64,000 nucleotides of DNA from Chitinophagales bacterium (lineage in GTDB: Bacteria; Bacteroidota; Bacteroidia; Chitinophagales; UBA10324), in assembly GCA_025056305.1 (NCBI GenBank), contig JANWWJ010000038.1, forward strand, positions 1 through 64,000, given 5' to 3'. The notes under the pieces are model-generated. The model saw only the letters and a list, made by a program, of their open reading frames with translations. It was not told where the DNA came from and did not search any database. The position numbers and the translations under genes were made by a program. This document shows positions 1 through 64,000 of the stretch, piece after piece. Each line of letters begins with the position of its first letter. Positions within the stretch are counted from its first letter, which is position 1.

Positions 1-944
1 CGCCGGCCGCACTGGCGGCCGGCGCCGCCGCCGGTGCCCTTCAAGGGGCCATCGTCGCCTACTTGAAAGTACCGGCTTTCATCGTCACCTTGGGGGGCTT
101 GCTCGTCTTTCGGGGTTGGATCAGCACAATTATGGGCGGAGAAACTGTTCCGGTGCCCGAACAGTTTCAATACTGGGGCGGAGGGTTTCTTTCATCACTT
201 CAAGGTTGGACTTTAACAGCCGTGCTGATCATCGTGGGCTCGTGGATGCTTTACCGTACCTTAAGTCTGAATTTTACACGTATATGGCTGTGGCTGGGCC
301 TTTCAACATACGTTGTGATCATCGGGTTCTTCATGATCATATTTCACCTCAGTGGTCGGGTCGCTGAGCGGCCACCCATTACCACTCCGATCCGTTTGCC
401 AGAACAATCAGCGCTGTACCACAGTGAGTGGTATCAGCAGGCAATGAAACGACAGGCGCAGACCGTGCCGCGCGGGCAGTCGGTGCCGGTGCCCGTTGCC
501 ATCATGCTCTTAGCCGCCTTAGCAATGACTTTTCTTACCAGCCATACCGTCTTCGGCCGACGCATTTATGCAATAGGTGGCAATGCGGAAGCTGCTTATC
601 TGTCGGGCGTAAATCTGAAACGGAACATTCTCTTGGTATTCGCTTTGTGTGGTTTACTCAGTGCGATTGCAGGCCTTGTTTATACGGCGCGATTAGGAAG
701 TGCAACACCTGATGCGGCACGCGGTTACGAGCTTTATGCAATAGCCGCGTGCGTGATTGGGGGCACTTCGCTGCGCGGGGGGCGCGGGGTGGTGGTAGGT
801 GCCCTGCTTGGCGCTTTGATCATGGCCGCGCTTGATGCCGGCATGAGCATCATGAATATCGACCCGTTTTATCAAGATATCATAAAAGGAGTAGTGCTGG
901 TAGGTGCGGTGTACCTCGATATGGCCGGCCGTCGTCAGACTTAG
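1..944 (+). CDS. xylH: Xylose-type sugar ABC transporter permease, C-terminal part
   Basis: The gene runs in from the left edge; the frame is open from base 3, so the start is outside the window. It is an inner-membrane permease of the BPD_transp_2 family that moves a sugar (xylose in characterised XylH) with an ATPase and a periplasmic binding protein, neither of which is visible here. The evidence is the glycine/alanine-rich helices, the segment GALQGAIVAYLKVPAFIVTL, the EAA-like stretch GGNAEAAYLSGVN and an ending (GMSIMNIDPFYQDIIKGVVL) that closely follows XylH. The insert of about 40 residues between helices near PITTPIRLPEQSALYHSEW is also usual in XylH. The substrate is inferred from family resemblance only. 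The stop abuts the stop of the convergent response-regulator gene. Confidence 0.85.
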   Translation, partial: PAALAAGAAAGALQGAIVAYLKVPAFIVTLGGLLVFRGWISTIMGGETVPVPEQFQYWGGGFLSSLQGWTLTAVLIIVGSWMLYRTLSLNFTRIWLWLGLSTYVVIIGFFMIIFHLSGRVAERPPITTPIRLPEQSALYHSEWYQQAMKRQAQTVPRGQSVPVPVAIMLLAALAMTFLTSHTVFGRRIYAIGGNAEAAYLSGVNLKRNILLVFALCGLLSAIAGLVYTARLGSATPDAARGYELYAIAACVIGGTSLRGGRGVVVGALLGALIMAALDAGMSIMNIDPFYQDIIKGVVLVGAVYLDMAGRRQT

Positions 945-1625
945 CTATTTTTCCTTAAGCACGTAACCAATGCCGTGGTGGTTTTCTATTTCTACACTCT
1001 TGTCTGCCGCCAAATACTTCCGCAGTTTGCTCAGATAAACATCCATACTTCGGCTCAACAGCGGTTCGTCGCGGCCCCAAACCCGCCGCAACAATTCACT
1101 GCGCCGCACAAGGCTGTTTTTATTTCTGCACAGTAATTCCATAATGCCGGCTTCCTTGCCGGTGAGCCGAATGGTCTGACCGTTCACTTCAAGCTCACAC
1201 GTGTTGGGATTGTAGCTGCTGCGTCCAAAGGCGATCAGGCCGTGCGCGTCGTTGTTCTGCATGCGCCGCAGGATGACACGAATTCGCAGAACCAGTTCCT
1301 CAACATCGAAAGGCTTGGTGATGTAATCATCGGCACCGGTAAGAAAACCTTTAATGCGATCATGCTTGTCGGAGCGAGCGGTCAAAAAAATCACCGGCAC
1401 CTGCGTGTTGGCCTGGCGAATCTGTTGCACCAATGAAAAGCCATCGAGCTTGGGCAGCATGACATCGACGATGCATAGGTCAAAATTTTTTTCATGAAAT
1501 GTTTTTAATGCTGATTCTCCATCGGCACATAACGTCACTTCAAAAGCTGACAGCAGCAGATAATCCCGGATCAGCCGTGCCAACGTTTCATCATCTTCCA
1601 CCAAAAGGATCTGTGGCTTATTCAT
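945..1625 (-). CDS. OmpR-family response regulator
   Basis: A 226-residue two-domain regulator. The receiver domain covers about residues 1-120, with acidic pocket E10-D11-D12, phospho-acceptor D54 in IVDVMLP and the conserved Lys in DDYITKPF. The C-terminal winged helix (about 130-225) carries LTGKEAGIMELL and the recognition-helix region MDVYLSKLRKYL, then GIGYVL. It binds DNA in response to its partner kinase. The ATG overlaps the stop of the upstream kinase gene by 4 bases (ATGA), so the pair is co-translated. The domain order matches RprY of Bacteroides, but the stimulus is unknown. The stop directly touches that of the xylH-type gene on the other strand. Confidence 0.93.
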   Translation of the reverse strand: MNKPQILLVEDDETLARLIRDYLLLSAFEVTLCADGESALKTFHEKNFDLCIVDVMLPKLDGFSLVQQIRQANTQVPVIFLTARSDKHDRIKGFLTGADDYITKPFDVEELVLRIRVILRRMQNNDAHGLIAFGRSSYNPNTCELEVNGQTIRLTGKEAGIMELLCRNKNSLVRRSELLRRVWGRDEPLLSRSMDVYLSKLRKYLAADKSVEIENHHGIGYVLKEK

Positions 1626-2884
1626 TGCACGGGTAATTTTATAGTAAAGCGGGAACCCCGACCTTCCTGACTGTCTAAAGAAATAGACCCCCGATGCGCC
1701 TTAATTACTTTGTGCGCGTAGTAAAGGCCTAGTCCAAAACCTTTGACATCGTGCACATCGCCAGTGTGCACCCGGTAAAACCGCTCGAAAATGTGCCGCT
1801 TGTGCTGCGGGGGTATGCCAATGCCATTGTCTTCCACTTCGGCAACAAGGTTGTGGCCATTGAGCGATGTTTGCACTGTTATAATTGGAGTTTTCCTGTT
1901 GTATTTAACAGCATTTTCCAACAGATTGTAAAAAACATGGGTCAAATGCAAGGCATCGCCTGAAAGGGTGGCCGGCGATGCATCAAGTTTTAGATGAACA
2001 ACACCATTTTTTTCTTCCAACAATGGCCGCACGGCAGCTACGGCCTCGTTGATACACTGATGTAAGTCAACCTTTTCCATTTTCAGCGGTAGTCGCCGCT
2101 CATGCCACAAGGCAGCTTCCAGAATCTGTTCGATCAGCCCACTTAAACGAAGAGCCTGTTGATGAATCAGGGCGACGTAATCGGCGTCACCCGTGGGTGA
2201 TGATGGGCCGCAGGTTTTGCGCAAAAGCTGTGTGGCAACCAAAATACTTGTTACAGGAGTTTTTAATTCATGGGTCATGTTGTTGATAAAATCGCGCTGA
2301 ACTTCCGAAAGCCTCTTCTGTCGCAAAATGGCTATCATGGAAAAAGAAAAGAAGCCCACCACGAACAAAAGAACAGAGCTGGAAAACAGCCACACATCCA
2401 TCGTGCCGAATAAGTATTCTTTTTTCTTGGGAAAGTGAACCGTGAAATAATACAGGTCGTTTTTCCATTGCGGCAAGGTTCGGGGCATCGCCGGCGGGGG
2501 GTCAGTCAGGGAAACATAGTTGCCGTACACCAGCTTTTGGTGATTACAATCATACACGCCGTATTCAAAATCCTGAAGAATACTACGGTTTCGGAATTCG
2601 CTGATCAGCAGTTTTTCCAATAACCGGGTGTCTATTTCTCCATTGATGTTTACAACAAAGTAATTGCTGCTGAGCTGACTTACCAATGAGGTGTTGGGGA
2701 TTTGCTGTTGATTGACGGCCAACAAGTGCTCCCCTACGGTTTGCAGCGCAGTGAAAATGGCTTGATCCAACTGTTTTTCCTTGACATCAAAAGCATGGCG
2801 GAACCAACGTACTTGCAAGACAACAATGCCGCCGATGGAAAGCAGCGCCAGAAAGGTGATGATGCGTAGCGTGCGGTTACTCAC
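1622..2884 (-). CDS. Membrane sensor histidine kinase
   Basis: About 420 residues. TM1 lies near residues 6-25, followed by a periplasmic sensor of about 135 residues, TM2 near 163-187 and a HisKA domain with phospho-acceptor H205 in NNMTHELKTP. The ATPase domain then shows N (YNLLENAVKY), G1 (VEDNGIGIP) and G2 (GFGLGLYY) boxes. It should phosphorylate the regulator encoded next, with which it overlaps by 4 bases. I prefer the GTG at 2884 (VSNRTLRIITF) to an upstream GTG at 2908, because a near-perfect -7 box lies at 2890-2897 and would cut off the longer start. The sensor domain shows no motif I recognise. Confidence 0.9.
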   Translation of the reverse strand: MSNRTLRIITFLALLSIGGIVVLQVRWFRHAFDVKEKQLDQAIFTALQTVGEHLLAVNQQQIPNTSLVSQLSSNYFVVNINGEIDTRLLEKLLISEFRNRSILQDFEYGVYDCNHQKLVYGNYVSLTDPPPAMPRTLPQWKNDLYYFTVHFPKKKEYLFGTMDVWLFSSSVLLFVVGFFSFSMIAILRQKRLSEVQRDFINNMTHELKTPVTSILVATQLLRKTCGPSSPTGDADYVALIHQQALRLSGLIEQILEAALWHERRLPLKMEKVDLHQCINEAVAAVRPLLEEKNGVVHLKLDASPATLSGDALHLTHVFYNLLENAVKYNRKTPIITVQTSLNGHNLVAEVEDNGIGIPPQHKRHIFERFYRVHTGDVHDVKGFGLGLYYAHKVIKAHRGSISLDSQEGRGSRFTIKLPVQ

Positions 2885-2889
2885 CGCTG

Positions 2890-2922
2890 CAAAGTTCCTG
2901 CAGTTCACCCAAAAGCATCAAT
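2890..2922 (-). promoter_or_regulatory. Candidate promoter of the histidine kinase operon
   Basis: On the minus strand: ATTG (2919-2922), a 21-nt spacer, then GAACTTTG (2890-2897), one mismatch from the Bacteroidota -7 box TAnnTTTG. Only 5 nt separate the box from the GTG at 2884, which would give a leaderless mRNA. The match is imperfect, so confidence is moderate. Confidence 0.35.
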
Positions 2923-2970
2923 GCCGTACCTCAGAAAGGGCAGGGCATGATGGGGGGAATTTCCTATGGC

Positions 2971-5900
2971 TTAACGTCGGATCAGCTTATGGGTGCTGGA
3001 ATGCTGTGTGCCGATGACATGGAGCAGGTAGGTGCCGGCATGTTGGAATAATTCCTCAGGTAAATAAAGTTGCGTCTGCCCGCCATCCACTGGACGCTTG
3101 CTGGTGTATAATAGCCTACCGGCTATGTCATAAAGCTGTATCTCCACAATTCCTGTAGCAGCACCAACCAAGGTAAGGGAGGGTGCAACGTAAAAAGGAT
3201 TCGGATATATGTACACCTCAAAGCCCGATGAATTGGCAAGGGTGTTAACAAACCGCACCGGTGAAAATTCAAAACTCTGATCTCTGTCCACCATACGCAA
3301 TCGGTAATAAACCCTTGGTACAGGCAATAACAATGCTTCCTCGTCGATATATGCATAACTCAGCGGCAAGACCGAATATCCTGCTGACTTTACGGTTGCG
3401 ATTGGAGCAAAGGTCAGACCATCCAGGCTTCGCTCGACGGCAAAAAAGTCGCTGTTCAACTCAGACGAGGTTTGCCAGCTTAGCAAAGCATGTTCGGAGT
3501 GCGGGGATACGCTAAAGGCACTTAATTCAACCGGTAGCGGGTAAGGTGAGAAGCCTATAGCCCAGTCAGAAAAGGAGGTGCAGCCAAAGCCACTGCGTTC
3601 CGCATGAACGGTACCTCCTATTTCCCATTGTGTTAAATTACTGTGGGTGCCACAATCTGTCCAAGGTGTATTGCAGGGATCGTAGCAATGATTTGCATTA
3701 CGTTTAATCACTGCATACTGCTGCGGGTTGGGCTGGCCGTTGGTATAGCCCCGCATGTTTAGGTAGGGATTGTAGCTCACCGCTGGATTAGTAACGATGT
3801 TAAACATACCATCGTAAGGGATTGCCGTCCACCAACCGGTGTTCAGCCGGTCCGTTATTGGCGACCCATTCACAACCACAGCATATGGCTCATTGGTATT
3901 CGAAGACGTGTTATCCACCGTGAAGTTTACGCGTAGGTTGTGGACGTTGCTATTGCTTTGAAAGTTGAATTCGATGAGCTGATAGCCTGCGGCAGATGCA
4001 GTTGAAGAAAATCCTACGGGAAAACTATAATGTCCCGTGCTGATGCGACGTCGGAAATAGCCATTAATCCACGAGTCAGCACTGCTGTTGGAGGCATCAA
4101 AGGTGATGCTACCGGGGACATTGTTTATCAAATACACCTCATTATTTGAGGTGTTTACCAGTCCTCGGATCAGATAGAGGTGGTTATTTACATGAATGTT
4201 GCAGCCCATGAGGCTTACGCCTTGTGCATTATTGATTTCAAGATTGTAGAAAAGTTCATGATTGCCCGTTCCGGTGACGGTAATGGTTTGGACTTGCGGT
4301 GTGGCATTGATGTCGCTGTTAAAGATCACACGACTGGTATGGGGGGTGAAACTTCCGGTGTTGTGGTTACGATACCAATCACCACCAATGATGAGGTTGC
4401 CCGAGGTAAAGGGTGGGAAAGTAGGTTGCAGGCTTCCGTTGATGATGGTCAGATCGTTGCGGACTGCATGATCTACGTTATCCATCAAGCGTACGTCGGT
4501 GTTAGCTGCATTTATTTCCACATCCCACGGAACGCCGGGCTGTGTAGCCAATGTGCCGGTTTCCCAAACTTGCTGCGTAGCGACAATTTCATATACAGTG
4601 CCGGTACTGAAAATAAGTTTAGAGCCGTTGGCGTAATAAGCTGCATTGCCAACCACGGCGCCGCCACCATTAATGCGCAAAATGTGTTGGATGGTGCCCA
4701 GGTTCCCCACGCCAAAATCTATTTCGCCACTGGTGACGCGTACTTCTGTATTAGCACCGAAAACGATACGCCCATTTCCACCTCCATCCACGATCAGAAC
4801 AGTCTTGTTATTGAGGGTGCTTCGTACATCTACTATTCCTCCGGCCACTGAAGAACTAATGGTCCTGGTGCCGTTTTTAACATTCAAATTCATGAACTTC
4901 ATCGCCGTACCCGGATAAGCCAAAGGCCCTTCCAGGTAGAGGATGCGGCCCTGAAGATCAATATCTCCATTGGTGATTTCCAGATAATCCCATCCATAAC
5001 CACAGGCTGCGGTCACCTGAATTTTCATGTCTGTGTTCGCACCTAACAACAGTTTTCGGCCCGGCTTGTCAATACGCACATAGCTAAATGTTTCTGTTCC
5101 ACCTCCGCTGACAGAAACCGTTTGATCGGCGGCGGCATTAGTAAAGAACACCGCACGACAGTTGTGAATGAAAACGCCGGAGGCCGCACTACGCGTCCAG
5201 TTTCCACCTATATACAAATCGCCTAACATGTTAAAGGTGCCGGAAGCGATGTGCAGATTTCCGGCCATCCCCCGCGCCGCAAGGGGCATGTTAACAGTCG
5301 TAGTGTTCTGTATGGTTACGTTATTGGGCGTTCCGTATCCTGCCGTTGTCGTATTGCCTGTCCATTCCTGAGACACTCCATAAGTCCCCCCCGTATTGTA
5401 AACCAGCGTAGATGAGGATCCATAGGTAACCGGATTGTTTACATAGCTGTTGGTGTTTAATTGCAGTTGCTTGTTGATGACAGGAGTGGTATTGATAAGC
5501 GCACCCACATTAAGCGTGAGGCGATTGAACGTAGTGGTGGAAGTTCCCGCAATGGTTACGGTGTAGGGAGGGCTACCCTGAAAGATAACCTCTTCGTTGT
5601 TGGTGCCGGCATTAAACGTTCCGTTATTAGTCCACGCTACATTGGTGCAGGTAGCATATATGTTCAAAATGCGGTTGTTGCTGATGGTAAGCGACGCTCC
5701 GGGATGAATGGTAAGCGAACGGCAATCGGCATTTGCTGTAGAAATGACCGGCATGAAAGGCGCCCCTGCTGCTATCACGACATTCGTTGAGGCCACCGGT
5801 ACCAGCCCGAAACTCCAATTCATTCCGTTGTGCCAATCGGAACTTACCCCACCCACCCACGTAGTGGTGGTGTTTACTTGGTCAGCACCTATATCAGGGG

Positions 5901-8187
5901 GGGATAAACGCGTTTCGCCGTCATAATCGATGGTTATGCTCGAAATTGCCGTGCCCGTGCTGATGAGGGCACAATTCAGGGGCGAAATGTGCAGGTCATT
6001 GCTCAGGTTGGTGAAGGTAGGTTGAATGTTTTTACTGTTGATGTCTTTGCCTGTACCTCCCTGCCACAGCGCAAGGGTGCTGTAATTGGTAGTACTTACT
6101 GATCCCAGAACAGTATTTGAAGAACTGATCCATAAGTTGTTATAATCCATAATCGATATATAACCCAGCTGCGTGGTGTTGGCTACATGTACGGCACGGT
6201 TTCTCGTGTTGTCAGCAGTAGTTCGATCATTATAAAAAATGTTATTCTGCACGTTATAGCTGGGGCTACCGTTTTGCACGTTTAAGGCGTAAGTATTGCT
6301 GGCCGATCCGGTAGCCGATCCGGTAACTACCAATGAGTTGAAATACAAATTGGGAATTCCGCCAAGAATTTCAATACCGCTAATGGTTGGATTATTGCTG
6401 AGACCACTACCCAACGTTATCATATTGTTAGAAATAGTTATCGTTCCTTGTTGAATACGTATGCCACTCAGCACTCCATTAGGCGAAGTGGCATTTACCG
6501 ACAGGCTATGGATAAGATTGCGGCTCACAGAATGACCACTTCCTGGCTGGTTGAGCAGAATTCCGTACACATGGCAATTGCCGGAACTGGAGTTCCGTAA
6601 ATTGAATATGCGGTTTTGGGTAATGTTATGCGCTACCGTGCCGGTGTTGTGTGCGTAAATGCCAATAGCAGATGCGGAAAGGTTTGTGCCTGTGTTTGCA
6701 CTGGTGTGATTGAAATTTTGAATGGTATTGGAGGAAACGGTAGCTGTACCGGCGCCCAGAAAAATACCGATCAGGTTGCCCCCGTTTTGATCAGAGGTGA
6801 TGTTGTTGGCATTGTCGTGGCCTATCTTATTGTTGGTAATGGTCATACTGCCTGTGGAGCCTGTCCGAATTCCGGCAAAAATCATGGTCTGATTTGTGCC
6901 TGACGCATGCTGCCTGATGTCGATGGCCCCAATGGTGTTGTTGCTGATGGTGCTGTTGCCCCCGCCAAATGTGACAATGCCTGCTACCGTGGGCACTGAA
7001 GCTGCTGTGATTTGCTTGCAGTGAACGGTGATGGCACCTGTTCCAGAGCTGGCACCGATGATATTGTTGGTGATGTTATACGAACCATTGCCAACGATGA
7101 TGCCGCAGAAAGCGAAGTCGTTCAGCCCACTGAATGAAGTAGGTGCTCGGGCTGAGTGCATGACTATTCCGGATATCGTATTTCCGGAAATGGTCGTCGT
7201 TGCGCCCGCAGTGCCTTGCTCTACGGCTATAGCTTCGAAAGTGGTGGCAAACGTGCCGCTGTTATCAACGGTTGTGGTTCCTGTACCTGAAGAATTTCCG
7301 TAGCCGATGATGTTGTTGCTTATGGTAAAGCCACCGGAGTTGACATCGGCACCGGTAACGAGCCGTATGGCGCGGTAAGCGCCCTGGCCTCCAACGGTAA
7401 ATGTACGAGTGGCTGATTGATAGATGCGATTATTCGTTATAGTCCATCCGGAATTATAACTGGAAATGTAAATGCCATTGGTGTTATTGCTGGAGCCCTG
7501 AGCCAAATGTCCGAAATCATGAATGAAATTATTATCGATTACTATGTTGTCGTTAGAGCGGCCGCTCGTACCAAAGGCCCGAATACAGATGTAAGGCAGG
7601 TTGCTGCCTGAGGGGCCAATGTCGCAATACGAAATCGTGTTGTTGTCATTTCCAGTAGAAACGTTTGAAGTGCTGAACAGGATAACTCCCCCATCGGTAC
7701 TGACACCTATGGTTCCTGTAGAGGAGCCTCGTATGGTGCATCGCGTTACCATATTGTTCGTGGCGTCATTTATAAATCGCAAAGTCACGGCCGATGCACT
7801 TGTATTTGGGCTTTCTAAAGTCAATGAGCTACCTCCGCTATTCAAACCGTCAATGGTAACGTTATCAGCACCGTTTAGATCTATTAGGGGGCTAATGGTT
7901 GCTGTGCCGGTAATGGTAGCTGCTACCCCATTAGCCGGCCGAATGAGCAAAGAAGTCCAAGCTCCCCCATTGAGTACGGCCGAAGCTGTTTCTGTAAAGC
8001 TGGAGTTTATGGTAACGGTGATGTTGGCTCCTGTTTGAGTGCCTGCGTTTATGGCATTAAAGGCGGCACTTAAAGTGGAATAGCCTCCGTTGCCGGAATT
8101 AGCACCGCTCACGGTAACATTTTGTGCCGGTAATAAGCCTGGAAGAGCGATGAGGAGTAGGGTAGTAAGGAACTGTTGTCGCCGCAT
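2971..8187 (-). CDS. Giant secreted beta-helix surface protein with T9SS sorting domain
   Basis: A 1738-residue protein with a Sec signal peptide (about residues 1-21, ending LPAQ). Residues of about 90-700 are full of short Asn/Ile/Gly repeats such as ITISNN and ITNNRI, typical of right-handed parallel beta-helices (NosD/pectate-lyase-like fold). A middle region starting near WVGGVSSDWHNGMNW resembles G8-type modules. Next come an fn3-like segment (LSAFSVSPHSEHALLSWQT) and a C-terminal T9SS type A domain (YIYPNPFYVAPSLTLVG ... GTYLLHVIG, last 85 residues or so). It should be exported and attached to the cell surface. No catalytic residues were recognised; adhesion or polysaccharide binding are guesses. 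It has its own promoter and is divergent from the alpha-glucan gene set. Confidence 0.88.
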   Translation of the reverse strand: MRRQQFLTTLLLIALPGLLPAQNVTVSGANSGNGGYSTLSAAFNAINAGTQTGANITVTINSSFTETASAVLNGGAWTSLLIRPANGVAATITGTATISPLIDLNGADNVTIDGLNSGGSSLTLESPNTSASAVTLRFINDATNNMVTRCTIRGSSTGTIGVSTDGGVILFSTSNVSTGNDNNTISYCDIGPSGSNLPYICIRAFGTSGRSNDNIVIDNNFIHDFGHLAQGSSNNTNGIYISSYNSGWTITNNRIYQSATRTFTVGGQGAYRAIRLVTGADVNSGGFTISNNIIGYGNSSGTGTTTVDNSGTFATTFEAIAVEQGTAGATTTISGNTISGIVMHSARAPTSFSGLNDFAFCGIIVGNGSYNITNNIIGASSGTGAITVHCKQITAASVPTVAGIVTFGGGNSTISNNTIGAIDIRQHASGTNQTMIFAGIRTGSTGSMTITNNKIGHDNANNITSDQNGGNLIGIFLGAGTATVSSNTIQNFNHTSANTGTNLSASAIGIYAHNTGTVAHNITQNRIFNLRNSSSGNCHVYGILLNQPGSGHSVSRNLIHSLSVNATSPNGVLSGIRIQQGTITISNNMITLGSGLSNNPTISGIEILGGIPNLYFNSLVVTGSATGSASNTYALNVQNGSPSYNVQNNIFYNDRTTADNTRNRAVHVANTTQLGYISIMDYNNLWISSSNTVLGSVSTTNYSTLALWQGGTGKDINSKNIQPTFTNLSNDLHISPLNCALISTGTAISSITIDYDGETRLSPPDIGADQVNTTTTWVGGVSSDWHNGMNWSFGLVPVASTNVVIAAGAPFMPVISTANADCRSLTIHPGASLTISNNRILNIYATCTNVAWTNNGTFNAGTNNEEVIFQGSPPYTVTIAGTSTTTFNRLTLNVGALINTTPVINKQLQLNTNSYVNNPVTYGSSSTLVYNTGGTYGVSQEWTGNTTTAGYGTPNNVTIQNTTTVNMPLAARGMAGNLHIASGTFNMLGDLYIGGNWTRSAASGVFIHNCRAVFFTNAAADQTVSVSGGGTETFSYVRIDKPGRKLLLGANTDMKIQVTAACGYGWDYLEITNGDIDLQGRILYLEGPLAYPGTAMKFMNLNVKNGTRTISSSVAGGIVDVRSTLNNKTVLIVDGGGNGRIVFGANTEVRVTSGEIDFGVGNLGTIQHILRINGGGAVVGNAAYYANGSKLIFSTGTVYEIVATQQVWETGTLATQPGVPWDVEINAANTDVRLMDNVDHAVRNDLTIINGSLQPTFPPFTSGNLIIGGDWYRNHNTGSFTPHTSRVIFNSDINATPQVQTITVTGTGNHELFYNLEINNAQGVSLMGCNIHVNNHLYLIRGLVNTSNNEVYLINNVPGSITFDASNSSADSWINGYFRRRISTGHYSFPVGFSSTASAAGYQLIEFNFQSNSNVHNLRVNFTVDNTSSNTNEPYAVVVNGSPITDRLNTGWWTAIPYDGMFNIVTNPAVSYNPYLNMRGYTNGQPNPQQYAVIKRNANHCYDPCNTPWTDCGTHSNLTQWEIGGTVHAERSGFGCTSFSDWAIGFSPYPLPVELSAFSVSPHSEHALLSWQTSSELNSDFFAVERSLDGLTFAPIATVKSAGYSVLPLSYAYIDEEALLLPVPRVYYRLRMVDRDQSFEFSPVRFVNTLANSSGFEVYIYPNPFYVAPSLTLVGAATGIVEIQLYDIAGRLLYTSKRPVDGGQTQLYLPEELFQHAGTYLLHVIGTQHSSTHKLIRR

Positions 8188-8202
8188 TTAAAATGATTAG
8201 TG

Positions 8203-8210
8203 CAAAGGTA
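8203..8210 (-). promoter_or_regulatory. -7 promoter box TACCTTTG for the beta-helix protein gene
   Basis: A perfect TAnnTTTG match on the minus strand, 15 nt before the ATG at 8187. No good TTTG -33 element stands 19-21 nt upstream. The implied 5' leader is about 10 nt. Confidence 0.55.
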
Positions 8211-8339
8211 AAAAACCCCTATTAGCCCTGTGGTTACATTTTTGTAAATATCTACTTCGAGAAAACCAAACTAACTGTCGTTCATTCATAAAACCAGATA
8301 AAATCAACATGTCCGATTTATAAAAAAATCAGTAGGTAC

Positions 8340-8370
8340 TTTATCAAACTTTGATAATTTCGTATATTCG
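8340..8370 (+). promoter_or_regulatory. Candidate promoter of the alpha-glucan module gene
   Basis: TTTA (8340-8343), a 19-nt spacer, then TATATTCG (8363-8370), a one-base variant of TAnnTTTG. The start codon follows at 8396. The spacer holds most of a perfect palindrome annotated separately, so the promoter looks regulated. The 208-bp gap 8188-8395 otherwise holds only the divergent -7 box of the beta-helix gene. Confidence 0.45.
8341..8357. promoter_or_regulatory. 17-bp perfect palindrome, possible operator
   Basis: TTATCAAACTTTGATAA: two perfect 8-base arms around one central C, lying between the proposed -33 and -7 elements of the promoter for the gene at 8396. A repressor bound there would block polymerase. 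The binding protein is unknown and is not encoded next to it. The role is inferred from symmetry and position only. Confidence 0.4.
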
Positions 8371-8395
8371 TCACAACCTTAAAAAACGTTGACCC

Positions 8396-9157
8396 ATGAA
8401 AAAACCATTACTTGTGTTGTGTGCTGTACTGCTTACGAGTTGGTCCATAGCCCAAAATCTTACCATACGTTATGATGCCACCAAAGGCGTAAGCAGCTTA
8501 CAAGGAGAAACGAAAGTGTACATGCATTCAGGAGGAAGCGATGACGCCGGACCGTTGGACAATACGGCTTGGGAGTACGTTGTGGGCAATTGGGGCGCCG
8601 ATGATGGGGTGGGCTTAATGACCAACGTGGGTACCGACCTGTGGGAATTGAACATGCCTGATGCAGTGGCTTACTACAGCCAGGCCTCAAATGGTCCGGT
8701 ACTGGGAAATAAAATATATCGGTTAGGAATGGTTTTTCGTGATGCCGCAGGCAATAAAAGTGGTAAAGACAACAACAATGATGACATTTTCGCTGACCTA
8801 AGTGGGCCCACAGCAATGGTGTACAACAAAGATGGTACGCCATTCGACGGAGTGGTCATTACTATTAATAGTGGGATAGGCGATGTGAAGAACGCAACGT
8901 TCGAAAGTACGGTTTATCCGAACCCGCTGTCGAGCGCAGGCATGGTAGCATATACCCTCAATCAGCCGGCTGAACAGATCATCATACGCCTCTATGATGC
9001 CACTGGTCGGGTGATGGATGAATACGTTCAGGGGGCCCGGGGTTTAGGCACCTATTTGGTTCACTTTGATGCCACCCATCTGGCAGAAGGCGTTTACGCC
9101 TATCAAATAGCCGTAGATGGCCAGGTAAAGGGCGGCACGTTTGTTGTGGTCCGCTAA
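8396..9157 (+). CDS. T9SS-secreted protein made of the shared alpha-glucan-associated module alone
   Basis: 253 residues: a signal peptide (1-19, ending SIAQ), one module of about 115 residues (about 22-135) and a T9SS type A sorting domain (about 165-253, VYPNPLSSAG ... GVYAYQIAVDG). The module (YDATKG, VYMHSGG, WEYVVGNWG, YRLGMVFRDAAGNKSGKD, DDIFADL) recurs at the N-termini of the GH13 and GH31 enzymes encoded next. This points to a carbohydrate-binding or surface-docking role, with this copy acting as a free-standing surface binder; that is inference, and I do not recognise a named family. It has its own promoter and is followed by a strong terminator, so it can be expressed separately from the enzymes. 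Confidence 0.82.
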   Translation: MKKPLLVLCAVLLTSWSIAQNLTIRYDATKGVSSLQGETKVYMHSGGSDDAGPLDNTAWEYVVGNWGADDGVGLMTNVGTDLWELNMPDAVAYYSQASNGPVLGNKIYRLGMVFRDAAGNKSGKDNNNDDIFADLSGPTAMVYNKDGTPFDGVVITINSGIGDVKNATFESTVYPNPLSSAGMVAYTLNQPAEQIIIRLYDATGRVMDEYVQGARGLGTYLVHFDATHLAEGVYAYQIAVDGQVKGGTFVVVR

Positions 9158-9180
9158 TTCATTCTTACAAGTTTGGATAC

Positions 9181-9211
9181 AACTGCCCCGCCTTGGCGGG
9201 GCAGTTTTTTT
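9181..9211 (+). terminator. Rho-independent terminator
   Basis: A perfect 10-bp GC-rich stem, CTGCCCCGCC (9183-9192) with GGCGGGGCAG (9195-9204), then seven T residues (9205-9211). A preceding AA can extend the stem. It ends transcription 24 nt after the stop of the module-only gene. It is the only textbook intrinsic terminator I found in the window. Confidence 0.9.
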
Positions 9212-9230
9212 AAGGCTGCACTTCATCGGC

Positions 9231-9238
9231 TATCTTCG
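9231..9238 (+). promoter_or_regulatory. Candidate -7 box TATCTTCG for the amylase/glucosidase pair
   Basis: One base from TAnnTTTG, located after the terminator and 31 nt before the ATG at 9270, with TTTT 19 nt upstream. The same TAnnTTCG variant precedes the genes at 8396, 30200 and 43401. Confidence 0.4.
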
Positions 9239-9269
9239 CTGAGAACCCAAAAATTTTTCGCGCCTAAAC

Positions 9270-12101
9270 ATGCAAGTGCTTTCGCTGTTCGTCAGAACCG
9301 TTGTCGGTTTATTGTTTATTGCTTCAGAGCTTTATGCACAAGTCGTATGGACTTATCCTCATTTTCCTACGGTAAATTCCGCCGTAACTATTTTCTATGA
9401 TGCCTCAAAAGGTAATGGTGCGCTCAAAAACTTTACCGGAGACATCTACATCCACACAGGGGTGATTACCAATCAGAGCTCTAGCCCCACTGATTGGAAG
9501 CATGTAGTGACCACATGGGGTGTAGCTAATGCGGCATGGAAAATGACGCCGTTGGGCAACAATCTTTATGCTTATCATATTTCAAACATTACTACATTCT
9601 ATAATATATCTGCCAATGAAACAGTATTGAAATTGGCTATGGTATTTCGGAATGCCAACGGCACCGTTGTGGGCCGTGATACCGATGGTTCCGATTTGTT
9701 TGCCGACGTTTGGGATGGGGTCAGTCAGCAAGTACGTATGCTCAGGCCGGCAGAGTCGCCAACGTTCGTGTCGCTGAGCGATGTGGTGGAAGTGACTTGT
9801 GTCTCTTCGTTACCAGGTACCCTTACCATTTTTCACAATGGCATTTGGTTTTATCAGCAGTCTAACACGGATTCAATCACAGCTTTTATAGTGGCCACCT
9901 CTTATGGGGCAAGTTGGTTGAAGGTGACGGCAGGTACTGCGGCTGATTCGGCATACTACGTAGTCAACCCTCCATTAACCTTAGCTCCTCTTCCCCAGGG
10001 TGCCGACGACGGTATCACCTTCGTCAACGATAGTACTGCCACCTTGGTTCTGCCGGCACCAGGCAAGCAGTTTATTTATGTTGTGGGCGATTTCTCCGAC
10101 TGGCTGGTCGACTCCGACTTTTACATGAAACGGACTCCCGATGGCACACGCTGGTGGATCACCATAAGCGGGCTACAGCCTTTGAAAGAATATCGGTATC
10201 AGTTCTGGGTTGACGGTCACTTGCGCGTGGCCGACCCCTATTGTCGGAAAATTTTGGATCCTTACCACGACAAGTATATTCCGGCGGCTACCTATCCGAA
10301 TTTATTGCCATATCCTACGGGTAAAACATCAGGAATAGTATCGGTATTGCAGACGGGAAAGCCTCCATACAATTGGCAAGTGCCCAACTTTCCAAAGCCC
10401 AATCCGGACAATCTGGTCATTTATGAACTGCTGGTACGCGATTTCATTGCAGCCCGTAACTGGAAAACACTGAAAGACACGTTAAACTACCTTAAAACAC
10501 TTGGCGTCACGGCTATTGAACTCATGCCCTTTAACGAATTTGAAGGGAACGACTCATGGGGCTACAACCCCTCGTTCTATTTTGCCCCGGACAAGTACTA
10601 TGGCCCTGCTGACGATCTGAAGGCCTTTATTGATGCTTGTCATCAGATGGGCATTGCTGTGATTCAGGATATTGCGCTGAATCACTGCTTTAGCCAGTCG
10701 CCTCATTGTCAATTGTACTGGGATGCGGCCAACTTCTGGCCTTCGGCTGACAACATCTGGTTAAATACCGATTGTGACCCGGCTACTCCGGGCTATCAGG
10801 GTAAACATCCATTCGGTGTGGGCTACGATTTCAATCATGAAAGTCCGTACACGCAAAAACTGGTTGATGATGTGCTGCGGTATTGGGTTACCGAATTCAA
10901 AATTGATGGCTTTCGCTTTGACTTATCTAAGGGTTTCACGCAAACTTATTCCGGGAGCAATGTAGGCCTATGGGGTCAGTACGACCAGAGCCGCATCAAT
11001 CTTTTAAAAAGAATGGCCGATCAGATTCGTGCCGTAGATCCTGACGTCATATTGATTCTGGAACATTTCGCCGACAACAGTGAAGAAAAGGTGCTCAGTG
11101 ACTACGGCTTCTATCTATGGGGTAATCTCAATTATGCCTATGCCCAAAGTGCCATGGGCTATTCTTCCGGCGCAGACATCAGCTGGATCAATTACCACAA
11201 TCGCGGTTGGAGTGATCCGCATGTGGTGGGCTACATGGAAAGTCATGACGAAGAGCGATTGATGTACAAAACGATTACTTATGGAAACAGTCAGCCTAAC
11301 TACAGTGTCAAGCCATTGGATTCGGCGCTGAATCGTATGAAGCTGGCTTCTTTGCTCTTTATTCTGGTGCCCGGACCCAAGATGATCTGGCAGTTCGGGG
11401 AGCTGGGTTATGATTATTCGATCAATTATGGTGGCAGCAATGTGACGGCTAAGCCCATCCGATGGGACTATTTTCAATATAATCCGCGGCGTTGGTTATA
11501 TTATTTCTATAAAGCATTAATTGATTTCAAGAACACGCATGCGGTAGCTACGACGAAACAGTTCAGTCTGGTGGGGGGAGGACTTAAAAAAAATCTGCGC
11601 CTCTATTCCGATACCCTCAATGTGGTCATATTAGGAAACTTTGATATATATGATGGAAGTCAGTATCCTTACTTTCCTCATACGGGTTGGTGGTATGAAT
11701 ATTTGACGGGTGATTCGCTATACGTGACCGATGTCAATGCTCAGCTTTTTTTGAAGGCCGGTGCTTACCGCTTTTATACCGATAAAAAACTGTCGAAACC
11801 TTACTTGGGCAATGTAGGGATTGAAGCAACCCATCTGCCGCCTGCGCCGGTGCTTGAAATATTTCCTAATCCCGCATCTCAAGCGGTGGTGGCGGATTTT
11901 TATGTGCCGGCAGCCGGTCCGGTGATGCTGGTCCTGTACGATGCACACGGTAGGTTGATCCGTCCGCTTGATCAAAATACGCGGCCTCAAGGCTGGTACA
12001 CGCTCACCGTGCCCCTCAGTGGCTTGAGCTCTGGTATCTATGAGCTCGTATTCTTTTGCGCAGGACAGCGGATTGTTCAAAAACTTATTGTAAACCATTA
12101 A
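9270..12101 (+). CDS. T9SS-secreted GH13 alpha-amylase/pullulanase-like enzyme
   Basis: 943 residues. A signal peptide (1-23) precedes the shared module (about 39-150), a linker/Ig-like region and a CBM48-like segment (about 265-360, FIYVVGDFSDWLVDS). The GH13 barrel (about 390-780) shows region I DIALNH, nucleophile D551 in GFRFDLSKGF, acid/base E598 in ILILEHF and H659-D660 in ESHDEERL. A C-terminal T9SS domain follows (IFPNPASQAVVADF ... GIYELVFFCAG). It should hydrolyse alpha-1,4 and/or alpha-1,6 glucosidic bonds of starch or glycogen at the cell surface. The CBM48-before-barrel order is like pullulanases and branching enzymes, but specificity cannot be read from motifs. The GH31 gene follows 17 bp downstream, probably in one operon. 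Confidence 0.9.
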   Translation: MQVLSLFVRTVVGLLFIASELYAQVVWTYPHFPTVNSAVTIFYDASKGNGALKNFTGDIYIHTGVITNQSSSPTDWKHVVTTWGVANAAWKMTPLGNNLYAYHISNITTFYNISANETVLKLAMVFRNANGTVVGRDTDGSDLFADVWDGVSQQVRMLRPAESPTFVSLSDVVEVTCVSSLPGTLTIFHNGIWFYQQSNTDSITAFIVATSYGASWLKVTAGTAADSAYYVVNPPLTLAPLPQGADDGITFVNDSTATLVLPAPGKQFIYVVGDFSDWLVDSDFYMKRTPDGTRWWITISGLQPLKEYRYQFWVDGHLRVADPYCRKILDPYHDKYIPAATYPNLLPYPTGKTSGIVSVLQTGKPPYNWQVPNFPKPNPDNLVIYELLVRDFIAARNWKTLKDTLNYLKTLGVTAIELMPFNEFEGNDSWGYNPSFYFAPDKYYGPADDLKAFIDACHQMGIAVIQDIALNHCFSQSPHCQLYWDAANFWPSADNIWLNTDCDPATPGYQGKHPFGVGYDFNHESPYTQKLVDDVLRYWVTEFKIDGFRFDLSKGFTQTYSGSNVGLWGQYDQSRINLLKRMADQIRAVDPDVILILEHFADNSEEKVLSDYGFYLWGNLNYAYAQSAMGYSSGADISWINYHNRGWSDPHVVGYMESHDEERLMYKTITYGNSQPNYSVKPLDSALNRMKLASLLFILVPGPKMIWQFGELGYDYSINYGGSNVTAKPIRWDYFQYNPRRWLYYFYKALIDFKNTHAVATTKQFSLVGGGLKKNLRLYSDTLNVVILGNFDIYDGSQYPYFPHTGWWYEYLTGDSLYVTDVNAQLFLKAGAYRFYTDKKLSKPYLGNVGIEATHLPPAPVLEIFPNPASQAVVADFYVPAAGPVMLVLYDAHGRLIRPLDQNTRPQGWYTLTVPLSGLSSGIYELVFFCAGQRIVQKLIVNH

Positions 12102-12118
12102 CATTCATTTTTTCGGTA

Positions 12119-15100
12119 ATGTATGTAAAAGCATATTTTCTGGATCTACCAAAGGTGGCTGGCTTTTGTTTGCTTCTGACGCAACCCTTATGTGCGCAGA
12201 TCTTAGCGGTAACGCCGACCTTTCCCACTACTGAAGATACGGTAACCATCATCTATAATGCCAAGCTGGGTAACGGGGGGTTGGCCGGCTATACGGGTGA
12301 TGTATATGCACATACCGGCGTCATTACAGATGCAAGTCAACACCCATCGGACTGGAAACATGTGGTGGCGCCTTGGGGCAGTACCGATCCAAAAGTGCTC
12401 ATGGAAAGCTTGGGTGGTGATCTATACCGGATCCGATTTCACATTCGATCTTATTACGGTATAGGTCCAGAAGAGAAAGTCTGCTCTTTGGCCTTTGTTT
12501 TTCGCAATGCCAGCGGCAGCCTATCGGGGCGCGAAGCTGATGGTTCGGATATCTTTTATCCGGTTAACCGCATGCCTTTAGGTAATATGCTCTCATACAC
12601 GCTGGTTAACCATGATTTGGTTGTGAGCGCTGAGTATGGTATGGTGCGCATCAGGTTGTACGATACACACGTGGCATGTGTGGAATTAGAGGCCGACACC
12701 TTGGCTTTTCCCGATACTTCCTTGTCGGTAGTGCAGCCGGCGCAGCAGCTCGCCTATGTGCTCACTGCCGGTGCTGACTATCTGAAGATTTCGGGGCCTG
12801 CCCTTGAAATAGTGGTTTATAAGACACCAGTTCGCCTGGCCTTTTTGCTTGACGGGGATACTTTACTTAGCGACGCTTCGGGATTGATGACTTTATGTTC
12901 CGGTACCAGTGTACACTTTAAATTGGGCAGCAAGGAATACCTGTACGGGACGGGTTCTCGTGCTCTGGATTTGAATCATCGTGGACGCAAATTTGTTTCC
13001 TACAACACCCCTGTTTACGCTTACGAAGCAGGAGCGCCCACCTTGAACATCAGTATTCCGTTTTTGTTATCGAGCAAGGGCTATGGATTGTTTGTGGATA
13101 ATTTCTCGCCGGGCATATGGGATTTGGGTTATACCGATTCAACGGTGTTGAGTTACACGGCTGAAAGCGGAGTGTTTCGCTATTTTTTGATTGCGGGTCC
13201 AGGCTGGCCAGACATTTTGGACCGGTACACATCGCTGACAGGCAAGCAACCGCTGCCACCCCGTTGGGCCCTAGGGTATTTTCAGTCGCGGTACGGCTAC
13301 CAAAACGAGTCGGAAGCTCGAAGCGTTGTAAAACAACTGCGTGATGCCCAGTTTCCGCTGGATGCCTTGGTGCTGGACCTTTATTGGTTTGGCATGCCGT
13401 ACAATATGGGAAATCTCTCATGGGATATTACCCGATTCCCCAAAGCCGCTGATATGATGCATGATTTTGATTCTATGGGAGTAAAAACCGTATTGATCAC
13501 CGAGCCATACATTACAAAGATTTCAAATAACTATAATCATGTAAGTAGTCAGGGCTTCTTGGCTACCACAGCGCAGGGGCAACCATACCTATTAAGCAAT
13601 TTTTGGGCGGGTGAGGCAGGCCTGCTCGATATCTTCAAACCGGCCGCTCAGGATTGGTTTTGGAATCAGTATCACGCACGGATTACTGAAGGGGTGGGAG
13701 GTTGGTGGTGTGATCTGGGAGAACCGGAGCTTCATCCGGCCGACATGGTGCACAGCATTGGGCCGGCTCGCCTGGTCCATAATGTGTATTCGCTGGTATG
13801 GGCTGAATTATTGTACCGTCGGTACCGGCAACAGGTGCCCCAGCAGCGGTTATTCAACCTGATCCGCTCAGGATATGCCGGCATGCAACGCTACAGTACT
13901 TTCCCATGGTCAGGCGACGTGCGCCGTAGCTGGAGTGGGCTGCAAGCACAAATCCCCATTATGCTCAGCATGGGTTTATGCGGCGTAGGTTACATGCACA
14001 GCGATATCGGGGGCTTTACCGGTGGGCCCCAGAACGAAGAGCTGTACATCCGGTGGCAGCAGCTCGGGGCTTTTTCACCCGTAGCGCGCGCTCACGGGGA
14101 AGGGGTACCTACCGAGCCTACTGCCTACAGCAGCAGTGCCCAAAACACCGTTCGGAAATACCTGCAACTGCGCTATCAGCTTACGCCTTACAACTATACG
14201 CTGGCTTTTGAAAACAGTTCGAAAGGCTGGCCCCTGATGCGACCGCTCAACTTCTACAACGCCACAGATGAAGATTTTGCTAATACCAATGATGCTTTTT
14301 TATGGGGCGCTGACCTGCTGGTGGCGCCGGTATTACACCAAGGGGCAGTTTCCCGTTCGGTGAGCTTTCCTCAAGGGACATGGCTTTCGTGGGAAAATCC
14401 AAACTATAGTTACACCGGCGGAAGCACGGTAACCGTATCGGCGCCACTGAGCCAATTGCCACTATTTGTTCGGGCAGGTAGCTTTATTACCATGGCTCCC
14501 CCGATATTTTCGTTGCAGCATTACAATACCGATACCCTCATCGTCCGGTATTTTCCTGATGTCACCGTACCAAGCAGTACTGGATATGTCTATGACGACG
14601 ATGGGTTAACACCTACTGCGCTCAGCGACAGCACCTTTGAAATCATCAGCTACCAGGGCTCTGTTTCAGACAGCTACGTAGAGGTGCATTTGTCGCTCAG
14701 TGGCGATTATCCAGGTTCCCCTGCTTTTCGGCTCATGCAGTTTCAGCTGTATCGGATCGCAGCTTCCCCACAGAACGTGTATAAAGGGGCAAATCTGCTT
14801 CCGGAATTTTCATCGTGGTCGGTTTTTCAACAAGCCGACTCGGGTTGGTACTACGATGCTTCGGCCAAGGTGGTGTACACCAAGTTTTATTGGACAGGCG
14901 ATGCAACCGTAGTGCGTTGGGAAGGAACCATCATTATCGGCGTGGCTGACGCTGCAGCGCCTGCCGAATATCTTAAAGTTTTTCCTAATCCGTTTCGCTT
15001 CACAGTTACCATCGAAGCACCTGAGCTTACCGATGAAGAAGTGGGTATCTACAATGTACACGGCACTTGTGTGCGCCGGTTAGCCGCAAAAGGGGGTGAA

Positions 15101-15217
15101 GGACATTGGATATGGGATGGCAGCGATGAACACGGTAATAGGTTGGCGACAGGAGCCTATTTGGCTGTAGTGCGCAGTGCTGGGCGCACTTACCGACAAC
15201 TTCTTGTATTGCAATAG
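12119..15217 (+). CDS. T9SS-secreted GH31 alpha-glucosidase
   Basis: 1032 residues from the ATG at 12119 (MYVKAYFLDLPKVAG), chosen because it gives a signal peptide ending LCAQ; longer readings overlap the amylase stop. The shared module covers about 41-150, followed by a GH31 N-terminal beta-domain and the barrel, with nucleophile D532 in WWCDLGEPE and acid/base D600 in FPWSGDVRR. The substrate-site sequence HSDIGGFTGGPQNEELYIRW is also present. The C-terminus has a VFPNPFRFTVTIEAP start and FlgD/T9SS-like strands. It should release glucose from the non-reducing ends of oligosaccharides made by the preceding amylase. The stop lies 4 nt from the stop of the convergent yitT-type gene. GH31 also includes alpha-xylosidases, which is worth noting next to a xylH-like transporter. 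Confidence 0.9.
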   Translation: MYVKAYFLDLPKVAGFCLLLTQPLCAQILAVTPTFPTTEDTVTIIYNAKLGNGGLAGYTGDVYAHTGVITDASQHPSDWKHVVAPWGSTDPKVLMESLGGDLYRIRFHIRSYYGIGPEEKVCSLAFVFRNASGSLSGREADGSDIFYPVNRMPLGNMLSYTLVNHDLVVSAEYGMVRIRLYDTHVACVELEADTLAFPDTSLSVVQPAQQLAYVLTAGADYLKISGPALEIVVYKTPVRLAFLLDGDTLLSDASGLMTLCSGTSVHFKLGSKEYLYGTGSRALDLNHRGRKFVSYNTPVYAYEAGAPTLNISIPFLLSSKGYGLFVDNFSPGIWDLGYTDSTVLSYTAESGVFRYFLIAGPGWPDILDRYTSLTGKQPLPPRWALGYFQSRYGYQNESEARSVVKQLRDAQFPLDALVLDLYWFGMPYNMGNLSWDITRFPKAADMMHDFDSMGVKTVLITEPYITKISNNYNHVSSQGFLATTAQGQPYLLSNFWAGEAGLLDIFKPAAQDWFWNQYHARITEGVGGWWCDLGEPELHPADMVHSIGPARLVHNVYSLVWAELLYRRYRQQVPQQRLFNLIRSGYAGMQRYSTFPWSGDVRRSWSGLQAQIPIMLSMGLCGVGYMHSDIGGFTGGPQNEELYIRWQQLGAFSPVARAHGEGVPTEPTAYSSSAQNTVRKYLQLRYQLTPYNYTLAFENSSKGWPLMRPLNFYNATDEDFANTNDAFLWGADLLVAPVLHQGAVSRSVSFPQGTWLSWENPNYSYTGGSTVTVSAPLSQLPLFVRAGSFITMAPPIFSLQHYNTDTLIVRYFPDVTVPSSTGYVYDDDGLTPTALSDSTFEIISYQGSVSDSYVEVHLSLSGDYPGSPAFRLMQFQLYRIAASPQNVYKGANLLPEFSSWSVFQQADSGWYYDASAKVVYTKFYWTGDATVVRWEGTIIIGVADAAAPAEYLKVFPNPFRFTVTIEAPELTDEEVGIYNVHGTCVRRLAAKGGEGHWIWDGSDEHGNRLATGAYLAVVRSAGRTYRQLLVLQ

Positions 15218-15221
15218 CTAA

Positions 15222-16229
15222 TCAGTGCGCCTTATGGGCCCGCTTTTTAACCATGCCGCCACGCGTGTCTTTAATGCTGGTCATGACGACAAAAGCATTG
15301 GGATCAATTAAGTCTATTTCTGCATATAAGCGAGCCACTTCCAGGCGGGTGATTACGGTAAAAAGAATTTCGTTTTGTTTTTGCATGCCACGCCTACCAT
15401 AGCCGGCTTTTCCCTGATACACTGTTACGCCTCGTCCCAATTTTCGCATGATCATTTCGCGAATCTGATCACTGTGTGTGGAGATGATGGTTACGCCTGT
15501 GTACTCTTCAATGCCTTCGAGTACAAAGTCAACCGTTCGTCCTGCGGCCAGGTAGATTAAAATAGAATACAAGGCCACCTCTACGCCCAGCAGAGCTGCT
15601 GCCGTACTGAAAATGATGATGTTGGTGATCAAAAGAAAGTCGCCCACTGTAATTCCGGTACGACGACCTACGTAGATGGCCAAGACTTCAGTACCATCCA
15701 GTACGCTGCCACCGCGTACGGCCAATCCGATGCCCAAGCCCAGAAAAAAACCACCAAAGACGGCTATAAGCAATTTATCGGAGGTAATGGTCGGTAAATC
15801 CAGAACTCCTACGGCCAGCGACAAGCCGCTAACCGACAGCATGCTCTTGATGGCGAAATTGCGATTGATCTGGGAAAAGCCCAGAACCATAAAGGGCAGG
15901 TTGAATAACAGCAACCACCAGGGCAGCGGAATGCCGGACAAGCGCGCAGCCATCAGCGATACGCCGGTGATGCCCCCATCAATAAAACCATTAGGGATCA
16001 AAAAACTTTTTAATCCAATAGAGGCTGACAAGATGCCCAATAAGATCAACAGTGTATTACGGATTTCGGAGCGAATGTAATAGAGCAAATGGCGGAACCG
16101 CTTTGCTGCGACGTAAGGCGAGAGGACGCCGGCCGTTCCGCGGCGCCGCACGATCAAAGAGTCCAACACCTGCACAAGGTAGTTTTTCACCAACAGGCGG
16201 CGGAAGTTATGGGACCGGGTTCGGCTCAT
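15222..16229 (-). CDS. YitT-family membrane protein
   Basis: 335 residues. Five or so hydrophobic helices lie between about residues 55 and 225 (LLILLGILSASIGLKSFL, GFIDGGITGVSLMAARLSG, GGSVLDGTEVLAIYVGRRTGI), then a C-terminal cytosolic DUF2179-type domain (YTGVTIISTHSDQIREMIMRKLGRGVT). This domain pair defines the YitT/DUF161 family, whose transport role is not established. An N-terminal extension of about 55 residues, rich in Arg, precedes the first helix. The ATG overlaps the stop of the upstream kinase gene by 4 bases, so the two are translationally coupled and possibly linked in function. Confidence 0.85.
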   Translation of the reverse strand: MSRTRSHNFRRLLVKNYLVQVLDSLIVRRRGTAGVLSPYVAAKRFRHLLYYIRSEIRNTLLILLGILSASIGLKSFLIPNGFIDGGITGVSLMAARLSGIPLPWWLLLFNLPFMVLGFSQINRNFAIKSMLSVSGLSLAVGVLDLPTITSDKLLIAVFGGFFLGLGIGLAVRGGSVLDGTEVLAIYVGRRTGITVGDFLLITNIIIFSTAAALLGVEVALYSILIYLAAGRTVDFVLEGIEEYTGVTIISTHSDQIREMIMRKLGRGVTVYQGKAGYGRRGMQKQNEILFTVITRLEVARLYAEIDLIDPNAFVVMTSIKDTRGGMVKKRAHKAH

Positions 16230-17398
16230 GCAGGCCGGCTTTTAAGCGTTATGCGAAAAGTAGTGCCTTTACCTGGGGCCGAATCCTTAACCATGATTTT
16301 CCCATGATGAAAATCTTCAATAATTCTTTTTGCCAAAGAAAGGCCAAGACCCCAGCCCCGCTTTTTCGTTGAGAAACCCGGTTTAAACACTGCTTTGAAC
16401 TGACTGGCAGGAATGCCCTTGCCATCGTCCTTGACGTCCACATGCAGTTGGCCATTCACCGGAATGATGTAAATGTCGATATTGCCTTGTCCGCTGATGG
16501 CATCCAGTGCGTTTTTGAGCACATTTTCGATGACCCATTCAAACAACTGCGGCACCACGAGGGCATGCGCCGTACCACCGGGTGGCTCATGGATGCGCAG
16601 CTGCACTTTCTCGGACGATCGTCGGCGGACGTAATCTGCCGTACGTCGGATGAGGGACACCACATCGTGTTCGCTCAAGTCGGGTGCTGAACCGATCTTG
16701 GAGAAACGGTCGGCAATTAACTCGAGGCGGCGTATGTCTTTTTCAATTTCCGGCAACATGTCGAGTACGGCCGGCTCGTGTGCCTGAAGCTTGAGGTAAT
16801 CAATCCATCCGCTCAAGGCAGAGATAGGTGTGCCCAGCTGATGTGCGGTTTCCTTAGCCATGCCCGCCCACACCCGGTTCTGTTCAGCACGCCGAATGGT
16901 ATTAAAAGTCAAATAAGCTACGATAAGAAACAAAATAATAAAGAAAAACTGTATGTATGGAAAATATCTAAGCTGAGTCAACAGAGGCGTTTCGCGGTAA
17001 TACACATACTGAAAGTTTCCTTTTGTGTATTCAATCGGGACCGGATCGTAGTGTTGCTTCATATAACGGAGTTGTCGGCGCAGATAGTTAGGGTCCCGCG
17101 CTATGCGGGCTTCGTCTAAATTGCGGTGCATCAAGATGCTGTCTGCATCATCGGTGACAATGAGGGGTACTGTTTTGTTGCTTTCGATCACGAAAAACAG
17201 AAAGCTGATGTCGGTATCGGGGCTGGCTTCGTTGAGGTGTTTGAATGCCGTGGCCAATAACTCGACCTTTCGCCGTTCTTCGGTTGCCAGCTGCCGGCTT
17301 AGGTAATTGGTATAAAGGATGGAGGCCGCAAAAATGAGCAGCAGCACACCTACCAAAATGACTTTGAAGCGACCTGTCTGCGAAAGAAAGTCGATCAT
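16226..17398 (-). CDS. Membrane sensor histidine kinase
   Basis: About 390 residues from the ATG at 17398 (MIDFLSQTGRFKVILVG), preferred over one at 17452 because a -7-like box sits at 17405-17412. TM1 is near 12-31; an extracytoplasmic sensor of about 110 residues follows, then TM2 near 146-165. The phospho-acceptor is H186 in the AKETAHQLGTPISAL box, a form frequent in Bacteroidota kinases. The N box (ENVLKNALDAI), G1 (KDDGKGIP) and G2 (GWGLGLSLAKRI) are intact. No response-regulator gene is adjacent; instead it overlaps the YitT-type gene. It is an orphan kinase in this window. Confidence 0.88.
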   Translation of the reverse strand: MIDFLSQTGRFKVILVGVLLLIFAASILYTNYLSRQLATEERRKVELLATAFKHLNEASPDTDISFLFFVIESNKTVPLIVTDDADSILMHRNLDEARIARDPNYLRRQLRYMKQHYDPVPIEYTKGNFQYVYYRETPLLTQLRYFPYIQFFFIILFLIVAYLTFNTIRRAEQNRVWAGMAKETAHQLGTPISALSGWIDYLKLQAHEPAVLDMLPEIEKDIRRLELIADRFSKIGSAPDLSEHDVVSLIRRTADYVRRRSSEKVQLRIHEPPGGTAHALVVPQLFEWVIENVLKNALDAISGQGNIDIYIIPVNGQLHVDVKDDGKGIPASQFKAVFKPGFSTKKRGWGLGLSLAKRIIEDFHHGKIMVKDSAPGKGTTFRITLKSRPA

Positions 17399-17702
17399 TG
17401 GCAATAAAGTTAGCGGTGCAGCTGTTACAGAATTGAAGTTCAGGGGCCACAACGTTTAATAGATGATGGGCTCAAACGTGTTCGAATTCCAAAAAACGGC
17501 TGATCGGCTTACGGCTCATTCACAGAGGCAGGACTGGAAGGGGAAATACGGCCCCGCAACGAAGCGTGAACTTCTTCTCGCTTACGACTGAGGTCGGTTG
17601 CTATCTTCTGCTCAATACATTTAGGGGGCTATGGAAGAATGGTGAGGCTCGTCGACAAGGCGTACCATTACCGGCCAAAATGCGGGCCACAGCTTTTTCG
17701 AA
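17399..17702. other. 304-bp gap with no confident gene
   Basis: This lies between the stop of kdsB and the start of the kinase gene. Read on the minus strand it holds two short open stretches in different frames: one continuing after the kdsB stop (NDSKKLWPAFWPVMVRLVDE, stop near 17620) and one ending near 17515 (EQKIATDLSRKREEVHASLR). They could be remains of a decayed gene or chance. Apart from the -7-like box next to the kinase start, I see no RNA gene or regulatory element. Confidence 0.4.
17405..17412 (-). promoter_or_regulatory. Candidate -7 box TAACTTTA for the kinase-yitT operon
   Basis: One mismatch from TAnnTTTG on the minus strand, 6 nt before the ATG at 17398. It supports that start and a nearly leaderless transcript. 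Confidence 0.35.
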
Positions 17703-18443
17703 TCATTCGGTTAAAAACTTTTCGGCGCGTATAAGATCTTCAGCGGTATCTACAGAAAAGGACTCATGAGGTGTTTCCGCAATGCGGATGCGATAGCCAA
17801 AAGCCAACCACCGCAGTTGTTCGAGCATCTCTGCCCTTTCCAGTTCATGGGGAGGCAGCTGCACAATCTTTTGCAGCACATCAAATCGAAACCCATACAC
17901 ACCGATGTGCTTGAGGTAAAGGCCGGTGCCAGCCCAGTAGTCGAGCGGCAGGTCGCGCTGATGGGGCAAGGGCGCTCTACTGAAATAAAGAGCGTAACCC
18001 TGGGCGTCAACGACTACCTTAACAATGTTGGGGTTGGTGAGTTCTTCATTCCGATTAATGCGTCGTGCTAAGGTGGCGATAGGGGTATCGGACTGATGAA
18101 GGAGATCGCACACTGCCTGCAACTGCTCGGGATGAACAAATGGTTCATCGCCCTGTAGGTTAACGACAAAATCTGGGCATTGCTCGAGAGTGGCAGCCAC
18201 TTCGGCACATCGTTCCGTTCCTGACTGATGGGTAGGAGCAGTTAAAATGGCTTCGCCGCCAAAATTTTGTACTTCGCTTAGAATTCGTTCATCGTCGGTA
18301 GCTACGATGATTCGGTGAAAAGCCGGGCATTTGCTGGCTTGATCATAGACTCGTTGAATCATGGTTTTACCCTGAATCATGGCCAGTGGTTTGCCCGGGA
18401 ATCGAGCTGAGCGGTAGCGAGCAGGAATGATGGCTACGGTCAT
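17703..18443 (-). CDS. kdsB: 3-deoxy-manno-octulosonate cytidylyltransferase
   Basis: 246 residues, the usual KdsB length. It makes CMP-Kdo from CTP and Kdo for lipopolysaccharide core synthesis in the cytosol. Visible signatures are the N-terminal IIPARYRSARFPGKPLA nucleotide-binding loop, MIQRVYDQA, VATDDERI, HQSGTERCAEVA, NLQGDEPF and the C-terminal SFSVDTAEDL. It lies 20 nt downstream of the propeller lipoprotein gene on the same strand, probably in the operon that begins upstream. Confidence 0.95.
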   Translation of the reverse strand: MTVAIIPARYRSARFPGKPLAMIQGKTMIQRVYDQASKCPAFHRIIVATDDERILSEVQNFGGEAILTAPTHQSGTERCAEVAATLEQCPDFVVNLQGDEPFVHPEQLQAVCDLLHQSDTPIATLARRINRNEELTNPNIVKVVVDAQGYALYFSRAPLPHQRDLPLDYWAGTGLYLKHIGVYGFRFDVLQKIVQLPPHELERAEMLEQLRWLAFGYRIRIAETPHESFSVDTAEDLIRAEKFLTE

Positions 18444-18463
18444 CGATCATCAAGAGCCTTAGG

Positions 18464-19933
18464 TCAACGAACCCCGACGGCATAAGGGTCAACGCTGACC
18501 TCAGTTTTGAATTGGGGTTGTAAGGTTAATGTATTCAAGTCCACGAATTGAATAAAGCCGTTTCGACCACCACAGTTGCTGGCATGATGAGGTGGAGGTC
18601 CTTCCAGGTCCAGATTTCGGGAAGCAACTACGGCATAGCCTTCTAAGTCCACTACGGCCACGCCATGAGGCTGATAGAATCCTTGATTGACGACGGCTAC
18701 AATTTCCAAGGTTTCGTAGTTGATCACATATAACGAACCGCGGCACTTAGGCTGCGCACATGGGTCATCGAGACAGGTAACCAACAGGTAGGGATAGCGT
18801 TGGGACACAGCCATTTCTTGCGGGTAGTTACCTACTGGAATAACCTTAATCAGCTGGTCGGTGCTGGCGTCAAAAACACGTACTTCATCAGAAGCCTGGC
18901 ATGTGACAAAGTATTTGGTTTCGTCAGGAGTCATGATCACCTCGTGCGGGTCTAAGGTGCCTTGAAAGTTATGGGGTGATTGGCCCGGAGCAAGCACTAT
19001 GCGTTCAGATTGGATAAAATTCAGATTGCTTACATCCAATTTGTAGATATAATTACCATATTGAGAAGTAACATAGAGGGTGCGGCCGTCGCGGGTACAC
19101 CAGGAACCATGGGGCCAACGCAAACCCCAGATGTTCGCGATTATCTTCATCTCTTGCAGATCCAAGATAGCTACGTGGCCGTCGTCGCTCAGGTCAACGA
19201 CGTAGCCATAACGGCCGTCGCCGCTGATGGCCATGGTATTCCAGTAGCCAGTACCGATGGGGATGGTGCCGATGCGGCTGTCGTCATGTGCATTAAATTT
19301 TTCAATATAAGTGCTGTTGAGATGAACGATATACCAAAATTTTCTGTCGGGTGATACTTTGACGAAATGGGGAAATTCCAGATCCGGAGAATTGCCTACG
19401 TCGATGTAGCGCATGGCCAAACGGGTCTCGGCATCTACCACAGTTATTATGTCGCAACCCTGATTGGCAATGTAAATTTTGGTTCGTCCTTCTACAGGGG
19501 GGAAGGCAATTTCCCCTTTATTGTTTTTGGCACCGTTGATGATCCAGTTGTAGAGTGTCTGCCATTCATGCAACGACAACGGTGGCCTGTTGAAAGGCAT
19601 GGTGGGCTGCAACACTATGCCTCGAGCCGTGTCGGTGTTGGTGTAGAACATCAGCCAGCTTTGATCGGGGCGATAAGGGATGACCACGGCACCACCATTG
19701 CCGCCGGCAAAAAGGTCGGCCCAGGTTTCCATGGCCAAGCCGCCGGCAGCAGCTTTGGATTTACGCGTATGGCAGCCTGGCGTACTGCATTGGGTGGTGA
19801 TGATGCGTCCGACATCGGGCGGATATCCGTTGTCCGGCAAAGGGGTATGGTCAAAAGTGCAGGATGCAAGGAGAAAAAACATAGCAGAAAAAATAATGCA
19901 TAAGTTGCCGCATCTGATTCCGCCGTTCCTCAC
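18464..19933 (-). CDS. Lipoprotein with c-type heme motif and YncE-like beta-propeller
   Basis: About 489 residues from the GTG at 19933 (VRNGGIRCGN), fixed by a perfect -7 box 5 nt upstream. The lipobox is LASC with C25 as lipidation site. A small cytochrome-like domain follows: C49-C54-H55 in TQCSTPGCHTR (a C-x4-CH spacing rather than C-x2-CH), a candidate axial Met112 in PTMPFNRPPLS, then WIINGA as in planctomycete-type cytochrome domains. Residues of about 150-489 form a seven-bladed YncE-type propeller with repeats such as IYIANQGCDIITVVDAE and VRVFDASTDQLIKVIPVGNYP. It should sit on the inner or outer membrane facing the periplasm or outside. Electron transfer or ligand sensing is inferred; substrate unknown. 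Confidence 0.82.
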   Translation of the reverse strand: MRNGGIRCGNLCIIFSAMFFLLASCTFDHTPLPDNGYPPDVGRIITTQCSTPGCHTRKSKAAAGGLAMETWADLFAGGNGGAVVIPYRPDQSWLMFYTNTDTARGIVLQPTMPFNRPPLSLHEWQTLYNWIINGAKNNKGEIAFPPVEGRTKIYIANQGCDIITVVDAETRLAMRYIDVGNSPDLEFPHFVKVSPDRKFWYIVHLNSTYIEKFNAHDDSRIGTIPIGTGYWNTMAISGDGRYGYVVDLSDDGHVAILDLQEMKIIANIWGLRWPHGSWCTRDGRTLYVTSQYGNYIYKLDVSNLNFIQSERIVLAPGQSPHNFQGTLDPHEVIMTPDETKYFVTCQASDEVRVFDASTDQLIKVIPVGNYPQEMAVSQRYPYLLVTCLDDPCAQPKCRGSLYVINYETLEIVAVVNQGFYQPHGVAVVDLEGYAVVASRNLDLEGPPPHHASNCGGRNGFIQFVDLNTLTLQPQFKTEVSVDPYAVGVR

Positions 19934-19938
19934 ACTTA

Positions 19939-19946
19939 CAAAGTTA
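19939..19946 (-). promoter_or_regulatory. -7 promoter box TAACTTTG for the heme-propeller lipoprotein gene
   Basis: A perfect TAnnTTTG on the minus strand, 5 nt before the GTG at 19933. It lies between the stop of the retropepsin-like gene (19980) and the lipoprotein start, so this gene has its own promoter and a transcript with almost no leader. Confidence 0.55.
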
Positions 19947-19979
19947 AATGCTGCAGCGGCAACAGCAGGCAAATGCGGC

Positions 19980-20426
19980 TCAGGATCGTTTGCGGGGTTT
20001 TCTGAGCCGAAGTGTTTTGCGCCGAACGTTAATTACGGCCTGGAGTTGCACGAGCAGATCACAACCCAGAACTCCGTCAATGGGAGGCAGGCCTGCTTGT
20101 CTATAGGCATCGTTCACGTGCTGCATTTCGAGCACAGCCACGGGGAAATCCGTAAACGAGAGGTCTCCCAAATGGAACTGCTGCAGCCAGGCTATACCGG
20201 CAGGCAGCTGACTGGTGCCCGCTCCTGTTGCTACCCCCTGGCTCTCTTCAATGGTTAGTTCGGGAAAACGCTCCTTGAGCCAGGAGTGGCTGAATACCGA
20301 ACGCGAAGCGCCGGTATCTACCAAAAGGCGTGCGGATTGGCCGTTTACGGAAGCATTGACGAAAAAATGATGGCCCTCGTCGGCAAGCGAGCAAATCTCC
20401 AGGGGAATTCGAACTTTCTTACCCAT
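19980..20426 (-). CDS. Retropepsin-like aspartic protease, single domain
   Basis: 148 residues without a signal peptide or membrane helix. The active-site motif is D37-T38-G39 in RLLVDTGASRSVFS, and the hydrophobic-hydrophobic-Gly psi-loop partner is GVLGCDLL near the C-terminus. This is the clan AA (retroviral-protease-like) layout with one DTG per chain, so it would need to dimerise. It starts 6 nt after the mdh stop and is probably co-transcribed with it. The substrate is unknown; some family members may be catalytically silent. Confidence 0.8.
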   Translation of the reverse strand: MGKKVRIPLEICSLADEGHHFFVNASVNGQSARLLVDTGASRSVFSHSWLKERFPELTIEESQGVATGAGTSQLPAGIAWLQQFHLGDLSFTDFPVAVLEMQHVNDAYRQAGLPPIDGVLGCDLLVQLQAVINVRRKTLRLRKPRKRS

Positions 20427-20432
20427 GTACCG

Positions 20433-21371
20433 TTAGTCAAACAAATTCATTTGATCCAATACCTCCATGACTTCTTTAACGGCAGCCGCCGACTGATGCA
20501 CCAATTTGAGTTCTTGCTCATTTAGTTTCAGTTCCAGGATCTGCTCGATACCGTTACGGCCTAGTTTTACTGGTACTCCCATATAAATTTGATTCAATCC
20601 ATATTGACCGGTAAGCCATGCACAACACGGAAAGATGCGCTGTTCGTCTTTAACGATGGCTTCAACCATGAGGGCGGCTGCAGCACCGGGTGCATACCAG
20701 GCTGATGTGCCTAAGAGATTGACAATTTCCCCACCTCCCTTTTTGGTTCGTTCAATGATGGCCTCAAGCTTTTGCGGGTCGATGAGCTCGGTGATGGGAA
20801 TACCTGCCACGGTTGTGTAACGGGGCAGCGGCACCATGGTATCACCATGACCTCCCATCAGTACCGAATGGATATCTTTTGGAGAACAGTTCAAGGCTTC
20901 GGCCAGAAATGCATTGTAGCGCGCTGTGTCTAAAATACCAGCCATACCAAAGACCCGTGACGGGCTGATGCCTGCTGTCCGGTAAGCACAGTAGGTCATG
21001 ACGTCCAGAGGGTTGGAAACCACAATCAGGATGGCATCCGGGGAATGTTTGATGAGATTTTCGGTAACTGACTTTACGATAGCTGCATTGGTGGAGATCA
21101 GGTCGTCGCGGCTCATGCCGGGCTTGCGGGGAAGACCGCTGGTGATCACTGCAACGGCTGAACCAGCGGTTGCCGAATAATCGTTCGTCACTCCAACAAC
21201 ACGTGTACCGAACCCGTTGATGGGGGCGGTTTGCCAGATGTCCAGAGCCTTGCCTTCAGCTAAACCTGCCTTGATGTCCAATAAAACCACTTCTCTTGCA
21301 TAATCACCTTGGGCAATCACATTGGCACAAGTGGCACCTACATTGCCGGCACCGACTACAGTAATTTTCAT
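20433..21371 (-). CDS. mdh: Malate dehydrogenase
   Basis: 312 residues from the ATG at 21371 (MKITVVGAGNVGATCA). It interconverts malate and oxaloacetate with NAD in the TCA cycle. Evidence: the N-terminal Rossmann loop GAGNVG, Asp in LLDIKAG for NAD preference, substrate Arg in SGLPRKPGMSRDDL, IVVSNPLDVMTY, catalytic His in MGGHGDTMVPLPR, and 312 residues as in LDH-like bacterial MDHs. An open frame continues upstream to 21677 but would overlap the divergent M43 gene and lacks homology-like content. A perfect -7 box lies at 21398-21405. Confidence 0.96.
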   Translation of the reverse strand: MKITVVGAGNVGATCANVIAQGDYAREVVLLDIKAGLAEGKALDIWQTAPINGFGTRVVGVTNDYSATAGSAVAVITSGLPRKPGMSRDDLISTNAAIVKSVTENLIKHSPDAILIVVSNPLDVMTYCAYRTAGISPSRVFGMAGILDTARYNAFLAEALNCSPKDIHSVLMGGHGDTMVPLPRYTTVAGIPITELIDPQKLEAIIERTKKGGGEIVNLLGTSAWYAPGAAAALMVEAIVKDEQRIFPCCAWLTGQYGLNQIYMGVPVKLGRNGIEQILELKLNEQELKLVHQSAAAVKEVMEVLDQMNLFD

Positions 21372-21397
21372 GAGACGAATAGAAATTGCTGCGGCGG

Positions 21398-21405
21398 CAA
21401 AGGTA
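21398..21405 (-). promoter_or_regulatory. -7 promoter box TACCTTTG for mdh
   Basis: A perfect TAnnTTTG on the minus strand, 26 nt upstream of the mdh ATG. It drives mdh and probably the retropepsin-like gene behind it. The divergent promoter for the M43 protease is about 80 bp away. Confidence 0.5.
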
Positions 21406-21458
21406 GGTGCTGCCACCGCTTTTTCACCCTTCCCGTAGCAGGCGAGGAAATCGCAATG

Positions 21459-21490
21459 CTTGGTCAAGGAACCGAAGGGCAGTACCTTTG
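21459..21490 (+). promoter_or_regulatory. Promoter of the M43 protease gene
   Basis: CTTG (21459-21462), a 20-nt spacer and a perfect TACCTTTG (21483-21490). The preferred ATG at 21498 is 7 nt after the box; an ATG at 21492 would lie before or at the expected transcription start. This is one of the best promoter matches in the window. Confidence 0.6.
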
Positions 21491-21497
21491 TATGCCG

Positions 21498-22892
21498 ATG
21501 TATCGAAAAACTGGCTTTGCTTTGTGGGCGCTGTGCACACTTACTTTGGCAAGTGCACAAAATCCATGCGGCACGCAACTGCCCGAACACATGAAGGAGT
21601 GGCTGCGCGCCCATGCCGGCCAATATGTGGCTCCCTCGGGAACACGCACCACCTACGATCTGCCCATACACATCCACCTGGTAGGTCGGGATAATGGAAC
21701 CGGATTTCAGAGCTTGGAAGTATTATGGCAGAATCTATGTGACTTAAATGATCAGTTTGCAGAAACGGGTTTCCGCTTTTATCTGAAAAACTATCCTACC
21801 TACATTTTCAATTCAGCCTACTACGAGCACGACTATGATCTGGGTGCTGAGATGATGTTCGCATACAACGTGCCTCAGTGTATCAATGTATATGTGGTAG
21901 GCAGTGCAGCAGATAACTGCGGGTATTATTGGGGCTGGCCCGATGCTATAGCTATCAGTAAGGGCTGCTTCAACATCGGTAACACCACCTTTGCGCACGA
22001 GTTGGGCCACTACTTTTCCTTGCCCCATCCTTTTGATAACATCAACGGAATTCTTGAATACGTTGATGGAAGCAATTGCACTGTCGGCGGTGATTTGTTT
22101 TGCGACACGCGGGCTGACATACTAAACTACCGCTGGGATTGTCCATATACCGGAGGGGCAACTGATCCAAAAGGTATGCCTTACGATCCAGATTCCAGCT
22201 TGTTCATGAGTTATGCGTTGGATCAGTGCACTTATCGCTTCTCACCTCAGCAGCAGAATGCCATGATCAATTACTTAAACGCTAAACGATCATATTTAAA
22301 AAATCAGCCTAAACCAGACATGGCCCCAATAACGGGTACGGTTCAATTGCTTCATCCTGTGTCTGGGGACACAATGGTGCCCAATGATTTTGTCGAATTT
22401 CGGTGGTCGGAAGTGCCGGGCGCAACGTTTTACCACTTGCAGGCTACTCGGTACAGCAACTTTCATGTTCCGGACTTGCTTAACGTTTTGGTGGAGGGAA
22501 CTTCGTTTACCACATGGCTTAAGCCGGGCTACACTTACAGTTGGCGTGTGAAACCATTGAATAAGGGATATTTTTGTGCGCCATATTCGGCCACGGGGAA
22601 GTTCGCGACCGTACAGGGCACAGGCGTAGGGGTGGCCTCAGCGTCTTTGTTACAAGTATTTCCGACGGTGGTCGGCCAAGGGCAACAAGTTCAGGTCAGC
22701 GGAGTGAGTTCGCATGAACCGTTTTGGTGGCAGCTCCTGACAATTGCAGGTGCAGTTGTGGCGTCTGGTCAGGCTCTGCCCGACGCCCGTGGCATGTGTT
22801 TATTGGCCTTGCCCGACTTGCCTTCAGGCCTTTATTTGCTGCGTGCAGGAGATCAAGGGCGTACCGGCCATGCGCGCATCATTGTTCAGTAA
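21498..22892 (+). CDS. T9SS-secreted M43 (pappalysin-like) zinc metalloprotease
   Basis: 464 residues. The signal peptide is MYRKTGFALWALCTLTLASAQ. The zinc motif is H167-E168-L-G-H171-x5-H177 (HELGHYFSLPH), followed by paired Cys segments (GSNCTVGGDLFCDTRADI) and a Met-turn FMSYALDQCTYRFSPQQ, the pattern of secreted M43 cytophagalysin/ulilysin-type enzymes. A beta-sandwich region follows (FVEFRWSEVPGATFYHLQ, fn3-like), then a C-terminal sorting-type domain (LLQVFPTVVGQGQQVQVSG ... SGLYLLRAGDQ) with the usual YPNP motif altered to FPTV. It should act outside the cell on proteins. The last 14 bases overlap the convergent thioesterase gene. Confidence 0.88.
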   Translation: MYRKTGFALWALCTLTLASAQNPCGTQLPEHMKEWLRAHAGQYVAPSGTRTTYDLPIHIHLVGRDNGTGFQSLEVLWQNLCDLNDQFAETGFRFYLKNYPTYIFNSAYYEHDYDLGAEMMFAYNVPQCINVYVVGSAADNCGYYWGWPDAIAISKGCFNIGNTTFAHELGHYFSLPHPFDNINGILEYVDGSNCTVGGDLFCDTRADILNYRWDCPYTGGATDPKGMPYDPDSSLFMSYALDQCTYRFSPQQQNAMINYLNAKRSYLKNQPKPDMAPITGTVQLLHPVSGDTMVPNDFVEFRWSEVPGATFYHLQATRYSNFHVPDLLNVLVEGTSFTTWLKPGYTYSWRVKPLNKGYFCAPYSATGKFATVQGTGVGVASASLLQVFPTVVGQGQQVQVSGVSSHEPFWWQLLTIAGAVVASGQALPDARGMCLLALPDLPSGLYLLRAGDQGRTGHARIIVQ

Positions 22893-23352
22893 AGCCTGGT
22901 ACGGGTTTTTCCAGAATCATATTTGTGATGCGGCTAATACAGCTCAAGCGGCCCCCATCATCGTATATTTTTATTTCCCATACGTGCGTGCTGCGGCCCA
23001 AATGCAAGGGATAGGTAATACCACTGACCTTTCCTTGCCGAACGGCGCGCAGGTGATTGGCATTAATTTCCAGGCCTACCACCGAGTATTTTTCCCACTC
23101 AATGCAAAGTACAGAGGCGGCACTGCCTAAGGATTCAGCTAGCACCACATTGGCTCCCCCGTGCAAAAGTCCGGCAGGCTGCTTGGTGAACCACTCCACC
23201 GGCATGGTGGCTTTCAAGTAATCAGGACCGATTTCGGTAAAGACGATGCCTAAATGCCGCTGCAAGGTTTGTTCGTGCCAACTATTTAGCCACTCTAAAG
23301 TAAAGGGACGATGCCAAAGCGGTTTTTTCATGTGCGAGGAATCAAATGACAT
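22879..23352 (-). CDS. Hotdog-fold acyl-CoA thioesterase, MenI/YdiI-like
   Basis: 157 residues of the PaaI/YdiI thioesterase type. The motif LLHGGANVVLAESLGSAAS closely follows the YdiI/MenI active-site helix, in which the Glu acts in thioester hydrolysis. VVGLEINANHLRAVRQGKV is the second strand/loop pair. It could hydrolyse 1,4-dihydroxy-2-naphthoyl-CoA in menaquinone synthesis or another CoA ester. The UbiA prenyltransferase at 44918 looks futalosine-pathway-like, which would argue for another substrate here. It lies 12 nt after the PLP-enzyme gene in the same orientation. An inner ATG at 23331 is a possible start. Confidence 0.85.
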   Translation of the reverse strand: MSFDSSHMKKPLWHRPFTLEWLNSWHEQTLQRHLGIVFTEIGPDYLKATMPVEWFTKQPAGLLHGGANVVLAESLGSAASVLCIEWEKYSVVGLEINANHLRAVRQGKVSGITYPLHLGRSTHVWEIKIYDDGGRLSCISRITNMILEKPVPGFTEQ

Positions 23353-23364
23353 ATAAAAAATTTT

Positions 23365-24579
23365 TCAAGAGATGCCCTCCAATGCTTGCTTCAAGTCGTG
23401 AATTAGGTCGTTGGGGTCTTCCAAGCCCACCGAAAGGCGAATAAGGCCGTCAGTGATGCCTGCTGCCTGGCGCTGATTTGGATCCACGCCTGCATGACTC
23501 ATGGAGGCTGGATGCTGCACCAGTGTATCAGGGGTGCCCAGCGATACGGCCAAACGGCACAAGTGAAGTTTTTGCAGAAACTGCCGGACAGCAGGCCAGC
23601 CCCCGTGAAGTTCAAAGCTGAGCAAGGCGCCGTAATCGCTCATCTGGCGCCGTGCTAACTGGTGATCGGGATGTTCCGATAAGCCCGGGTAATGAACCGC
23701 GGCTACCGCAGGATGTTTTTGTAAAAATGCTGCTACAGCCCGCGCGTTGCGGCAGTGCCGCTCCATTCGAACGGCTAATGTCTTTAGTCCATTTAGCAAC
23801 AACCAAGCATCAAATGCATTACTGTTGTTGCCCAAGAGCTTTGCATAAGTGAAAAAACGTTGAGCATAAGGACTGCTGGCAAAATAGACCAGTACACCGG
23901 CGATGGAGTTGCCGTGCCCGTTCAAAAATTTGGTAGCACTGTAAACCACAAAATCGGCGTTATATGCAAAAGGTTGCTGCAACAACGGAGTTGCAAACGT
24001 ATTGTCCACAGCCACAGGTACCTGATGATCATGCGCAAGGCTTATCAACGCTTGCAGGTCGTAACATTCCAATGTAGGGTTTGCGGGCGTTTCTACATAT
24101 AACAATGTCGCATCATCCAATATATTTTGTACAGCAGACAAGTCTTTGAGGTGTAAGAAATGGACCTGCATGCCGAGGGATTGCACGATCTGCTCAAAAA
24201 ACTCGTGGGTGCCGCCATACAGATTGTTTTGCGCGATGATTTTGGCTCCTGGTCGGGCCAGGGCCAGAATGAGTGTGCTGATGGCAGCCATTCCCGAACT
24301 AAACAGACGGGCTTGGAGTTGCAATGGCTTGCCTTCGGCGTCCACAAGGCCGCAAGCTTCCAAGGCGGCCAGCTTACGTTCGGCTGCGGCAACAGTGGGA
24401 TTTGCCCACCGAGAATAGACATAGCCTTTGCGTTCGCCAGAAAAAAGCTGCCGGAGATGTTCGGGGTCTTCATAAGCGTAGGTGGTCGTCGCAGCAATAG
24501 GCATCGTGTGTGCGTAGAGTAGGTCAGCCTCGGGTGGGAGCTCATGCACACAAAGGCTGGAGGGATGTAGCGGTTTCAT
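23365..24579 (-). CDS. Cys/Met-metabolism PLP enzyme (cystathionine gamma-synthase/lyase or methionine gamma-lyase type)
   Basis: 404 residues from the ATG at 24579 (MKPLHPSSLCVHE). It is a fold-type I PLP enzyme of the Cys_Met_Meta_PP family, with PLP lysine K217 in SATKFLNGHGNSIAGV, VDNTFATPLLQQP, phosphate-binding YSRWANPT and SSGMAAIST, and the C-terminal SLGTPDTLVQHPASMSHAGVD and IRLSVGLEDPNDLI. The reaction (gamma-synthesis, gamma- or beta-elimination, or sulfhydrylation) cannot be decided from motifs. A perfect -7 box stands 12 nt upstream. The thioesterase gene follows in the same transcript. Confidence 0.9.
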   Translation of the reverse strand: MKPLHPSSLCVHELPPEADLLYAHTMPIAATTTYAYEDPEHLRQLFSGERKGYVYSRWANPTVAAAERKLAALEACGLVDAEGKPLQLQARLFSSGMAAISTLILALARPGAKIIAQNNLYGGTHEFFEQIVQSLGMQVHFLHLKDLSAVQNILDDATLLYVETPANPTLECYDLQALISLAHDHQVPVAVDNTFATPLLQQPFAYNADFVVYSATKFLNGHGNSIAGVLVYFASSPYAQRFFTYAKLLGNNSNAFDAWLLLNGLKTLAVRMERHCRNARAVAAFLQKHPAVAAVHYPGLSEHPDHQLARRQMSDYGALLSFELHGGWPAVRQFLQKLHLCRLAVSLGTPDTLVQHPASMSHAGVDPNQRQAAGITDGLIRLSVGLEDPNDLIHDLKQALEGIS

Positions 24580-24591
24580 AACGGTTCCGGT

Positions 24592-24624
24592 CAAAATTAG
24601 AATTCGCACCTCAGGAGCCTCAAG
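24592..24624 (-). promoter_or_regulatory. Promoter of the Cys/Met PLP enzyme gene
   Basis: On the minus strand: CTTG (24621-24624), a 21-nt spacer and a perfect TAATTTTG (24592-24599), 12 nt before the ATG at 24579. It implies a leader of only a few bases, which argues against a riboswitch further upstream in 24625-24746. I see nothing else supported in the 167-bp gap apart from a 7-bp hairpin (24640-24663). Confidence 0.55.
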
Positions 24625-24746
24625 GGTCTAAAGCATCGCTATGGGTTTAGGTTGCTACCCATAAGTCAAACGTAAGGAAATGACTTTGATGGGGTGTGGT
24701 GCTTGTTTTTTGTTGCCAAATATTTCGCTTGTTAAAAGATGCTGAA

Positions 24747-25829
24747 TCATGCAGTCTTGAGTTCAGCACCTCGAATCATTATAAATTCCATAATATTTTC
24801 CGGATCCACAACACCGACTAACTGCTGACCTTCGAATACGGGCGCCAAATGCTTGTCTTCCTGCATGAATTTCCAGATTTCCGGCAATGGTTGTTCGGCC
24901 GATAGCCGCAGCAGATGAGTGTTCATCACTTCCTCGATCGGAGCGGTGTGTTTGTTTTCACTGATGGCCCGGATGATTTCGTCGCGGCTTAAGGTGCCTA
25001 CAGGTTCACCGTCGTTAAGCACCAAAAAGTTTCGGCATTGGCTGTTGAGCAACATACGCACGGCATCTTGTACCGTATCGGTCAGTTGAAGCGTGGGGAA
25101 TTGCCGCATCATGACATCGGCCACGCGATAACCGGACAAAAGCCATTGGGCTTCGACAAATTCTGCTTCTGCTTGAGCTCCTAAAAAAATAAAAAGGCCG
25201 ATAAATACCAGAAAGGGATTACCAAAAAATCCCAATACGACAAAGGCAATCGCCAACAACTGACCGAGGGTTGCGGCGATGCGCGTGGCCCGATGCCTAC
25301 TGATGCGTAAAGCCAGCAGAGCCCTCAGGATCCGACCCCCATCCATGGGAAAGGCCGGCAACAGATTAAACAGCCCCAGCCATAAATTGACCATCAAAAG
25401 ATTGAATAAAAAATTATGACCTGTAATCGTCATGATCCCTTCCAGATCTTGCGGGTTGGGGCGATACCGGACCAAAAGGGCCAGCAGGCCGGCAAGAATG
25501 AAATTGACCAACGGGCCGGCAATGGCCACCCACAATTCGTGCAGGGGCTTTTCCGGCATCGCTTCCAAACGAGCCACGCCGCCTATGGGCAGCAGCGTAA
25601 TATCCCGCGTTCGGATTCGATAATGACGCGCAGCCAGAGCATGGCCGAGTTCATGCAGTGTGACGCATACAAAAATGGCCAATACAAAAAAGACAGACCA
25701 CAGCGCCTGCGAAGAACCTCCGCCGATCGTTAGGTTCCGGAAGAAGATCCATAAAATCAAAATCCCAAATGTCCAATGCACCTTCAGCGGTATGCCAAAA
25801 AGGCGACCCAAATGCAACGAATATGACAT
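24747..25829 (-). CDS. Site-2-type M50 membrane metalloprotease with CBS pair
   Basis: About 360 residues from the second ATG. Membrane helices carry the zinc motif H59-E60-L-G-H63 and the third ligand region LLPAFPMDGGRILRALLA (an N/F-P-x-D-G motif). The cytosolic tail has two CBS domains (VADVMMRQFPTLQLTDTVQ and IEEVMNTHLLRLSAEQPL). This is the rhomboid-unrelated S2P/SpoIVFB-like group with CBS, which cuts membrane-spanning substrates; CBS pairs usually bind adenine nucleotides and may gate activity. The substrate is unknown. It starts divergently from nothing nearby; the 131-bp upstream gap shows no good -7 box. Confidence 0.9.
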   Translation of the reverse strand: MSYSLHLGRLFGIPLKVHWTFGILILWIFFRNLTIGGGSSQALWSVFFVLAIFVCVTLHELGHALAARHYRIRTRDITLLPIGGVARLEAMPEKPLHELWVAIAGPLVNFILAGLLALLVRYRPNPQDLEGIMTITGHNFLFNLLMVNLWLGLFNLLPAFPMDGGRILRALLALRISRHRATRIAATLGQLLAIAFVVLGFFGNPFLVFIGLFIFLGAQAEAEFVEAQWLLSGYRVADVMMRQFPTLQLTDTVQDAVRMLLNSQCRNFLVLNDGEPVGTLSRDEIIRAISENKHTAPIEEVMNTHLLRLSAEQPLPEIWKFMQEDKHLAPVFEGQQLVGVVDPENIMEFIMIRGAELKTA

Positions 25830-25960
25830 CATAGAGTCATTGTGGCTTATTGGTGGTCAAAGGAGATGGATGAGCTAAGCCAGCCAAGGTGTTTGTAAGC
25901 AACAGGTGCGCTCATGATCAGGAAGCTGAATCATTTATTGGGTGTAAGTTGCGAACAGCC

Positions 25961-26455
25961 TTAGTCGGCATGAACGAAGCTCATGTAATTGGCGGAATCG
26001 AGCTGGAGCACCAATGTATCGTGACGAAACCGGACGGCCACCGAAGCTGTTTGATCATCGATTACGGTGAAAAGTCGTTGATGCAACGGATCGTAACTCC
26101 AGATGCCAGTACGACTGCCACCGCCTTCTTTTGCCTCAAAGGTGCCATCGGCGCGAAAAAACCATCGGTTGTGATACATGGAGTCTTCATTGGCTTTGAG
26201 CTGGTCGGCACGGTCGCGTACCAATTGTAGTTGTTCGCTTAAAAAAGCAGTCCGGGCTGAATCGTTCGTTTGGGCAAGGCTGTCTGTCAGCGATGCAATT
26301 TGTTGTTGCATAAATTCCTTCTGTCGTTCCAGGTATTCGAAGCGCATGTCGGCAAGGCGCCACGTTCCAACTAATCGGGAACGGTCGGTCTTTTGGCAAG
26401 ACACCACTAGGCAAACGCCCAAAACAGCGGCAAGGAAGTGAGGCGAAGTTTTCAC
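25961..26455 (-). CDS. Small lipoprotein with lipocalin-like domain, unknown function
   Basis: About 164 residues from the GTG at 26455 (VKTSPHFLAAVLGV); a perfect -7 box at 26474-26481 excludes the longer TTG start at 26476. The lipobox is VVSC with C20 as lipidation site. KTDRSRLVGTWRLADMRFEYLE opens a lipocalin_5-like domain. A Gln/Lys/Asp-rich helical insert of about 50 residues (FMQQQIASLTDSLAQTND...) is probably coiled coil. The closing strands are WFFRADGTFEAKEGGGSRTGIWSYD and DTLVLQLDSANYMSFVHAD. It is likely anchored in the outer or inner membrane facing the periplasm. Confidence 0.75.
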   Translation of the reverse strand: MKTSPHFLAAVLGVCLVVSCQKTDRSRLVGTWRLADMRFEYLERQKEFMQQQIASLTDSLAQTNDSARTAFLSEQLQLVRDRADQLKANEDSMYHNRWFFRADGTFEAKEGGGSRTGIWSYDPLHQRLFTVIDDQTASVAVRFRHDTLVLQLDSANYMSFVHAD

Positions 26456-26473
26456 GAGCTTATGAGCAGGCAG

Positions 26474-26481
26474 CAAAAGTA
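26474..26481 (-). promoter_or_regulatory. -7 promoter box TACTTTTG for the small lipoprotein gene
   Basis: A perfect TAnnTTTG on the minus strand, 18 nt before the GTG at 26455. Its position decides the start codon, because the alternative start at 26476 falls inside the box. Confidence 0.5.
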
Positions 26482-26612
26482 GCAGAAAATCGTGGCCTGT
26501 GAGGTCTTGGGATACAATAGGGACTTACCCATTAAAGGTTGAACAAAAACTGCTGAGTCCTTTTATCCCGAATGGAAATAAAGTAGTTTTTTTGCTCGAA
26601 ACTGAATGTTCC

Positions 26613-28457
26613 ATGATCCGCCAAGCTGTTTTCATGGGGGCAGTGTTTAGCGTAATTGCAGCTCGAGCGCAATACGAATACATTTACCCGATAAATGGGA
26701 GCAGAAATGAGTTTCCCAATACGACCGTGATTCTGCGGCACGGCGACCCGATCGATCCACGGTCGGTAAATAGCTCATACGTTGAATTCTTCGGAAAGAA
26801 ATCAGGGAAGGTACCTGCCCGAGCCGTGCTTTCTACTGATGGTGTGACCATATGTGTTACCCCCGGGCAGCCTTTTGCATGGGATGATACGGTTTTTGTA
26901 CAGGTGTACGGCGGCTTCCGGACTATTCATGGGGAAGAACTTTCGGATACGTCGTTTTCGTTTCATGTCCGCCGTCAAATGACGGCTGAAGAAGAAAGAA
27001 TACTTGAAGAATACTTTTTAAAATATGATGAGGGGGGGTATTTACGCGATGATCCCGATCGGCAGTCTACATATTTGCCGCCGCCGGCCGAAGCCCAAAC
27101 CCGAGGCAATCCACTTCCGCATGTCATCATCTATGTCAACAACAACCCGGCACCGGGCTACATTTTTTTCAGCCGGACCAGTGGATCGATGGTCATCACT
27201 TCGGAGCAAAGAGGTTATGGCATCATTGATGTGAATGGCGACTCAATTCTTCATGTAGAAAGCAGCTCAGACGGAGCAAATTTTCACCCCAACAAACACG
27301 GGCTGTATACCTTATTCCGACTGAACAAGGGAGTGGACACCACAGTGCTGGTGATGGACCACCAGTTCAACATATTGTACGATGTGCCATGCCGCAACGG
27401 TCTTCGGGCTTCGCAGCACGAACATTTGTTTTTTCCCGACGGCACCAAATGGTTCACCATTTATGATTGGCAACCGGGGTGGGACTTGTCTTCTTACGGT
27501 GGAAACCCAAATGCCATTGTTAATGTGTCGTGGATTCAAAAATTGGATGCCAACAACAACGTCACGTTTCAGTGGCGATCGGATCAGCATTTTTTCATCA
27601 CAGATGCCACGTCTGATATCATGAATACGATTTCTACAGCCACTTTTGATCCTTGGCACATCAATTCTATCTATATAGATAACGATAATAACATCATTGC
27701 GGGCTTTCGCAATATGGATCGGGTGGTTAAGATAAAAGCTTCAACGGGAAAGATCATGTGGCATTGGGGTGGACCCAAATCTGCTTATACTGAAATTCAA
27801 ACGCTCAACGATCCGGATGGCGGATTCAGCCATCAGCATCACGTGCAGCGCATTGCCAATGGAAATATTCTGTTGTTTGACAATGGCAATTTGCATGTGC
27901 CGCCCGTAAGCAAGGCCAAAGAGTATGTTTTGGATGAAGTGAACCTGAAAGCCACATGTGTATGGTATTATCAACATCCTCAAATAAATGGTTTCAATCT
28001 ATATACGCGCAATCAGGGCAGCGTTTTGCGACTGCCCAATGGCAATACCCTCATTGGTTATGGCTTGCCAAACGTTCAGGGCTTGCCCAATGCCATCGAG
28101 ATTGATGCCAATAAAAACGTGGTGTGGATGTTTCGTTTCAAGGATTCTACCGAATACAGCTATCGAATTTATAAGGCAGAGCTTTTGACGGGTACCGGGG
28201 TGGGTATTCAGACTTTTCCGGCGTTGATCTATCCCAATCCATCGGATGGCTTGGTGCGTGTGCGGCTGGCTGAAGCTCTGCAAGGCAGCGTTCAAATCAG
28301 GGTATTCGACCGATTGGGGCGTATCGTGTACAAAGAAACCCGTAGCAGTGTACCCATGCTTTTTGATATGGATTTTGTTGGCCTCAAACCAGGTATGTAT
28401 TATTTCGAATTGCTGCACCAGCAGCAGAGGTGGCAGGCCACCTTTACGGTGCAGTAG
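26613..28457 (+). CDS. T9SS-secreted arylsulfotransferase (ASST)-like protein
   Basis: 614 residues from the ATG at 26613 (MIRQAVFMGAVFSVIAARAQ, a signal peptide). An N-terminal Ig-like domain (about 20-150) precedes a propeller-like region with ASST-family signatures: TFDPWHINSIYIDNDNNIIA, FRNMDRVVKIKASTGKIMWHW, FSHQHHVQRIANGNILLFDN and TLIGYGLPN. Family members transfer sulfate between phenols (PAPS-independent) using an active-site His; candidate residues are in PWHINS or SHQHHV. A T9SS type A domain closes it (IYPNPSDGLVRVRLAE ... GMYYFELLHQ). It would therefore act at the cell surface. Catalytic activity is not proven; many homologues are unstudied. It overlaps the convergent ftcD by 14 bases. 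TAGTTTTT at about 26585 is a weak -7 candidate. Confidence 0.82.
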   Translation: MIRQAVFMGAVFSVIAARAQYEYIYPINGSRNEFPNTTVILRHGDPIDPRSVNSSYVEFFGKKSGKVPARAVLSTDGVTICVTPGQPFAWDDTVFVQVYGGFRTIHGEELSDTSFSFHVRRQMTAEEERILEEYFLKYDEGGYLRDDPDRQSTYLPPPAEAQTRGNPLPHVIIYVNNNPAPGYIFFSRTSGSMVITSEQRGYGIIDVNGDSILHVESSSDGANFHPNKHGLYTLFRLNKGVDTTVLVMDHQFNILYDVPCRNGLRASQHEHLFFPDGTKWFTIYDWQPGWDLSSYGGNPNAIVNVSWIQKLDANNNVTFQWRSDQHFFITDATSDIMNTISTATFDPWHINSIYIDNDNNIIAGFRNMDRVVKIKASTGKIMWHWGGPKSAYTEIQTLNDPDGGFSHQHHVQRIANGNILLFDNGNLHVPPVSKAKEYVLDEVNLKATCVWYYQHPQINGFNLYTRNQGSVLRLPNGNTLIGYGLPNVQGLPNAIEIDANKNVVWMFRFKDSTEYSYRIYKAELLTGTGVGIQTFPALIYPNPSDGLVRVRLAEALQGSVQIRVFDRLGRIVYKETRSSVPMLFDMDFVGLKPGMYYFELLHQQQRWQATFTVQ

Positions 28458-30123
28458 GAGTACTAGTCAGGAACTGTTGAATTCGATCCAACAGTTCTTC
28501 AGCACGCTGCCGAATTTCCTGTTGCAGTTTATCTGCGTGCTGGGCGTATTGTTCGCGCAGAGCTGCATCGGTTAAGCCGGGTAGGTTAATGCGAACATTC
28601 AGCGCAGCGCCTTCAGCCGCCGCTCGAGCACAGCAGACTCCTACACCAACATCGGAAATTGAGTTTGGATTACCTTTTTCCATCATGTTTTGCAGCAGGT
28701 CCAGGGTGTCATTACAGAGTTGCATAACCCGGAGCGGTATTTCGATGGCCTGCTGCGTAGCTTCTTGAATGGCTTTGCTGCGAGCGAGCGCTTCTGCTTC
28801 AGTGGTCTTTGCCATGCCATGGCTGCTGAGCAACTGGTTAAAAGCCTTGGTGTCATCATCAACGAGGAGCAACAAGGCCTGGCGGAGGTGTTGGCCTTTT
28901 TCTGCCCAGTCGCTGTACCATTTCCAGTTGTGCTCGAAATCTCTTTTGTGAGCAGTCAGGTTGGCGACCATTGTGCCCAGGGAAGCTGCCAGCGAACCCA
29001 ATAAAGCAGCTACCGAGCCACCACCCGGAGCGGGCGACTCACGGGCCACTTCTTCTGTAAATGCACCTAGTGACATGTGGGCCAAAGGAGTGGCCGTCAC
29101 TTCGCGTAACCGATATTCTATGATTTTCTTCTGGGGCTCGAACGGGTATAATTCATTTAAGCCCATACTGCGCACGGCTATGGCTATGAGTTCTTTTTCA
29201 CTTAAGCCAGAGCTGCGACGTTGCTTGTGCAGAAAATAGCGGCCGGCATCCAGCATGGCTTGCAAAGGGATCAAACCTACCAGCTCACTGCCCGTCACAC
29301 GCAGACCCCGATCGGCAGCGCTGCGCACACAGGCATCGAAAGCCACATGCACGGGGGTTACTGACAGATCGGTAAGGTTCATGCTTACCTGAGCGATTCC
29401 GTGTTCTTTAAGGTACCAGCCAATGGCTTTCACAGCTTTCAGCCAACCTGGCTGGTGTACATATTCTCCTTTTTCATTTAAGACTTTGCGGCCGGCTTCG
29501 CGAACATCGAAGGCGATGGCATTAGCCCGGCGTACCGAAGTAGTATTCAGATTTACATTGAAAGCCACTAAAAAGTTGCGTGCCCCAATTACCGTTGCTC
29601 CGCTTTGTGGTGGTAGCTCATCAGGTCCGTAATCGGGTTTCCATTCGGGCAGCTTGATTTTTTCAAAAAAACCTTCGTATTCGCCGGCACGAATGACCGA
29701 TAAGCTCTTGCGTCTGGGATCAGGCTGTGCGTGTTCGTACAAGTAAACCGGTATGGCTAATTCTTTACCGACGCGCTCGCCCACACGACGGGCCAGCGCG
29801 GCAGTTTCTTCCATAGTAATGCCGGATATGGGCACAAACGGGCATACGTCAGTAGCGCCCATGCGTGGATGTGCTCCCTTGTGGTGCCGCATATCAATTA
29901 CCTGCTTGGCTGCTTGTATGCCGCGGAAAGCTGCCTCTGCTACCGCTTCCGGCGGTCCAACAAAAGTCACCACGGTGCGGTTGGTATCTCGACCTGAATC
30001 AACATCTAATAAATGCACGCCTTCGACACTGCTTATGGCGTCGGTGATAAACTTGATTTTGTTCGGATCACGACCTTCGCTGAAGTTGGGAACACACTCC
30101 ACCAGAGCTTTCGGTTGGCCCAT
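28444..30123 (-). CDS. ftcD: Glutamate formimidoyltransferase / formimidoyl-THF cyclodeaminase fusion
   Basis: 559 residues. The N-terminal formimidoyltransferase half (about 1-300) shows LVECVPNFSEGRDPNKI, LDVDSGRDTNRTVVTFVG and HKGAHPRMGATDVCPFVP. The cyclodeaminase half (about 345-559) shows ESPAPGGGSVAALLGSLAASL and VDDDTKAFNQLL. It moves the formimino group from formiminoglutamate to tetrahydrofolate and converts it to methenyl-THF, late in histidine breakdown. No hut genes are adjacent, so it may also serve folate one-carbon supply. It has a good promoter of its own and is divergent from rpe. Confidence 0.94.
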   Translation of the reverse strand: MGQPKALVECVPNFSEGRDPNKIKFITDAISSVEGVHLLDVDSGRDTNRTVVTFVGPPEAVAEAAFRGIQAAKQVIDMRHHKGAHPRMGATDVCPFVPISGITMEETAALARRVGERVGKELAIPVYLYEHAQPDPRRKSLSVIRAGEYEGFFEKIKLPEWKPDYGPDELPPQSGATVIGARNFLVAFNVNLNTTSVRRANAIAFDVREAGRKVLNEKGEYVHQPGWLKAVKAIGWYLKEHGIAQVSMNLTDLSVTPVHVAFDACVRSAADRGLRVTGSELVGLIPLQAMLDAGRYFLHKQRRSSGLSEKELIAIAVRSMGLNELYPFEPQKKIIEYRLREVTATPLAHMSLGAFTEEVARESPAPGGGSVAALLGSLAASLGTMVANLTAHKRDFEHNWKWYSDWAEKGQHLRQALLLLVDDDTKAFNQLLSSHGMAKTTEAEALARSKAIQEATQQAIEIPLRVMQLCNDTLDLLQNMMEKGNPNSISDVGVGVCCARAAAEGAALNVRINLPGLTDAALREQYAQHADKLQQEIRQRAEELLDRIQQFLTSTPTAP

Positions 30124-30136
30124 AAGAAAATTTTGC

Positions 30137-30168
30137 CAAAGGTAGAGGGCCTCAGAGGGAGCCGCAAT
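30137..30168 (-). promoter_or_regulatory. Promoter of ftcD
   Basis: On the minus strand: ATTG (30165-30168), a 20-nt spacer and a perfect TACCTTTG (30137-30144), 13 nt before the ATG at 30123. It overlaps the region just upstream of the divergent rpe promoter. Confidence 0.6.
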
Positions 30169-30187
30169 GGAGGCCGAAGGCTTATCC

Positions 30188-30195
30188 TATCTTCG
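30188..30195 (+). promoter_or_regulatory. Candidate -7 box TATCTTCG for rpe
   Basis: One base from TAnnTTTG, 4 nt before GTG 30200 and 7 nt before GTG 30203. It falls inside the longest reading frame of rpe and so argues for the shorter GTG start. Confidence 0.42.
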
Positions 30196-30199
30196 CCAC

Positions 30200-30865
30200 G
30201 TGGTGCAGTTGGCGCCTTCCATCTTGTCAGCTGATTTCACCCGTCTGGGAGAAGTGATATCCATGCTCAACCGCAGTGAAGCAGATTGGATTCACTGTGA
30301 TGTCATGGATGGCCGGTTTGTTCCCAACATTTCTTTTGGCTTGCCGGTGATACAGGCCGTACGTCAAATAGCTACCAAACCTTTGGATGTTCACCTGATG
30401 ATCGTAGAGCCGGAGAAATACCTGCGCGACTTTGCCGATTTAGGTGTCGATATACTGACCGTGCACGTAGAGGCTTGTCCGCATTTGCATCGTGTCGTGC
30501 AAGAAATCCGACAATTAGGACTGCAGGCTGGTGTAGCGCTAAATCCCCACACGCCCATACAATTGCTCAGCGACATTATTCATGAAGTGGACTTGGTTTG
30601 TCTTATGGCAGTCAACCCGGGTTTTGGGGGGCAGGCTTTTATCAAGCATACGTACGAGAAGCTGACGGAGCTGCGGGAATTGATTGTCCGAAAGGAAGCA
30701 AAAGCAAAGATTGAGATTGACGGAGGCGTAGATCTCTCCAATGCGGCTACATTGGCTGCAAAAGGAGCCGATATACTGGTGGCAGGCAACAGTATTTTTT
30801 CTTCCAAAGATCCGATGCAAGCCATTCGCCTGTTGAAACGAACGGCACATACGATTAGCGCGTAA
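30200..30865 (+). CDS. rpe: Ribulose-phosphate 3-epimerase
   Basis: About 221 residues from GTG 30200 (or GTG 30203), giving VVQLAPSILSADFTRLG, which matches where Rpe proteins normally begin; an ATG at 30167 would add 11 unconserved residues and sits upstream of a -7-like box. It interconverts ribulose-5-P and xylulose-5-P in the pentose phosphate path. Evidence: WIHCDVMDGRFVPNISFG (metal ligands and catalytic Asp), DVHLMIVEPEKY, LMAVNPGFGGQAFI (phosphate loop) and IEIDGGVDLSNA (second catalytic Asp). The TonB receptor gene follows 14-17 nt downstream. Confidence 0.94.
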   Translation: MVQLAPSILSADFTRLGEVISMLNRSEADWIHCDVMDGRFVPNISFGLPVIQAVRQIATKPLDVHLMIVEPEKYLRDFADLGVDILTVHVEACPHLHRVVQEIRQLGLQAGVALNPHTPIQLLSDIIHEVDLVCLMAVNPGFGGQAFIKHTYEKLTELRELIVRKEAKAKIEIDGGVDLSNAATLAAKGADILVAGNSIFSSKDPMQAIRLLKRTAHTISA

Positions 30866-30882
30866 AGGCGTTGTAGAAATTG

Positions 30883-33339
30883 ATGATGCGGTTATTGTCT
30901 GGCTTTTTGTTGTTGGCAAGCCTCGAGTTGCAAGCCCAAGAGGCGCAGGTGTATGGAACCGTTCGTGATGATGCGGGAAATCCGTTGCCGGATGTAGCAG
31001 TGCGGGGCAGTGGCACCAAGGTGATTTTCACCAATGAACAAGGAAACTATGAGCTCACCGTAGCCGCAGGTCGTGAAATAGTTGTACAGTTCAGCCACAT
31101 AGGTTATGAGCTCTATGAGCGTCGGTTGACGTTGCAGCCCGGCCAGCGTTTTCCGTTGTATGTGGTGTTGGTGGCCAAGCCATTGGTTATAGACAGCCTT
31201 GTGGTGCGCGATGAAGCCGTGCGGCAAGAAGCAGGCATGACGCGCCTGTCGCCCAAACGGATGGAACTGCTGCCTTCGGCAGCCGGGGGCTTGGAAGCTA
31301 TGCTGCGGATGGTGGGGGCCCAGTCCAGCAATGAACTTTCCTCACAATACTCTGTACGCGGTGGCAATTATGATGAAAATCTTGTATATGTAAATGACTT
31401 TGAAATTTTTCGGCCTTTGCTCATCCGGACATCCCAACAGGAAGGGCTCAGCTTTATCAATCTGCAGTTGGTGGAGCAGGTGCACTTTTCCACCGGCGGC
31501 TTTCAGGCCCGTTATGGGGACAAAATGTCAAGCGTGCTGGACGTGACCTATCGGCGACCTGAGCATTTTTCGGCACAGCTTGAAGCCAGCCTGTTGGGTG
31601 GTGCCGCCAGTGTTGAGGGCGTCGGTTTTCGGAAGCGATTGCGCTATCTGGCAGGAGTACGCTACAAAACCAGCCGCTACCTTTTAGCGACGTTGGATGT
31701 GCGCGGCGAATATCAACCTGATTTTTCTGACGTTCAGGCCAATGTCACCTATGAGTTTTCGCGAAAACTTTCCCTTGAAGCTCTTGGCAACATTTCGACT
31801 AATCGCTTTCGCTTCATTCCAGAAAACCGGGTGACTACGTTTGGAACCATACAACGTACCCTAAGGCTTACCATGTTTTTTGATGGTCAGGAAGTAGACC
31901 GGTATCTCTACGGTATGGGTGGTCTGGCAATTCGCTGGAAACCTCACGAACGGCTCAGTCTGAAGTGGATAAACTCTATATACCGTTCTCAGGAAGCGGA
32001 GACCTACGACCTCATTGGCCAGTATTTTCTCGGTGAAGTCAGCAACAATTTAGGTCAGCAAGATTTTGGGCAGACCCTCTACTATTTGGGCGTAGGTACC
32101 GAACATCAATGGGCTCGCAATTTTTTAACGGCTACCCTATTAAAATCATCGCTTAAAGCGTCTTACACGAAGGGGCAACACACAGTACGGGCCGGTGTGG
32201 ATGTAAGCCGAGAATGGTTTGATGATCAAATTAGCGAGTGGACACGCATGGATTCGGCTGGCTACAGCTTGCCTTACTCCGATGAAGTAATTCTGTTTCA
32301 GGAAGTGATTCGGGCCGCTTATGCCCTAAAGGGTTGGCGCATGGCGGCCTACATGCAAGATACATGGCAGGGCACAAGTCCTTGGACGATCACGGCAGGC
32401 TTGCGAACGTGCTACTGGAGCGTAAATCGGCAGTGGCTGATGAGCCCACGTGTCCAGCTGAGCTATTCACCGATATGGCGCAGCGATGTGGTTTTTCGAT
32501 TTGCTGTGGGCGCTTACGACCAGCCCCCTTTTTATCGTGAATTGAGGGATCTAAATGGACAGCTGCATCCTGAAGTCAGGGCTCAACGTTCCATCCACTA
32601 CCTGGCCGGGCTCGATTTTCGGTTTTTCCTCTGGAACAGACCTTTTGCATTGGTTACCGAGCTATATTACAAACAGCTTTATGAGCTTAATCCATATGAG
32701 TTGGATAATGTACGTATTCGCTACTTCGGAACCAACAATGCTCGCGGCTACGCCACAGGCCTCGACGTGCGGCTCAATGGCGAATTTGTCGCTGGTGCTG
32801 AGTCATGGGTCTCCCTATCGCTCCTGCGCACTCATGAGGATTTGATTGATGATGTAATTTTTGAACTAAAGCCCGCTGATCAGAATCCAGGCAGCGGGCA
32901 GTGGGATACTACAGTCGTTTATCCCGGCTACATTCCACGACCTACAGATCAGCTGGTAAGCTTTGCTTTGTTTTTTCAAGATTACGTACCGGGCAATGAA
33001 CGCTTTAAGGTACATCTGAATTTGTTGTTTGGTACAGGCCTACCTACCGGTCCTCCGGATCACATCCGCGCCCGCGATACCATTCGGCTCGCTCCCTATC
33101 GCCGGGTGGACATCGGCTTTTCGGTGTTGCTGCATGATGCGCAGAAAAGTCAGTTGCCATCGGCTTCGATGTGGCGGCGTGTTCGTTCGGCCTGGTTGAG
33201 TTTAGAAGTATTTAACCTCTTAGGCGTGTCTAATGAAATCGGCTTTACCTGGGTGAAAGACTATACCAACGTGATCTATGCTGTGCCCAACTTTCTTACG
33301 GGTCGCCGCCTCAACTTGCGTCTTCAGATAGCGATTTGA
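30883..33339 (+). CDS. TonB-dependent outer-membrane receptor with regulatory-like N-terminal domain
   Basis: About 818 residues. A signal peptide (MRLLSGFLLLASLELQAQ) precedes a carboxypeptidase-like beta-sandwich (VYGTVRDDAGNPLPDVAVRGSGTK, about 22-110), a plug domain (GMTRLSPKRMELLPSAAGGLEAM ... YSVRGGNYDENLVYVNDFEI) and a beta-barrel ending LTGRRLNLRLQIAI. It should import a ligand across the outer membrane using TonB energy. No SusD-like partner gene follows, so it is not a standard SusCD pair. The ligand is unknown. Three start codons (TTG 30880, ATG 30883, ATG 30886) are possible. Confidence 0.9.
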   Translation: MMRLLSGFLLLASLELQAQEAQVYGTVRDDAGNPLPDVAVRGSGTKVIFTNEQGNYELTVAAGREIVVQFSHIGYELYERRLTLQPGQRFPLYVVLVAKPLVIDSLVVRDEAVRQEAGMTRLSPKRMELLPSAAGGLEAMLRMVGAQSSNELSSQYSVRGGNYDENLVYVNDFEIFRPLLIRTSQQEGLSFINLQLVEQVHFSTGGFQARYGDKMSSVLDVTYRRPEHFSAQLEASLLGGAASVEGVGFRKRLRYLAGVRYKTSRYLLATLDVRGEYQPDFSDVQANVTYEFSRKLSLEALGNISTNRFRFIPENRVTTFGTIQRTLRLTMFFDGQEVDRYLYGMGGLAIRWKPHERLSLKWINSIYRSQEAETYDLIGQYFLGEVSNNLGQQDFGQTLYYLGVGTEHQWARNFLTATLLKSSLKASYTKGQHTVRAGVDVSREWFDDQISEWTRMDSAGYSLPYSDEVILFQEVIRAAYALKGWRMAAYMQDTWQGTSPWTITAGLRTCYWSVNRQWLMSPRVQLSYSPIWRSDVVFRFAVGAYDQPPFYRELRDLNGQLHPEVRAQRSIHYLAGLDFRFFLWNRPFALVTELYYKQLYELNPYELDNVRIRYFGTNNARGYATGLDVRLNGEFVAGAESWVSLSLLRTHEDLIDDVIFELKPADQNPGSGQWDTTVVYPGYIPRPTDQLVSFALFFQDYVPGNERFKVHLNLLFGTGLPTGPPDHIRARDTIRLAPYRRVDIGFSVLLHDAQKSQLPSASMWRRVRSAWLSLEVFNLLGVSNEIGFTWVKDYTNVIYAVPNFLTGRRLNLRLQIAI

Positions 33340-33437
33340 GCAGGGGCGAATGAGGGCAAGGCGATGAATGTGAAATTTTCATCAACAGCGCAGAGATTTG
33401 GTATAAGTTGCCGTATTTCGTGTTCAAACCACCACCT

Positions 33438-33914
33438 ATGGCATTGTCAATTGGCCAGCCAGCGCCTGATTTTACGCTCTACAGTTCCGAAAAACAGCCG
33501 GTGTCGTTAACGGATTTTCGCGGCAAAAATGTTGTACTGTTGTTTTTCCCATTTGTTTATTCCAGTGTCTGCACCAAAGAATTATGTACGGTACAGGAAA
33601 CATTTGGCGCCTACGAACAATTTGGCGCACAGGTTTTAGGCATCAGCGTCGATCCCTTGTTTGCTGCGGCCCGGTTTCGTCAGGAATACAACATCCGCTT
33701 TCCTCTGCTTTCTGATTTTAATAAAGAAGTGACGCGGCGTTACGATGTGCTCTTAGACGAATTCGCATTCGGATACCGCGGCGTGGCGCGTCGGGCAACA
33801 TTTGTGGTGGACAAGAGCGGAATTTTGCGCTATGCAGAAGTACTCGGCTCGCCCGGCGATTTCCCTGATCTCAATCGGCTTGCAGATGCGTTGGCGCAGC
33901 TGCAGGACGAATAG
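33438..33914 (+). CDS. Peroxiredoxin of the AhpC/TSA (AhpE/BCP-like) group
   Basis: 158 residues from the ATG at 33438 (MALSIGQPAPDFTLYSS). It reduces peroxides via a peroxidatic Cys in PFVYSSVCTKELCTVQE; a second Cys four residues later (CTKELC) could be resolving, as in BCP-type enzymes. FAFGYRGVARRATFVVDKSGILRY is the usual C-terminal half. It is cytosolic with no signal peptide. The reductant is not encoded nearby. The 98-bp gap before it shows no clear -7 box. Confidence 0.92.
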   Translation: MALSIGQPAPDFTLYSSEKQPVSLTDFRGKNVVLLFFPFVYSSVCTKELCTVQETFGAYEQFGAQVLGISVDPLFAAARFRQEYNIRFPLLSDFNKEVTRRYDVLLDEFAFGYRGVARRATFVVDKSGILRYAEVLGSPGDFPDLNRLADALAQLQDE

Positions 33915-33921
33915 ATCTATC

Positions 33922-33929
33922 TATGTTTG
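33922..33929 (+). promoter_or_regulatory. -7 promoter box TATGTTTG for the first T9SS paralogue
   Basis: A perfect TAnnTTTG, 17 nt before the ATG at 33947. An ATG at 33923 lies inside the box and is therefore not the start. Confidence 0.5.
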
Positions 33930-33946
33930 TATCAAAATTTGTACCC

Positions 33947-34849
33947 ATGAAAGGGCTTAAAATTTTCGGAACAGCGATTTTGGGTATCTGGACGGCCGCA
34001 GGGGCACAAACCGTAGTGCCAAATGCAGGTATGGAAGAGTGGAATAACCTTGTTGTGTATGAAGAACCCAAATCGTGGGCTACGCCCAACGCTTTGGTCG
34101 CGGCCTTAGGGCTTAAGGTGGTGGAAAAGAGCACAGATGCGGTGGGCGGGCAATATGCAGCGAAGCTGACCTCAGCATTTTTGCCCACCTTTAACGTCAC
34201 TGTGCCCGGAGCCATGAGCACCGGCACTTTGGACGTCAGCAATCCCAACAATCCAACGTTTCGCGGAGGGTTTAAGCTTAATTCTCCAGATGCCGTTGCG
34301 GTAATCGGTCATTACAAATATTTGCCTGTGGGCAATGACAGTTGCATGATTTATGCTATTAAAACACGTTGGAATATTGCTGCTGCCAAGCGAGATACGG
34401 TTGCAGTTTCTTATTTCACCAGCGGTGCAAAGACATCGTATACCTTTTTTGTGGCTCCTTTTGTGGTGCTTATGCCCGGCGTAACGGCCGATAGCGCCAA
34501 CATCATCGTATCGTCGTCGGCTGATGTAACCTCTGCACAGCCCGGAAGTGTGCTGTTTCTCGACAATATTGACTTTACAAACAACGTAGGCATAGCTGAC
34601 TTATCCTCCGATATCCGGCTACCTGCATTGATTACGCATCAGCAGCCTGCCTGCATTACTATTCCCGAGGCGTTTCGAAGCGGATTACTTCAGGTGATAT
34701 CCACAACAGGGCAACTGATTTTGCAGCAGGAATTGGACCCTCAACATAGTACGGTTACTGTCGAAGCCTTGAAACCGGGCTTTTATTTTGTCTTGTTGAA
34801 AGATGCTATGGAAGGGCGCGCAGTGGTAATGCGGTGGATTTCATACTGA
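33947..34849 (+). CDS. T9SS-secreted PCMD-like protein, first of two paralogues
   Basis: 300 residues with a signal peptide (MKGLKIFGTAILGIWTAAGAQ). The body (VVPNAGMEEWNN...EEPKSWATPN ... VGGQYAAKLTS ... PGAMSTGTLDV ... FRGGFKLNSPDAVAVIGHYKYLP ... LFLDNIDFTN) has the layout of the 'putative carbohydrate metabolism' (PCMD) beta-sandwich, a jelly-roll-like fold. The last 70 residues or so are a T9SS-type sorting domain (GLLQVISTTGQLILQQ ... KPGFYFVLLKD) without the YPNP start. It is paralogous to the next gene, 70 bp downstream. The ligand is unknown; carbohydrate binding is inferred from fold. Confidence 0.75.
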   Translation: MKGLKIFGTAILGIWTAAGAQTVVPNAGMEEWNNLVVYEEPKSWATPNALVAALGLKVVEKSTDAVGGQYAAKLTSAFLPTFNVTVPGAMSTGTLDVSNPNNPTFRGGFKLNSPDAVAVIGHYKYLPVGNDSCMIYAIKTRWNIAAAKRDTVAVSYFTSGAKTSYTFFVAPFVVLMPGVTADSANIIVSSSADVTSAQPGSVLFLDNIDFTNNVGIADLSSDIRLPALITHQQPACITIPEAFRSGLLQVISTTGQLILQQELDPQHSTVTVEALKPGFYFVLLKDAMEGRAVVMRWISY

Positions 34850-34917
34850 CAAAATTTGTTCATGAAGTTGTTTGACTTGCGCATATGAACGTTGGCAGTC
34901 GTGCCTTCTGGCTTCAT

Positions 34918-35823
34918 ATGCAAAAAATGAGTAAGGCAACAGTTGTTTTGCTCCTGGTGGCGCATGCTTTCTCCATAGTCGTAGAGGGACAGATTATACC
35001 CAATTCTAGTTTCGAAAATTGGATTTTCAATGGCTCATGGGAAGACCCGCAGGGCTGGGGCACACCCAATGGTACAACATTTATTATGGGTTTTTCTACA
35101 GTAACCAAGTCGAATACAGTGGTGGTCGGCAATTATTCGGTAAAGCTGGCCACCCGCAGCCAAGCTAATTTGGTCGTACCGGGTGTTATCGCCACCGGCT
35201 CGGTGGACGTATTTGCCTCTGTGTTCAAGGGAGGCTTTGCGCTGACCGACTCATTTAAATTCCTGACGGGTTTTTATCGTTACATTACCGACACATCTAT
35301 TAGCGATCTTGATTCGGCGTTAATTCTCAGCTATCTGTGGCGTTGGAATGCGGCACTCGGAAAACGTGATACGGTGGCAAAAGCCTACTTTCTGGCCCCT
35401 TACGCCGGTACTTTCAAACCATTTACCATCAGTTATCAATACAACGCTTCGGTCAAACCCGACTCTGGCATCATTGTTATTGCTTCAACAAAAAACTTAA
35501 AACAACCCAAGCCTTCAGGCACCCTCTGGATTGATCATTTGGAATTTTCTAACCATGTAGGCATAGCTCATCCTCAGCACGCAGTAAAAGTTTTTGTGTT
35601 GCCCAATCCTGTTTCCACGATGTTGCAGATTGTTGTTCCGCACGTGGAAGCAATCCCTTCATTTTGCCTTTACACCGTTAACGGTCAGCAAATAGCTGGT
35701 TTTACTCACGTGCGGAATTCTTTGTTGCTACCGGTATTGCATGAGGGCATTTATTTCTACAAGATGCAATTAGCTTCTGGTGACGTAGTTGCCGGAAAGC
35801 TTTTCATAAAACATCCGGACTAG
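34918..35823 (+). CDS. T9SS-secreted PCMD-like protein, second of two paralogues
   Basis: About 301 residues from the ATG at 34918 or 34927; the signal peptide includes KATVVLLLVAHAFSIVVEGQ. It repeats the pattern of its neighbour in the same order: IIPNSSFENWIF, DPQGWGTPNG, GNYSVKLATRS, PGVIATGSVDV, FKGGFALTDSFKFLTGFYRYI and LWIDHLEFSNHVGIA. It ends in a clearer T9SS domain (VFVLPNPVSTMLQIVVP ... GIYFYKMQLASG). The pair arose by tandem duplication. No function is established; both products should be surface-exposed or released. Confidence 0.75.
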   Translation: MQKMSKATVVLLLVAHAFSIVVEGQIIPNSSFENWIFNGSWEDPQGWGTPNGTTFIMGFSTVTKSNTVVVGNYSVKLATRSQANLVVPGVIATGSVDVFASVFKGGFALTDSFKFLTGFYRYITDTSISDLDSALILSYLWRWNAALGKRDTVAKAYFLAPYAGTFKPFTISYQYNASVKPDSGIIVIASTKNLKQPKPSGTLWIDHLEFSNHVGIAHPQHAVKVFVLPNPVSTMLQIVVPHVEAIPSFCLYTVNGQQIAGFTHVRNSLLLPVLHEGIYFYKMQLASGDVVAGKLFIKHPD

Positions 35824-35887
35824 TCAACAGAGGGTAAGTGTGCGGGTTTTGTAATTTTCGTCAAATTTTTTTAAAACATTCAAGCTC

Positions 35888-38623
35888 ATGAACGCCTTCT
35901 TGTCTTTTGCGTTGGCCTATTGTATTTCCTTAGCGGTGGGGCTTACAGCTACGGCTCAGCCCCCCTTACCGGAGCCGGTCAAGGTAACCACCGTAGAAGG
36001 AATAACAGAATACCGGCTGGCTAATGGACTTCGGGTGTTGTTGTTTCCCGACCTGTCCCGTTCTACAATTACGGTGAACATCACTTATCTGGTGGGCTCG
36101 CGTCACGAAGGCTATGGAGAGTCGGGTATGGCGCATTTGCTGGAGCATATGCTTTTTAAGGGCTCAGCCAAACATCCAAACATCACGCAGGAACTCACCG
36201 CCCGCGGAGCTCAGCCAAACGGTACCACCTGGTATGACCGCACCAACTACTTTGAAACATTTGCAGCAACAGAAGACAACCTGCGTTGGGCCTTAAGTCT
36301 GGAAGCCGACCGCATGATCAACTCGTTCATTCGTGAGGAAGATCTGCAATCAGAATTCTCTGTTGTGCGCAACGAATTTGAGATGGGAGAAAACGACCCT
36401 GAGGGAATCCTTATGGAACGAGTGATGGCCACGGCTTATCTTTGGCATAACTACGGAAAGTCAACTATCGGTTCTAAGGAAGATATAGAAAATGTTCCTA
36501 TAGAAAATCTTCGGGCATTTTACCGCAAATACTACCAGCCGGATAATGCGGTGCTCACCATAACCGGAAAAATTGATGAAGCCAAAACCATTAAGTTGGT
36601 AAATGAGTATTTCGGCCCCATCCCCAAACCGGACCGGCAACTGCCTAAAGAATATACACGCGAGCCGACACAAGATGGTCAGCGCATGGTCGAATTGCGT
36701 CGCGTAGGCGATGTGCAGGTAGTGAGCTGTGGCTACCATATTCCTTCCGGCTCACATCCCGATTATGTGGCTGTTGATGTGCTCACCGAAATTCTTACCG
36801 ACGTGCCTTCAGGCCGCTTGTATAAAGCATTGGTAGAATCCCAAAAGGCCACGCAAGTTTCGGGTTTTGCGCTTGCACTTAAGGATCCGGGCTACGTTTA
36901 TTTTTCCGTACAAGTGCCTAAAGACAAATCGTTGCAGGAAGCCAAGGATATTCTTTTGCGGGTTTTAGATGAGCTCGGTAGCAATCCCATCACAGAAGAG
37001 GAAGTGCAGCGCGCCAAAACCAAATTGCTTAAGGATTTTGAACTGGCTTACAACAACAGTGCTACTGTGGGGCTTACCCTCAGTGAATTCATTGCCATGG
37101 GCGACTGGCGCTTGTGGTTTATTTACCGCGATCGCCTCGAGCAAGTTACGGCGGAGCAGGTCAATGAGGCAGCAAAGGCTTATTTCAAGCCTTCGAACCG
37201 TACCGTAGGTTTATTCATTCCAGATCCTCAACCCGACCGAGCGGTCATTCCCGCACCCCCCCATGTGGCCGCGTTGGTGAAGCATTATAAGGGCAAAGAA
37301 CCGATTCAACAGGGTGAAGACTTTGAGGCTACATGTGCAAACATCGACCGGCGCACCGTTAGCGGCAAGTTAAGCAGTGGCGCACGCTACGCTTTTCTAA
37401 GCAAAAAAACGCGTGGCGCTTCCGTCAATGCTGTCCTCGTACTGCGTATGGGCAGCGAACAAACCTTACGGGGCAAAAGCGCTGTTGCTGAACTTACCGC
37501 GCAGATGTTGCGGCGAGGTACCCAATCCAAGACCTATGAACAATTGTCTGATGCTATAGACAAGACCAAAGCCAATCTTTCTATTTCTGCCCGGGGCCAG
37601 GCGGTGACCATCACGGTTTCTACCGTGCGCGACAGCCTGATTAAAACCTTGCTGCTGATCAAAGAAATGCTGCGGGAGCCTTCATTTCCACCCTTGGAAT
37701 TTACCAAGCTAGTCGAGCAGGAATTGGCAGACCTAGAAGAACAGCGCAGTGATCCGCAAGCCGTAGCGATATTGGAATACACCCGCCTGTTGAGCCCTTA
37801 CCCAAAAGGAGATTTCCGGTACGTGGGCACCTTCGACGAACAGGTCGAAGCACTGAGGGCCGTTACTGTTGACGACATAAAGAAATTTTATAATGATTTT
37901 TACAATGGAACCTATGCCACCATCAGTGTGGTGGGCGACTTCGACGAAGCTGCAGTACGTCAGGTCTTGGAGGAAACATTCAAAGGGTGGACGTCGCGGC
38001 ACAAGTTTGTACGGGCTCCTGATTTGTTTGTAGATGTTCCGGCCAAAGAGCAGCGTTTTCATACGCCCGACAAAGCCAATGCAGTTCTGTTGGCGGGCTA
38101 CAACCTCAAACTGAACGACAATCATTCCGACTTCCCGGCATTGGAGATCGGTAACTTTATGCTGGGCGGAGGTTTTTTGAATTCGCGCCTGGCCATGCGC
38201 ATCCGGCAAAAAGAAGGCCTCAGCTATGGTGTGGGTTCGTGGTTGCGCGCCGGCTCATGGGAGCCCTCAGGCAGCTTCGGCATGTATGCCATTTACAATC
38301 CGGAAAACGCAGACCGACTGGTGGCAGCTTTTAAAGAAGAGCTCGACAAGATCCTTCGTGAAGGATATACCGAAGCGGAGTTCACCGATGCTGTAAACGG
38401 CTATTTACAAAATGAACTTGTCAACCGTTCGCGCGATGCCCTCTTGGCTTATGAGTTGGCCAATAACCTATACCTGAACCGCACCATGAAATGGACGGAA
38501 GATTTTGAAAACCGGATCAAAGCGCTAAAAGTTCAGGATGTGAACGAGGCCATGCGCCGTTGGCTGAAGCCAGAAAAAATCAGCTACATCCTGGCCGGCG
38601 ATTTTCAGAAAGGAAGTCAATGA
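35888..38623 (+). CDS. Secreted M16 zinc peptidase, two-domain (pitrilysin/PqqL-like)
   Basis: 911 residues with a signal peptide (ending ATAQ). The inverted zinc motif is H83-x-x-E86-H87 (HLLEHMLFKGS) in the first half, with the distal Glu in the EEDLQSEFSVVRNEFEMGEND region. The second M16 half (from about residue 490, SGKLSSGARYAFLSKKTRGA) lacks a zinc motif and is probably structural, as is normal. RQKEGLSYGVGSWLRAG is the Arg-x-Glu-x-x-x-Tyr substrate-binding motif. It should degrade peptides in the periplasm. TAATTTTC at 35852 is a weak -7 candidate. The stop overlaps the convergent tamB stop by 7 bases. Confidence 0.92.
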   Translation: MNAFLSFALAYCISLAVGLTATAQPPLPEPVKVTTVEGITEYRLANGLRVLLFPDLSRSTITVNITYLVGSRHEGYGESGMAHLLEHMLFKGSAKHPNITQELTARGAQPNGTTWYDRTNYFETFAATEDNLRWALSLEADRMINSFIREEDLQSEFSVVRNEFEMGENDPEGILMERVMATAYLWHNYGKSTIGSKEDIENVPIENLRAFYRKYYQPDNAVLTITGKIDEAKTIKLVNEYFGPIPKPDRQLPKEYTREPTQDGQRMVELRRVGDVQVVSCGYHIPSGSHPDYVAVDVLTEILTDVPSGRLYKALVESQKATQVSGFALALKDPGYVYFSVQVPKDKSLQEAKDILLRVLDELGSNPITEEEVQRAKTKLLKDFELAYNNSATVGLTLSEFIAMGDWRLWFIYRDRLEQVTAEQVNEAAKAYFKPSNRTVGLFIPDPQPDRAVIPAPPHVAALVKHYKGKEPIQQGEDFEATCANIDRRTVSGKLSSGARYAFLSKKTRGASVNAVLVLRMGSEQTLRGKSAVAELTAQMLRRGTQSKTYEQLSDAIDKTKANLSISARGQAVTITVSTVRDSLIKTLLLIKEMLREPSFPPLEFTKLVEQELADLEEQRSDPQAVAILEYTRLLSPYPKGDFRYVGTFDEQVEALRAVTVDDIKKFYNDFYNGTYATISVVGDFDEAAVRQVLEETFKGWTSRHKFVRAPDLFVDVPAKEQRFHTPDKANAVLLAGYNLKLNDNHSDFPALEIGNFMLGGGFLNSRLAMRIRQKEGLSYGVGSWLRAGSWEPSGSFGMYAIYNPENADRLVAAFKEELDKILREGYTEAEFTDAVNGYLQNELVNRSRDALLAYELANNLYLNRTMKWTEDFENRIKALKVQDVNEAMRRWLKPEKISYILAGDFQKGSQ

Positions 38624-41600
38624 CGGGTTGAACGACCTGACCGACGATTAGCGCCCAAGCGGCGCGGGTTTGCAGGCTCAGGCTGCACGGTGAGTGGCTC
38701 TTCTTTTTTTCGAAATAGTTCAGATACCGTGTTAAAATCGCGGCTTAGCCGGATGCCGATGCCGTTGCGGGTTTTTACGCGTTCATCTATGGCGTCGTAA
38801 TCACTCTTGCTGAACACGCGTGCGCGCAGCCGCCCGTCGGGGGTAATCTTATAGTCCACCATAAAATCACCGGCAATGCCCGTAGGGGGTTGCTCGACGC
38901 CGGTGCCGCCAAAGTCGAAGTTTCCGCCCACGTCTAAAGCCAAGCGGTCATCGAAAAAGCGCTTGGTCAGGGCTACCTGCAGTTCATTGCGACGCACCAG
39001 ATCGGCCGGATCCGACGGATTTATATTGGCCTCATAGGTTTGATAGCTGACGTTGAGATCTACATCGCTGCGAATGGAAGAAGCCAAATAACTCAGCTGA
39101 TTAAATAAAAACTCGCTTAAGTTGTTGTTTACTTCCGTTCCCAGGCCAGAGCTCGAGGCATCGGGCGAAGGAGGAAGAAAATGGCCCAAAACAAGAATGC
39201 CAAACACTTGCTTGTTCAGCTCGTTTTCGTCCTGACGGATACGCATCAGGATCAAGTTTGCCGTGTTGCTAGCACCGGAAGCTTCGGGTAAGCGGATGTC
39301 GAAACGCACTTCCGGAGCCGATAACGGCCCACTGAGCATCAAGTAGAGGTCCACGGCTTGTCGTTGACGAAGTTCACGTCGGTCTTGTTCAGTGACCACA
39401 GCAACATCGGTAAGCAGGGCATCCAGCGAAGTGCGGGTGGAGTACACGGCAGAAATGTTCAGACGCGCTTCGTAAGGGTCACCGTTCCATTCAATGGTGC
39501 CGCCGGGATCTATGGTAAAATACTTATTAAAAAAGTTATATTGTGTAAAGAGGTATTGACCTTGTTCGATCTGCAGGCGCCCGTACATATTGAACACTTC
39601 AGGCAACACCACTTCCATACGTAAGTTGCCCGTACCTGAAGCTTCGATGATGTCGCCGGTTTTTTCGTCGAAGATGAGTCGGAATTGAGCATCGGGCGTT
39701 ACTTCTACGTTGAAGGCCATCGACAACGACTGGATGGGAGCCGACGAGGCCGGCAGTGTAGTCCGCGGGGCTTTAGGGTTTCGGAACTCTACGAAAGAAT
39801 GTGTAGCTACCGATGAGCTTGAATAGATGGGTATGCTGATGCGCGTGCCGCGTTCGGTGCGCATATCAGCCACGATTTCAGGTGCGGTAGCAGGCCCCCG
39901 GAAGGTCAGCATGCCAGAGGCTACAGCCGTTCCGTAAAACAAGGAATCGTCAGCAGCAGTGGTTTGCAGCAACAAAAAGCGGGCGGTTTGCAAACGTACC
40001 TGAAGTTGCCAATCGTCTAAGTGTCGGTGGGGAATCTGACCGGTGATCAGGGCTGAATCGCCGAACCGATCGTAAAGCAATATCTGGCCCAGCTCAATGG
40101 CGCTGTCTCGGAACCGAAGGGTAAATGCCGGACTCGTATAAGTGGTTTTCAGATAATTCACCGTCGTACGGAAAGCTGTTATTTCCAGCCTGCCGGTAAG
40201 CTGTGGTTGTTGCAACGTTCCGGTCATTCGAAGCCGACCGCTGGTCACACCAGAAGTGCCGCTGATGAGGTCACGGAAAAACAACGCTTCTGCGAGTGCC
40301 ATATTGGCCTTTTCAATCCGGAGGTCTATATCCAGTTGCCGTTTGGTTCGTTTAGGAAAATAATTACCGCTGATAGCTATATCATAGTGCTCATCGCTGA
40401 ATACAGCATTCAGTTCGAGAGCATCGACTTCGGGTACATAGACCACATGGATCGATGCTTGCCGAATCGTGGCTTGGTTGATGCCAAAACTGCTGATGTT
40501 CAGGCTGGCATTGACTCGAGGCTGGTGAAACACATTGAACACTTCAGCCGAACCGCTCATGTTGCCGCTGAAATGCCATTGGCCAATACGGGTGAGTTGG
40601 GGAAAATCTTCCAAAGGGATTTGATGAAACTGTAACCTGATGTTGGTGGCTCGCACTCGTGGATTGATGTTCTGGATTTGCAGCAAGCGAAAACCACTGG
40701 TAAGCACAAAGTCGTTGAACCACAGGCGTTGATCGTGATAGCGGATGCTGTTGCCGGAAGAGACTTGCCACTCAATTCCATTGATGCGCATGATTCCCGG
40801 CAACAAGCGCATAACCAGTTGTTCCGAGTCTGTATTGACGGCTACGGGTTGCTGCAGAAGACTTTTGTAATCGTGACTGTGTGCCGAAAAAACCAACAGC
40901 CCGCCGCCCTGGCTTAAACGCAGCGTAATGCCGGGTTTGGCGATGCGCAATGTATCACCGATGCGCCAGCTGTTGCTGCCCACGTAAACCACCAATGAAT
41001 CTGCAACTGACTTGCTATGCACCGTTATAGCACCCAAATGCATTGATCCAAACTGCAGCTGCGGTATGCTGCCCGAAAGCGAGAGCATGTGGTCGTCAGA
41101 TAAAAACCTGCCGGTCAGCGCTGCATGGTCAAAGCCAACTATGCTGGGTACGAAGAAATTCAAAATAGGAGATATGTATCCTGTATTCAATTCGAACGTG
41201 AAATCTTGACTAAGCCCGGCAGTTGAGGGCAACGGGACCAGCGGCACATGATGGTGCAGCACGCGCAGCAGTTCGGGAATCAGACGAGTAGGGGCAAACC
41301 GACCGTTGATGTTTGCCTGAAAAACGGAAGAACGAACGGAAAGGTGCCGATATGCATGTTGCCCCCCCGTTGACATGACTACGTGCAGCGAATCCAATTG
41401 AACGGCTTGATCCTTTCGCCAACCTTGAAGGGCAAAAGCCTGCAAGCTGCCGCTCAAATCATCCAAAGAGCGACCGCGTAAGTCCATGGCCACTTGCATG
41501 CCCATGCTTAATGGTTGCTTTGCCAAGCCAAGGCGGTCGAGGTTTGCATGTTGGAGCTGTGCCGAAAAGCGGTAGGCGGGTAAGGTGTCGCTGAGGTTAA

Positions 41601-43356
41601 TGAGGCCGGCAAACGTTAACTGTAGATTGGGGTCGTTTACGGCAAGCTGGCCGTCAAATTGCTGCTGGCGCAAAAGACCGTCCACCCTTATGCCGGAGTA
41701 GTCGTAGTTATTGAGCCGCAACTGGTCGATGCGGCCGTTGAGGTGGGCTTCAACGGTGGAAAGGTCTAAACCGCTTCCGTTAACTTGCATGTTAAGGGTA
41801 ATCGTACCCAGAAGATCACTACGATTTAGAAGTTTTCCTAAATCAAAACCTTCTGTGCTTAGCGTTCCAGAATAGGTAGGCCGTTGGGCAGCTCCGGCCA
41901 GTTTCATGTTTAAGTCGGAGCGCAGCGTCCCTAAGTGGGTTTGGAAGGTGCCGTAAGCGACGAAGTCGTTGGGAAAACCCAAGAAGGAGCCTTGAAAAAA
42001 AAGCGTGCCGGCCTGCTGTAGGCGTTGGCCCAACTGTTCATTTCCTGTAATTCGCTGCAAATCCGCGGCGTCGGTGATTAGTTTTTCCGCCCGCAGGGCA
42101 ATAAAAGTTTGCTCCCAGCGAGGCAGGCCGTTAAACGATGCATGCCCTTCAAACCGGCTTAGCCGGCCGGCCCGCAACCGTAAATCATAAACATCAAAGT
42201 TGGCCACAGGGCCTGAAAATGTTCCTGATATTTCGATAGGTTGTGTCGCAAGCGGAAGCGGGAAACCAAAACGTGCCAGATCGGGCAAACCAACGGATGT
42301 GTTGTTTAACCGAGCTGTAAGTACCACGTTTTCGGTAAAGTCATAAAATGCATGAAAATTTTTATATGAAAAAGTCAGCGAATCGGAGATGCGGGAATAA
42401 GGGGTAAGGAGCTCAAAACCATGCAAGGCAGCTTGCTGAGGGGTTACCAGCGCTTGACCACGAAGGGAGCGCACCTGAAGTCCACTCTTTTCCCGAAACT
42501 GGAGCTGATCTATGTAAGCCTCGATACGATCCTGCAGAAAAGCTCCGTTCAAAATTCGAAGGTTCAGCTGCTGATACGATTGATGCAAGCCGTCGAACCG
42601 ATCGCTGCGGGGCTGTGCATCATCATCATCATATCGAAACATGGCGTTGATGAGCTCAAGCCGGTGCATGCGCAGTCGCAAGGGGGTCGTGTTCAAATGA
42701 ATGATGCCGGTGTCGGGTATGATGGGATCGGCCTCTCCTGTGGTTTTAATGACATGAAGTTTGGGCTGGTCCAAAACCAGATGACGAATAGCAAACAGCG
42801 GCTGGTTGAGGTCCATGTGTTCTACGGCTAAATCCAAACGGGGCAGGAAAAAATCCAGTCGGGTGTGGTTGGGGACATCTTCCATATGAAATCGGAGCTG
42901 TTGCAACGCAAGCTCTTTTAGTTGCAAGCGTGCGGGTTTCTTTTCTGTTGCTTTGGGCTTGCTCAGAGCTTTAATGATGAAATCAAAATTCCAGGGACCA
43001 TTTTCCTGCTCTCTTTTCAGTTTGATGATCCCTTGGGTGAGCTCCAGCGAATGAAGCCGGATACCGCCCACTGCAGCTCGCAACAGATTTAAACTTGCCT
43101 TCAAATGTTTTGCATAAAGCAAAGTATCCCCACTTTCATCTCGTACCAGCACATTATGTAATTGAACGGAACGGAAGATGCGTATTTCGGCTGACGTTAA
43201 CTCAATTTGCGCCTGGGTTTTGCGTGCCACCCAGCTGCTGATGTTTTGTACGACTTTGGTTTGCACGGCAGGATCGCGCAGCTCCAGCAGCAAAACGCCG
43301 GCAGCAATCAGTGTAATGCCGCCGAGCAACATGAACAGCGTAACCGCCCGTCGCAT
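38617..43356 (-). CDS. tamB: TamB-family translocation/assembly protein
   Basis: 1579 residues. An N-terminal membrane anchor (about 7-26, LFMLLGGITLIAAGVLLLEL) precedes a long beta-rich AsmA/TamB-type repeat body and the C-terminal DUF490 domain (FNMYGRLQIEQGQYLFTQYNFFNKYFTIDPGGTI is interrupted here only for clarity). Toward the end are RFDIRLPEASG and LDVGGNFDFGG. Such proteins span the periplasm, assist outer-membrane protein assembly and/or carry lipids. It is divergent from tsaD, an arrangement I regard as usual in Bacteroidota. A perfect -7 box lies just upstream of the ATG. Confidence 0.88.
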   Translation of the reverse strand: MRRAVTLFMLLGGITLIAAGVLLLELRDPAVQTKVVQNISSWVARKTQAQIELTSAEIRIFRSVQLHNVLVRDESGDTLLYAKHLKASLNLLRAAVGGIRLHSLELTQGIIKLKREQENGPWNFDFIIKALSKPKATEKKPARLQLKELALQQLRFHMEDVPNHTRLDFFLPRLDLAVEHMDLNQPLFAIRHLVLDQPKLHVIKTTGEADPIIPDTGIIHLNTTPLRLRMHRLELINAMFRYDDDDAQPRSDRFDGLHQSYQQLNLRILNGAFLQDRIEAYIDQLQFREKSGLQVRSLRGQALVTPQQAALHGFELLTPYSRISDSLTFSYKNFHAFYDFTENVVLTARLNNTSVGLPDLARFGFPLPLATQPIEISGTFSGPVANFDVYDLRLRAGRLSRFEGHASFNGLPRWEQTFIALRAEKLITDAADLQRITGNEQLGQRLQQAGTLFFQGSFLGFPNDFVAYGTFQTHLGTLRSDLNMKLAGAAQRPTYSGTLSTEGFDLGKLLNRSDLLGTITLNMQVNGSGLDLSTVEAHLNGRIDQLRLNNYDYSGIRVDGLLRQQQFDGQLAVNDPNLQLTFAGLINLSDTLPAYRFSAQLQHANLDRLGLAKQPLSMGMQVAMDLRGRSLDDLSGSLQAFALQGWRKDQAVQLDSLHVVMSTGGQHAYRHLSVRSSVFQANINGRFAPTRLIPELLRVLHHHVPLVPLPSTAGLSQDFTFELNTGYISPILNFFVPSIVGFDHAALTGRFLSDDHMLSLSGSIPQLQFGSMHLGAITVHSKSVADSLVVYVGSNSWRIGDTLRIAKPGITLRLSQGGGLLVFSAHSHDYKSLLQQPVAVNTDSEQLVMRLLPGIMRINGIEWQVSSGNSIRYHDQRLWFNDFVLTSGFRLLQIQNINPRVRATNIRLQFHQIPLEDFPQLTRIGQWHFSGNMSGSAEVFNVFHQPRVNASLNISSFGINQATIRQASIHVVYVPEVDALELNAVFSDEHYDIAISGNYFPKRTKRQLDIDLRIEKANMALAEALFFRDLISGTSGVTSGRLRMTGTLQQPQLTGRLEITAFRTTVNYLKTTYTSPAFTLRFRDSAIELGQILLYDRFGDSALITGQIPHRHLDDWQLQVRLQTARFLLLQTTAADDSLFYGTAVASGMLTFRGPATAPEIVADMRTERGTRISIPIYSSSSVATHSFVEFRNPKAPRTTLPASSAPIQSLSMAFNVEVTPDAQFRLIFDEKTGDIIEASGTGNLRMEVVLPEVFNMYGRLQIEQGQYLFTQYNFFNKYFTIDPGGTIEWNGDPYEARLNISAVYSTRTSLDALLTDVAVVTEQDRRELRQRQAVDLYLMLSGPLSAPEVRFDIRLPEASGASNTANLILMRIRQDENELNKQVFGILVLGHFLPPSPDASSSGLGTEVNNNLSEFLFNQLSYLASSIRSDVDLNVSYQTYEANINPSDPADLVRRNELQVALTKRFFDDRLALDVGGNFDFGGTGVEQPPTGIAGDFMVDYKITPDGRLRARVFSKSDYDAIDERVKTRNGIGIRLSRDFNTVSELFRKKEEPLTVQPEPANPRRLGANRRSGRSTRH

Positions 43357-43367
43357 CCTAAAAATGT

Positions 43368-43375
43368 CAAAGCTA
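43368..43375 (-). promoter_or_regulatory. -7 promoter box TAGCTTTG for tamB
   Basis: A perfect TAnnTTTG on the minus strand, 11 nt before the ATG at 43356. It is packed back-to-back with the tsaD box in a 44-bp divergent gap. Confidence 0.5.
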
Positions 43376-43383
43376 CGATCCCT

Positions 43384-43391
43384 TATTTTCG
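43384..43391 (+). promoter_or_regulatory. Candidate -7 box TATTTTCG for tsaD
   Basis: One base from TAnnTTTG, 9 nt before the ATG at 43401. Only 8 bp separate it from the divergent tamB box, so polymerases on the two promoters should exclude each other. Confidence 0.4.
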
Positions 43392-43400
43392 CAAAAGATC

Positions 43401-44405
43401 ATGCCAATTTATCTGTTGGCCATTGAAACTTCGTGCGATGAAACAGCTGCTGCTGTCATGTGTGACGGTAAGCTGCGCTCGCATGCATTGGTATCACAGA
43501 TGGAGCACAGCCGTTTGGGAGGCATTGTGCCGGAGTTGGCCAGCAGACAGCATTTGCGTGCTATCATACCTGTAGTTGACGAGGCCCTCCAACAAGCCGG
43601 AATCGAAATACATGCTCTCAACGCCATCGGTTTTACCGCTGGCCCCGGACTCATTGGATCTTTAATGGTCGGCAGCTGTTTTGCCAAAGGTTTGGCATTG
43701 AGTCTTCAGGTTCCGCTGATAGCCGTACACCATCTTCAGGCTCACGTGCATGCCCTTTTTCTGGCCGACACAGCCCCCGCTTTCCCCTTTTTGTGTTTGA
43801 TTGTTTCGGGCGGGCACACCCAATTGGTCGTTGTGCGTGACTACCTCGACATGGAAGTAGTGGGTGAAACCCGAGACGATGCCGCCGGCGAAGCATTTGA
43901 TAAAACGGCACGCATGTTAGGCTTGCCATATCCGGGTGGGCCTGCTATGGACCAGCTAGCCCGTAGCGGCAATCCTCATGCTTTTGCTTTTCCTGAGGCA
44001 AATGTTCCTGGCTACGATTTCAGCTTTAGTGGCTTGAAAACTGCAGTACGCTATTTTATCCAGCAAGAAGAAAAAATTGATCCTGATTTTGTTCAAAAGT
44101 ACCGAAACGATTTATGCGCTTCAATTCAAGCCAGCATTGTACGGCATCTGGTGCATAAGCTGGAAGCGGCTGCTGAAGGCCTGCAATTAACGCGCATTGC
44201 CATCGCTGGTGGCGTAGCAGCAAATTCATGGCTGCGTCAATACGTACAGCAATTAGCCCAATCTAAAGGCTGGCAGGTATTTATTCCGCCGCTCAAGTAT
44301 TGTACAGACAACGCTGCTGTAATTGCCTCAGTGGCATACCATAAATTTTTGCGTAGCGACTTTGCCCCGGCCAGCATAGTGCCCGATGCGCGCTACCGCG
44401 GGTGA
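43401..44405 (+). CDS. tsaD: tRNA threonylcarbamoyladenosine biosynthesis protein TsaD
   Basis: 334 residues, the usual length. It transfers the threonylcarbamoyl group to A37 of ANN-decoding tRNAs, with TsaB and TsaE encoded elsewhere. Signatures: IETSCDETAAAV at the N-terminus, metal-binding His pair in VHHLQAHVHALF, LIVSGGHTQLVVV, ETRDDAAGEAFDKTARMLGLPYPGGP, FSFSGLKTA, GGVAANSWLR, and IPPLKYCTDNAAVIA carrying the third metal ligand Asp. All look intact. Confidence 0.97.
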   Translation: MPIYLLAIETSCDETAAAVMCDGKLRSHALVSQMEHSRLGGIVPELASRQHLRAIIPVVDEALQQAGIEIHALNAIGFTAGPGLIGSLMVGSCFAKGLALSLQVPLIAVHHLQAHVHALFLADTAPAFPFLCLIVSGGHTQLVVVRDYLDMEVVGETRDDAAGEAFDKTARMLGLPYPGGPAMDQLARSGNPHAFAFPEANVPGYDFSFSGLKTAVRYFIQQEEKIDPDFVQKYRNDLCASIQASIVRHLVHKLEAAAEGLQLTRIAIAGGVAANSWLRQYVQQLAQSKGWQVFIPPLKYCTDNAAVIASVAYHKFLRSDFAPASIVPDARYRG

Positions 44406-44408
44406 GCT

Positions 44409-44416
44409 TACCTTTG
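44409..44416 (+). promoter_or_regulatory. -7 promoter box TACCTTTG for the DUF1573-ubiA-ruvX-def operon
   Basis: A perfect TAnnTTTG, starting just after the tsaD stop and 19 nt before the ATG at 44436. It could drive the four overlapping genes downstream. Confidence 0.5.
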
Positions 44417-44435
44417 CTTCAAAGAACCAGGGCAT

Positions 44436-44921
44436 ATGAACGAACACATTAAGACTTTTTGCCTGGTAGTAATCACCATTTGCGTGTTTGTAATTGCCAT
44501 GATTGACATTTTGCATTTGCTTGATGCCCGAAAGGTGAATTTGGCAGCCAACAAAGCAGTGGAACAGGGGCAGCTTACTGCCGCTGAGGTAGAAAAACTG
44601 CCCCGAACCACCGTACGGTTTGATGCAACCAAACACGATTTTGGTGAAATCGTCGAAGGGCAGAAAGTGCGGCACAGCTTCACATTTACGAATACCGGCC
44701 AGGCGCCTCTGGTGATCCAAAGCGCTGTGGGTTCCTGTGGTTGCACCGTACCGACCTATTCCAAAGAGCCTATCCCACCGGGTGGCACCGGCCGCATTGA
44801 TGTGGAATTCGACAGCTCCGGTCGTGTGGGTAAAAACAGCAAGACCGTCACCGTGAGCGCCAATACCGATCCTAATCCTACAGTGCTGTTTATCCAAGCT
44901 GATGTGAAACCGCGTTCGTGA
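44436..44921 (+). CDS. DUF1573 protein with membrane anchor
   Basis: 161 residues. One N-terminal membrane segment (about 8-28, FCLVVITICVFVIAMIDILHL) is followed by a DUF1573 Ig-like domain (TVRFDATKHDFGEIVEGQKVRHSFTFTNTG... SAVGSCGCTVPTYSKEPIPPGGTG.. VEFDSSGRVGKNSKTVTV). This resembles ASPM/SPD-2/Hydin folds; the Cys pair in SCGCTVP is typical. It should lie in the periplasm. The molecular role is unknown. It overlaps the next gene by 4 bases (GTGA). Confidence 0.88.
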   Translation: MNEHIKTFCLVVITICVFVIAMIDILHLLDARKVNLAANKAVEQGQLTAAEVEKLPRTTVRFDATKHDFGEIVEGQKVRHSFTFTNTGQAPLVIQSAVGSCGCTVPTYSKEPIPPGGTGRIDVEFDSSGRVGKNSKTVTVSANTDPNPTVLFIQADVKPRS

Positions 44922-45772
44922 AGCATTTCTTTGCACTGGTCGCCTTCAACCACACCGTCTTTGCCCTGCCCTTTGCGTTGGCAGGGTATTTTTTTGCCGT
45001 GATTGTTGAGTCCTATACGTTTTCATGGCATTCGTTTTTGCTTGTGGTGCTGTGTATGGTATTGGCGCGCACATCGGCAATGGCTTTCAACCGTTATGCT
45101 GATGCCGCTTATGATGCAGCCAACCCGCGTACCAGGCACCGTGAAATTCCGGCTGGAAAAGTTTCTCGACAAGCGGCATTGGCATTGGCTTTGGGCTGTG
45201 CCCTGGCATTTTGGTTAACGACCTACTTCATCAACACGTTGTGCTTTCTGCTGGCGCCGGTAGCCCTGCTGGTCATTTTGGGTTACAGCTACACCAAGCG
45301 GTTCACCGCATGGTCGCATCTGGTGCTGGGTTTGGCTTTGTCGTTGGCACCGGTGGGAGCCTATTTGGCCGTCACCGGTCGTTTCGGTTGGATGCCCCTG
45401 TTGCTGGGCCTGGCGGTGCTGTTATGGGTTGCCGGCTTTGACATCATGTATGCACTGCAAGATCGTGCCTTTGATCGGAATGCGGGCTTGCACTCGCTGC
45501 CGGTGCGCATAGGGGCTACTACAGCATTACGTATATCAGAAATTTTTCATGTTTTGTCGGCTGTGGTGTTGGCCATAGCAGGGCTGACCCACAATTTAGG
45601 ATTGTGGTATTGGCTGGGATGGTTGGCTTTCGCTGCCCTACTGGTGCGCCAACATCTGTTGGTATCGGCTGATGATCTGACGCATATCAATGCTGCATTC
45701 TTTACAACCAACGGCTTGGCCAGTGTGATCTTCTGTGCTTTCATGGTTATGGATTTTCTTTGGGCATACTGA
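44918..45772 (+). CDS. UbiA-family prenyltransferase, MqnP/4-hydroxybenzoate-type
   Basis: 284 residues starting at GTG 44918, which overlaps the previous stop. Eight or nine membrane helices. The two Asp-rich motifs are AFNRYADAAYDAANPRT (NxxxDxxxD) and GFDIMYALQDRAFDRNAGL, which bind Mg-prenyl diphosphate. It attaches a polyprenyl tail to an aromatic acid; the HREIPAGKVS sequence resembles 4-hydroxybenzoate-like enzymes that serve menaquinone synthesis in futalosine-pathway bacteria, but the pathway genes are not in the window. The stop TGA shares its last base with the ruvX ATG. Confidence 0.88.
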   Translation: MKHFFALVAFNHTVFALPFALAGYFFAVIVESYTFSWHSFLLVVLCMVLARTSAMAFNRYADAAYDAANPRTRHREIPAGKVSRQAALALALGCALAFWLTTYFINTLCFLLAPVALLVILGYSYTKRFTAWSHLVLGLALSLAPVGAYLAVTGRFGWMPLLLGLAVLLWVAGFDIMYALQDRAFDRNAGLHSLPVRIGATTALRISEIFHVLSAVVLAIAGLTHNLGLWYWLGWLAFAALLVRQHLLVSADDLTHINAAFFTTNGLASVIFCAFMVMDFLWAY

Positions 45773-46188
45773 TGGGAAGGGTTTTAGCGGTTGATTTCGG
45801 GCTGAAGCGTGTAGGTCTTGCTGTATCCGATCCGTTGAAGATGATTGCCGGCCCCTTGGCTGTTTTATCGCCTCAGCAAACCCTGCCGTTTCTGGATGAT
45901 TACCTCCGGCGAGAACAGGTCGAAGTGTTGGTCGTAGGCTTACCGCTGGACCTCAAAGGTCGCCCCAATTCGATTCAGCCACAACTTGAACAGTTTGTGC
46001 AACAAGTGCAACAACGATTTCCCTATCTAAAAATCGTATGGCTCGATGAACGGTTCAGCTCGCAGATGGCTCAACGCCTTTTGGCTCAGGCAGGGCTTCC
46101 TAAAGGGAAACGACGGCAGAAAGAAAGCATTGACCAGGTAAGCGCCATTCTAATTTTGCAGCAATTTCTGGAAAAACAGCTTAAGTGA
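45772..46188 (+). CDS. ruvX: Putative pre-16S rRNA nuclease / Holliday-junction resolvase-like YqgF
   Basis: 138 residues from the ATG at 45772. RNase H-like fold with the catalytic pattern VDFGLKRVGLAVSDP, VVGLPLDLKGRPN, WLDERFSSQMAQ and IDQVSAILILQQFL. The family processes 16S rRNA ends in E. coli and was first proposed as a resolvase. Start chosen for its one-base overlap with the ubiA-type stop; an in-frame ATG at 45760 lies inside that gene. It overlaps def by 4 bases. Confidence 0.92.
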   Translation: MGRVLAVDFGLKRVGLAVSDPLKMIAGPLAVLSPQQTLPFLDDYLRREQVEVLVVGLPLDLKGRPNSIQPQLEQFVQQVQQRFPYLKIVWLDERFSSQMAQRLLAQAGLPKGKRRQKESIDQVSAILILQQFLEKQLK

Positions 46189-46778
46189 TCTTGCCAATTG
46201 TTGCTTACGGTGATCCGGTGTTGCGTCAAAAAGCACAGCCTATAACTCCGGATTATGAACAACTGCAGCAGCTCATTGCCGATATGTTTGAAACGATGTA
46301 TGCGGCCAGTGGAATAGGTCTGGCAGCACCGCAAATCGGCCGCAACATCCGCTTGTTCATCATAGACACCACCGCCGCCCTGAAATCAGCGCAGGAATCG
46401 GCCCAGGGGGAAACAGAAGCTCCCTTCGCCGGTGAATCACCTGTGCGCCGCGTTATCATCAACGCAGAGGCAATAGGTAAAAACGGTAAACTATGGTGGT
46501 ACAATGAGGGTTGCTTGAGTATCCCTACGATCCGGGAAGACGTGCAACGCCCCGATGAAATCCGTATCCGCTACGTGGATGAACATTTTCAGCCCCATGA
46601 GGAAACCTTCAGGGGACTGGCAGGTCGCGTGGTGCAGCACGAATACGATCACCTTGAGGGCATCTTGTTCATTGATCACCTGCGTCCGTTGCGAAAAAAG
46701 TTGCTGCAAAAAAAATTAGCCCACATCAGCCGCGGCCTCGTCGAGGTGGACTATCCCATGAAGTTCCCAAAGTCTTAA
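46185..46778 (+). CDS. def: Peptide deformylase
   Basis: 197 residues starting at GTG 46185. It removes the formyl group from nascent N-terminal Met. The three motifs are present: GIGLAAPQIG, EGCLSIP (metal Cys) and QHEYDHLEGILFID (two metal His and catalytic Glu). An acidic insert of about 20 residues (ALKSAQESAQGETEAPFAGE) sits between motifs 1 and 2, as in many Bacteroidota enzymes. The stop is 1 nt from the stop of the convergent gene at 46780. Confidence 0.96.
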   Translation: MILPIVAYGDPVLRQKAQPITPDYEQLQQLIADMFETMYAASGIGLAAPQIGRNIRLFIIDTTAALKSAQESAQGETEAPFAGESPVRRVIINAEAIGKNGKLWWYNEGCLSIPTIREDVQRPDEIRIRYVDEHFQPHEETFRGLAGRVVQHEYDHLEGILFIDHLRPLRKKLLQKKLAHISRGLVEVDYPMKFPKS

Positions 46779-46779
46779 G

Positions 46780-47397
46780 CTATTTGCGAAAGGCGCCGCT
46801 ACGAAGCATTTCAAAAAACTGCATCCATGCCGTTGGGCTCAAGATCGGCATGGGCTGATATTGGCCAAGGTAGTAATAGCTGTTGGCGTACGATTGCAGC
46901 ATTTGCTTGGTGCGCAGGTCAGGGTCCCTGAGTTCCTTTCCCAAAGCGGCCAGCAGCTCGGCGTCCAAGTTTTTCTGAGCGAGGGCAAGGGCATCATCAG
47001 GAATGGGCAGGTAAACGAAAGCACGGCGAAATTGTTCTTTGGAAATCCAGGGGTAAATACGTGTTTCCGGCAAGGTATGTATGTCGGGTTCCATCTGCAC
47101 TACCGTGGTATAGCTGGTCTGTTGGCCTATGTCGGGAACGACCACTTTTTTAGGCTTGTACCCAATGCTGGTCAGCTCTATGGTATCACCCGGTCGGGCT
47201 ACAAGAGAAAAGAATCCTTGGTGATTGGCTACGGTGCCGGTCCCTAACGATTTGTTATATACCGAAGCAAAAGCTACCGGCGTTGCGGCGGCATCCGTGG
47301 CTACTGCATGACCGTTGAACTGGATCAGCCGGTCTTGCGCTGCAACGTTCCAAGGCAACAGACCCCAAACGATTACGATGAAAAAATGGGGCTTCAT
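46780..47397 (-). CDS. Secreted protein with carboxypeptidase-like regulatory domain
   Basis: 205 residues from the ATG at 47397 (MKPHFFIVIVWGLLPWNVAAQ, signal peptide); a perfect -7 box 6 nt upstream excludes the longer start at 47457. The middle (about 22-110, IQFNGHAVATDAAATPVAFASVYN ... NHQGFFSLVARPGDTIELTSIGYK) is a CarboxypepD_reg/DUF4480-like beta-sandwich of the kind found at the start of SusC-type receptors, here without a receptor attached. A helical tail of about 90 residues follows (SKEQFRRAFVYLPIPDD). It is periplasmic or outer-membrane associated; function unknown. Confidence 0.82.
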   Translation of the reverse strand: MKPHFFIVIVWGLLPWNVAAQDRLIQFNGHAVATDAAATPVAFASVYNKSLGTGTVANHQGFFSLVARPGDTIELTSIGYKPKKVVVPDIGQQTSYTTVVQMEPDIHTLPETRIYPWISKEQFRRAFVYLPIPDDALALAQKNLDAELLAALGKELRDPDLRTKQMLQSYANSYYYLGQYQPMPILSPTAWMQFFEMLRSGAFRK

Positions 47398-47403
47398 CCG
47401 GTT

Positions 47404-47411
47404 CAAAAGTA
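47404..47411 (-). promoter_or_regulatory. -7 promoter box TACTTTTG for the regulatory-domain protein gene
   Basis: A perfect TAnnTTTG on the minus strand, 6 nt before the ATG at 47397, implying an almost leaderless mRNA. Confidence 0.55.
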
Positions 47412-47453
47412 ATGCACGCTTATTTGCCGGCGTGCCAAGGCGCCATGCCCGGC

Positions 47454-48005
47454 TCAACGCATATATTTTTTCATGCTCTGAAAGCCACTGGCTGCCTGAA
47501 CGAAAAAATACAAGCCGGCAGGCCAGGCCACAAAGATGACGGCAAGGATGCCAATGACGCCTATTTTTTCCTGAGCCAACAATATGGATGCAAATGGCGC
47601 AATCAGCAAGATCAAACCGATGATCATAAAGATGACCAACGTCGGGCGCGAATGCATGTATGTATCTTTATAGAAAGGGGTGTTTAGAAATTCTTTCAAG
47701 GTCAAGCTGGCATGCTGAGCTGCACGTGTGCGCGCCACGTTGATCCAATAATAGTAAGCTTCGTGTTTGAGGGGATCTTGTGAGGTATTGTAATCCTTCA
47801 AATAAATCTCATGGGTGTTACGGTGAATTAAAATTTCATATGCCTCATTGACCAGAATGAACTTATCTAAGGCATCAGGCGATTTGTTCACGGAAGGGTG
47901 ATATTCTTTAGCCTTTTTTCGATACGCCTGCTTGATTTCGTATTCACTGGCATCTTGAGGAATGCCCAGGATTTCAAAATAGTTAGGCAACTTGGATGAG
48001 GCCAT
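47454..48005 (-). CDS. Membrane J-domain protein with HPS in place of HPD
   Basis: 183 residues. The N-terminal J-domain (about 8-70, NYFEILGIPQDASEYEIKQAYRKKAKEYHPS) keeps the helix pattern of DnaJ, but the HPD loop reads H36-P37-S38 (codons CAC CCT TCC). HPD is the site that stimulates Hsp70 ATPase in DnaJ, and its Asp is nearly invariant. Two membrane helices follow (about 121-143 and 148-170). There is no zinc-finger or client-binding domain. It may be an Hsp70 partner with altered activity or a J-like protein with another role. It has its own -7 box. Confidence 0.85.
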   Translation of the reverse strand: MASSKLPNYFEILGIPQDASEYEIKQAYRKKAKEYHPSVNKSPDALDKFILVNEAYEILIHRNTHEIYLKDYNTSQDPLKHEAYYYWINVARTRAAQHASLTLKEFLNTPFYKDTYMHSRPTLVIFMIIGLILLIAPFASILLAQEKIGVIGILAVIFVAWPAGLYFFVQAASGFQSMKKYMR

Positions 48006-48039
48006 GATGCCGAAAAATAAAAAAACAAGTGGTATAATA

Positions 48040-48047
48040 CAAAGCTA
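48040..48047 (-). promoter_or_regulatory. -7 promoter box TAGCTTTG for the J-domain gene
   Basis: A perfect TAnnTTTG on the minus strand, 34 nt upstream of the ATG at 48005. The 94-bp gap holds nothing else I can name. Confidence 0.48.
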
Positions 48048-48099
48048 ACCTACCTTAATCTTACTGACGTGTGGATAACTAGTCGTGCTCGAATCAAAT

Positions 48100-49212
48100 T
48101 TACCTCGGAGCTCGCAGCAGGAGCATAAGCGTGAGCAGAAAAAATAAAATGTTGGGAACCCATACAGCCAGCCAGGCGGGCAGGGCCCCGCTGGTGGCAA
48201 ATGTCTGGCTGAACTGCAGAAACAGTAAATAGGCAAAGGCCAAAAGAATACCCAAGCCTACCTGAAGACCTATACCTCCCCGCATTTTCCGAGCGGACAT
48301 GCTAACGCCTAAGAGCGTTAAGATAGGAATTGCAAAAGGGAACGACGTGCGCCGGTGCTTCTCTACCTCATAGGCGGCTACGTTTGCTGCCCCACGCATG
48401 CGCAGCTCGGCAATACGCTCATTGAGCTGGCGGGCATTCAGCGTTTCCATGGCATGGCGGTCTTTTTTCAGGTCGGAAGGGGTGAAGGCATAAGCAACAA
48501 CAGTGTCTTTTCCATAGCGTAATTGTTCATAGGCAGGACCCAATCGCCTTTCAGCATAATTCTTTAATTCCCAGCTTTTTAGTTCAGCGTTCCAATGAAT
48601 GCGCTCGGCCCGCAGCTTGTATACCAACTGATACCGGTCAAAAATTTCATAGGCAAAGCGATAGCCCGTACTATCTGAAACGGTGAAATTTTCCATGTAC
48701 ATGAATTGATTAGGGGCCACTTGCATGTGTACGTGTCGGTCGGGATTATGCTGGCGCCAACCGATGTAGGTGTTCGTAAAAGCCAAGCGCTGTCGGTTGG
48801 CGGCAGGCAAAAACCAGTGATTAGCAAGAATGTTCAACAAGGTTATGATCAATCCGGTAAGCAGATATGGCACCAGCAGTCGGCGAAACGTAATGCCTGC
48901 ATTCAGCAGAGCAACTAATTCGTTGCGATAAGCCAAACGCGACGTAAAAAAAACTACGGACACAAAGACAAACAGAGGCGTAAATAAGACGGCAAAAAAG
49001 GGAATGAAGTTCAGATAATAATCCAGGACAATCTCTCGAAGCGTGACTTTTTTGCTGATGAAATCCTCTAACTTTTCAACGACGTCAAAAACGACTGCAA
49101 TCAGCACGAACATCAATAGCGTAACAACATAGGTGCTTAAAAATCGACTGACAAGATAGCGGTCTGCTAATTTGATCCGCCCTAAAGGGCGCGACGGTAT
49201 TCGGTTATGCAC
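48100..49212 (-). CDS. LptF/LptG-family lipopolysaccharide export permease
   Basis: 370 residues. Three N-terminal membrane helices (FLSTYVVTLLMFVLIAVVFDVVE; FIPFFAVLFTPLFVFVSVVFF; LLVPYLLTGLIITLLNILANHW), a periplasmic beta-jellyroll, and three C-terminal helices (SFPFAIPILTLLGVSMSARK, GLQVGLGILLAFAYLLFL, LAVWVPNILFFLLTLMLL). LptF/LptG proteins form the inner-membrane part of the ABC exporter that lifts LPS to the bridge protein. F and G cannot be told apart here. It follows tgt by 41 nt on the same strand, an arrangement common in this phylum. Confidence 0.92.
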   Translation of the reverse strand: MHNRIPSRPLGRIKLADRYLVSRFLSTYVVTLLMFVLIAVVFDVVEKLEDFISKKVTLREIVLDYYLNFIPFFAVLFTPLFVFVSVVFFTSRLAYRNELVALLNAGITFRRLLVPYLLTGLIITLLNILANHWFLPAANRQRLAFTNTYIGWRQHNPDRHVHMQVAPNQFMYMENFTVSDSTGYRFAYEIFDRYQLVYKLRAERIHWNAELKSWELKNYAERRLGPAYEQLRYGKDTVVAYAFTPSDLKKDRHAMETLNARQLNERIAELRMRGAANVAAYEVEKHRRTSFPFAIPILTLLGVSMSARKMRGGIGLQVGLGILLAFAYLLFLQFSQTFATSGALPAWLAVWVPNILFFLLTLMLLLRAPR

Positions 49213-49253
49213 AGCCTGGATGGTTGAAATTGTTTCAATACTTGTTTTGAAGC

Positions 49254-50384
49254 TTACAATCGTTGCATGACCTCTTTAAGCGTACGTTCTTTCCATGTGC
49301 TGAAATCACCGGCAATGATATGGGCGCGGGCTTCCTGCATCAGCCAGTGGTAAAAATACAAGTTGTGCAAGCTGGCTACCTGATAGCCCAACAACTCATG
49401 ATTCATGATGAGATGTCGCAGGAAAGCACGCGAGTGGTTTCGACTTACCGGATTATCCAAGAGCTCGTCCAGAGGGCTGTAATCAAACTGCCATTTTTTG
49501 TTTCGGATGTTGATGATGCCCTGTCGGGTAAACAACATGCCGTTACGCCCGTTTCGTGTAGGGATCACGCAGTCAAACATGTCTACACCCATAGCAATAC
49601 ATTCCAACAGGTTATCAGGCATACCTACCCCCATGAGGTAGCGAGGCTTGTCGCGCGGCAGGATACGGCAAACCAAGTCCGTTTGTTCATACATCAATTC
49701 TGCCGGTTCCCCCACCGACAGCCCTCCAATAGCATTGCCCGCACATCGCTTTTCGGCTACAAACTCTGCCGAGCATCGGCGCAAATCGCTGTAAACACCT
49801 CCTTGCACAATGGGAAACAACACCTGCTGAAATCCATACAAGCTTTGCGTTTGTTCAAAGCGGATCAGGCAGCGGTCCAGCCAGCGGTGGGTTCGTTCCA
49901 TGGCATTTTTGGCCTGCCGGTGCGGAACGGGATAGCCCACCACTTCATCAAAAGCCATCACGATGTCACAGCCCAGGATGCGCTGGATGTCTATAACTTT
50001 TTCCGGCGTAAACAAGTGACGGGCTCCATCGACGTGGCTGTGAAAGATGACCCCTTGCTCTGTGACCTTGCGCCGGTCGGCTAATGAAAACACCTGATAT
50101 CCTCCGCTGTCGGAAAGCAAGGCTCGTTTCCATCCGGTGAATGCATGCAAGCCGCCCGCGCGCCGGATGACTTCCTCCCCTGGCCGCACGAACAAATGAT
50201 AGGTGTTGGCTAACAGTAGGGAAACACCTATGTCGTGTTCCAGTTCGTGAAAATGTACGGCTTTGACGGCGCCGGAAGTACCTATGGGCATGAACACCGG
50301 CGTATCTACAATGCCGTGGGCGGTAACAAGCCGCCCAGCACGCGCTTGGCTACCGGAATCCTCTGCCGTGATGGTGAACAGCAT
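49254..50384 (-). CDS. tgt: tRNA-guanine(34) transglycosylase
   Basis: 376 residues. It swaps G34 for a queuine precursor in GUN-anticodon tRNAs. Evidence: MPIGTSGAVKAVHFHEL, LANTYHLFVRPG, LLSDSGGYQVFSLADRRKV (active-site Asp), IVMAFDEVVGYP and YLMGVGMPDNLLECIAMGVDMFDCVIPTRNGRNG (nucleophile Asp and base-recognition loop). The C-terminal zinc site CxCxxC of E. coli Tgt is absent: the matching segment reads DELLDNPVSRNHSRAFLRHL with no Cys. The His-Asn of SLHNLYFY remains. The upstream box CACCTTCG (50397-50404) is a weak promoter candidate. Confidence 0.95.
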   Translation of the reverse strand: MLFTITAEDSGSQARAGRLVTAHGIVDTPVFMPIGTSGAVKAVHFHELEHDIGVSLLLANTYHLFVRPGEEVIRRAGGLHAFTGWKRALLSDSGGYQVFSLADRRKVTEQGVIFHSHVDGARHLFTPEKVIDIQRILGCDIVMAFDEVVGYPVPHRQAKNAMERTHRWLDRCLIRFEQTQSLYGFQQVLFPIVQGGVYSDLRRCSAEFVAEKRCAGNAIGGLSVGEPAELMYEQTDLVCRILPRDKPRYLMGVGMPDNLLECIAMGVDMFDCVIPTRNGRNGMLFTRQGIINIRNKKWQFDYSPLDELLDNPVSRNHSRAFLRHLIMNHELLGYQVASLHNLYFYHWLMQEARAHIIAGDFSTWKERTLKEVMQRL

Positions 50385-50417
50385 CTGGTTGCAGCACGAA
50401 GGTGCAAATTGTCTGTT

Positions 50418-50425
50418 TAGTTTTG
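50418..50425 (+). promoter_or_regulatory. -7 promoter box TAGTTTTG for the GT2-sigma-rsmG operon
   Basis: A perfect TAnnTTTG, 19 nt before the TTG start at 50445. A ribosome-binding-like AGAGG lies between them (50434-50438). Confidence 0.5.
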
Positions 50426-50444
50426 GCCGCCAAAAGAGGTCAAC

Positions 50445-51545
50445 TTGCTTCTCACGCTTTTAGCCATAGCCGTCATCATTCAGCTTATCTATTATATTTT
50501 CTTCTATTCTCGGTTGGCTGATTACAAAAGCTTAACGGCAACTTCTTCGCATCTGCCTCCGTTGTCCGTGATTATTTGTGCGCACGATGAAGTACGGCGG
50601 CTGCAGAAAAACTTGCCGGCGGTTCTAGAGCAAAAATATCCGGAATTTGAAGTGATCGTCGTCAATGACCAAAGCAACGATGACTCTGAGATTGTGCTCA
50701 TGCAGTTACAACTGCAGTACCCGCACCTTCAGGTGCGGCACATCCGAAACCAAACCCAGCATCTGCGGGGCAAGAAATATCCTTTAACCATCGGCATGCG
50801 TGCCGCTCGTTACAATCATGTAGTACTTACGGATGCAGACTGTGCTCCGGCCAGCGACCATTGGCTGCGCGACATGGCTGCCGGCTTCGCTGCGGGTAAG
50901 GATATAGTTTTGGGCTATGCGCCCTATCGGAAAGCTCCCGGTTTGCTAAACCGCTTCATTCGTTTCGAGACATGTTTTTCCGCCATGCAATTTCTCTCGT
51001 TTGCCCTGGCCGGATTCCCGTACATGGGTGTAGGTCGGAATCTGGCCTACCGTAAGCAAATTTTTTTTGATTTCAATATTTACAGTAAGTATCCGTCCCT
51101 GCTTTCCGGCGATGATGACCTGTTGGTTAATCAAGCTGCTCATGCCGGAAACGTAGCGGTTCAAATTAACCCTTCATCTTTTGTCTATTCTCCCGCCAAA
51201 CAGACTTATGAAGAATTCTGGCATCAAAAAAACCGTCATGTAAGTACGGCACGCTACTACAAGCTCAGTCATAAAGTACTACTATTCATGCAACCGCTTA
51301 CGGGATTGATGATTTATGTTTTGTTTGCAATGAGTTGGTTGAACGCCAGTCCATACGCTATAGAAGCGACGTTGATGTTTCTCTTATGGGTGTTGGTGCA
51401 AAGTACAACTTTCCGGACAGTGGCCCGAAAGCTGTGTGAAGAAGATTTGGCACGCTGGCTACCAATTTTATATATGCTAACTTTGCTTTACTACATCAAA
51501 CTGATTCCGGGGGCGTTTTTTAGAAAACCCACTCAATGGCGGTAA
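50445..51545 (+). CDS. Membrane glycosyltransferase family 2
   Basis: 366 residues from a TTG at 50445, preceded by AGAGG 6 nt upstream. One N-terminal membrane helix (LLTLLAIAVIIQLIYYIFFY), then the GT-A domain: PPLSVIICAHDEVRRLQKNLP, VIVVNDQSNDDSE, metal-binding LTDADCAP (DxD type), SGDDDLLVNQA and HQKNRHVSTARYYKL (Q/RxxRW-like). Two or three C-terminal helices follow. It transfers a sugar to a lipid or polysaccharide acceptor at the inner membrane; donor and acceptor are unknown. Its last bases overlap the sigma-factor start by 10 nt. Confidence 0.88.
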   Translation: MLLTLLAIAVIIQLIYYIFFYSRLADYKSLTATSSHLPPLSVIICAHDEVRRLQKNLPAVLEQKYPEFEVIVVNDQSNDDSEIVLMQLQLQYPHLQVRHIRNQTQHLRGKKYPLTIGMRAARYNHVVLTDADCAPASDHWLRDMAAGFAAGKDIVLGYAPYRKAPGLLNRFIRFETCFSAMQFLSFALAGFPYMGVGRNLAYRKQIFFDFNIYSKYPSLLSGDDDLLVNQAAHAGNVAVQINPSSFVYSPAKQTYEEFWHQKNRHVSTARYYKLSHKVLLFMQPLTGLMIYVLFAMSWLNASPYAIEATLMFLLWVLVQSTTFRTVARKLCEEDLARWLPILYMLTLLYYIKLIPGAFFRKPTQWR

Positions 51546-52159
51546 GCGCACAACAGGAAAAGCCCCAAGGTGTTTCTCAGCGAGCGCAGGAGGATCTGCG
51601 CCTCGTTCAGGCTGCACTGAACGGAGATCAATCGGCCTATGCCCAGTTGATGGCACGCTACCGTGATGCCATCTATTTTCTGGTTCTAAAAATGGTGCAT
51701 GACCCTGATGATGCAAACGACCTGACCATTGAGGCATTCGCAAAGGCCTTCAGCAATCTGCCTAAATATCTGCCCGAATTTGCATTCAGCACATGGCTGT
51801 ACCGCATTGCGTTAAACAACTGTATTGATTTTATAAGAAAAAATCGGCTGGAATGCGTTTCTATTTTTCAAGAGGAAAATCCCGACCGGGAATCAGCAAG
51901 TGAACTGGAGTTGCCTAGCCCTCAGCCCGATCCGGAAGAGCATTACGTACGCATGCAGCGCAATAAGCTGCTTCGGGAGGTTATTGAGCGCCTCAGCCCC
52001 AAATACCGAAAACTAATCGAACTGCGTTTTTTTGAAGAATTGTCATATGAAGAAATTGCCGAGCGTACCAACCTTCCTCTGGGTACGGTAAAAGCACAAC
52101 TGTTTCGGGCCAAGAATTTGTTGTATCAGATTTTAAAGCCTCGCTTAGATAAGCTCTGA
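51536..52159 (+). CDS. ECF-type RNA polymerase sigma factor
   Basis: 207 residues. Sigma-2 region: FAQLMARYRDAIYFL-like start (YAQLMARYRDAIYFLVLKM), DANDLTIEAFAKAFSNLPKY and FSTWLYRIALNNCIDFIRKN. Sigma-4 region: LSPKYRKLIELRFFEELSYEEIAE and LPLGTVKAQLFRAKNLL. An acidic linker (NPDRESASELELPSPQPDPEEHY) joins them. No anti-sigma gene is adjacent. It lies between a GT2 gene (10-bp overlap) and rsmG (10 nt downstream), and this order suggests housekeeping or envelope control rather than an isolated stress unit. Confidence 0.93.
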   Translation: MAVSAQQEKPQGVSQRAQEDLRLVQAALNGDQSAYAQLMARYRDAIYFLVLKMVHDPDDANDLTIEAFAKAFSNLPKYLPEFAFSTWLYRIALNNCIDFIRKNRLECVSIFQEENPDRESASELELPSPQPDPEEHYVRMQRNKLLREVIERLSPKYRKLIELRFFEELSYEEIAERTNLPLGTVKAQLFRAKNLLYQILKPRLDKL

Positions 52160-52169
52160 TGAGGCCACC

Positions 52170-52799
52170 ATGGAGCTGCTGCTGAAATACTTTTCCGATC
52201 TGTCGGAGCAGCAGCGTACGCAGTTTCGTCAGCTGGCGCCTTTTTACGAATACTGGAATGCCCGCATCAACGTGATTTCTCGGGCTGACATTAAACACTT
52301 CTATGAACGCCACGTCTTGCATTCTTTGGCTATAGCCTGTTTCGTACGCTTTCGGGCGGGCACCTGTGTCCTGGATGCCGGTACAGGCGGTGGTTTCCCG
52401 GGTATTCCTCTTGCAATCTTCTTTCCTCACGTTCATTTTACGCTGGTCGATTCCATAGGTAAAAAAATCAAGGTGGTGGAAGCGGCCGTAAATCATTTGC
52501 ATTTACCTAATGTGACACCCGTACACAGCCGGGTGGAAAAACTAAAGGGAACCTTTGATTTTGTTACCACGCGTGCGGTAGCGGAGCTGGCCCAAATAAT
52601 CCGATGGACAAAACATTTGGTTAAATGCGAGTCCGAGAACGATGTGGCCTCGGGATGGCTTATGCTTAAAGGAGGAAATTTGCAACAAGAAATCAGCCGC
52701 AGTCCCTTTCCGGTCACCGTAGTCCCCCTGAGCCGGTTTTTCGAAGAAACATTTTTTCATGAAAAATATCTATTACACGTGCCGGTCAAGCGGTCCTAA
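52170..52799 (+). CDS. rsmG: 16S rRNA (guanine-527-N7) methyltransferase
   Basis: 209 residues. Evidence: FYEYWNARINVISRADIKHFYERHVLHSL, the SAM-binding loop VLDAGTGGGFPGIPLAIFFP, LVDSIGKKIKVVEAAVNHL, VTPVHSRVEKL and FVTTRAVAEL. It methylates G527 in the 530 loop of 16S rRNA; loss gives low-level streptomycin resistance in other bacteria. It is last in the GT2-sigma-rsmG operon and ends 20 nt from the convergent M1 peptidase stop. Confidence 0.95.
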   Translation: MELLLKYFSDLSEQQRTQFRQLAPFYEYWNARINVISRADIKHFYERHVLHSLAIACFVRFRAGTCVLDAGTGGGFPGIPLAIFFPHVHFTLVDSIGKKIKVVEAAVNHLHLPNVTPVHSRVEKLKGTFDFVTTRAVAELAQIIRWTKHLVKCESENDVASGWLMLKGGNLQQEISRSPFPVTVVPLSRFFEETFFHEKYLLHVPVKRS

Positions 52800-52819
52800 A
52801 CGCTTGGACTAATTCCTGC

Positions 52820-55800
52820 CTAAAAGCTTCTTCCAATGCCTATGAGGCAACGGAAATGAAAGGCAGAAGTGTTTGCGGGCAGGGCCGGCGTAACCCACAG
52901 GGGGAAATCGGCACGTATGGTCAGCGGCTCAAGTTTGTCAAACATAAACCAGCGGCGAATGGTGAAGCTCACACCGATACCGGCATCCGCCAAAAGAGGA
53001 GAAAATTTTATGGGTTTTTTCCATATTCCTTCTGAGGGAGCGTCGGCCATGAATCCGGCTTCGGCAAAAAGGTACGCATCAATACGAAGCCATTGCTGGG
53101 TAACAGAAGGCTGAAGACGCATCAGGTTGCTGAAGTCCCATTCTAGGTTGAGCGCACTTCCGCTGGTACTGAACGGAAGAAGGCCTGCCGGATTGCCTGC
53201 GGCTTCGAAGCTTAAAAACGACAAGGCTCTTATGTTGAGTCCGCCGCCCAGGTGCGTTTGAACCAGTGAGGCAGGATCTGGGCAATGCCAGGTCTGCGGA
53301 AACCATCCGCGGCTGCGGTAAAAGCGATGATCCATGTATTCTTCGGGCGAGGCTCCGGCGGCGAACAACAAGCTTTGACGAGTACCAAAGTTGGGAGTGC
53401 CAGCGCGTACATAAGCGCGAAGGCGCACTTGAGTTTTCCCTGCCTGCCATTGGTTAAAGGCTTCGCCCGCAGCGTAGGAATAGGCCGCGGTGTCGGCTAC
53501 CAACAACGGTGTCCGAAGCGTTAACTGCCACCAGCCATAGCCTGTAAAATACTTAAAAGATCTCTTATAACTAATTTTGATAAAACTATTGATCTGCTCA
53601 TAGCTCCAGCTGCAGGGTTGAATCATATAGCAGGCGTTCTGTGCCGGTCGGAATTGCCATTCATAAGCCCACGACCACAGCGCCACATTGCGCTGAGGCC
53701 AGCTGAGCGCTGTACGTATTCTCCAGAGACCTTCCCCGGCCCGTACAGAGGCCAAATACGTTACCCCGCCGCCCAGGCGGGGCAGCACCGTTCGGTATGT
53801 GAAATCGGCAAACAGCGGCATGAGGCGGCACCCCCCTTCCGGCAGGCAGCTGATTTGACTCTGGGTTTCAGAGCAAGCTTTGAAAGGACGTGCCCCCCAA
53901 GAGGTACTGGCAAGCAGACTGAAAGAGAACACATTTTTTATTTCCATATAATTTCCGCTCATAAAGACACCCACCTTTAACCCATCGATGGAATTGTACC
54001 AGAGGTCTGGCCGCGCGTAAAGCTGGTAAGTAGTCCAGTTCGGTGGCTGATTCAACAGATAGTCGGGCCGTATTTCCAGTCGGCGTGGCCATTCATTGTT
54101 GGGCATGTAGATATCGGCCATGCGCTTTGTTGGGTCAATCATCACCTTGCTCAGGCCTCCAGGTATATGCACTTTCATTTCATAATACGGATGCAGCTTA
54201 TCCCAACCATACCATCGGGGCAAAACCGTTGCACGTGTAGATTTGATAAACCATGTATTGGGTATGTGAAAAGAATAAGGGGTATGATTCCGGCTCAAGA
54301 CGGTCACGTCCAGTGATGACTGCATGCGTCCCTTACGCTGAAGTCGTATGAGGTAACAATCGGTATTGCGGTTGCAAGGAATCTTCATCGACGCTGATGA
54401 TGTGCTTGTTTGAGCTACATATGCTGAATCGCTTTTCAATCGCCGCACCGAAAGAATGGCATAGTCCTGCTTCTTTGTGGTTTCCAGCCACTGATCGAAA
54501 AACCAATTCAAATCCATTCCCACGATTTCCGTAACGGCAGCTCGAAAATCTTCAGGATAGGGATGACAGAGCATCCATTTATGGAAATAATGTTTCATAA
54601 CCTTTTGAAAAAGGCTGTCGCCCAACACATATTGAAGATTGTACAGCATGGTGGCGGTTTTGAAATACACGAGGCGATAACCTCCGCCATGACCCAAGGC
54701 ACTGTTGAAGCCATCGCTGTGCTGATTGATGGGTTCGTCGGTACCGTTGATGGCTTCTGATAGATAGGGGTGATACACCCGTTGGTGCTGTTGAATCAGC
54801 GGCTGTCGGTATCGGCGTACGTAGCCATTGGTTGCGGGAAGGGTAGGGAGGGTGTCGCCAAAAATCTTTCGCATGGCCCAGCTTTCCAGAAACTGAGTGA
54901 ACCCTTCATCGAGGAATGCACGATAGGTTTCATTATTGGCCACATGGCCGTAAAACCACATGTGCCCCACTTCGTGCGCCAGCAATCCAAAATATCCCGG
55001 GGAGCGGCCACCATCCAGCGTTACCATGGGATATTCCATGCCATCGGCGGCGTCGGCTACAATGATTTTTGGCCAGAGGTAGGGCCCAAAATCGCGCGAG
55101 TAGATGTATATCAATTGAGCGGCAAACGCCGCCGCATCTTGCCAATAGGCGGCATGCGATTCCTGAGCCAACGCTTGGCATAAGACAGTTCTGTTTTTTC
55201 CTAAGAATGGATCATAAATGGTTACATATGTTTCATCAATACGGTAGGTAGGGTCGGCTGTGAAGGCAAAATCGTGAACATTTTCTGCATAAAAATGCCA
55301 CGTCTTCCTTTTTTGAGGCTCATAAGGAATTATTGTGGAAGCAGTGCTGTTCCATGGCTTAGCGGCAAAATTCTTCAGGTCCAGTTTTTGCCGTAATTCC
55401 CGAGGGAGCACTTCTTCTTCATTAAGCAGCGTGCCGGTAGCTCCTACCACATAATTTGCCGCAAAAGAGAGCTGTACATCATAGGTGCCGAAATTGCCGT
55501 AAAATTCTTTTCCCAAATGTTGATCGGTATCCCAACCCATCCGCGCATCATAGACGCATATGCGCGGATACCAATGCACGCCATCGTAATGGGTATAACC
55601 GTTTACCGAAAACTTCTTCATGCGGCGTCGCTGTGTGCCGGAATCGAAATAGGTACGAAAGCTCATGTAAAAGGTGAGGGAATCATTGGGAGGAAGGGGT
55701 CGAGGCAAAGGCAGACGCATCACCGAAAAGTCTTGCTCCCACTGCATCAGCTGCCCTTCAACCGCCACGGTGTCCAACAGACACCCTTTTCCTGCAGCTT

Positions 55801-56161
55801 CGTAAGGGCCAAAGCGTTGCTTAAACCAATTGGCACGGTTGAGCGCTTCCAAATGGCCTCCTTTCACGAACGCTTGTTGGTATAAATGAAAAAAAACTTC
55901 ATACAACGTATCGGGTGAGTTATTCCAGTAGATGAGCCATTGCCGACCCCTGATGGTATGGGTTTGTTCGTCAACGAATGCTGTAATGCGATAATAGAGA
56001 TCCTGCTGCCAGTAGGCAGCATGGGGTTTTCGGTTTTTCCAATAATAAGGGTTGGCGGCGCTGCGATAATCGTTCGGTGGCCGGTTGGGGTCGTAAACAC
56101 TGCCTTTGGTATGCAGGGCACATAGCCCGCCCAAGGCAATCAAAAACGCTATCTTTAACAC
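52820..56161 (-). CDS. M1 zinc aminopeptidase with probable C-terminal outer-membrane beta-barrel
   Basis: 1113 residues starting with GTG; a signal peptide ends near HTKG. The M1 catalytic domain covers about 30-600, with H396-E397-V-G-H400 and the second zinc Glu E419 (18 residues between, as in M1), plus DGMEYPMVTLDGG for the substrate N-terminus. The last 400 residues or so alternate polar and hydrophobic residues in short strands and end PLTIRADFPLWV ... FHFRCLIGIGRSF, with a terminal Phe as in BAM-recognised barrels. This suggests a peptidase tethered to an outer-membrane barrel. The barrel is inferred from pattern only. Bacteroidota M1 proteins are often long, so this may be a known but little-studied form. 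Confidence 0.85.
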   Translation of the reverse strand: MLKIAFLIALGGLCALHTKGSVYDPNRPPNDYRSAANPYYWKNRKPHAAYWQQDLYYRITAFVDEQTHTIRGRQWLIYWNNSPDTLYEVFFHLYQQAFVKGGHLEALNRANWFKQRFGPYEAAGKGCLLDTVAVEGQLMQWEQDFSVMRLPLPRPLPPNDSLTFYMSFRTYFDSGTQRRRMKKFSVNGYTHYDGVHWYPRICVYDARMGWDTDQHLGKEFYGNFGTYDVQLSFAANYVVGATGTLLNEEEVLPRELRQKLDLKNFAAKPWNSTASTIIPYEPQKRKTWHFYAENVHDFAFTADPTYRIDETYVTIYDPFLGKNRTVLCQALAQESHAAYWQDAAAFAAQLIYIYSRDFGPYLWPKIIVADAADGMEYPMVTLDGGRSPGYFGLLAHEVGHMWFYGHVANNETYRAFLDEGFTQFLESWAMRKIFGDTLPTLPATNGYVRRYRQPLIQQHQRVYHPYLSEAINGTDEPINQHSDGFNSALGHGGGYRLVYFKTATMLYNLQYVLGDSLFQKVMKHYFHKWMLCHPYPEDFRAAVTEIVGMDLNWFFDQWLETTKKQDYAILSVRRLKSDSAYVAQTSTSSASMKIPCNRNTDCYLIRLQRKGRMQSSLDVTVLSRNHTPYSFHIPNTWFIKSTRATVLPRWYGWDKLHPYYEMKVHIPGGLSKVMIDPTKRMADIYMPNNEWPRRLEIRPDYLLNQPPNWTTYQLYARPDLWYNSIDGLKVGVFMSGNYMEIKNVFSFSLLASTSWGARPFKACSETQSQISCLPEGGCRLMPLFADFTYRTVLPRLGGGVTYLASVRAGEGLWRIRTALSWPQRNVALWSWAYEWQFRPAQNACYMIQPCSWSYEQINSFIKISYKRSFKYFTGYGWWQLTLRTPLLVADTAAYSYAAGEAFNQWQAGKTQVRLRAYVRAGTPNFGTRQSLLFAAGASPEEYMDHRFYRSRGWFPQTWHCPDPASLVQTHLGGGLNIRALSFLSFEAAGNPAGLLPFSTSGSALNLEWDFSNLMRLQPSVTQQWLRIDAYLFAEAGFMADAPSEGIWKKPIKFSPLLADAGIGVSFTIRRWFMFDKLEPLTIRADFPLWVTPALPANTSAFHFRCLIGIGRSF

Positions 56162-56251
56162 AGGTCCATAGCTTTAATGCAGTGAATATATTCTGCATTT
56201 ACAACATGGATGTTGATATGTATTCCAAAAAAATAATTAGCTGAGGTATTT

Positions 56252-57352
56252 ATGATTTCTCACGACGCTCGTTTGTTCCAGATTGCCTTAACCTGCATCA
56301 ACGGCATAGGCGACGTCTTGGCGCGGAGCCTGGTGTCGCATCTGGGCAGTGCTGAGGAGGTGTTTCGAGCGTCCATGCGTCGCCTGATGGAAGTGCCGGG
56401 CATCAGCCGCAAGAGGGCTGAAGCCATCAAGCAATTCAATGAATGGAGCAAGGTCGAAGCTGAACTACAGTTTATGCAGCGAAACCAAATCAGGATGCAT
56501 TTCATCCAAGACGAGGATTATCCGCATCGCCTGCGCATGATCAACGATGCACCGGTGCTGCTTTATTCCAAAGGCAATCTGGACCTGAATGCTGCCCGTA
56601 TGATTGCCATTGTGGGTACTCGCCGGTGCTCGGAGCATGGGCGGCTGGTTGCCCAACAATTTGTACGTGATTTAAAACCGTATCAGCCTGTAATCGTAAG
56701 TGGTCTTGCGTATGGAATTGACATCATTGCTCATCAGGCTGCTTTGCAGGAGGGGCTGCCCACCGTAGCGGTATTGGCACATGGCCTGAACCGGATTTAT
56801 CCTCACCGACATTCCGCAATAGCACGAGCCATGATGAAAAACGGTGGGTTGCTTACCGAGTTTCGGCATACCGATGCGTTTGAAGCCCAAAATTTTCCTT
56901 TGCGAAATCGAATTATAGCTGGATTATGTGATGCTACGATCGTGGTCGAAACGGCACGCGAAGGGGGCGCCCTAATCACGGCCCGGCTGGCGGCAGGCTA
57001 CGATCGTGATGTGTTTTGTGTACCCGGCCGACCTACGGATCGTCAATCGCAAGGCTGTAATGCGCTAATTCGTTCGCAGTTAGCCATGCTGGCCGAGTCG
57101 GCTGATGATGTAGTGACCTTTCTGAACTGGAAGCAGCCACAGCCACCGCAGCAATCAGCCAAAGTGAAGTTAGACCTCACGCCTGAGGAACACAGCATCA
57201 TGCAGGTATTGCAAGATGGGCAACAGGTGCATGTCGATGTGATTGCTGACCGCACCAAGCTCCCTGCAAGTGCCTTGGCTATGGCTTTGTTGAATTTGGA
57301 ACTAAAAGATTTGGTCGTGGCCTTGCCTGGCAAGCAGTACCGATGCCGTTAG
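56252..57352 (+). CDS. dprA: DNA-processing protein DprA
   Basis: 366 residues from the ATG at 56252 with GAGG 8 nt before it. N-terminal helix-hairpin-helix (GIGDVLARSLVSHLGSAEEVF ... VPGISRKRAEAI), Rossmann-type core (IAIVGTRRCSEHGRLVAQ, VSGLAYGIDIIAHQAAL, VLAHGLNRIYPHRH, FPLRNRIIAGLCDATIVVETAREGGALITARLA, VFCVPGRPTD), and C-terminal winged helix (LTPEEHSIMQVLQDGQQVHVDVI). It loads RecA on incoming single-stranded DNA during transformation. The 90-bp divergent gap to the M1 gene shows no clear -7 box. Confidence 0.95.
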   Translation: MISHDARLFQIALTCINGIGDVLARSLVSHLGSAEEVFRASMRRLMEVPGISRKRAEAIKQFNEWSKVEAELQFMQRNQIRMHFIQDEDYPHRLRMINDAPVLLYSKGNLDLNAARMIAIVGTRRCSEHGRLVAQQFVRDLKPYQPVIVSGLAYGIDIIAHQAALQEGLPTVAVLAHGLNRIYPHRHSAIARAMMKNGGLLTEFRHTDAFEAQNFPLRNRIIAGLCDATIVVETAREGGALITARLAAGYDRDVFCVPGRPTDRQSQGCNALIRSQLAMLAESADDVVTFLNWKQPQPPQQSAKVKLDLTPEEHSIMQVLQDGQQVHVDVIADRTKLPASALAMALLNLELKDLVVALPGKQYRCR

Positions 57353-57354
57353 CT

Positions 57355-59274
57355 TCAGAAAACATCGCATCGTTGCACCCGAATGAGATTGCCATCCGGG
57401 AATACTTTGACGCGTTCAAGGGTGATCGGTATAGGGATGTTGCCGTCATAGTGCTGGATAATTTTTCCCGATTGCACCAAACGACCGCGGTAAAAATTGA
57501 ACCAACAGAGCTCGGTTCCTGGCTCGAAATTTTTGAACTGTTGCGTACGGCGCAGGGTGATGTCCGTCCAGGCTGATTCAGGCATGCGGGGCGGAAGTAG
57601 TGACAGGTCGTTTAACTGCCGCTGCTGCACGAAGACCTTTACTTGCCAAAGACTATCGGTGTCCACCAGGGCGCTATCGACCCAATCCAGGTGGGCTTGC
57701 AACGCCCCTATTGGATCGCCATTATAGTAGGGGGGCACGGATACGTCATCGGTGCCTGGATTTCCGTCCAAACTGGTTCGTGAAAATGCCGGATATGACT
57801 TGTTGGTGGCAAAACGGAGCAAATCGCCGGGAGAAAGGGTAGGCCATGCATTGTTGCTGCCGCCGCCGTGTTCGCGCAGATCCCACAGGTAAACGCCTCC
57901 ATGTCGGTTAGCGGTAACACTGTCATACAAGGTAATTTTTTCCTGCCAACAGGTGTTGTGATCTTCTTTTCCACTAACGGCCTTGAGAAAAGGTAAAGAA
58001 CGATAGCGGTGGTAATGAAGCATGAAAGGCATGTTGGTCAGATCGTAAATGCGCCAAACGGAGTCGGTGCCATCACCCTTGGGAATGTCGGTGGGTAGGT
58101 TGGAGAAGTCTTCATGCCCCCACAAGGCTCGGGTTTCTTTTCGTGCTGAACCGGTGTTGTTGAATTTACAGTTGGGGTTGTCATCGTCAGGAGCGGCAAC
58201 CCAAAAACGACTTTCGCTCAAATTCGCGGCCGCGAATCGGTTGGGCTCCAGCATACTGAGCAGAATTGCTCCTGCGCAGCCTTGCGAGTTGCCGATCAGA
58301 TAAATGCGTTGCGTGTCAATCGTGTTGGGGAAGGTGCGTAAAATCCAGTCTAACTCCCAACGGATGCGGTAGTACGTGTAGGCGCGAATGACCCCCGAGG
58401 TGGGTGGTGGATCGTTCTTTTTTGCTTTGTAGATATTAAAGTTTTCATGATATCCAAGCCATCTTGTGTTGAAGCCTGCCTTTGAATCAAAGTTGAACGC
58501 AGGAATCCAGTCGTCAAATCCAATTTTCCATGAATTAGGAATTTTTGCGGCAATCATGTTGTCGATGAAATTGCCTTTGCCTCCGTGGAATTTGATGAAA
58601 GCCGCATTTTTCCCTCCGACTGGTCCTGATTTGACAATACCAAAATGAAACGGGAGGCATCCTTCATTGGTCATGGCCGGATATCCGGGCACGGCCACAT
58701 TCGTGCCGTAGTGCAAATACACATCCATGGTTTCGCCTGTGGTAGAACCCGGTACGGGCACTCCGGATTTTTGTAAGTAGCATGTAATAGGCTCCAGGTG
58801 TTGGATTACCGGTTGGGAGGTAGCGTTAGAATCCGGAACTATTTTGTAAGGTGATTTTTTTGAGCATCCGGCCCGAACGGCAAAGTATGCGGGTAGGCCT
58901 TCTGCCGTGCAGTTCGTGACAAAAAGATTATGAAACGTGTCAACGACGGTATAGGGATTGTCATTAGTAATTAGAAAAGAGTTGTTCCCGGGCTGGCCGA
59001 TGGCGTAAGAGAGGCGAAAATCCCAACTGAAGTTATAAGGGACACGACCTAAATAGGTGCTTTGGGCAAGCGATGCCGAATCCGTGATTGGCGTCGCACT
59101 TTGATAGACATAATAAAAACCCGTGTCGCAGTTTACGATGTTTCGCCAGGTAATAAAGATTTGACCGTTTCGGTATTCTGCTTGGATGTTTGAAACGATC
59201 TGACTGAACGGCTTGGCGCCCGGCAATAGCCAAAGCGCTATCGTTGCAGCTCCGATTTTAGCAGCTCGAAACAC
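57355..59274 (-). CDS. Secreted alpha/beta-hydrolase-like protein, unknown substrate
   Basis: About 639 residues from GTG 59274, giving a signal peptide FRAAKIGAATIALWLLPGAKPFSQ; the upstream perfect -7 box and the avoided 61-bp overlap with pabB support it. An fn3-like N-terminal part (IVSNIQAEYRNGQIFITWRN) precedes a hydrolase domain with nucleophile elbow IYLIGNSQGCAGAILLS (G-x-S-x-G) after RIRWELDWILRTFPNTIDTQR. A His candidate lies in LREHGGGSNN. Esterase or peptidase activity on an extracellular substrate is inferred. No T9SS domain is visible at the end, so it is probably periplasmic or secreted otherwise. Confidence 0.75.
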   Translation of the reverse strand: MFRAAKIGAATIALWLLPGAKPFSQIVSNIQAEYRNGQIFITWRNIVNCDTGFYYVYQSATPITDSASLAQSTYLGRVPYNFSWDFRLSYAIGQPGNNSFLITNDNPYTVVDTFHNLFVTNCTAEGLPAYFAVRAGCSKKSPYKIVPDSNATSQPVIQHLEPITCYLQKSGVPVPGSTTGETMDVYLHYGTNVAVPGYPAMTNEGCLPFHFGIVKSGPVGGKNAAFIKFHGGKGNFIDNMIAAKIPNSWKIGFDDWIPAFNFDSKAGFNTRWLGYHENFNIYKAKKNDPPPTSGVIRAYTYYRIRWELDWILRTFPNTIDTQRIYLIGNSQGCAGAILLSMLEPNRFAAANLSESRFWVAAPDDDNPNCKFNNTGSARKETRALWGHEDFSNLPTDIPKGDGTDSVWRIYDLTNMPFMLHYHRYRSLPFLKAVSGKEDHNTCWQEKITLYDSVTANRHGGVYLWDLREHGGGSNNAWPTLSPGDLLRFATNKSYPAFSRTSLDGNPGTDDVSVPPYYNGDPIGALQAHLDWVDSALVDTDSLWQVKVFVQQRQLNDLSLLPPRMPESAWTDITLRRTQQFKNFEPGTELCWFNFYRGRLVQSGKIIQHYDGNIPIPITLERVKVFPDGNLIRVQRCDVF

Positions 59275-59288
59275 GAGCAATATTAAGC

Positions 59289-59296
59289 CAAAATTA
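59289..59296 (-). promoter_or_regulatory. -7 promoter box TAATTTTG for the secreted hydrolase gene
   Basis: A perfect TAnnTTTG on the minus strand, 14 nt before GTG 59274 (8 nt before TTG 59280). It lies just beyond the pabB stop (59322) and decides the start. Confidence 0.52.
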
Positions 59297-59321
59297 ATCC
59301 ATGCCGGTTGCGTGATTGGGA

Positions 59322-60605
59322 TCAGCGCATGAGCTGAAATCCCGGCAAAGCTGATGTTACGGATCGAGCTTTCAGGAAACACTCCTCAAATTCCGCTGTA
59401 GCGTTGGCATACCACGTAATTCCGCTGCCCGTGTGGAGCGACAGATTGCCGTTTTCCGCATCGTAAAGAAAACTGCGAATGACTACGTTGAAATCAAAAT
59501 CAGCCTGGGGCGTGATGTAACCGGTAATGCCGGCATATAATCCGCGGCTAATGGGTTCGTATTGTTCGATCAATTGCATGGCCTTGACTTTGGGTGCTCC
59601 GGTCATGGAACCGGGAGGAAAAGCGTAGCGCAACACATCTGTAAAAGGTATGTCGTTGCGAAGTTGTGCCTCAATGGTAGAAATCATTTGCAAGACGCCG
59701 GGGAAGGCGTATACTCCAAACAATTCTTTAACTTGAACGGTGCCGGGAATGGCACAGCGGGTCAGGTCGTTACGCATCAGGTCCACAATCATCACATTTT
59801 CGGATTGCTCTTTGGGATCAAGGGCTAAAGTTGCTTCAGATGCATTTTGTCTCGGGTCAGCGGTACCTTTCATGGGCTGGGCAATGAGGGTAGTGCCCTT
59901 TTTGCGGATAAACCGTTCAGGACTGGCCCCGACAACATAGCGATGGGCATGACGCAGCAGGCAAGAAAAAGGTGCCGGAGCATGTTGATTGAGGCACTGC
60001 ATCATCCAGAGTGGATCTAAGCCGGTGCTTTGCGCGACGAATTCTATACAGTAATTTATTTCATATATATCGCCTGCGGCCAGATGTTGGCGGATTAAGT
60101 CAAATGCTTCGCGGTAGTCCTGAAGTGAGGTGCGGCATTGCATGGTTATGGGTAATGCCGCTTTCAAGGGTCTGGGTTGGATGGCCCATATTTGCTTCCA
60201 TACATGGGCCGCATCATCGATACTTTCGATGGTTAACTTTTGCTCGTGTAACTGAAATACGTGTCGGGGACGGAAGAAAAACAGATCGTCGAAGGCCACA
60301 CGGGCATCCGGCTGCCTGCGACGGTGGCTGGATGGTTCCAACACCTTGCGCAGGTCATAACCTAAATAGCCAAACCACCAATCAGGACACCGCCGGTGTG
60401 CAGCATAAAGTGCTGCAAGTCCGTCACTTGCTCCACCGACCTGTTCGATAGCGCCGCAGGCTACGAGCCATTGTTGCGCAAATCCCGGATGGCGGTAATT
60501 ATTTCTATTAAAAAAAACGTAATGTCTTTCTTGCTCGCACCAGTTCAGGAGCCGCAGATACAGATCATCCATATGCGGCACTGGAAACGTGCGTTGTGAG
60601 CGCAT
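59322..60605 (-). CDS. pabB: Aminodeoxychorismate synthase component I
   Basis: 427 residues of the chorismate-binding family. AQPMKGTADP contains the Lys typical of PabB (PIKGT) rather than the Ala of anthranilate synthase (PIAGT). Other signatures: VGASPERFIRKKG, ENVMIVDLMRNDLTR, FPPGSMTGAPKVKAMQLI and GLYAGITGYI. It makes aminodeoxychorismate for folate with a glutaminase (PabA), which is not adjacent. It lies 20 nt after the lysine-rich protein gene on the same strand. Confidence 0.92.
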   Translation of the reverse strand: MRSQRTFPVPHMDDLYLRLLNWCEQERHYVFFNRNNYRHPGFAQQWLVACGAIEQVGGASDGLAALYAAHRRCPDWWFGYLGYDLRKVLEPSSHRRRQPDARVAFDDLFFFRPRHVFQLHEQKLTIESIDDAAHVWKQIWAIQPRPLKAALPITMQCRTSLQDYREAFDLIRQHLAAGDIYEINYCIEFVAQSTGLDPLWMMQCLNQHAPAPFSCLLRHAHRYVVGASPERFIRKKGTTLIAQPMKGTADPRQNASEATLALDPKEQSENVMIVDLMRNDLTRCAIPGTVQVKELFGVYAFPGVLQMISTIEAQLRNDIPFTDVLRYAFPPGSMTGAPKVKAMQLIEQYEPISRGLYAGITGYITPQADFDFNVVIRSFLYDAENGNLSLHTGSGITWYANATAEFEECFLKARSVTSALPGFQLMR

Positions 60606-60625
60606 GCCGTTTTATAAGGCAGCGG

Positions 60626-61051
60626 CTAGTAGTTTTCGTCGGATCGGTCTTCGTTGTCGTCCATGCCGTTGTCGTCCGCAGGCAAGTCGGTATCAGGGGG
60701 TACATCGTCATAGTCTTTTAAGTCGCGACTGCTGCCGGTGCGGCTGGAGGCGGTGCTGGGCACTTCCGTTCGATGCATGAATTCTTCCATTTCTCGGTCT
60801 TTGGGCGATGCTGCCTTGGTGGTCTTGACCGGAGCTACACGGCTTTTCTTCGGGGCAGCTTTTTTGGTGGCAACGGGTTTTTTAGCAGCTTTGGCTGCTG
60901 CTTTCTTGGCGGCCTTCTTAGCCGGCTTTGCTGCCTTTTTGGGTTTAGCTTTTACTGCCTTTTTTGCTTTTGCAGAGGCTTTGGCAGCACTTTTTCCTTT
61001 AGCCGCTTTTGTACTGCCCTTGGCTTTGGTGGCTTTCTTCTTTGCTGTCAT
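60626..61051 (-). CDS. Lysine/alanine-rich histone H1-like protein with acidic tail
   Basis: 141 residues in two opposite halves. Residues 1-85 are almost entirely Lys, Ala and Pro in AKKAA/KAAKK repeats, as in histone H1 tails and bacterial H1-like proteins. Residues of about 85-141 are acidic (DLKDYDDVPPDTDLPADDNG, DEDR-type end). The basic part should bind DNA or RNA; the acidic tail could tune binding or contact other proteins. No folded HU-like domain is present. The gene order with pabB suggests shared transcription. The alternative is low-complexity linker protein. It reads as Ala/Phe-rich in the other strand, which is an artefact. Confidence 0.85.
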   Translation of the reverse strand: MTAKKKATKAKGSTKAAKGKSAAKASAKAKKAVKAKPKKAAKPAKKAAKKAAAKAAKKPVATKKAAPKKSRVAPVKTTKAASPKDREMEEFMHRTEVPSTASSRTGSSRDLKDYDDVPPDTDLPADDNGMDDNEDRSDENY

Positions 61052-61143
61052 GCGAAAAAATTTTGATGGTAAATTTTGAACGAAGTTTTGATTTAACCAA
61101 GTACTACACTACGTTGCTTGGGAGAAAAAATTAGTGTTTTTTG

Positions 61144-62397
61144 CTAAGCAAAACATACCACTTGTTCGCGCTGAGGGCCAGTGGAGACATGACTTACCGG
61201 AACGCCGGTGTACTGAGCAACGAAGTCTAAAAATGCCTGTAAGGTTTCGCAGTGGGAGGCTGCTTGATGGTTCAAATTCCAGCCGCGCAACGGACGATAG
61301 ACGGGAACAGCTTTTTGGCGGACCAAATCATAAGGAAACTGCTCTGTAGGCTGACCATTCACAAGGTAAGCAGTGGCCACCTGAACCGGATCAAAGCCGT
61401 TCAATACATCTGCCTTGGTGACGATGAGCTGCTGCACACCGCTTAACCTGATGGCATAGCGCACAGCCACAAGATCCAACCAACCGCAGCGTCGAGGCCG
61501 ACCTGTGGTAGCACCAAATTCCTGGCCCGCCTGCCTTAGGCGTTCCCCTGTTTCATCGTTCAGCTCAGTGGGGAAGGGCCCGCTGCCTACTCGCGTGCAG
61601 TAGGCTTTGATTACGCCCAGCACGGAGCGAATCGCAGTCGGCGGGATGCCCAAACCCGTGCACACACCCCCTGCGGTGGTGTTGGAGCTGGTCACGTAAG
61701 GGTAGGTTCCGAAATCTATATCCAACATGGTGCCTTGCGCACCCTCGGCTAAAATGAGTTGCTTTTGGCTCAATGCTTCATAAAGCACTTGTTCTCCCGA
61801 AACCAGCCGAAAGGCACGCATCCGCTCAATTCCGGCCCACCATTGTTGTTCTTGCTGCGCCAAATCCAGGCTGACTTGCTGATCCAGCCTGCGCAAGTGC
61901 GCATCGCGCAAGGCTTCATATCTGCGAACAAAGTCGCCAAAACGAATGTCGCCGACGCGCAGGCCTTGACGGGCAGCCTTATCGGTGTAGGCAGGGCCAA
62001 TGCCCCGAAGCGTGGATCCAATGCGCCGCTCACCCATGTGGCTTTCACTGGAAGCATCCAACAACCGATGGGTGGGCAGAATTAAATGCGCCCGTTCTGA
62101 TATGAGTAACTTTCCGTATAAGTCTATGCCGAGGGATTCCAATTGCTGGACTTCCATGGCAAATTGGGCCGGGTCTAACACGACGCCATTACCGATTAAA
62201 TTAATGGGACGTTCATGCAAGACACCGGAGGGAATACTGTGCAACACCACCTTGCTGTCACCCATGTAGATGGTGTGACCGGCATTGGGCCCGCCTTGAA
62301 AACGTGCGACAATATCATATGAGGGGGCTAGGAAATCCACAATCTTGCCCTTTCCTTCATCACCCCACTGTAATCCCAAAACAACATCAACCGGCAT
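61144..62397 (-). CDS. purA: Adenylosuccinate synthetase
   Basis: 417 residues. The GTP-binding loop is QWGDEGKGKIVD; further signatures are FQGGPNAGHTIY, LIGNGVVLDP, GSTLRGIGPAYTDKAARQGLR, EGAQGTMLDIDFGTYPYVTSSNT and TGRPRRCGWLD. It joins IMP and aspartate with GTP to adenylosuccinate in AMP synthesis. It is last in the rel-fur-STAS-purA set on the minus strand. In E. coli ppGpp inhibits PurA, so encoding it downstream of Rel is meaningful. Confidence 0.97.
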   Translation of the reverse strand: MPVDVVLGLQWGDEGKGKIVDFLAPSYDIVARFQGGPNAGHTIYMGDSKVVLHSIPSGVLHERPINLIGNGVVLDPAQFAMEVQQLESLGIDLYGKLLISERAHLILPTHRLLDASSESHMGERRIGSTLRGIGPAYTDKAARQGLRVGDIRFGDFVRRYEALRDAHLRRLDQQVSLDLAQQEQQWWAGIERMRAFRLVSGEQVLYEALSQKQLILAEGAQGTMLDIDFGTYPYVTSSNTTAGGVCTGLGIPPTAIRSVLGVIKAYCTRVGSGPFPTELNDETGERLRQAGQEFGATTGRPRRCGWLDLVAVRYAIRLSGVQQLIVTKADVLNGFDPVQVATAYLVNGQPTEQFPYDLVRQKAVPVYRPLRGWNLNHQAASHCETLQAFLDFVAQYTGVPVSHVSTGPQREQVVCFA

Positions 62398-62447
62398 AAT
62401 GCACTATTCCAAACAAAAAATCTGGGCTACCCAATGTCAATCATTCC

Positions 62448-62786
62448 CTATCGCAACATGGCCATAGCTTCAGCCGTACGCTCGGCAATGGGAAACAAAT
62501 CAGCAAGTTTGGTGATCTGCAACAAATGGTGTAGCTGTCGGGGCACATTGCATAAGACGAGCTGCCCGTTTCTTTCCATAATTAGATTGCGGCAGTACAC
62601 CAAAAGATTCAAACATGAGCTGTTCACAAATTCCAGTCCTTTGAGATCGAAGATGACTTTGGAACTGTTGTGGTCAACAGCCGACTGCAGCCATTGGCGC
62701 AGTTCTACAGTATCTTGCTCCTTGAGAATGCGGCCCTCCGGCATCACGATGAGCAAGTTATCGATGCGTTGATTTCGGAAGATCAT
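62448..62786 (-). CDS. STAS-domain protein, anti-sigma-factor-antagonist type
   Basis: 112 residues, a single STAS domain: FRNQRIDNLLIVMPEGRI, VIFDLKGLEFVNSSCLNLLVYCRNLI, and LVLCNVPRQLHHLLQITKLADLFPI. The Ser pair in FVNSSCLN corresponds to the phosphorylated Ser region of SpoIIAA/RsbV. No partner anti-sigma kinase is adjacent. The ATG lies inside the fur gene (29-bp overlap), so translation is coupled to Fur, while purA follows 50 nt downstream. Confidence 0.85.
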   Translation of the reverse strand: MIFRNQRIDNLLIVMPEGRILKEQDTVELRQWLQSAVDHNSSKVIFDLKGLEFVNSSCLNLLVYCRNLIMERNGQLVLCNVPRQLHHLLQITKLADLFPIAERTAEAMAMLR

Positions 62787-63270
62787 GGAGGAGTGGGTTT
62801 GAACTTGACTCGGTGTGTGCGGATTTGCCGTGACAGTCAGAGCAGTAACCGTACAATATTAACGAATGATGGGCAATGCGGAAGTCAAACAACGCACCCA
62901 TGCGTGTGGAAATCTGATGAATGCGGGGGTCGCAAAATTCAACAACCTTACGGCAATGAAGACAGATCAGATGGTCGTGCTGTCGGGCGCCATAGGCTCG
63001 TTCATAGCGGGCCTGATGGGGTTCAAATTGATGCCGTAAGGCCAACTCACATTTTACCAACAGATCCAGCGTATTATACACCGTAGCACGGCTGATGGAA
63101 CGCCGCCTCCGTCGCAACAACTGATAAATTTTTTCGGCATCCAGGTGCTCGTTGCTGCGGTACAATGTTTCGAGCACGGCAAAACGTTCAGGTGTGCGCC
63201 GCAGGCGATGGGCTTTCAAGTAATCGTCAAACAAGTGGCGCGCTCGCTGCAGCAACAATTCCTGATTCAT
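62758..63270 (-). CDS. Fur-family transcriptional regulator
   Basis: 170 residues. The winged helix (RRTPERFAVLETLYRSNEHLDAEKIYQLLRRRRRSISRATVYNTLDLL) precedes the metal-binding dimer domain with QHDHLICLHCRKVVEF and the CSDCHG second Cys pair (structural zinc). Fur, PerR or Zur cannot be told apart. It is a metal- or peroxide-responsive repressor by family. Its ATG overlaps the rel stop by 4 bases (ATGA), and its end overlaps the STAS gene by 29 bases. Confidence 0.92.
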   Translation of the reverse strand: MNQELLLQRARHLFDDYLKAHRLRRTPERFAVLETLYRSNEHLDAEKIYQLLRRRRRSISRATVYNTLDLLVKCELALRHQFEPHQARYERAYGARQHDHLICLHCRKVVEFCDPRIHQISTRMGALFDFRIAHHSLILYGYCSDCHGKSAHTESSSNPLLHDLPKSTHR

Positions 63271-64000
63271 CGCGGCAAACCTAAAGTGCCTGCCTGGCCT
63301 GAAAATGAAACCGACTCTGCCATCGTTTCTTGGCCGTCGGTCTGCGGCAATTCTTCTAATCGACTCACTTGCAGGATGCCTTCCAGCATCCGCAACTTTT
63401 CTAACAACTGATTGAGGTGTTCAGTGTCATTAACGAAAACCTTGATGATGCCATGAAACATGCCGTCTTTACTGTCCAGACTTATGGACTGCATGTTCAT
63501 TTTTAAATCGCCGGAAATAATGTTAGTGATTTTGTGTACCACGCCTACGTCATCTAAACCGCTGATGCGGATACCGGTTAGAAAAGCAATTTTATGCTGG
63601 CGGGTCCATTTAGTGCGCACGATGGGATAGCCGTATTTGGAAATAATGTTGATGGCTTTGGGGCAGTTGGTGCGATGGATTTCGACTTCGCGGTTTTTGT
63701 TGATAAATCCGAAAACGTCATCTCCGGGTATGGGTTTGCAACATTGAGCTAAATTGTAATCCACCGAGACGGCATCGTTCCCAAACACCCATAAGTTGGC
63801 ATTCGATAGGAGCTTGTTTTTGATGGCTAGCTCAATATCAGCTGTAGTTTTTTCGCGGGGTTTGCTGACCAGGCGGTCGCCTTTAACCTCAAAATCGTCG
63901 ATAGAGCTAAGCTTAAAATTGCCAATACCGATGCTGTAGAACAGCTCGTCGGCGGAGGCGATGCCGTAATGATCCAACACGGGCTGCAAGTTTGCGGGAG
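63267..64000 (-). CDS. RelA/SpoT-type (p)ppGpp synthetase/hydrolase, C-terminal part
   Basis: The gene continues past the right edge; about 244 residues are visible. They cover the zinc-finger-like conserved Cys region (VDYNLAQCCKPIPGDDVFGFI, REVEIHRTNCPKAI) and the C-terminal ACT domain (IRISGLDDVGVVHKITNIIS ... VFVNDTEHLNQLLEKLRMLEGI). The catalytic hydrolase and synthetase domains lie outside the window. These regulatory parts sense uncharged tRNA on the ribosome or amino acids. A tail of about 30 residues after the ACT domain overlaps the fur start. It heads the fur-STAS-purA set. Confidence 0.92.
   Translation of the reverse strand, partial: PANLQPVLDHYGIASADELFYSIGIGNFKLSSIDDFEVKGDRLVSKPREKTTADIELAIKNKLLSNANLWVFGNDAVSVDYNLAQCCKPIPGDDVFGFINKNREVEIHRTNCPKAINIISKYGYPIVRTKWTRQHKIAFLTGIRISGLDDVGVVHKITNIISGDLKMNMQSISLDSKDGMFHGIIKVFVNDTEHLNQLLEKLRMLEGILQVSRLEELPQTDGQETMAESVSFSGQAGTLGLPR

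Follow-up and report, generated by a model that had tools for sequence, protein, structure and literature searches.

Three consecutive plus-strand genes in the window, i.e. the whole 64,000-nucleotide stretch of Chitinophagales DNA that was analysed, probably encode a type IX-secreted surface alpha-glucan set built on the carbohydrate-binding module CBM98. The first of the three products, an enzyme-free protein with a single copy of the module (here called the solo protein), would act as a SusE/F-like starch-capture protein that serves the two surface enzymes encoded behind it.

Gene set and transcription

The genes occupy positions 8396-9157 (solo), 9270-12101 (GH13) and about 12119-15217 (GH31), all three products are predicted to be secreted, and a common module is located at the mature N-terminus of each. 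Pairwise alignment and a genome search agree with the earlier note, which had described three consecutive genes with a common N-terminal module of about 115 residues, and Pfam confirms its assignment of GH13 to the second protein and GH31 to the third. The solo protein (253 amino acids) consists of a signal peptide, one CBM98-like module (8450-8815) and a predicted T9SS type A sorting domain (8912-9145; TIGR04183, residues 173-250), i.e. it is a module plus a sorting signal only, as had been proposed. The 943-residue amylase is composed of a CBM98-like module (9363-9710), an extra segment of about 90 residues, a CBM48-like module followed by the GH13 catalytic part (together 9996-11789), and a T9SS sorting domain (11859-12095; TIGR04183, residues 864-942). 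In the third protein a CBM98-like module (12221-12565, from an alignment search and an AlphaFold model) precedes the GH31 catalytic region (12596-14755) and a probable T9SS sorting domain (14978-15208). Read from its first start codon (TTG, 12056), the open frame of this gene overlaps the GH13 gene. Translation more likely begins at the ATG at 12119, which gives a protein of 1032 amino acids, the sister species protein having 1031.

As this ATG lies 17 bp past the GH13 stop, the GH13 and GH31 genes look like one operon. The solo gene is closed by a strong hairpin with an 11-bp stem and a T run (intrinsic terminator, 9181-9206, plus strand), so that, judging from the sequence, it is probably transcribed apart from the GH13-GH31 pair here. 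A script detected similar hairpins behind the solo genes of G001, G062, G042, G086, G002 and G027, and visual inspection added those of G050, G018 and G038; for G023, G152, G283 and G118 the script gave no such hairpin. A Bacteroidota-type promoter pattern had a single match in the window, which is below chance and lies outside this region, and sigma-70-like sites were rarer than in shuffled sequences.

Identity of the shared module

The module copies are clearly related to each other. The GH13 and GH31 copies are identical at 58 of 115 positions (50%, Z 61), and the solo copy matches the GH13 copy at 40 of 106 (38%, Z 27) and the GH31 copy at 43 of 102 positions (42%, Z 23), all Z values being calculated against 500 shuffles. 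A search of the whole 2.4-Mb genome with the solo copy as the query recovered the other two copies (E=5e-14 and 1.5e-11) and no further match of note; an alignment search of the genome likewise gave exactly three copies and no fourth.

A PDB search with the solo protein as a single sequence gave no match at E up to 10, hence a profile was needed. With a profile of 28 copies of the module, the one significant match was the N-terminus of BoGH13A_Sus from Bacteroides ovatus (8DGE/8DL1; residues 37-130, E=3e-9); a profile built from the solo copies alone found CBM98 weakly (E=0.009). Structure prediction, which the earlier note had called for, led to the same protein. The AlphaFold model of the solo module (pLDDT 80.7) had the N-terminal domain of BoGH13A_Sus as its top match (Z 10.2, rmsd 2.9 over 107 residues), and the model of the GH31-borne module (pLDDT 90.5) matched residues 55-167 of the same protein (Z 13.9, rmsd 1.9 over 106 residues). 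The next-best structural matches of both models, at Z of about 6-7, were CBM25, CBM26, AMPK and isoamylase modules. In BoGH13A_Sus the N-terminal domain is a CBM98 that binds maltooligosaccharides, and it is followed by a non-binding CBM48 (PMC11633381). The module is a CBM98 homologue by sequence and fold. Because it matches this known carbohydrate-binding module, an outcome that the earlier note had listed as refuting its proposal, a new domain family is ruled out. By homology, the CBM98-like modules of the window may be expected to bind maltooligosaccharides or starch.

Enzymes and predicted surface display

Two PDB entries stand far ahead of all other GH13 proteins as matches of the amylase over residues ~240-840, namely 8xx9 (E=4e-187) and 8dge (E=2e-111), the next match being at 6e-21. 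The middle protein therefore belongs, by sequence, with GH13_47, with the predicted layout CBM98-CBM48-GH13_47, and its catalytic motifs are present (GFRFD at 547, ILEHF at 596 and MESHDE at 656). Two GH13_47 members are reported to tolerate alpha-1,6 linkages (PMC11239784). The catalytic region of the GH31 protein was identified by Pfam GH31 domains and by the motifs WWCDLGEPE and FPWSGD; its closest solved relative is Agd31B (E=1.6e-174, next match 5e-104), and the enzyme is predicted to be either a hydrolase or a 4-alpha-glucosyltransferase.

The sorting domains of the solo protein and of the amylase, recognised by NCBIfam and Pfam models, score 29.3 and 27.1 bits with TIGR04183, above the cut-off of 23, and since SprA is encoded in the genome, the presence of a T9SS is very likely. 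The two proteins thus qualify, on these sequence features, as T9SS type A cargo. For them the earlier suggestion of T9SS secretion stands; for the GH31 protein it stops just short, as its tail scores 20.0 bits, below the cut-off. A surface location of all three proteins would be consistent with these predictions.

Conservation and distribution

The sister species (a Chitinophagales MAG) has all three genes in the same order, with identities of 83% (solo), 81.5% (GH13) and 72.5% (GH31). The solo genes of the two species differ by 114 synonymous and 43 non-synonymous codon changes; the solo gene is under purifying selection. Fifteen genomes of the order have solo genes, and 14 of them also encode a GH13_47-type enzyme, the exception being a genome that is 83% complete. 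The survey for module-only genes beside GH13 that the earlier note had proposed gave recurrent pairs: in 9 of the 15 genomes, distributed over six families, the solo gene lies directly upstream of a CBM98-GH13 gene on the same strand (G000, G001, G062, G050, G042, G152, G118, G283 and G023). It lies away from the amylase in G018, G038, G027, G086 and G162, and in G002 the locus is cut by a contig end.

The residue conservation of the solo module shows a distinct signature. Over 14 solo rows, from which the long-branch sequences of G023 and G697 and the DUF4961 protein of G492 were left out, the His of the VYxHxG motif and the second Trp are found in 14 of 14 and the first Trp in 13 of 14, with one Phe. 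The solo protein of G023 is diverged and has lost the signature. CBM25 binds maltotetraose via H26, W34 and W74, among others (PMC4625611), and the likeness of the solo His and Trp residues to these is suggestive only.

The module is widespread. Of 298 sampled genomes of the order, 153 have it (E up to 1e-3), and among 395 taken from across the phylum a solo-type profile detected it in 117 (E up to 1e-6); a single-protein scan of genome contigs gave five loci. Most of the extracted copies are carried by GH13 proteins, and among the matches listed the majority are on proteins of 900-1070 amino acids, as judged by open-frame length. A tree of 129 modules separates an N-terminal amylase type from a second type, which comprises the solo proteins, multi-module proteins and the C-terminal modules of some amylases. 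The solo copy of the window belongs to this second subtype and is 38-42% identical to the enzyme-borne copies. The GH31-borne modules nest inside the amylase type, and the starred branches require three changes or more; for the solo proteins they require two or more. With so few columns and so many open forks in the tree, we are unsure of the number of solo origins. Genomes G024, G118 and G162 encode multi-module proteins of 740-1700 amino acids with PKD or SprB repeats. In G492 a DUF4961 protein with a related C-terminal module is encoded in a SusCD-GH92 locus, so the fold family is not confined to alpha-glucan loci.

Relation to Sus

There is neither a SusD nor a SusC/SusD pair on this contig (C38), and the closest TonB-receptor plug domain, about 16 kb away, has no SusD partner. 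Contig C21 of the same genome carries adjacent genes for a SusC, a SusD and a GH13 whose C-terminal domain is of the SusG type, with a GH31 and another GH13 beside them, and further GH13 proteins of the genome include a cyclomaltodextrinase-like enzyme. The earlier statement that no SusC/SusD is nearby therefore holds for this contig and does not extend to the genome, which has a SusC-SusD-SusG-like GH13 operon on C21. Given this operon and the other GH13 proteins, the window set most plausibly forms the outer, T9SS-displayed layer of a broader system for alpha-glucans, although its connection to Sus uptake is something that we infer.

Proposed role and alternatives

We propose that the solo protein, held at the surface via its sorting domain, would bind starch or maltodextrin and so raise the local alpha-glucan concentration around the two surface enzymes. 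The CBM98-CBM48-GH13_47 alpha-amylase would cut starch or glycogen, probably tolerating alpha-1,6 branches, and the CBM98-GH31 enzyme would trim or rearrange the maltooligosaccharides released by it. The products would then be imported, probably through the SusC/SusD pair of contig C21. With the solo gene as a probable transcription unit of its own, ending in a strong terminator, binder and enzymes may be made in different amounts. The earlier note had offered substrate capture and docking as alternatives, and capture is the likely one: the module is homologous to CBM98, the solo copies keep the His and Trp residues, and the pairing of solo genes with this type of amylase recurs in six families. 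As the solo copy is of the second subtype and its profile match to CBM98 is weak, its ligand could differ from that of the enzyme-borne copies.

An alternative is that the solo gene adjoins the amylase through shared ancestry and not through shared function. We regard this as unlikely, although several observations would agree with it: the solo proteins form a separate subtype in the tree, the gene is probably a separate transcription unit, it is not adjacent to the amylase in five genomes, and the related module of G492 occurs beside an alpha-mannosidase-type GH92. Against it stand the co-occurrence with GH13_47 in all but one of the solo-bearing genomes, the adjacency in six families and the retained His/Trp signature. 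Considerably less probable is that the solo module serves for docking or assembly, i.e. that the modules bind each other and gather both enzymes into a complex. One module common to three neighbouring surface proteins, and the scaffold-like look of the PKD/SprB-repeat proteins, might suggest this, but the top structural match is a carbohydrate-binding module, the conserved His and two Trp are typical of sugar platforms, and in most genomes the module is present on one GH13 only, with no docking partner; neither a cohesin- or dockerin-like feature nor a module-module partner was found, and the docking half of the earlier proposal is not upheld. A third possibility, that the solo gene is left over from an amylase gene duplication and is decaying, might be hinted at by its shortness, by the full enzyme with a homologous module encoded immediately downstream and by the degenerate relative in G023. 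It is rejected in view of purifying selection and of the conservation of solo proteins in 15 genomes as a subtype of their own; the open frame is also intact, with a signal peptide and a sorting domain, and is followed by a terminator.

Comparison with known systems

It is instructive to compare the set, read as a starch-capture and degradation layer, with the systems it resembles. The closest is BoGH13A_Sus, or BoSusG, of B. ovatus (PDB 8DGE, 8DL1, 8DL2), which is like the window amylase in module fold, in sequence and in the order CBM98-CBM48-GH13_47. BoSusG is a lipoprotein inside the sus locus, whereas the window proteins have T9SS sorting domains and are encoded outside a SusCD locus; in addition, the window amylase has its extra ~90 residues between CBM98 and CBM48, and the module is also found free-standing and on a GH31. 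To our knowledge, the B. ovatus domain is the only CBM98 for which binding is known. The SusE/SusF surface glycan-binding proteins offer an analogy to the solo protein, which would likewise be a non-catalytic surface protein with a starch-binding module, encoded beside amylase genes. SusE and SusF are lipoproteins of a SusCD locus, whereas the solo protein has a single CBM98, a T9SS sorting domain in place of a lipid anchor, and a gene on a contig without SusD; it is an analogue of these proteins and does not belong to their class. The GH31 enzyme resembles Agd31B of Cellvibrio japonicus, a GH31 4-alpha-glucosyltransferase, in the sequence of its catalytic part, but has a CBM98-like module in front of that part and a T9SS-like tail behind it. 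CBM25 and CBM26 have the same general beta-sandwich as the module, whose conserved His and Trp are reminiscent of CBM25, yet here Z is about 6 only and there is no significant sequence match.

What is new is modest, a solo T9SS-sorted CBM98, i.e. a variation on known systems. Nevertheless, a module of many environmental Bacteroidota whose role was not known before is now tied to CBM98, which had been characterised in one gut enzyme, and it is seen free-standing, on a GH31 and in arrays. Should the solo protein bind starch, these bacteria would have a receptor for it that stands apart from SusCD and is no lipoprotein. We are evenly divided on whether solo type IX-displayed CBM98 proteins and the multi-CBM98 proteins with PKD/SprB repeats from related genera make up a class of surface starch receptors in Bacteroidota that is independent of SusCD and has not been reported before, SusE/F-like in function, T9SS-sorted and expressed apart from the amylase. 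Starch binding by the solo protein would also give a likely role to the last third of Pfam DUF4961 (PF16328), the final ~100 positions of which cover the module. A full-length DUF4961 protein has about 300 amino acids and is assigned by a whole-protein gathering cut-off of 27.1 bits, whereas the window copies are without its first two thirds: the solo protein has no Pfam match to it, and the two enzyme-borne copies match just its C-terminal third, with scores of 20.9 and 25.2 bits.

Architecture of proteins carrying CBM98-like modules

In the window amylase about 90 residues (9711-9989) lie between the CBM98-like module and CBM48, a longer segment than in BoGH13A_Sus, the Bacteroides ovatus enzyme with the founding CBM98 domain, where the gap between the matched regions is roughly 20 residues. 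The segment is possibly Ig-like.

In three other amylases (locus L067, 7022-10738; L068, 7394-11011; L142, 4262-7870) a CBM98-like module at the N-terminus is accompanied by two more at the C-terminus, and this C-terminal pair is similar to the solo subtype, i.e. the second module type in the tree. L067 comes from a genome that carries the name Thalassovita sp. (Pseudomonadota), probably a wrong label for a Bacteroidota MAG. In genome G273 (L063, 6415-10599), FG-GAP and ASPIC/UnbV repeats are fused to CBM98-GH13 and a sorting domain in a protein of 1395 aa.

T9SS proteins of about 740-1700 aa that combine two to four CBM98-like modules with PKD or SprB repeats were detected in genomes G024 (L053), G118 (L133, 5802-10313) and G162 (L134, 8309-10750), in two of which solo modules adjoin them. 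It is possible that these are multivalent starch-binding surface proteins. Another genome (G492; L138, 7833-8771) encodes a full-length DUF4961 protein whose C-terminal domain is CBM98-like, and since it sits in a SusC-SusD-GH92 locus, DUF4961 may be a surface glycan-binding family with a range beyond starch.

Genomic surroundings

A gene on the minus strand of the window (2971-8187) encodes a protein of 1738 aa in which segments rich in Asn and Thr are repeated, and the sole Pfam match of this protein is a weak T9SS sorting tail; the sister species has a gene of similar size at the equivalent position. Elsewhere in the window's own genome (contig C21; L160, L161) there is a SusC-SusD-SusG-like operon, adjoined by a GH31 protein lacking the CBM98-like module and by another secreted GH13.
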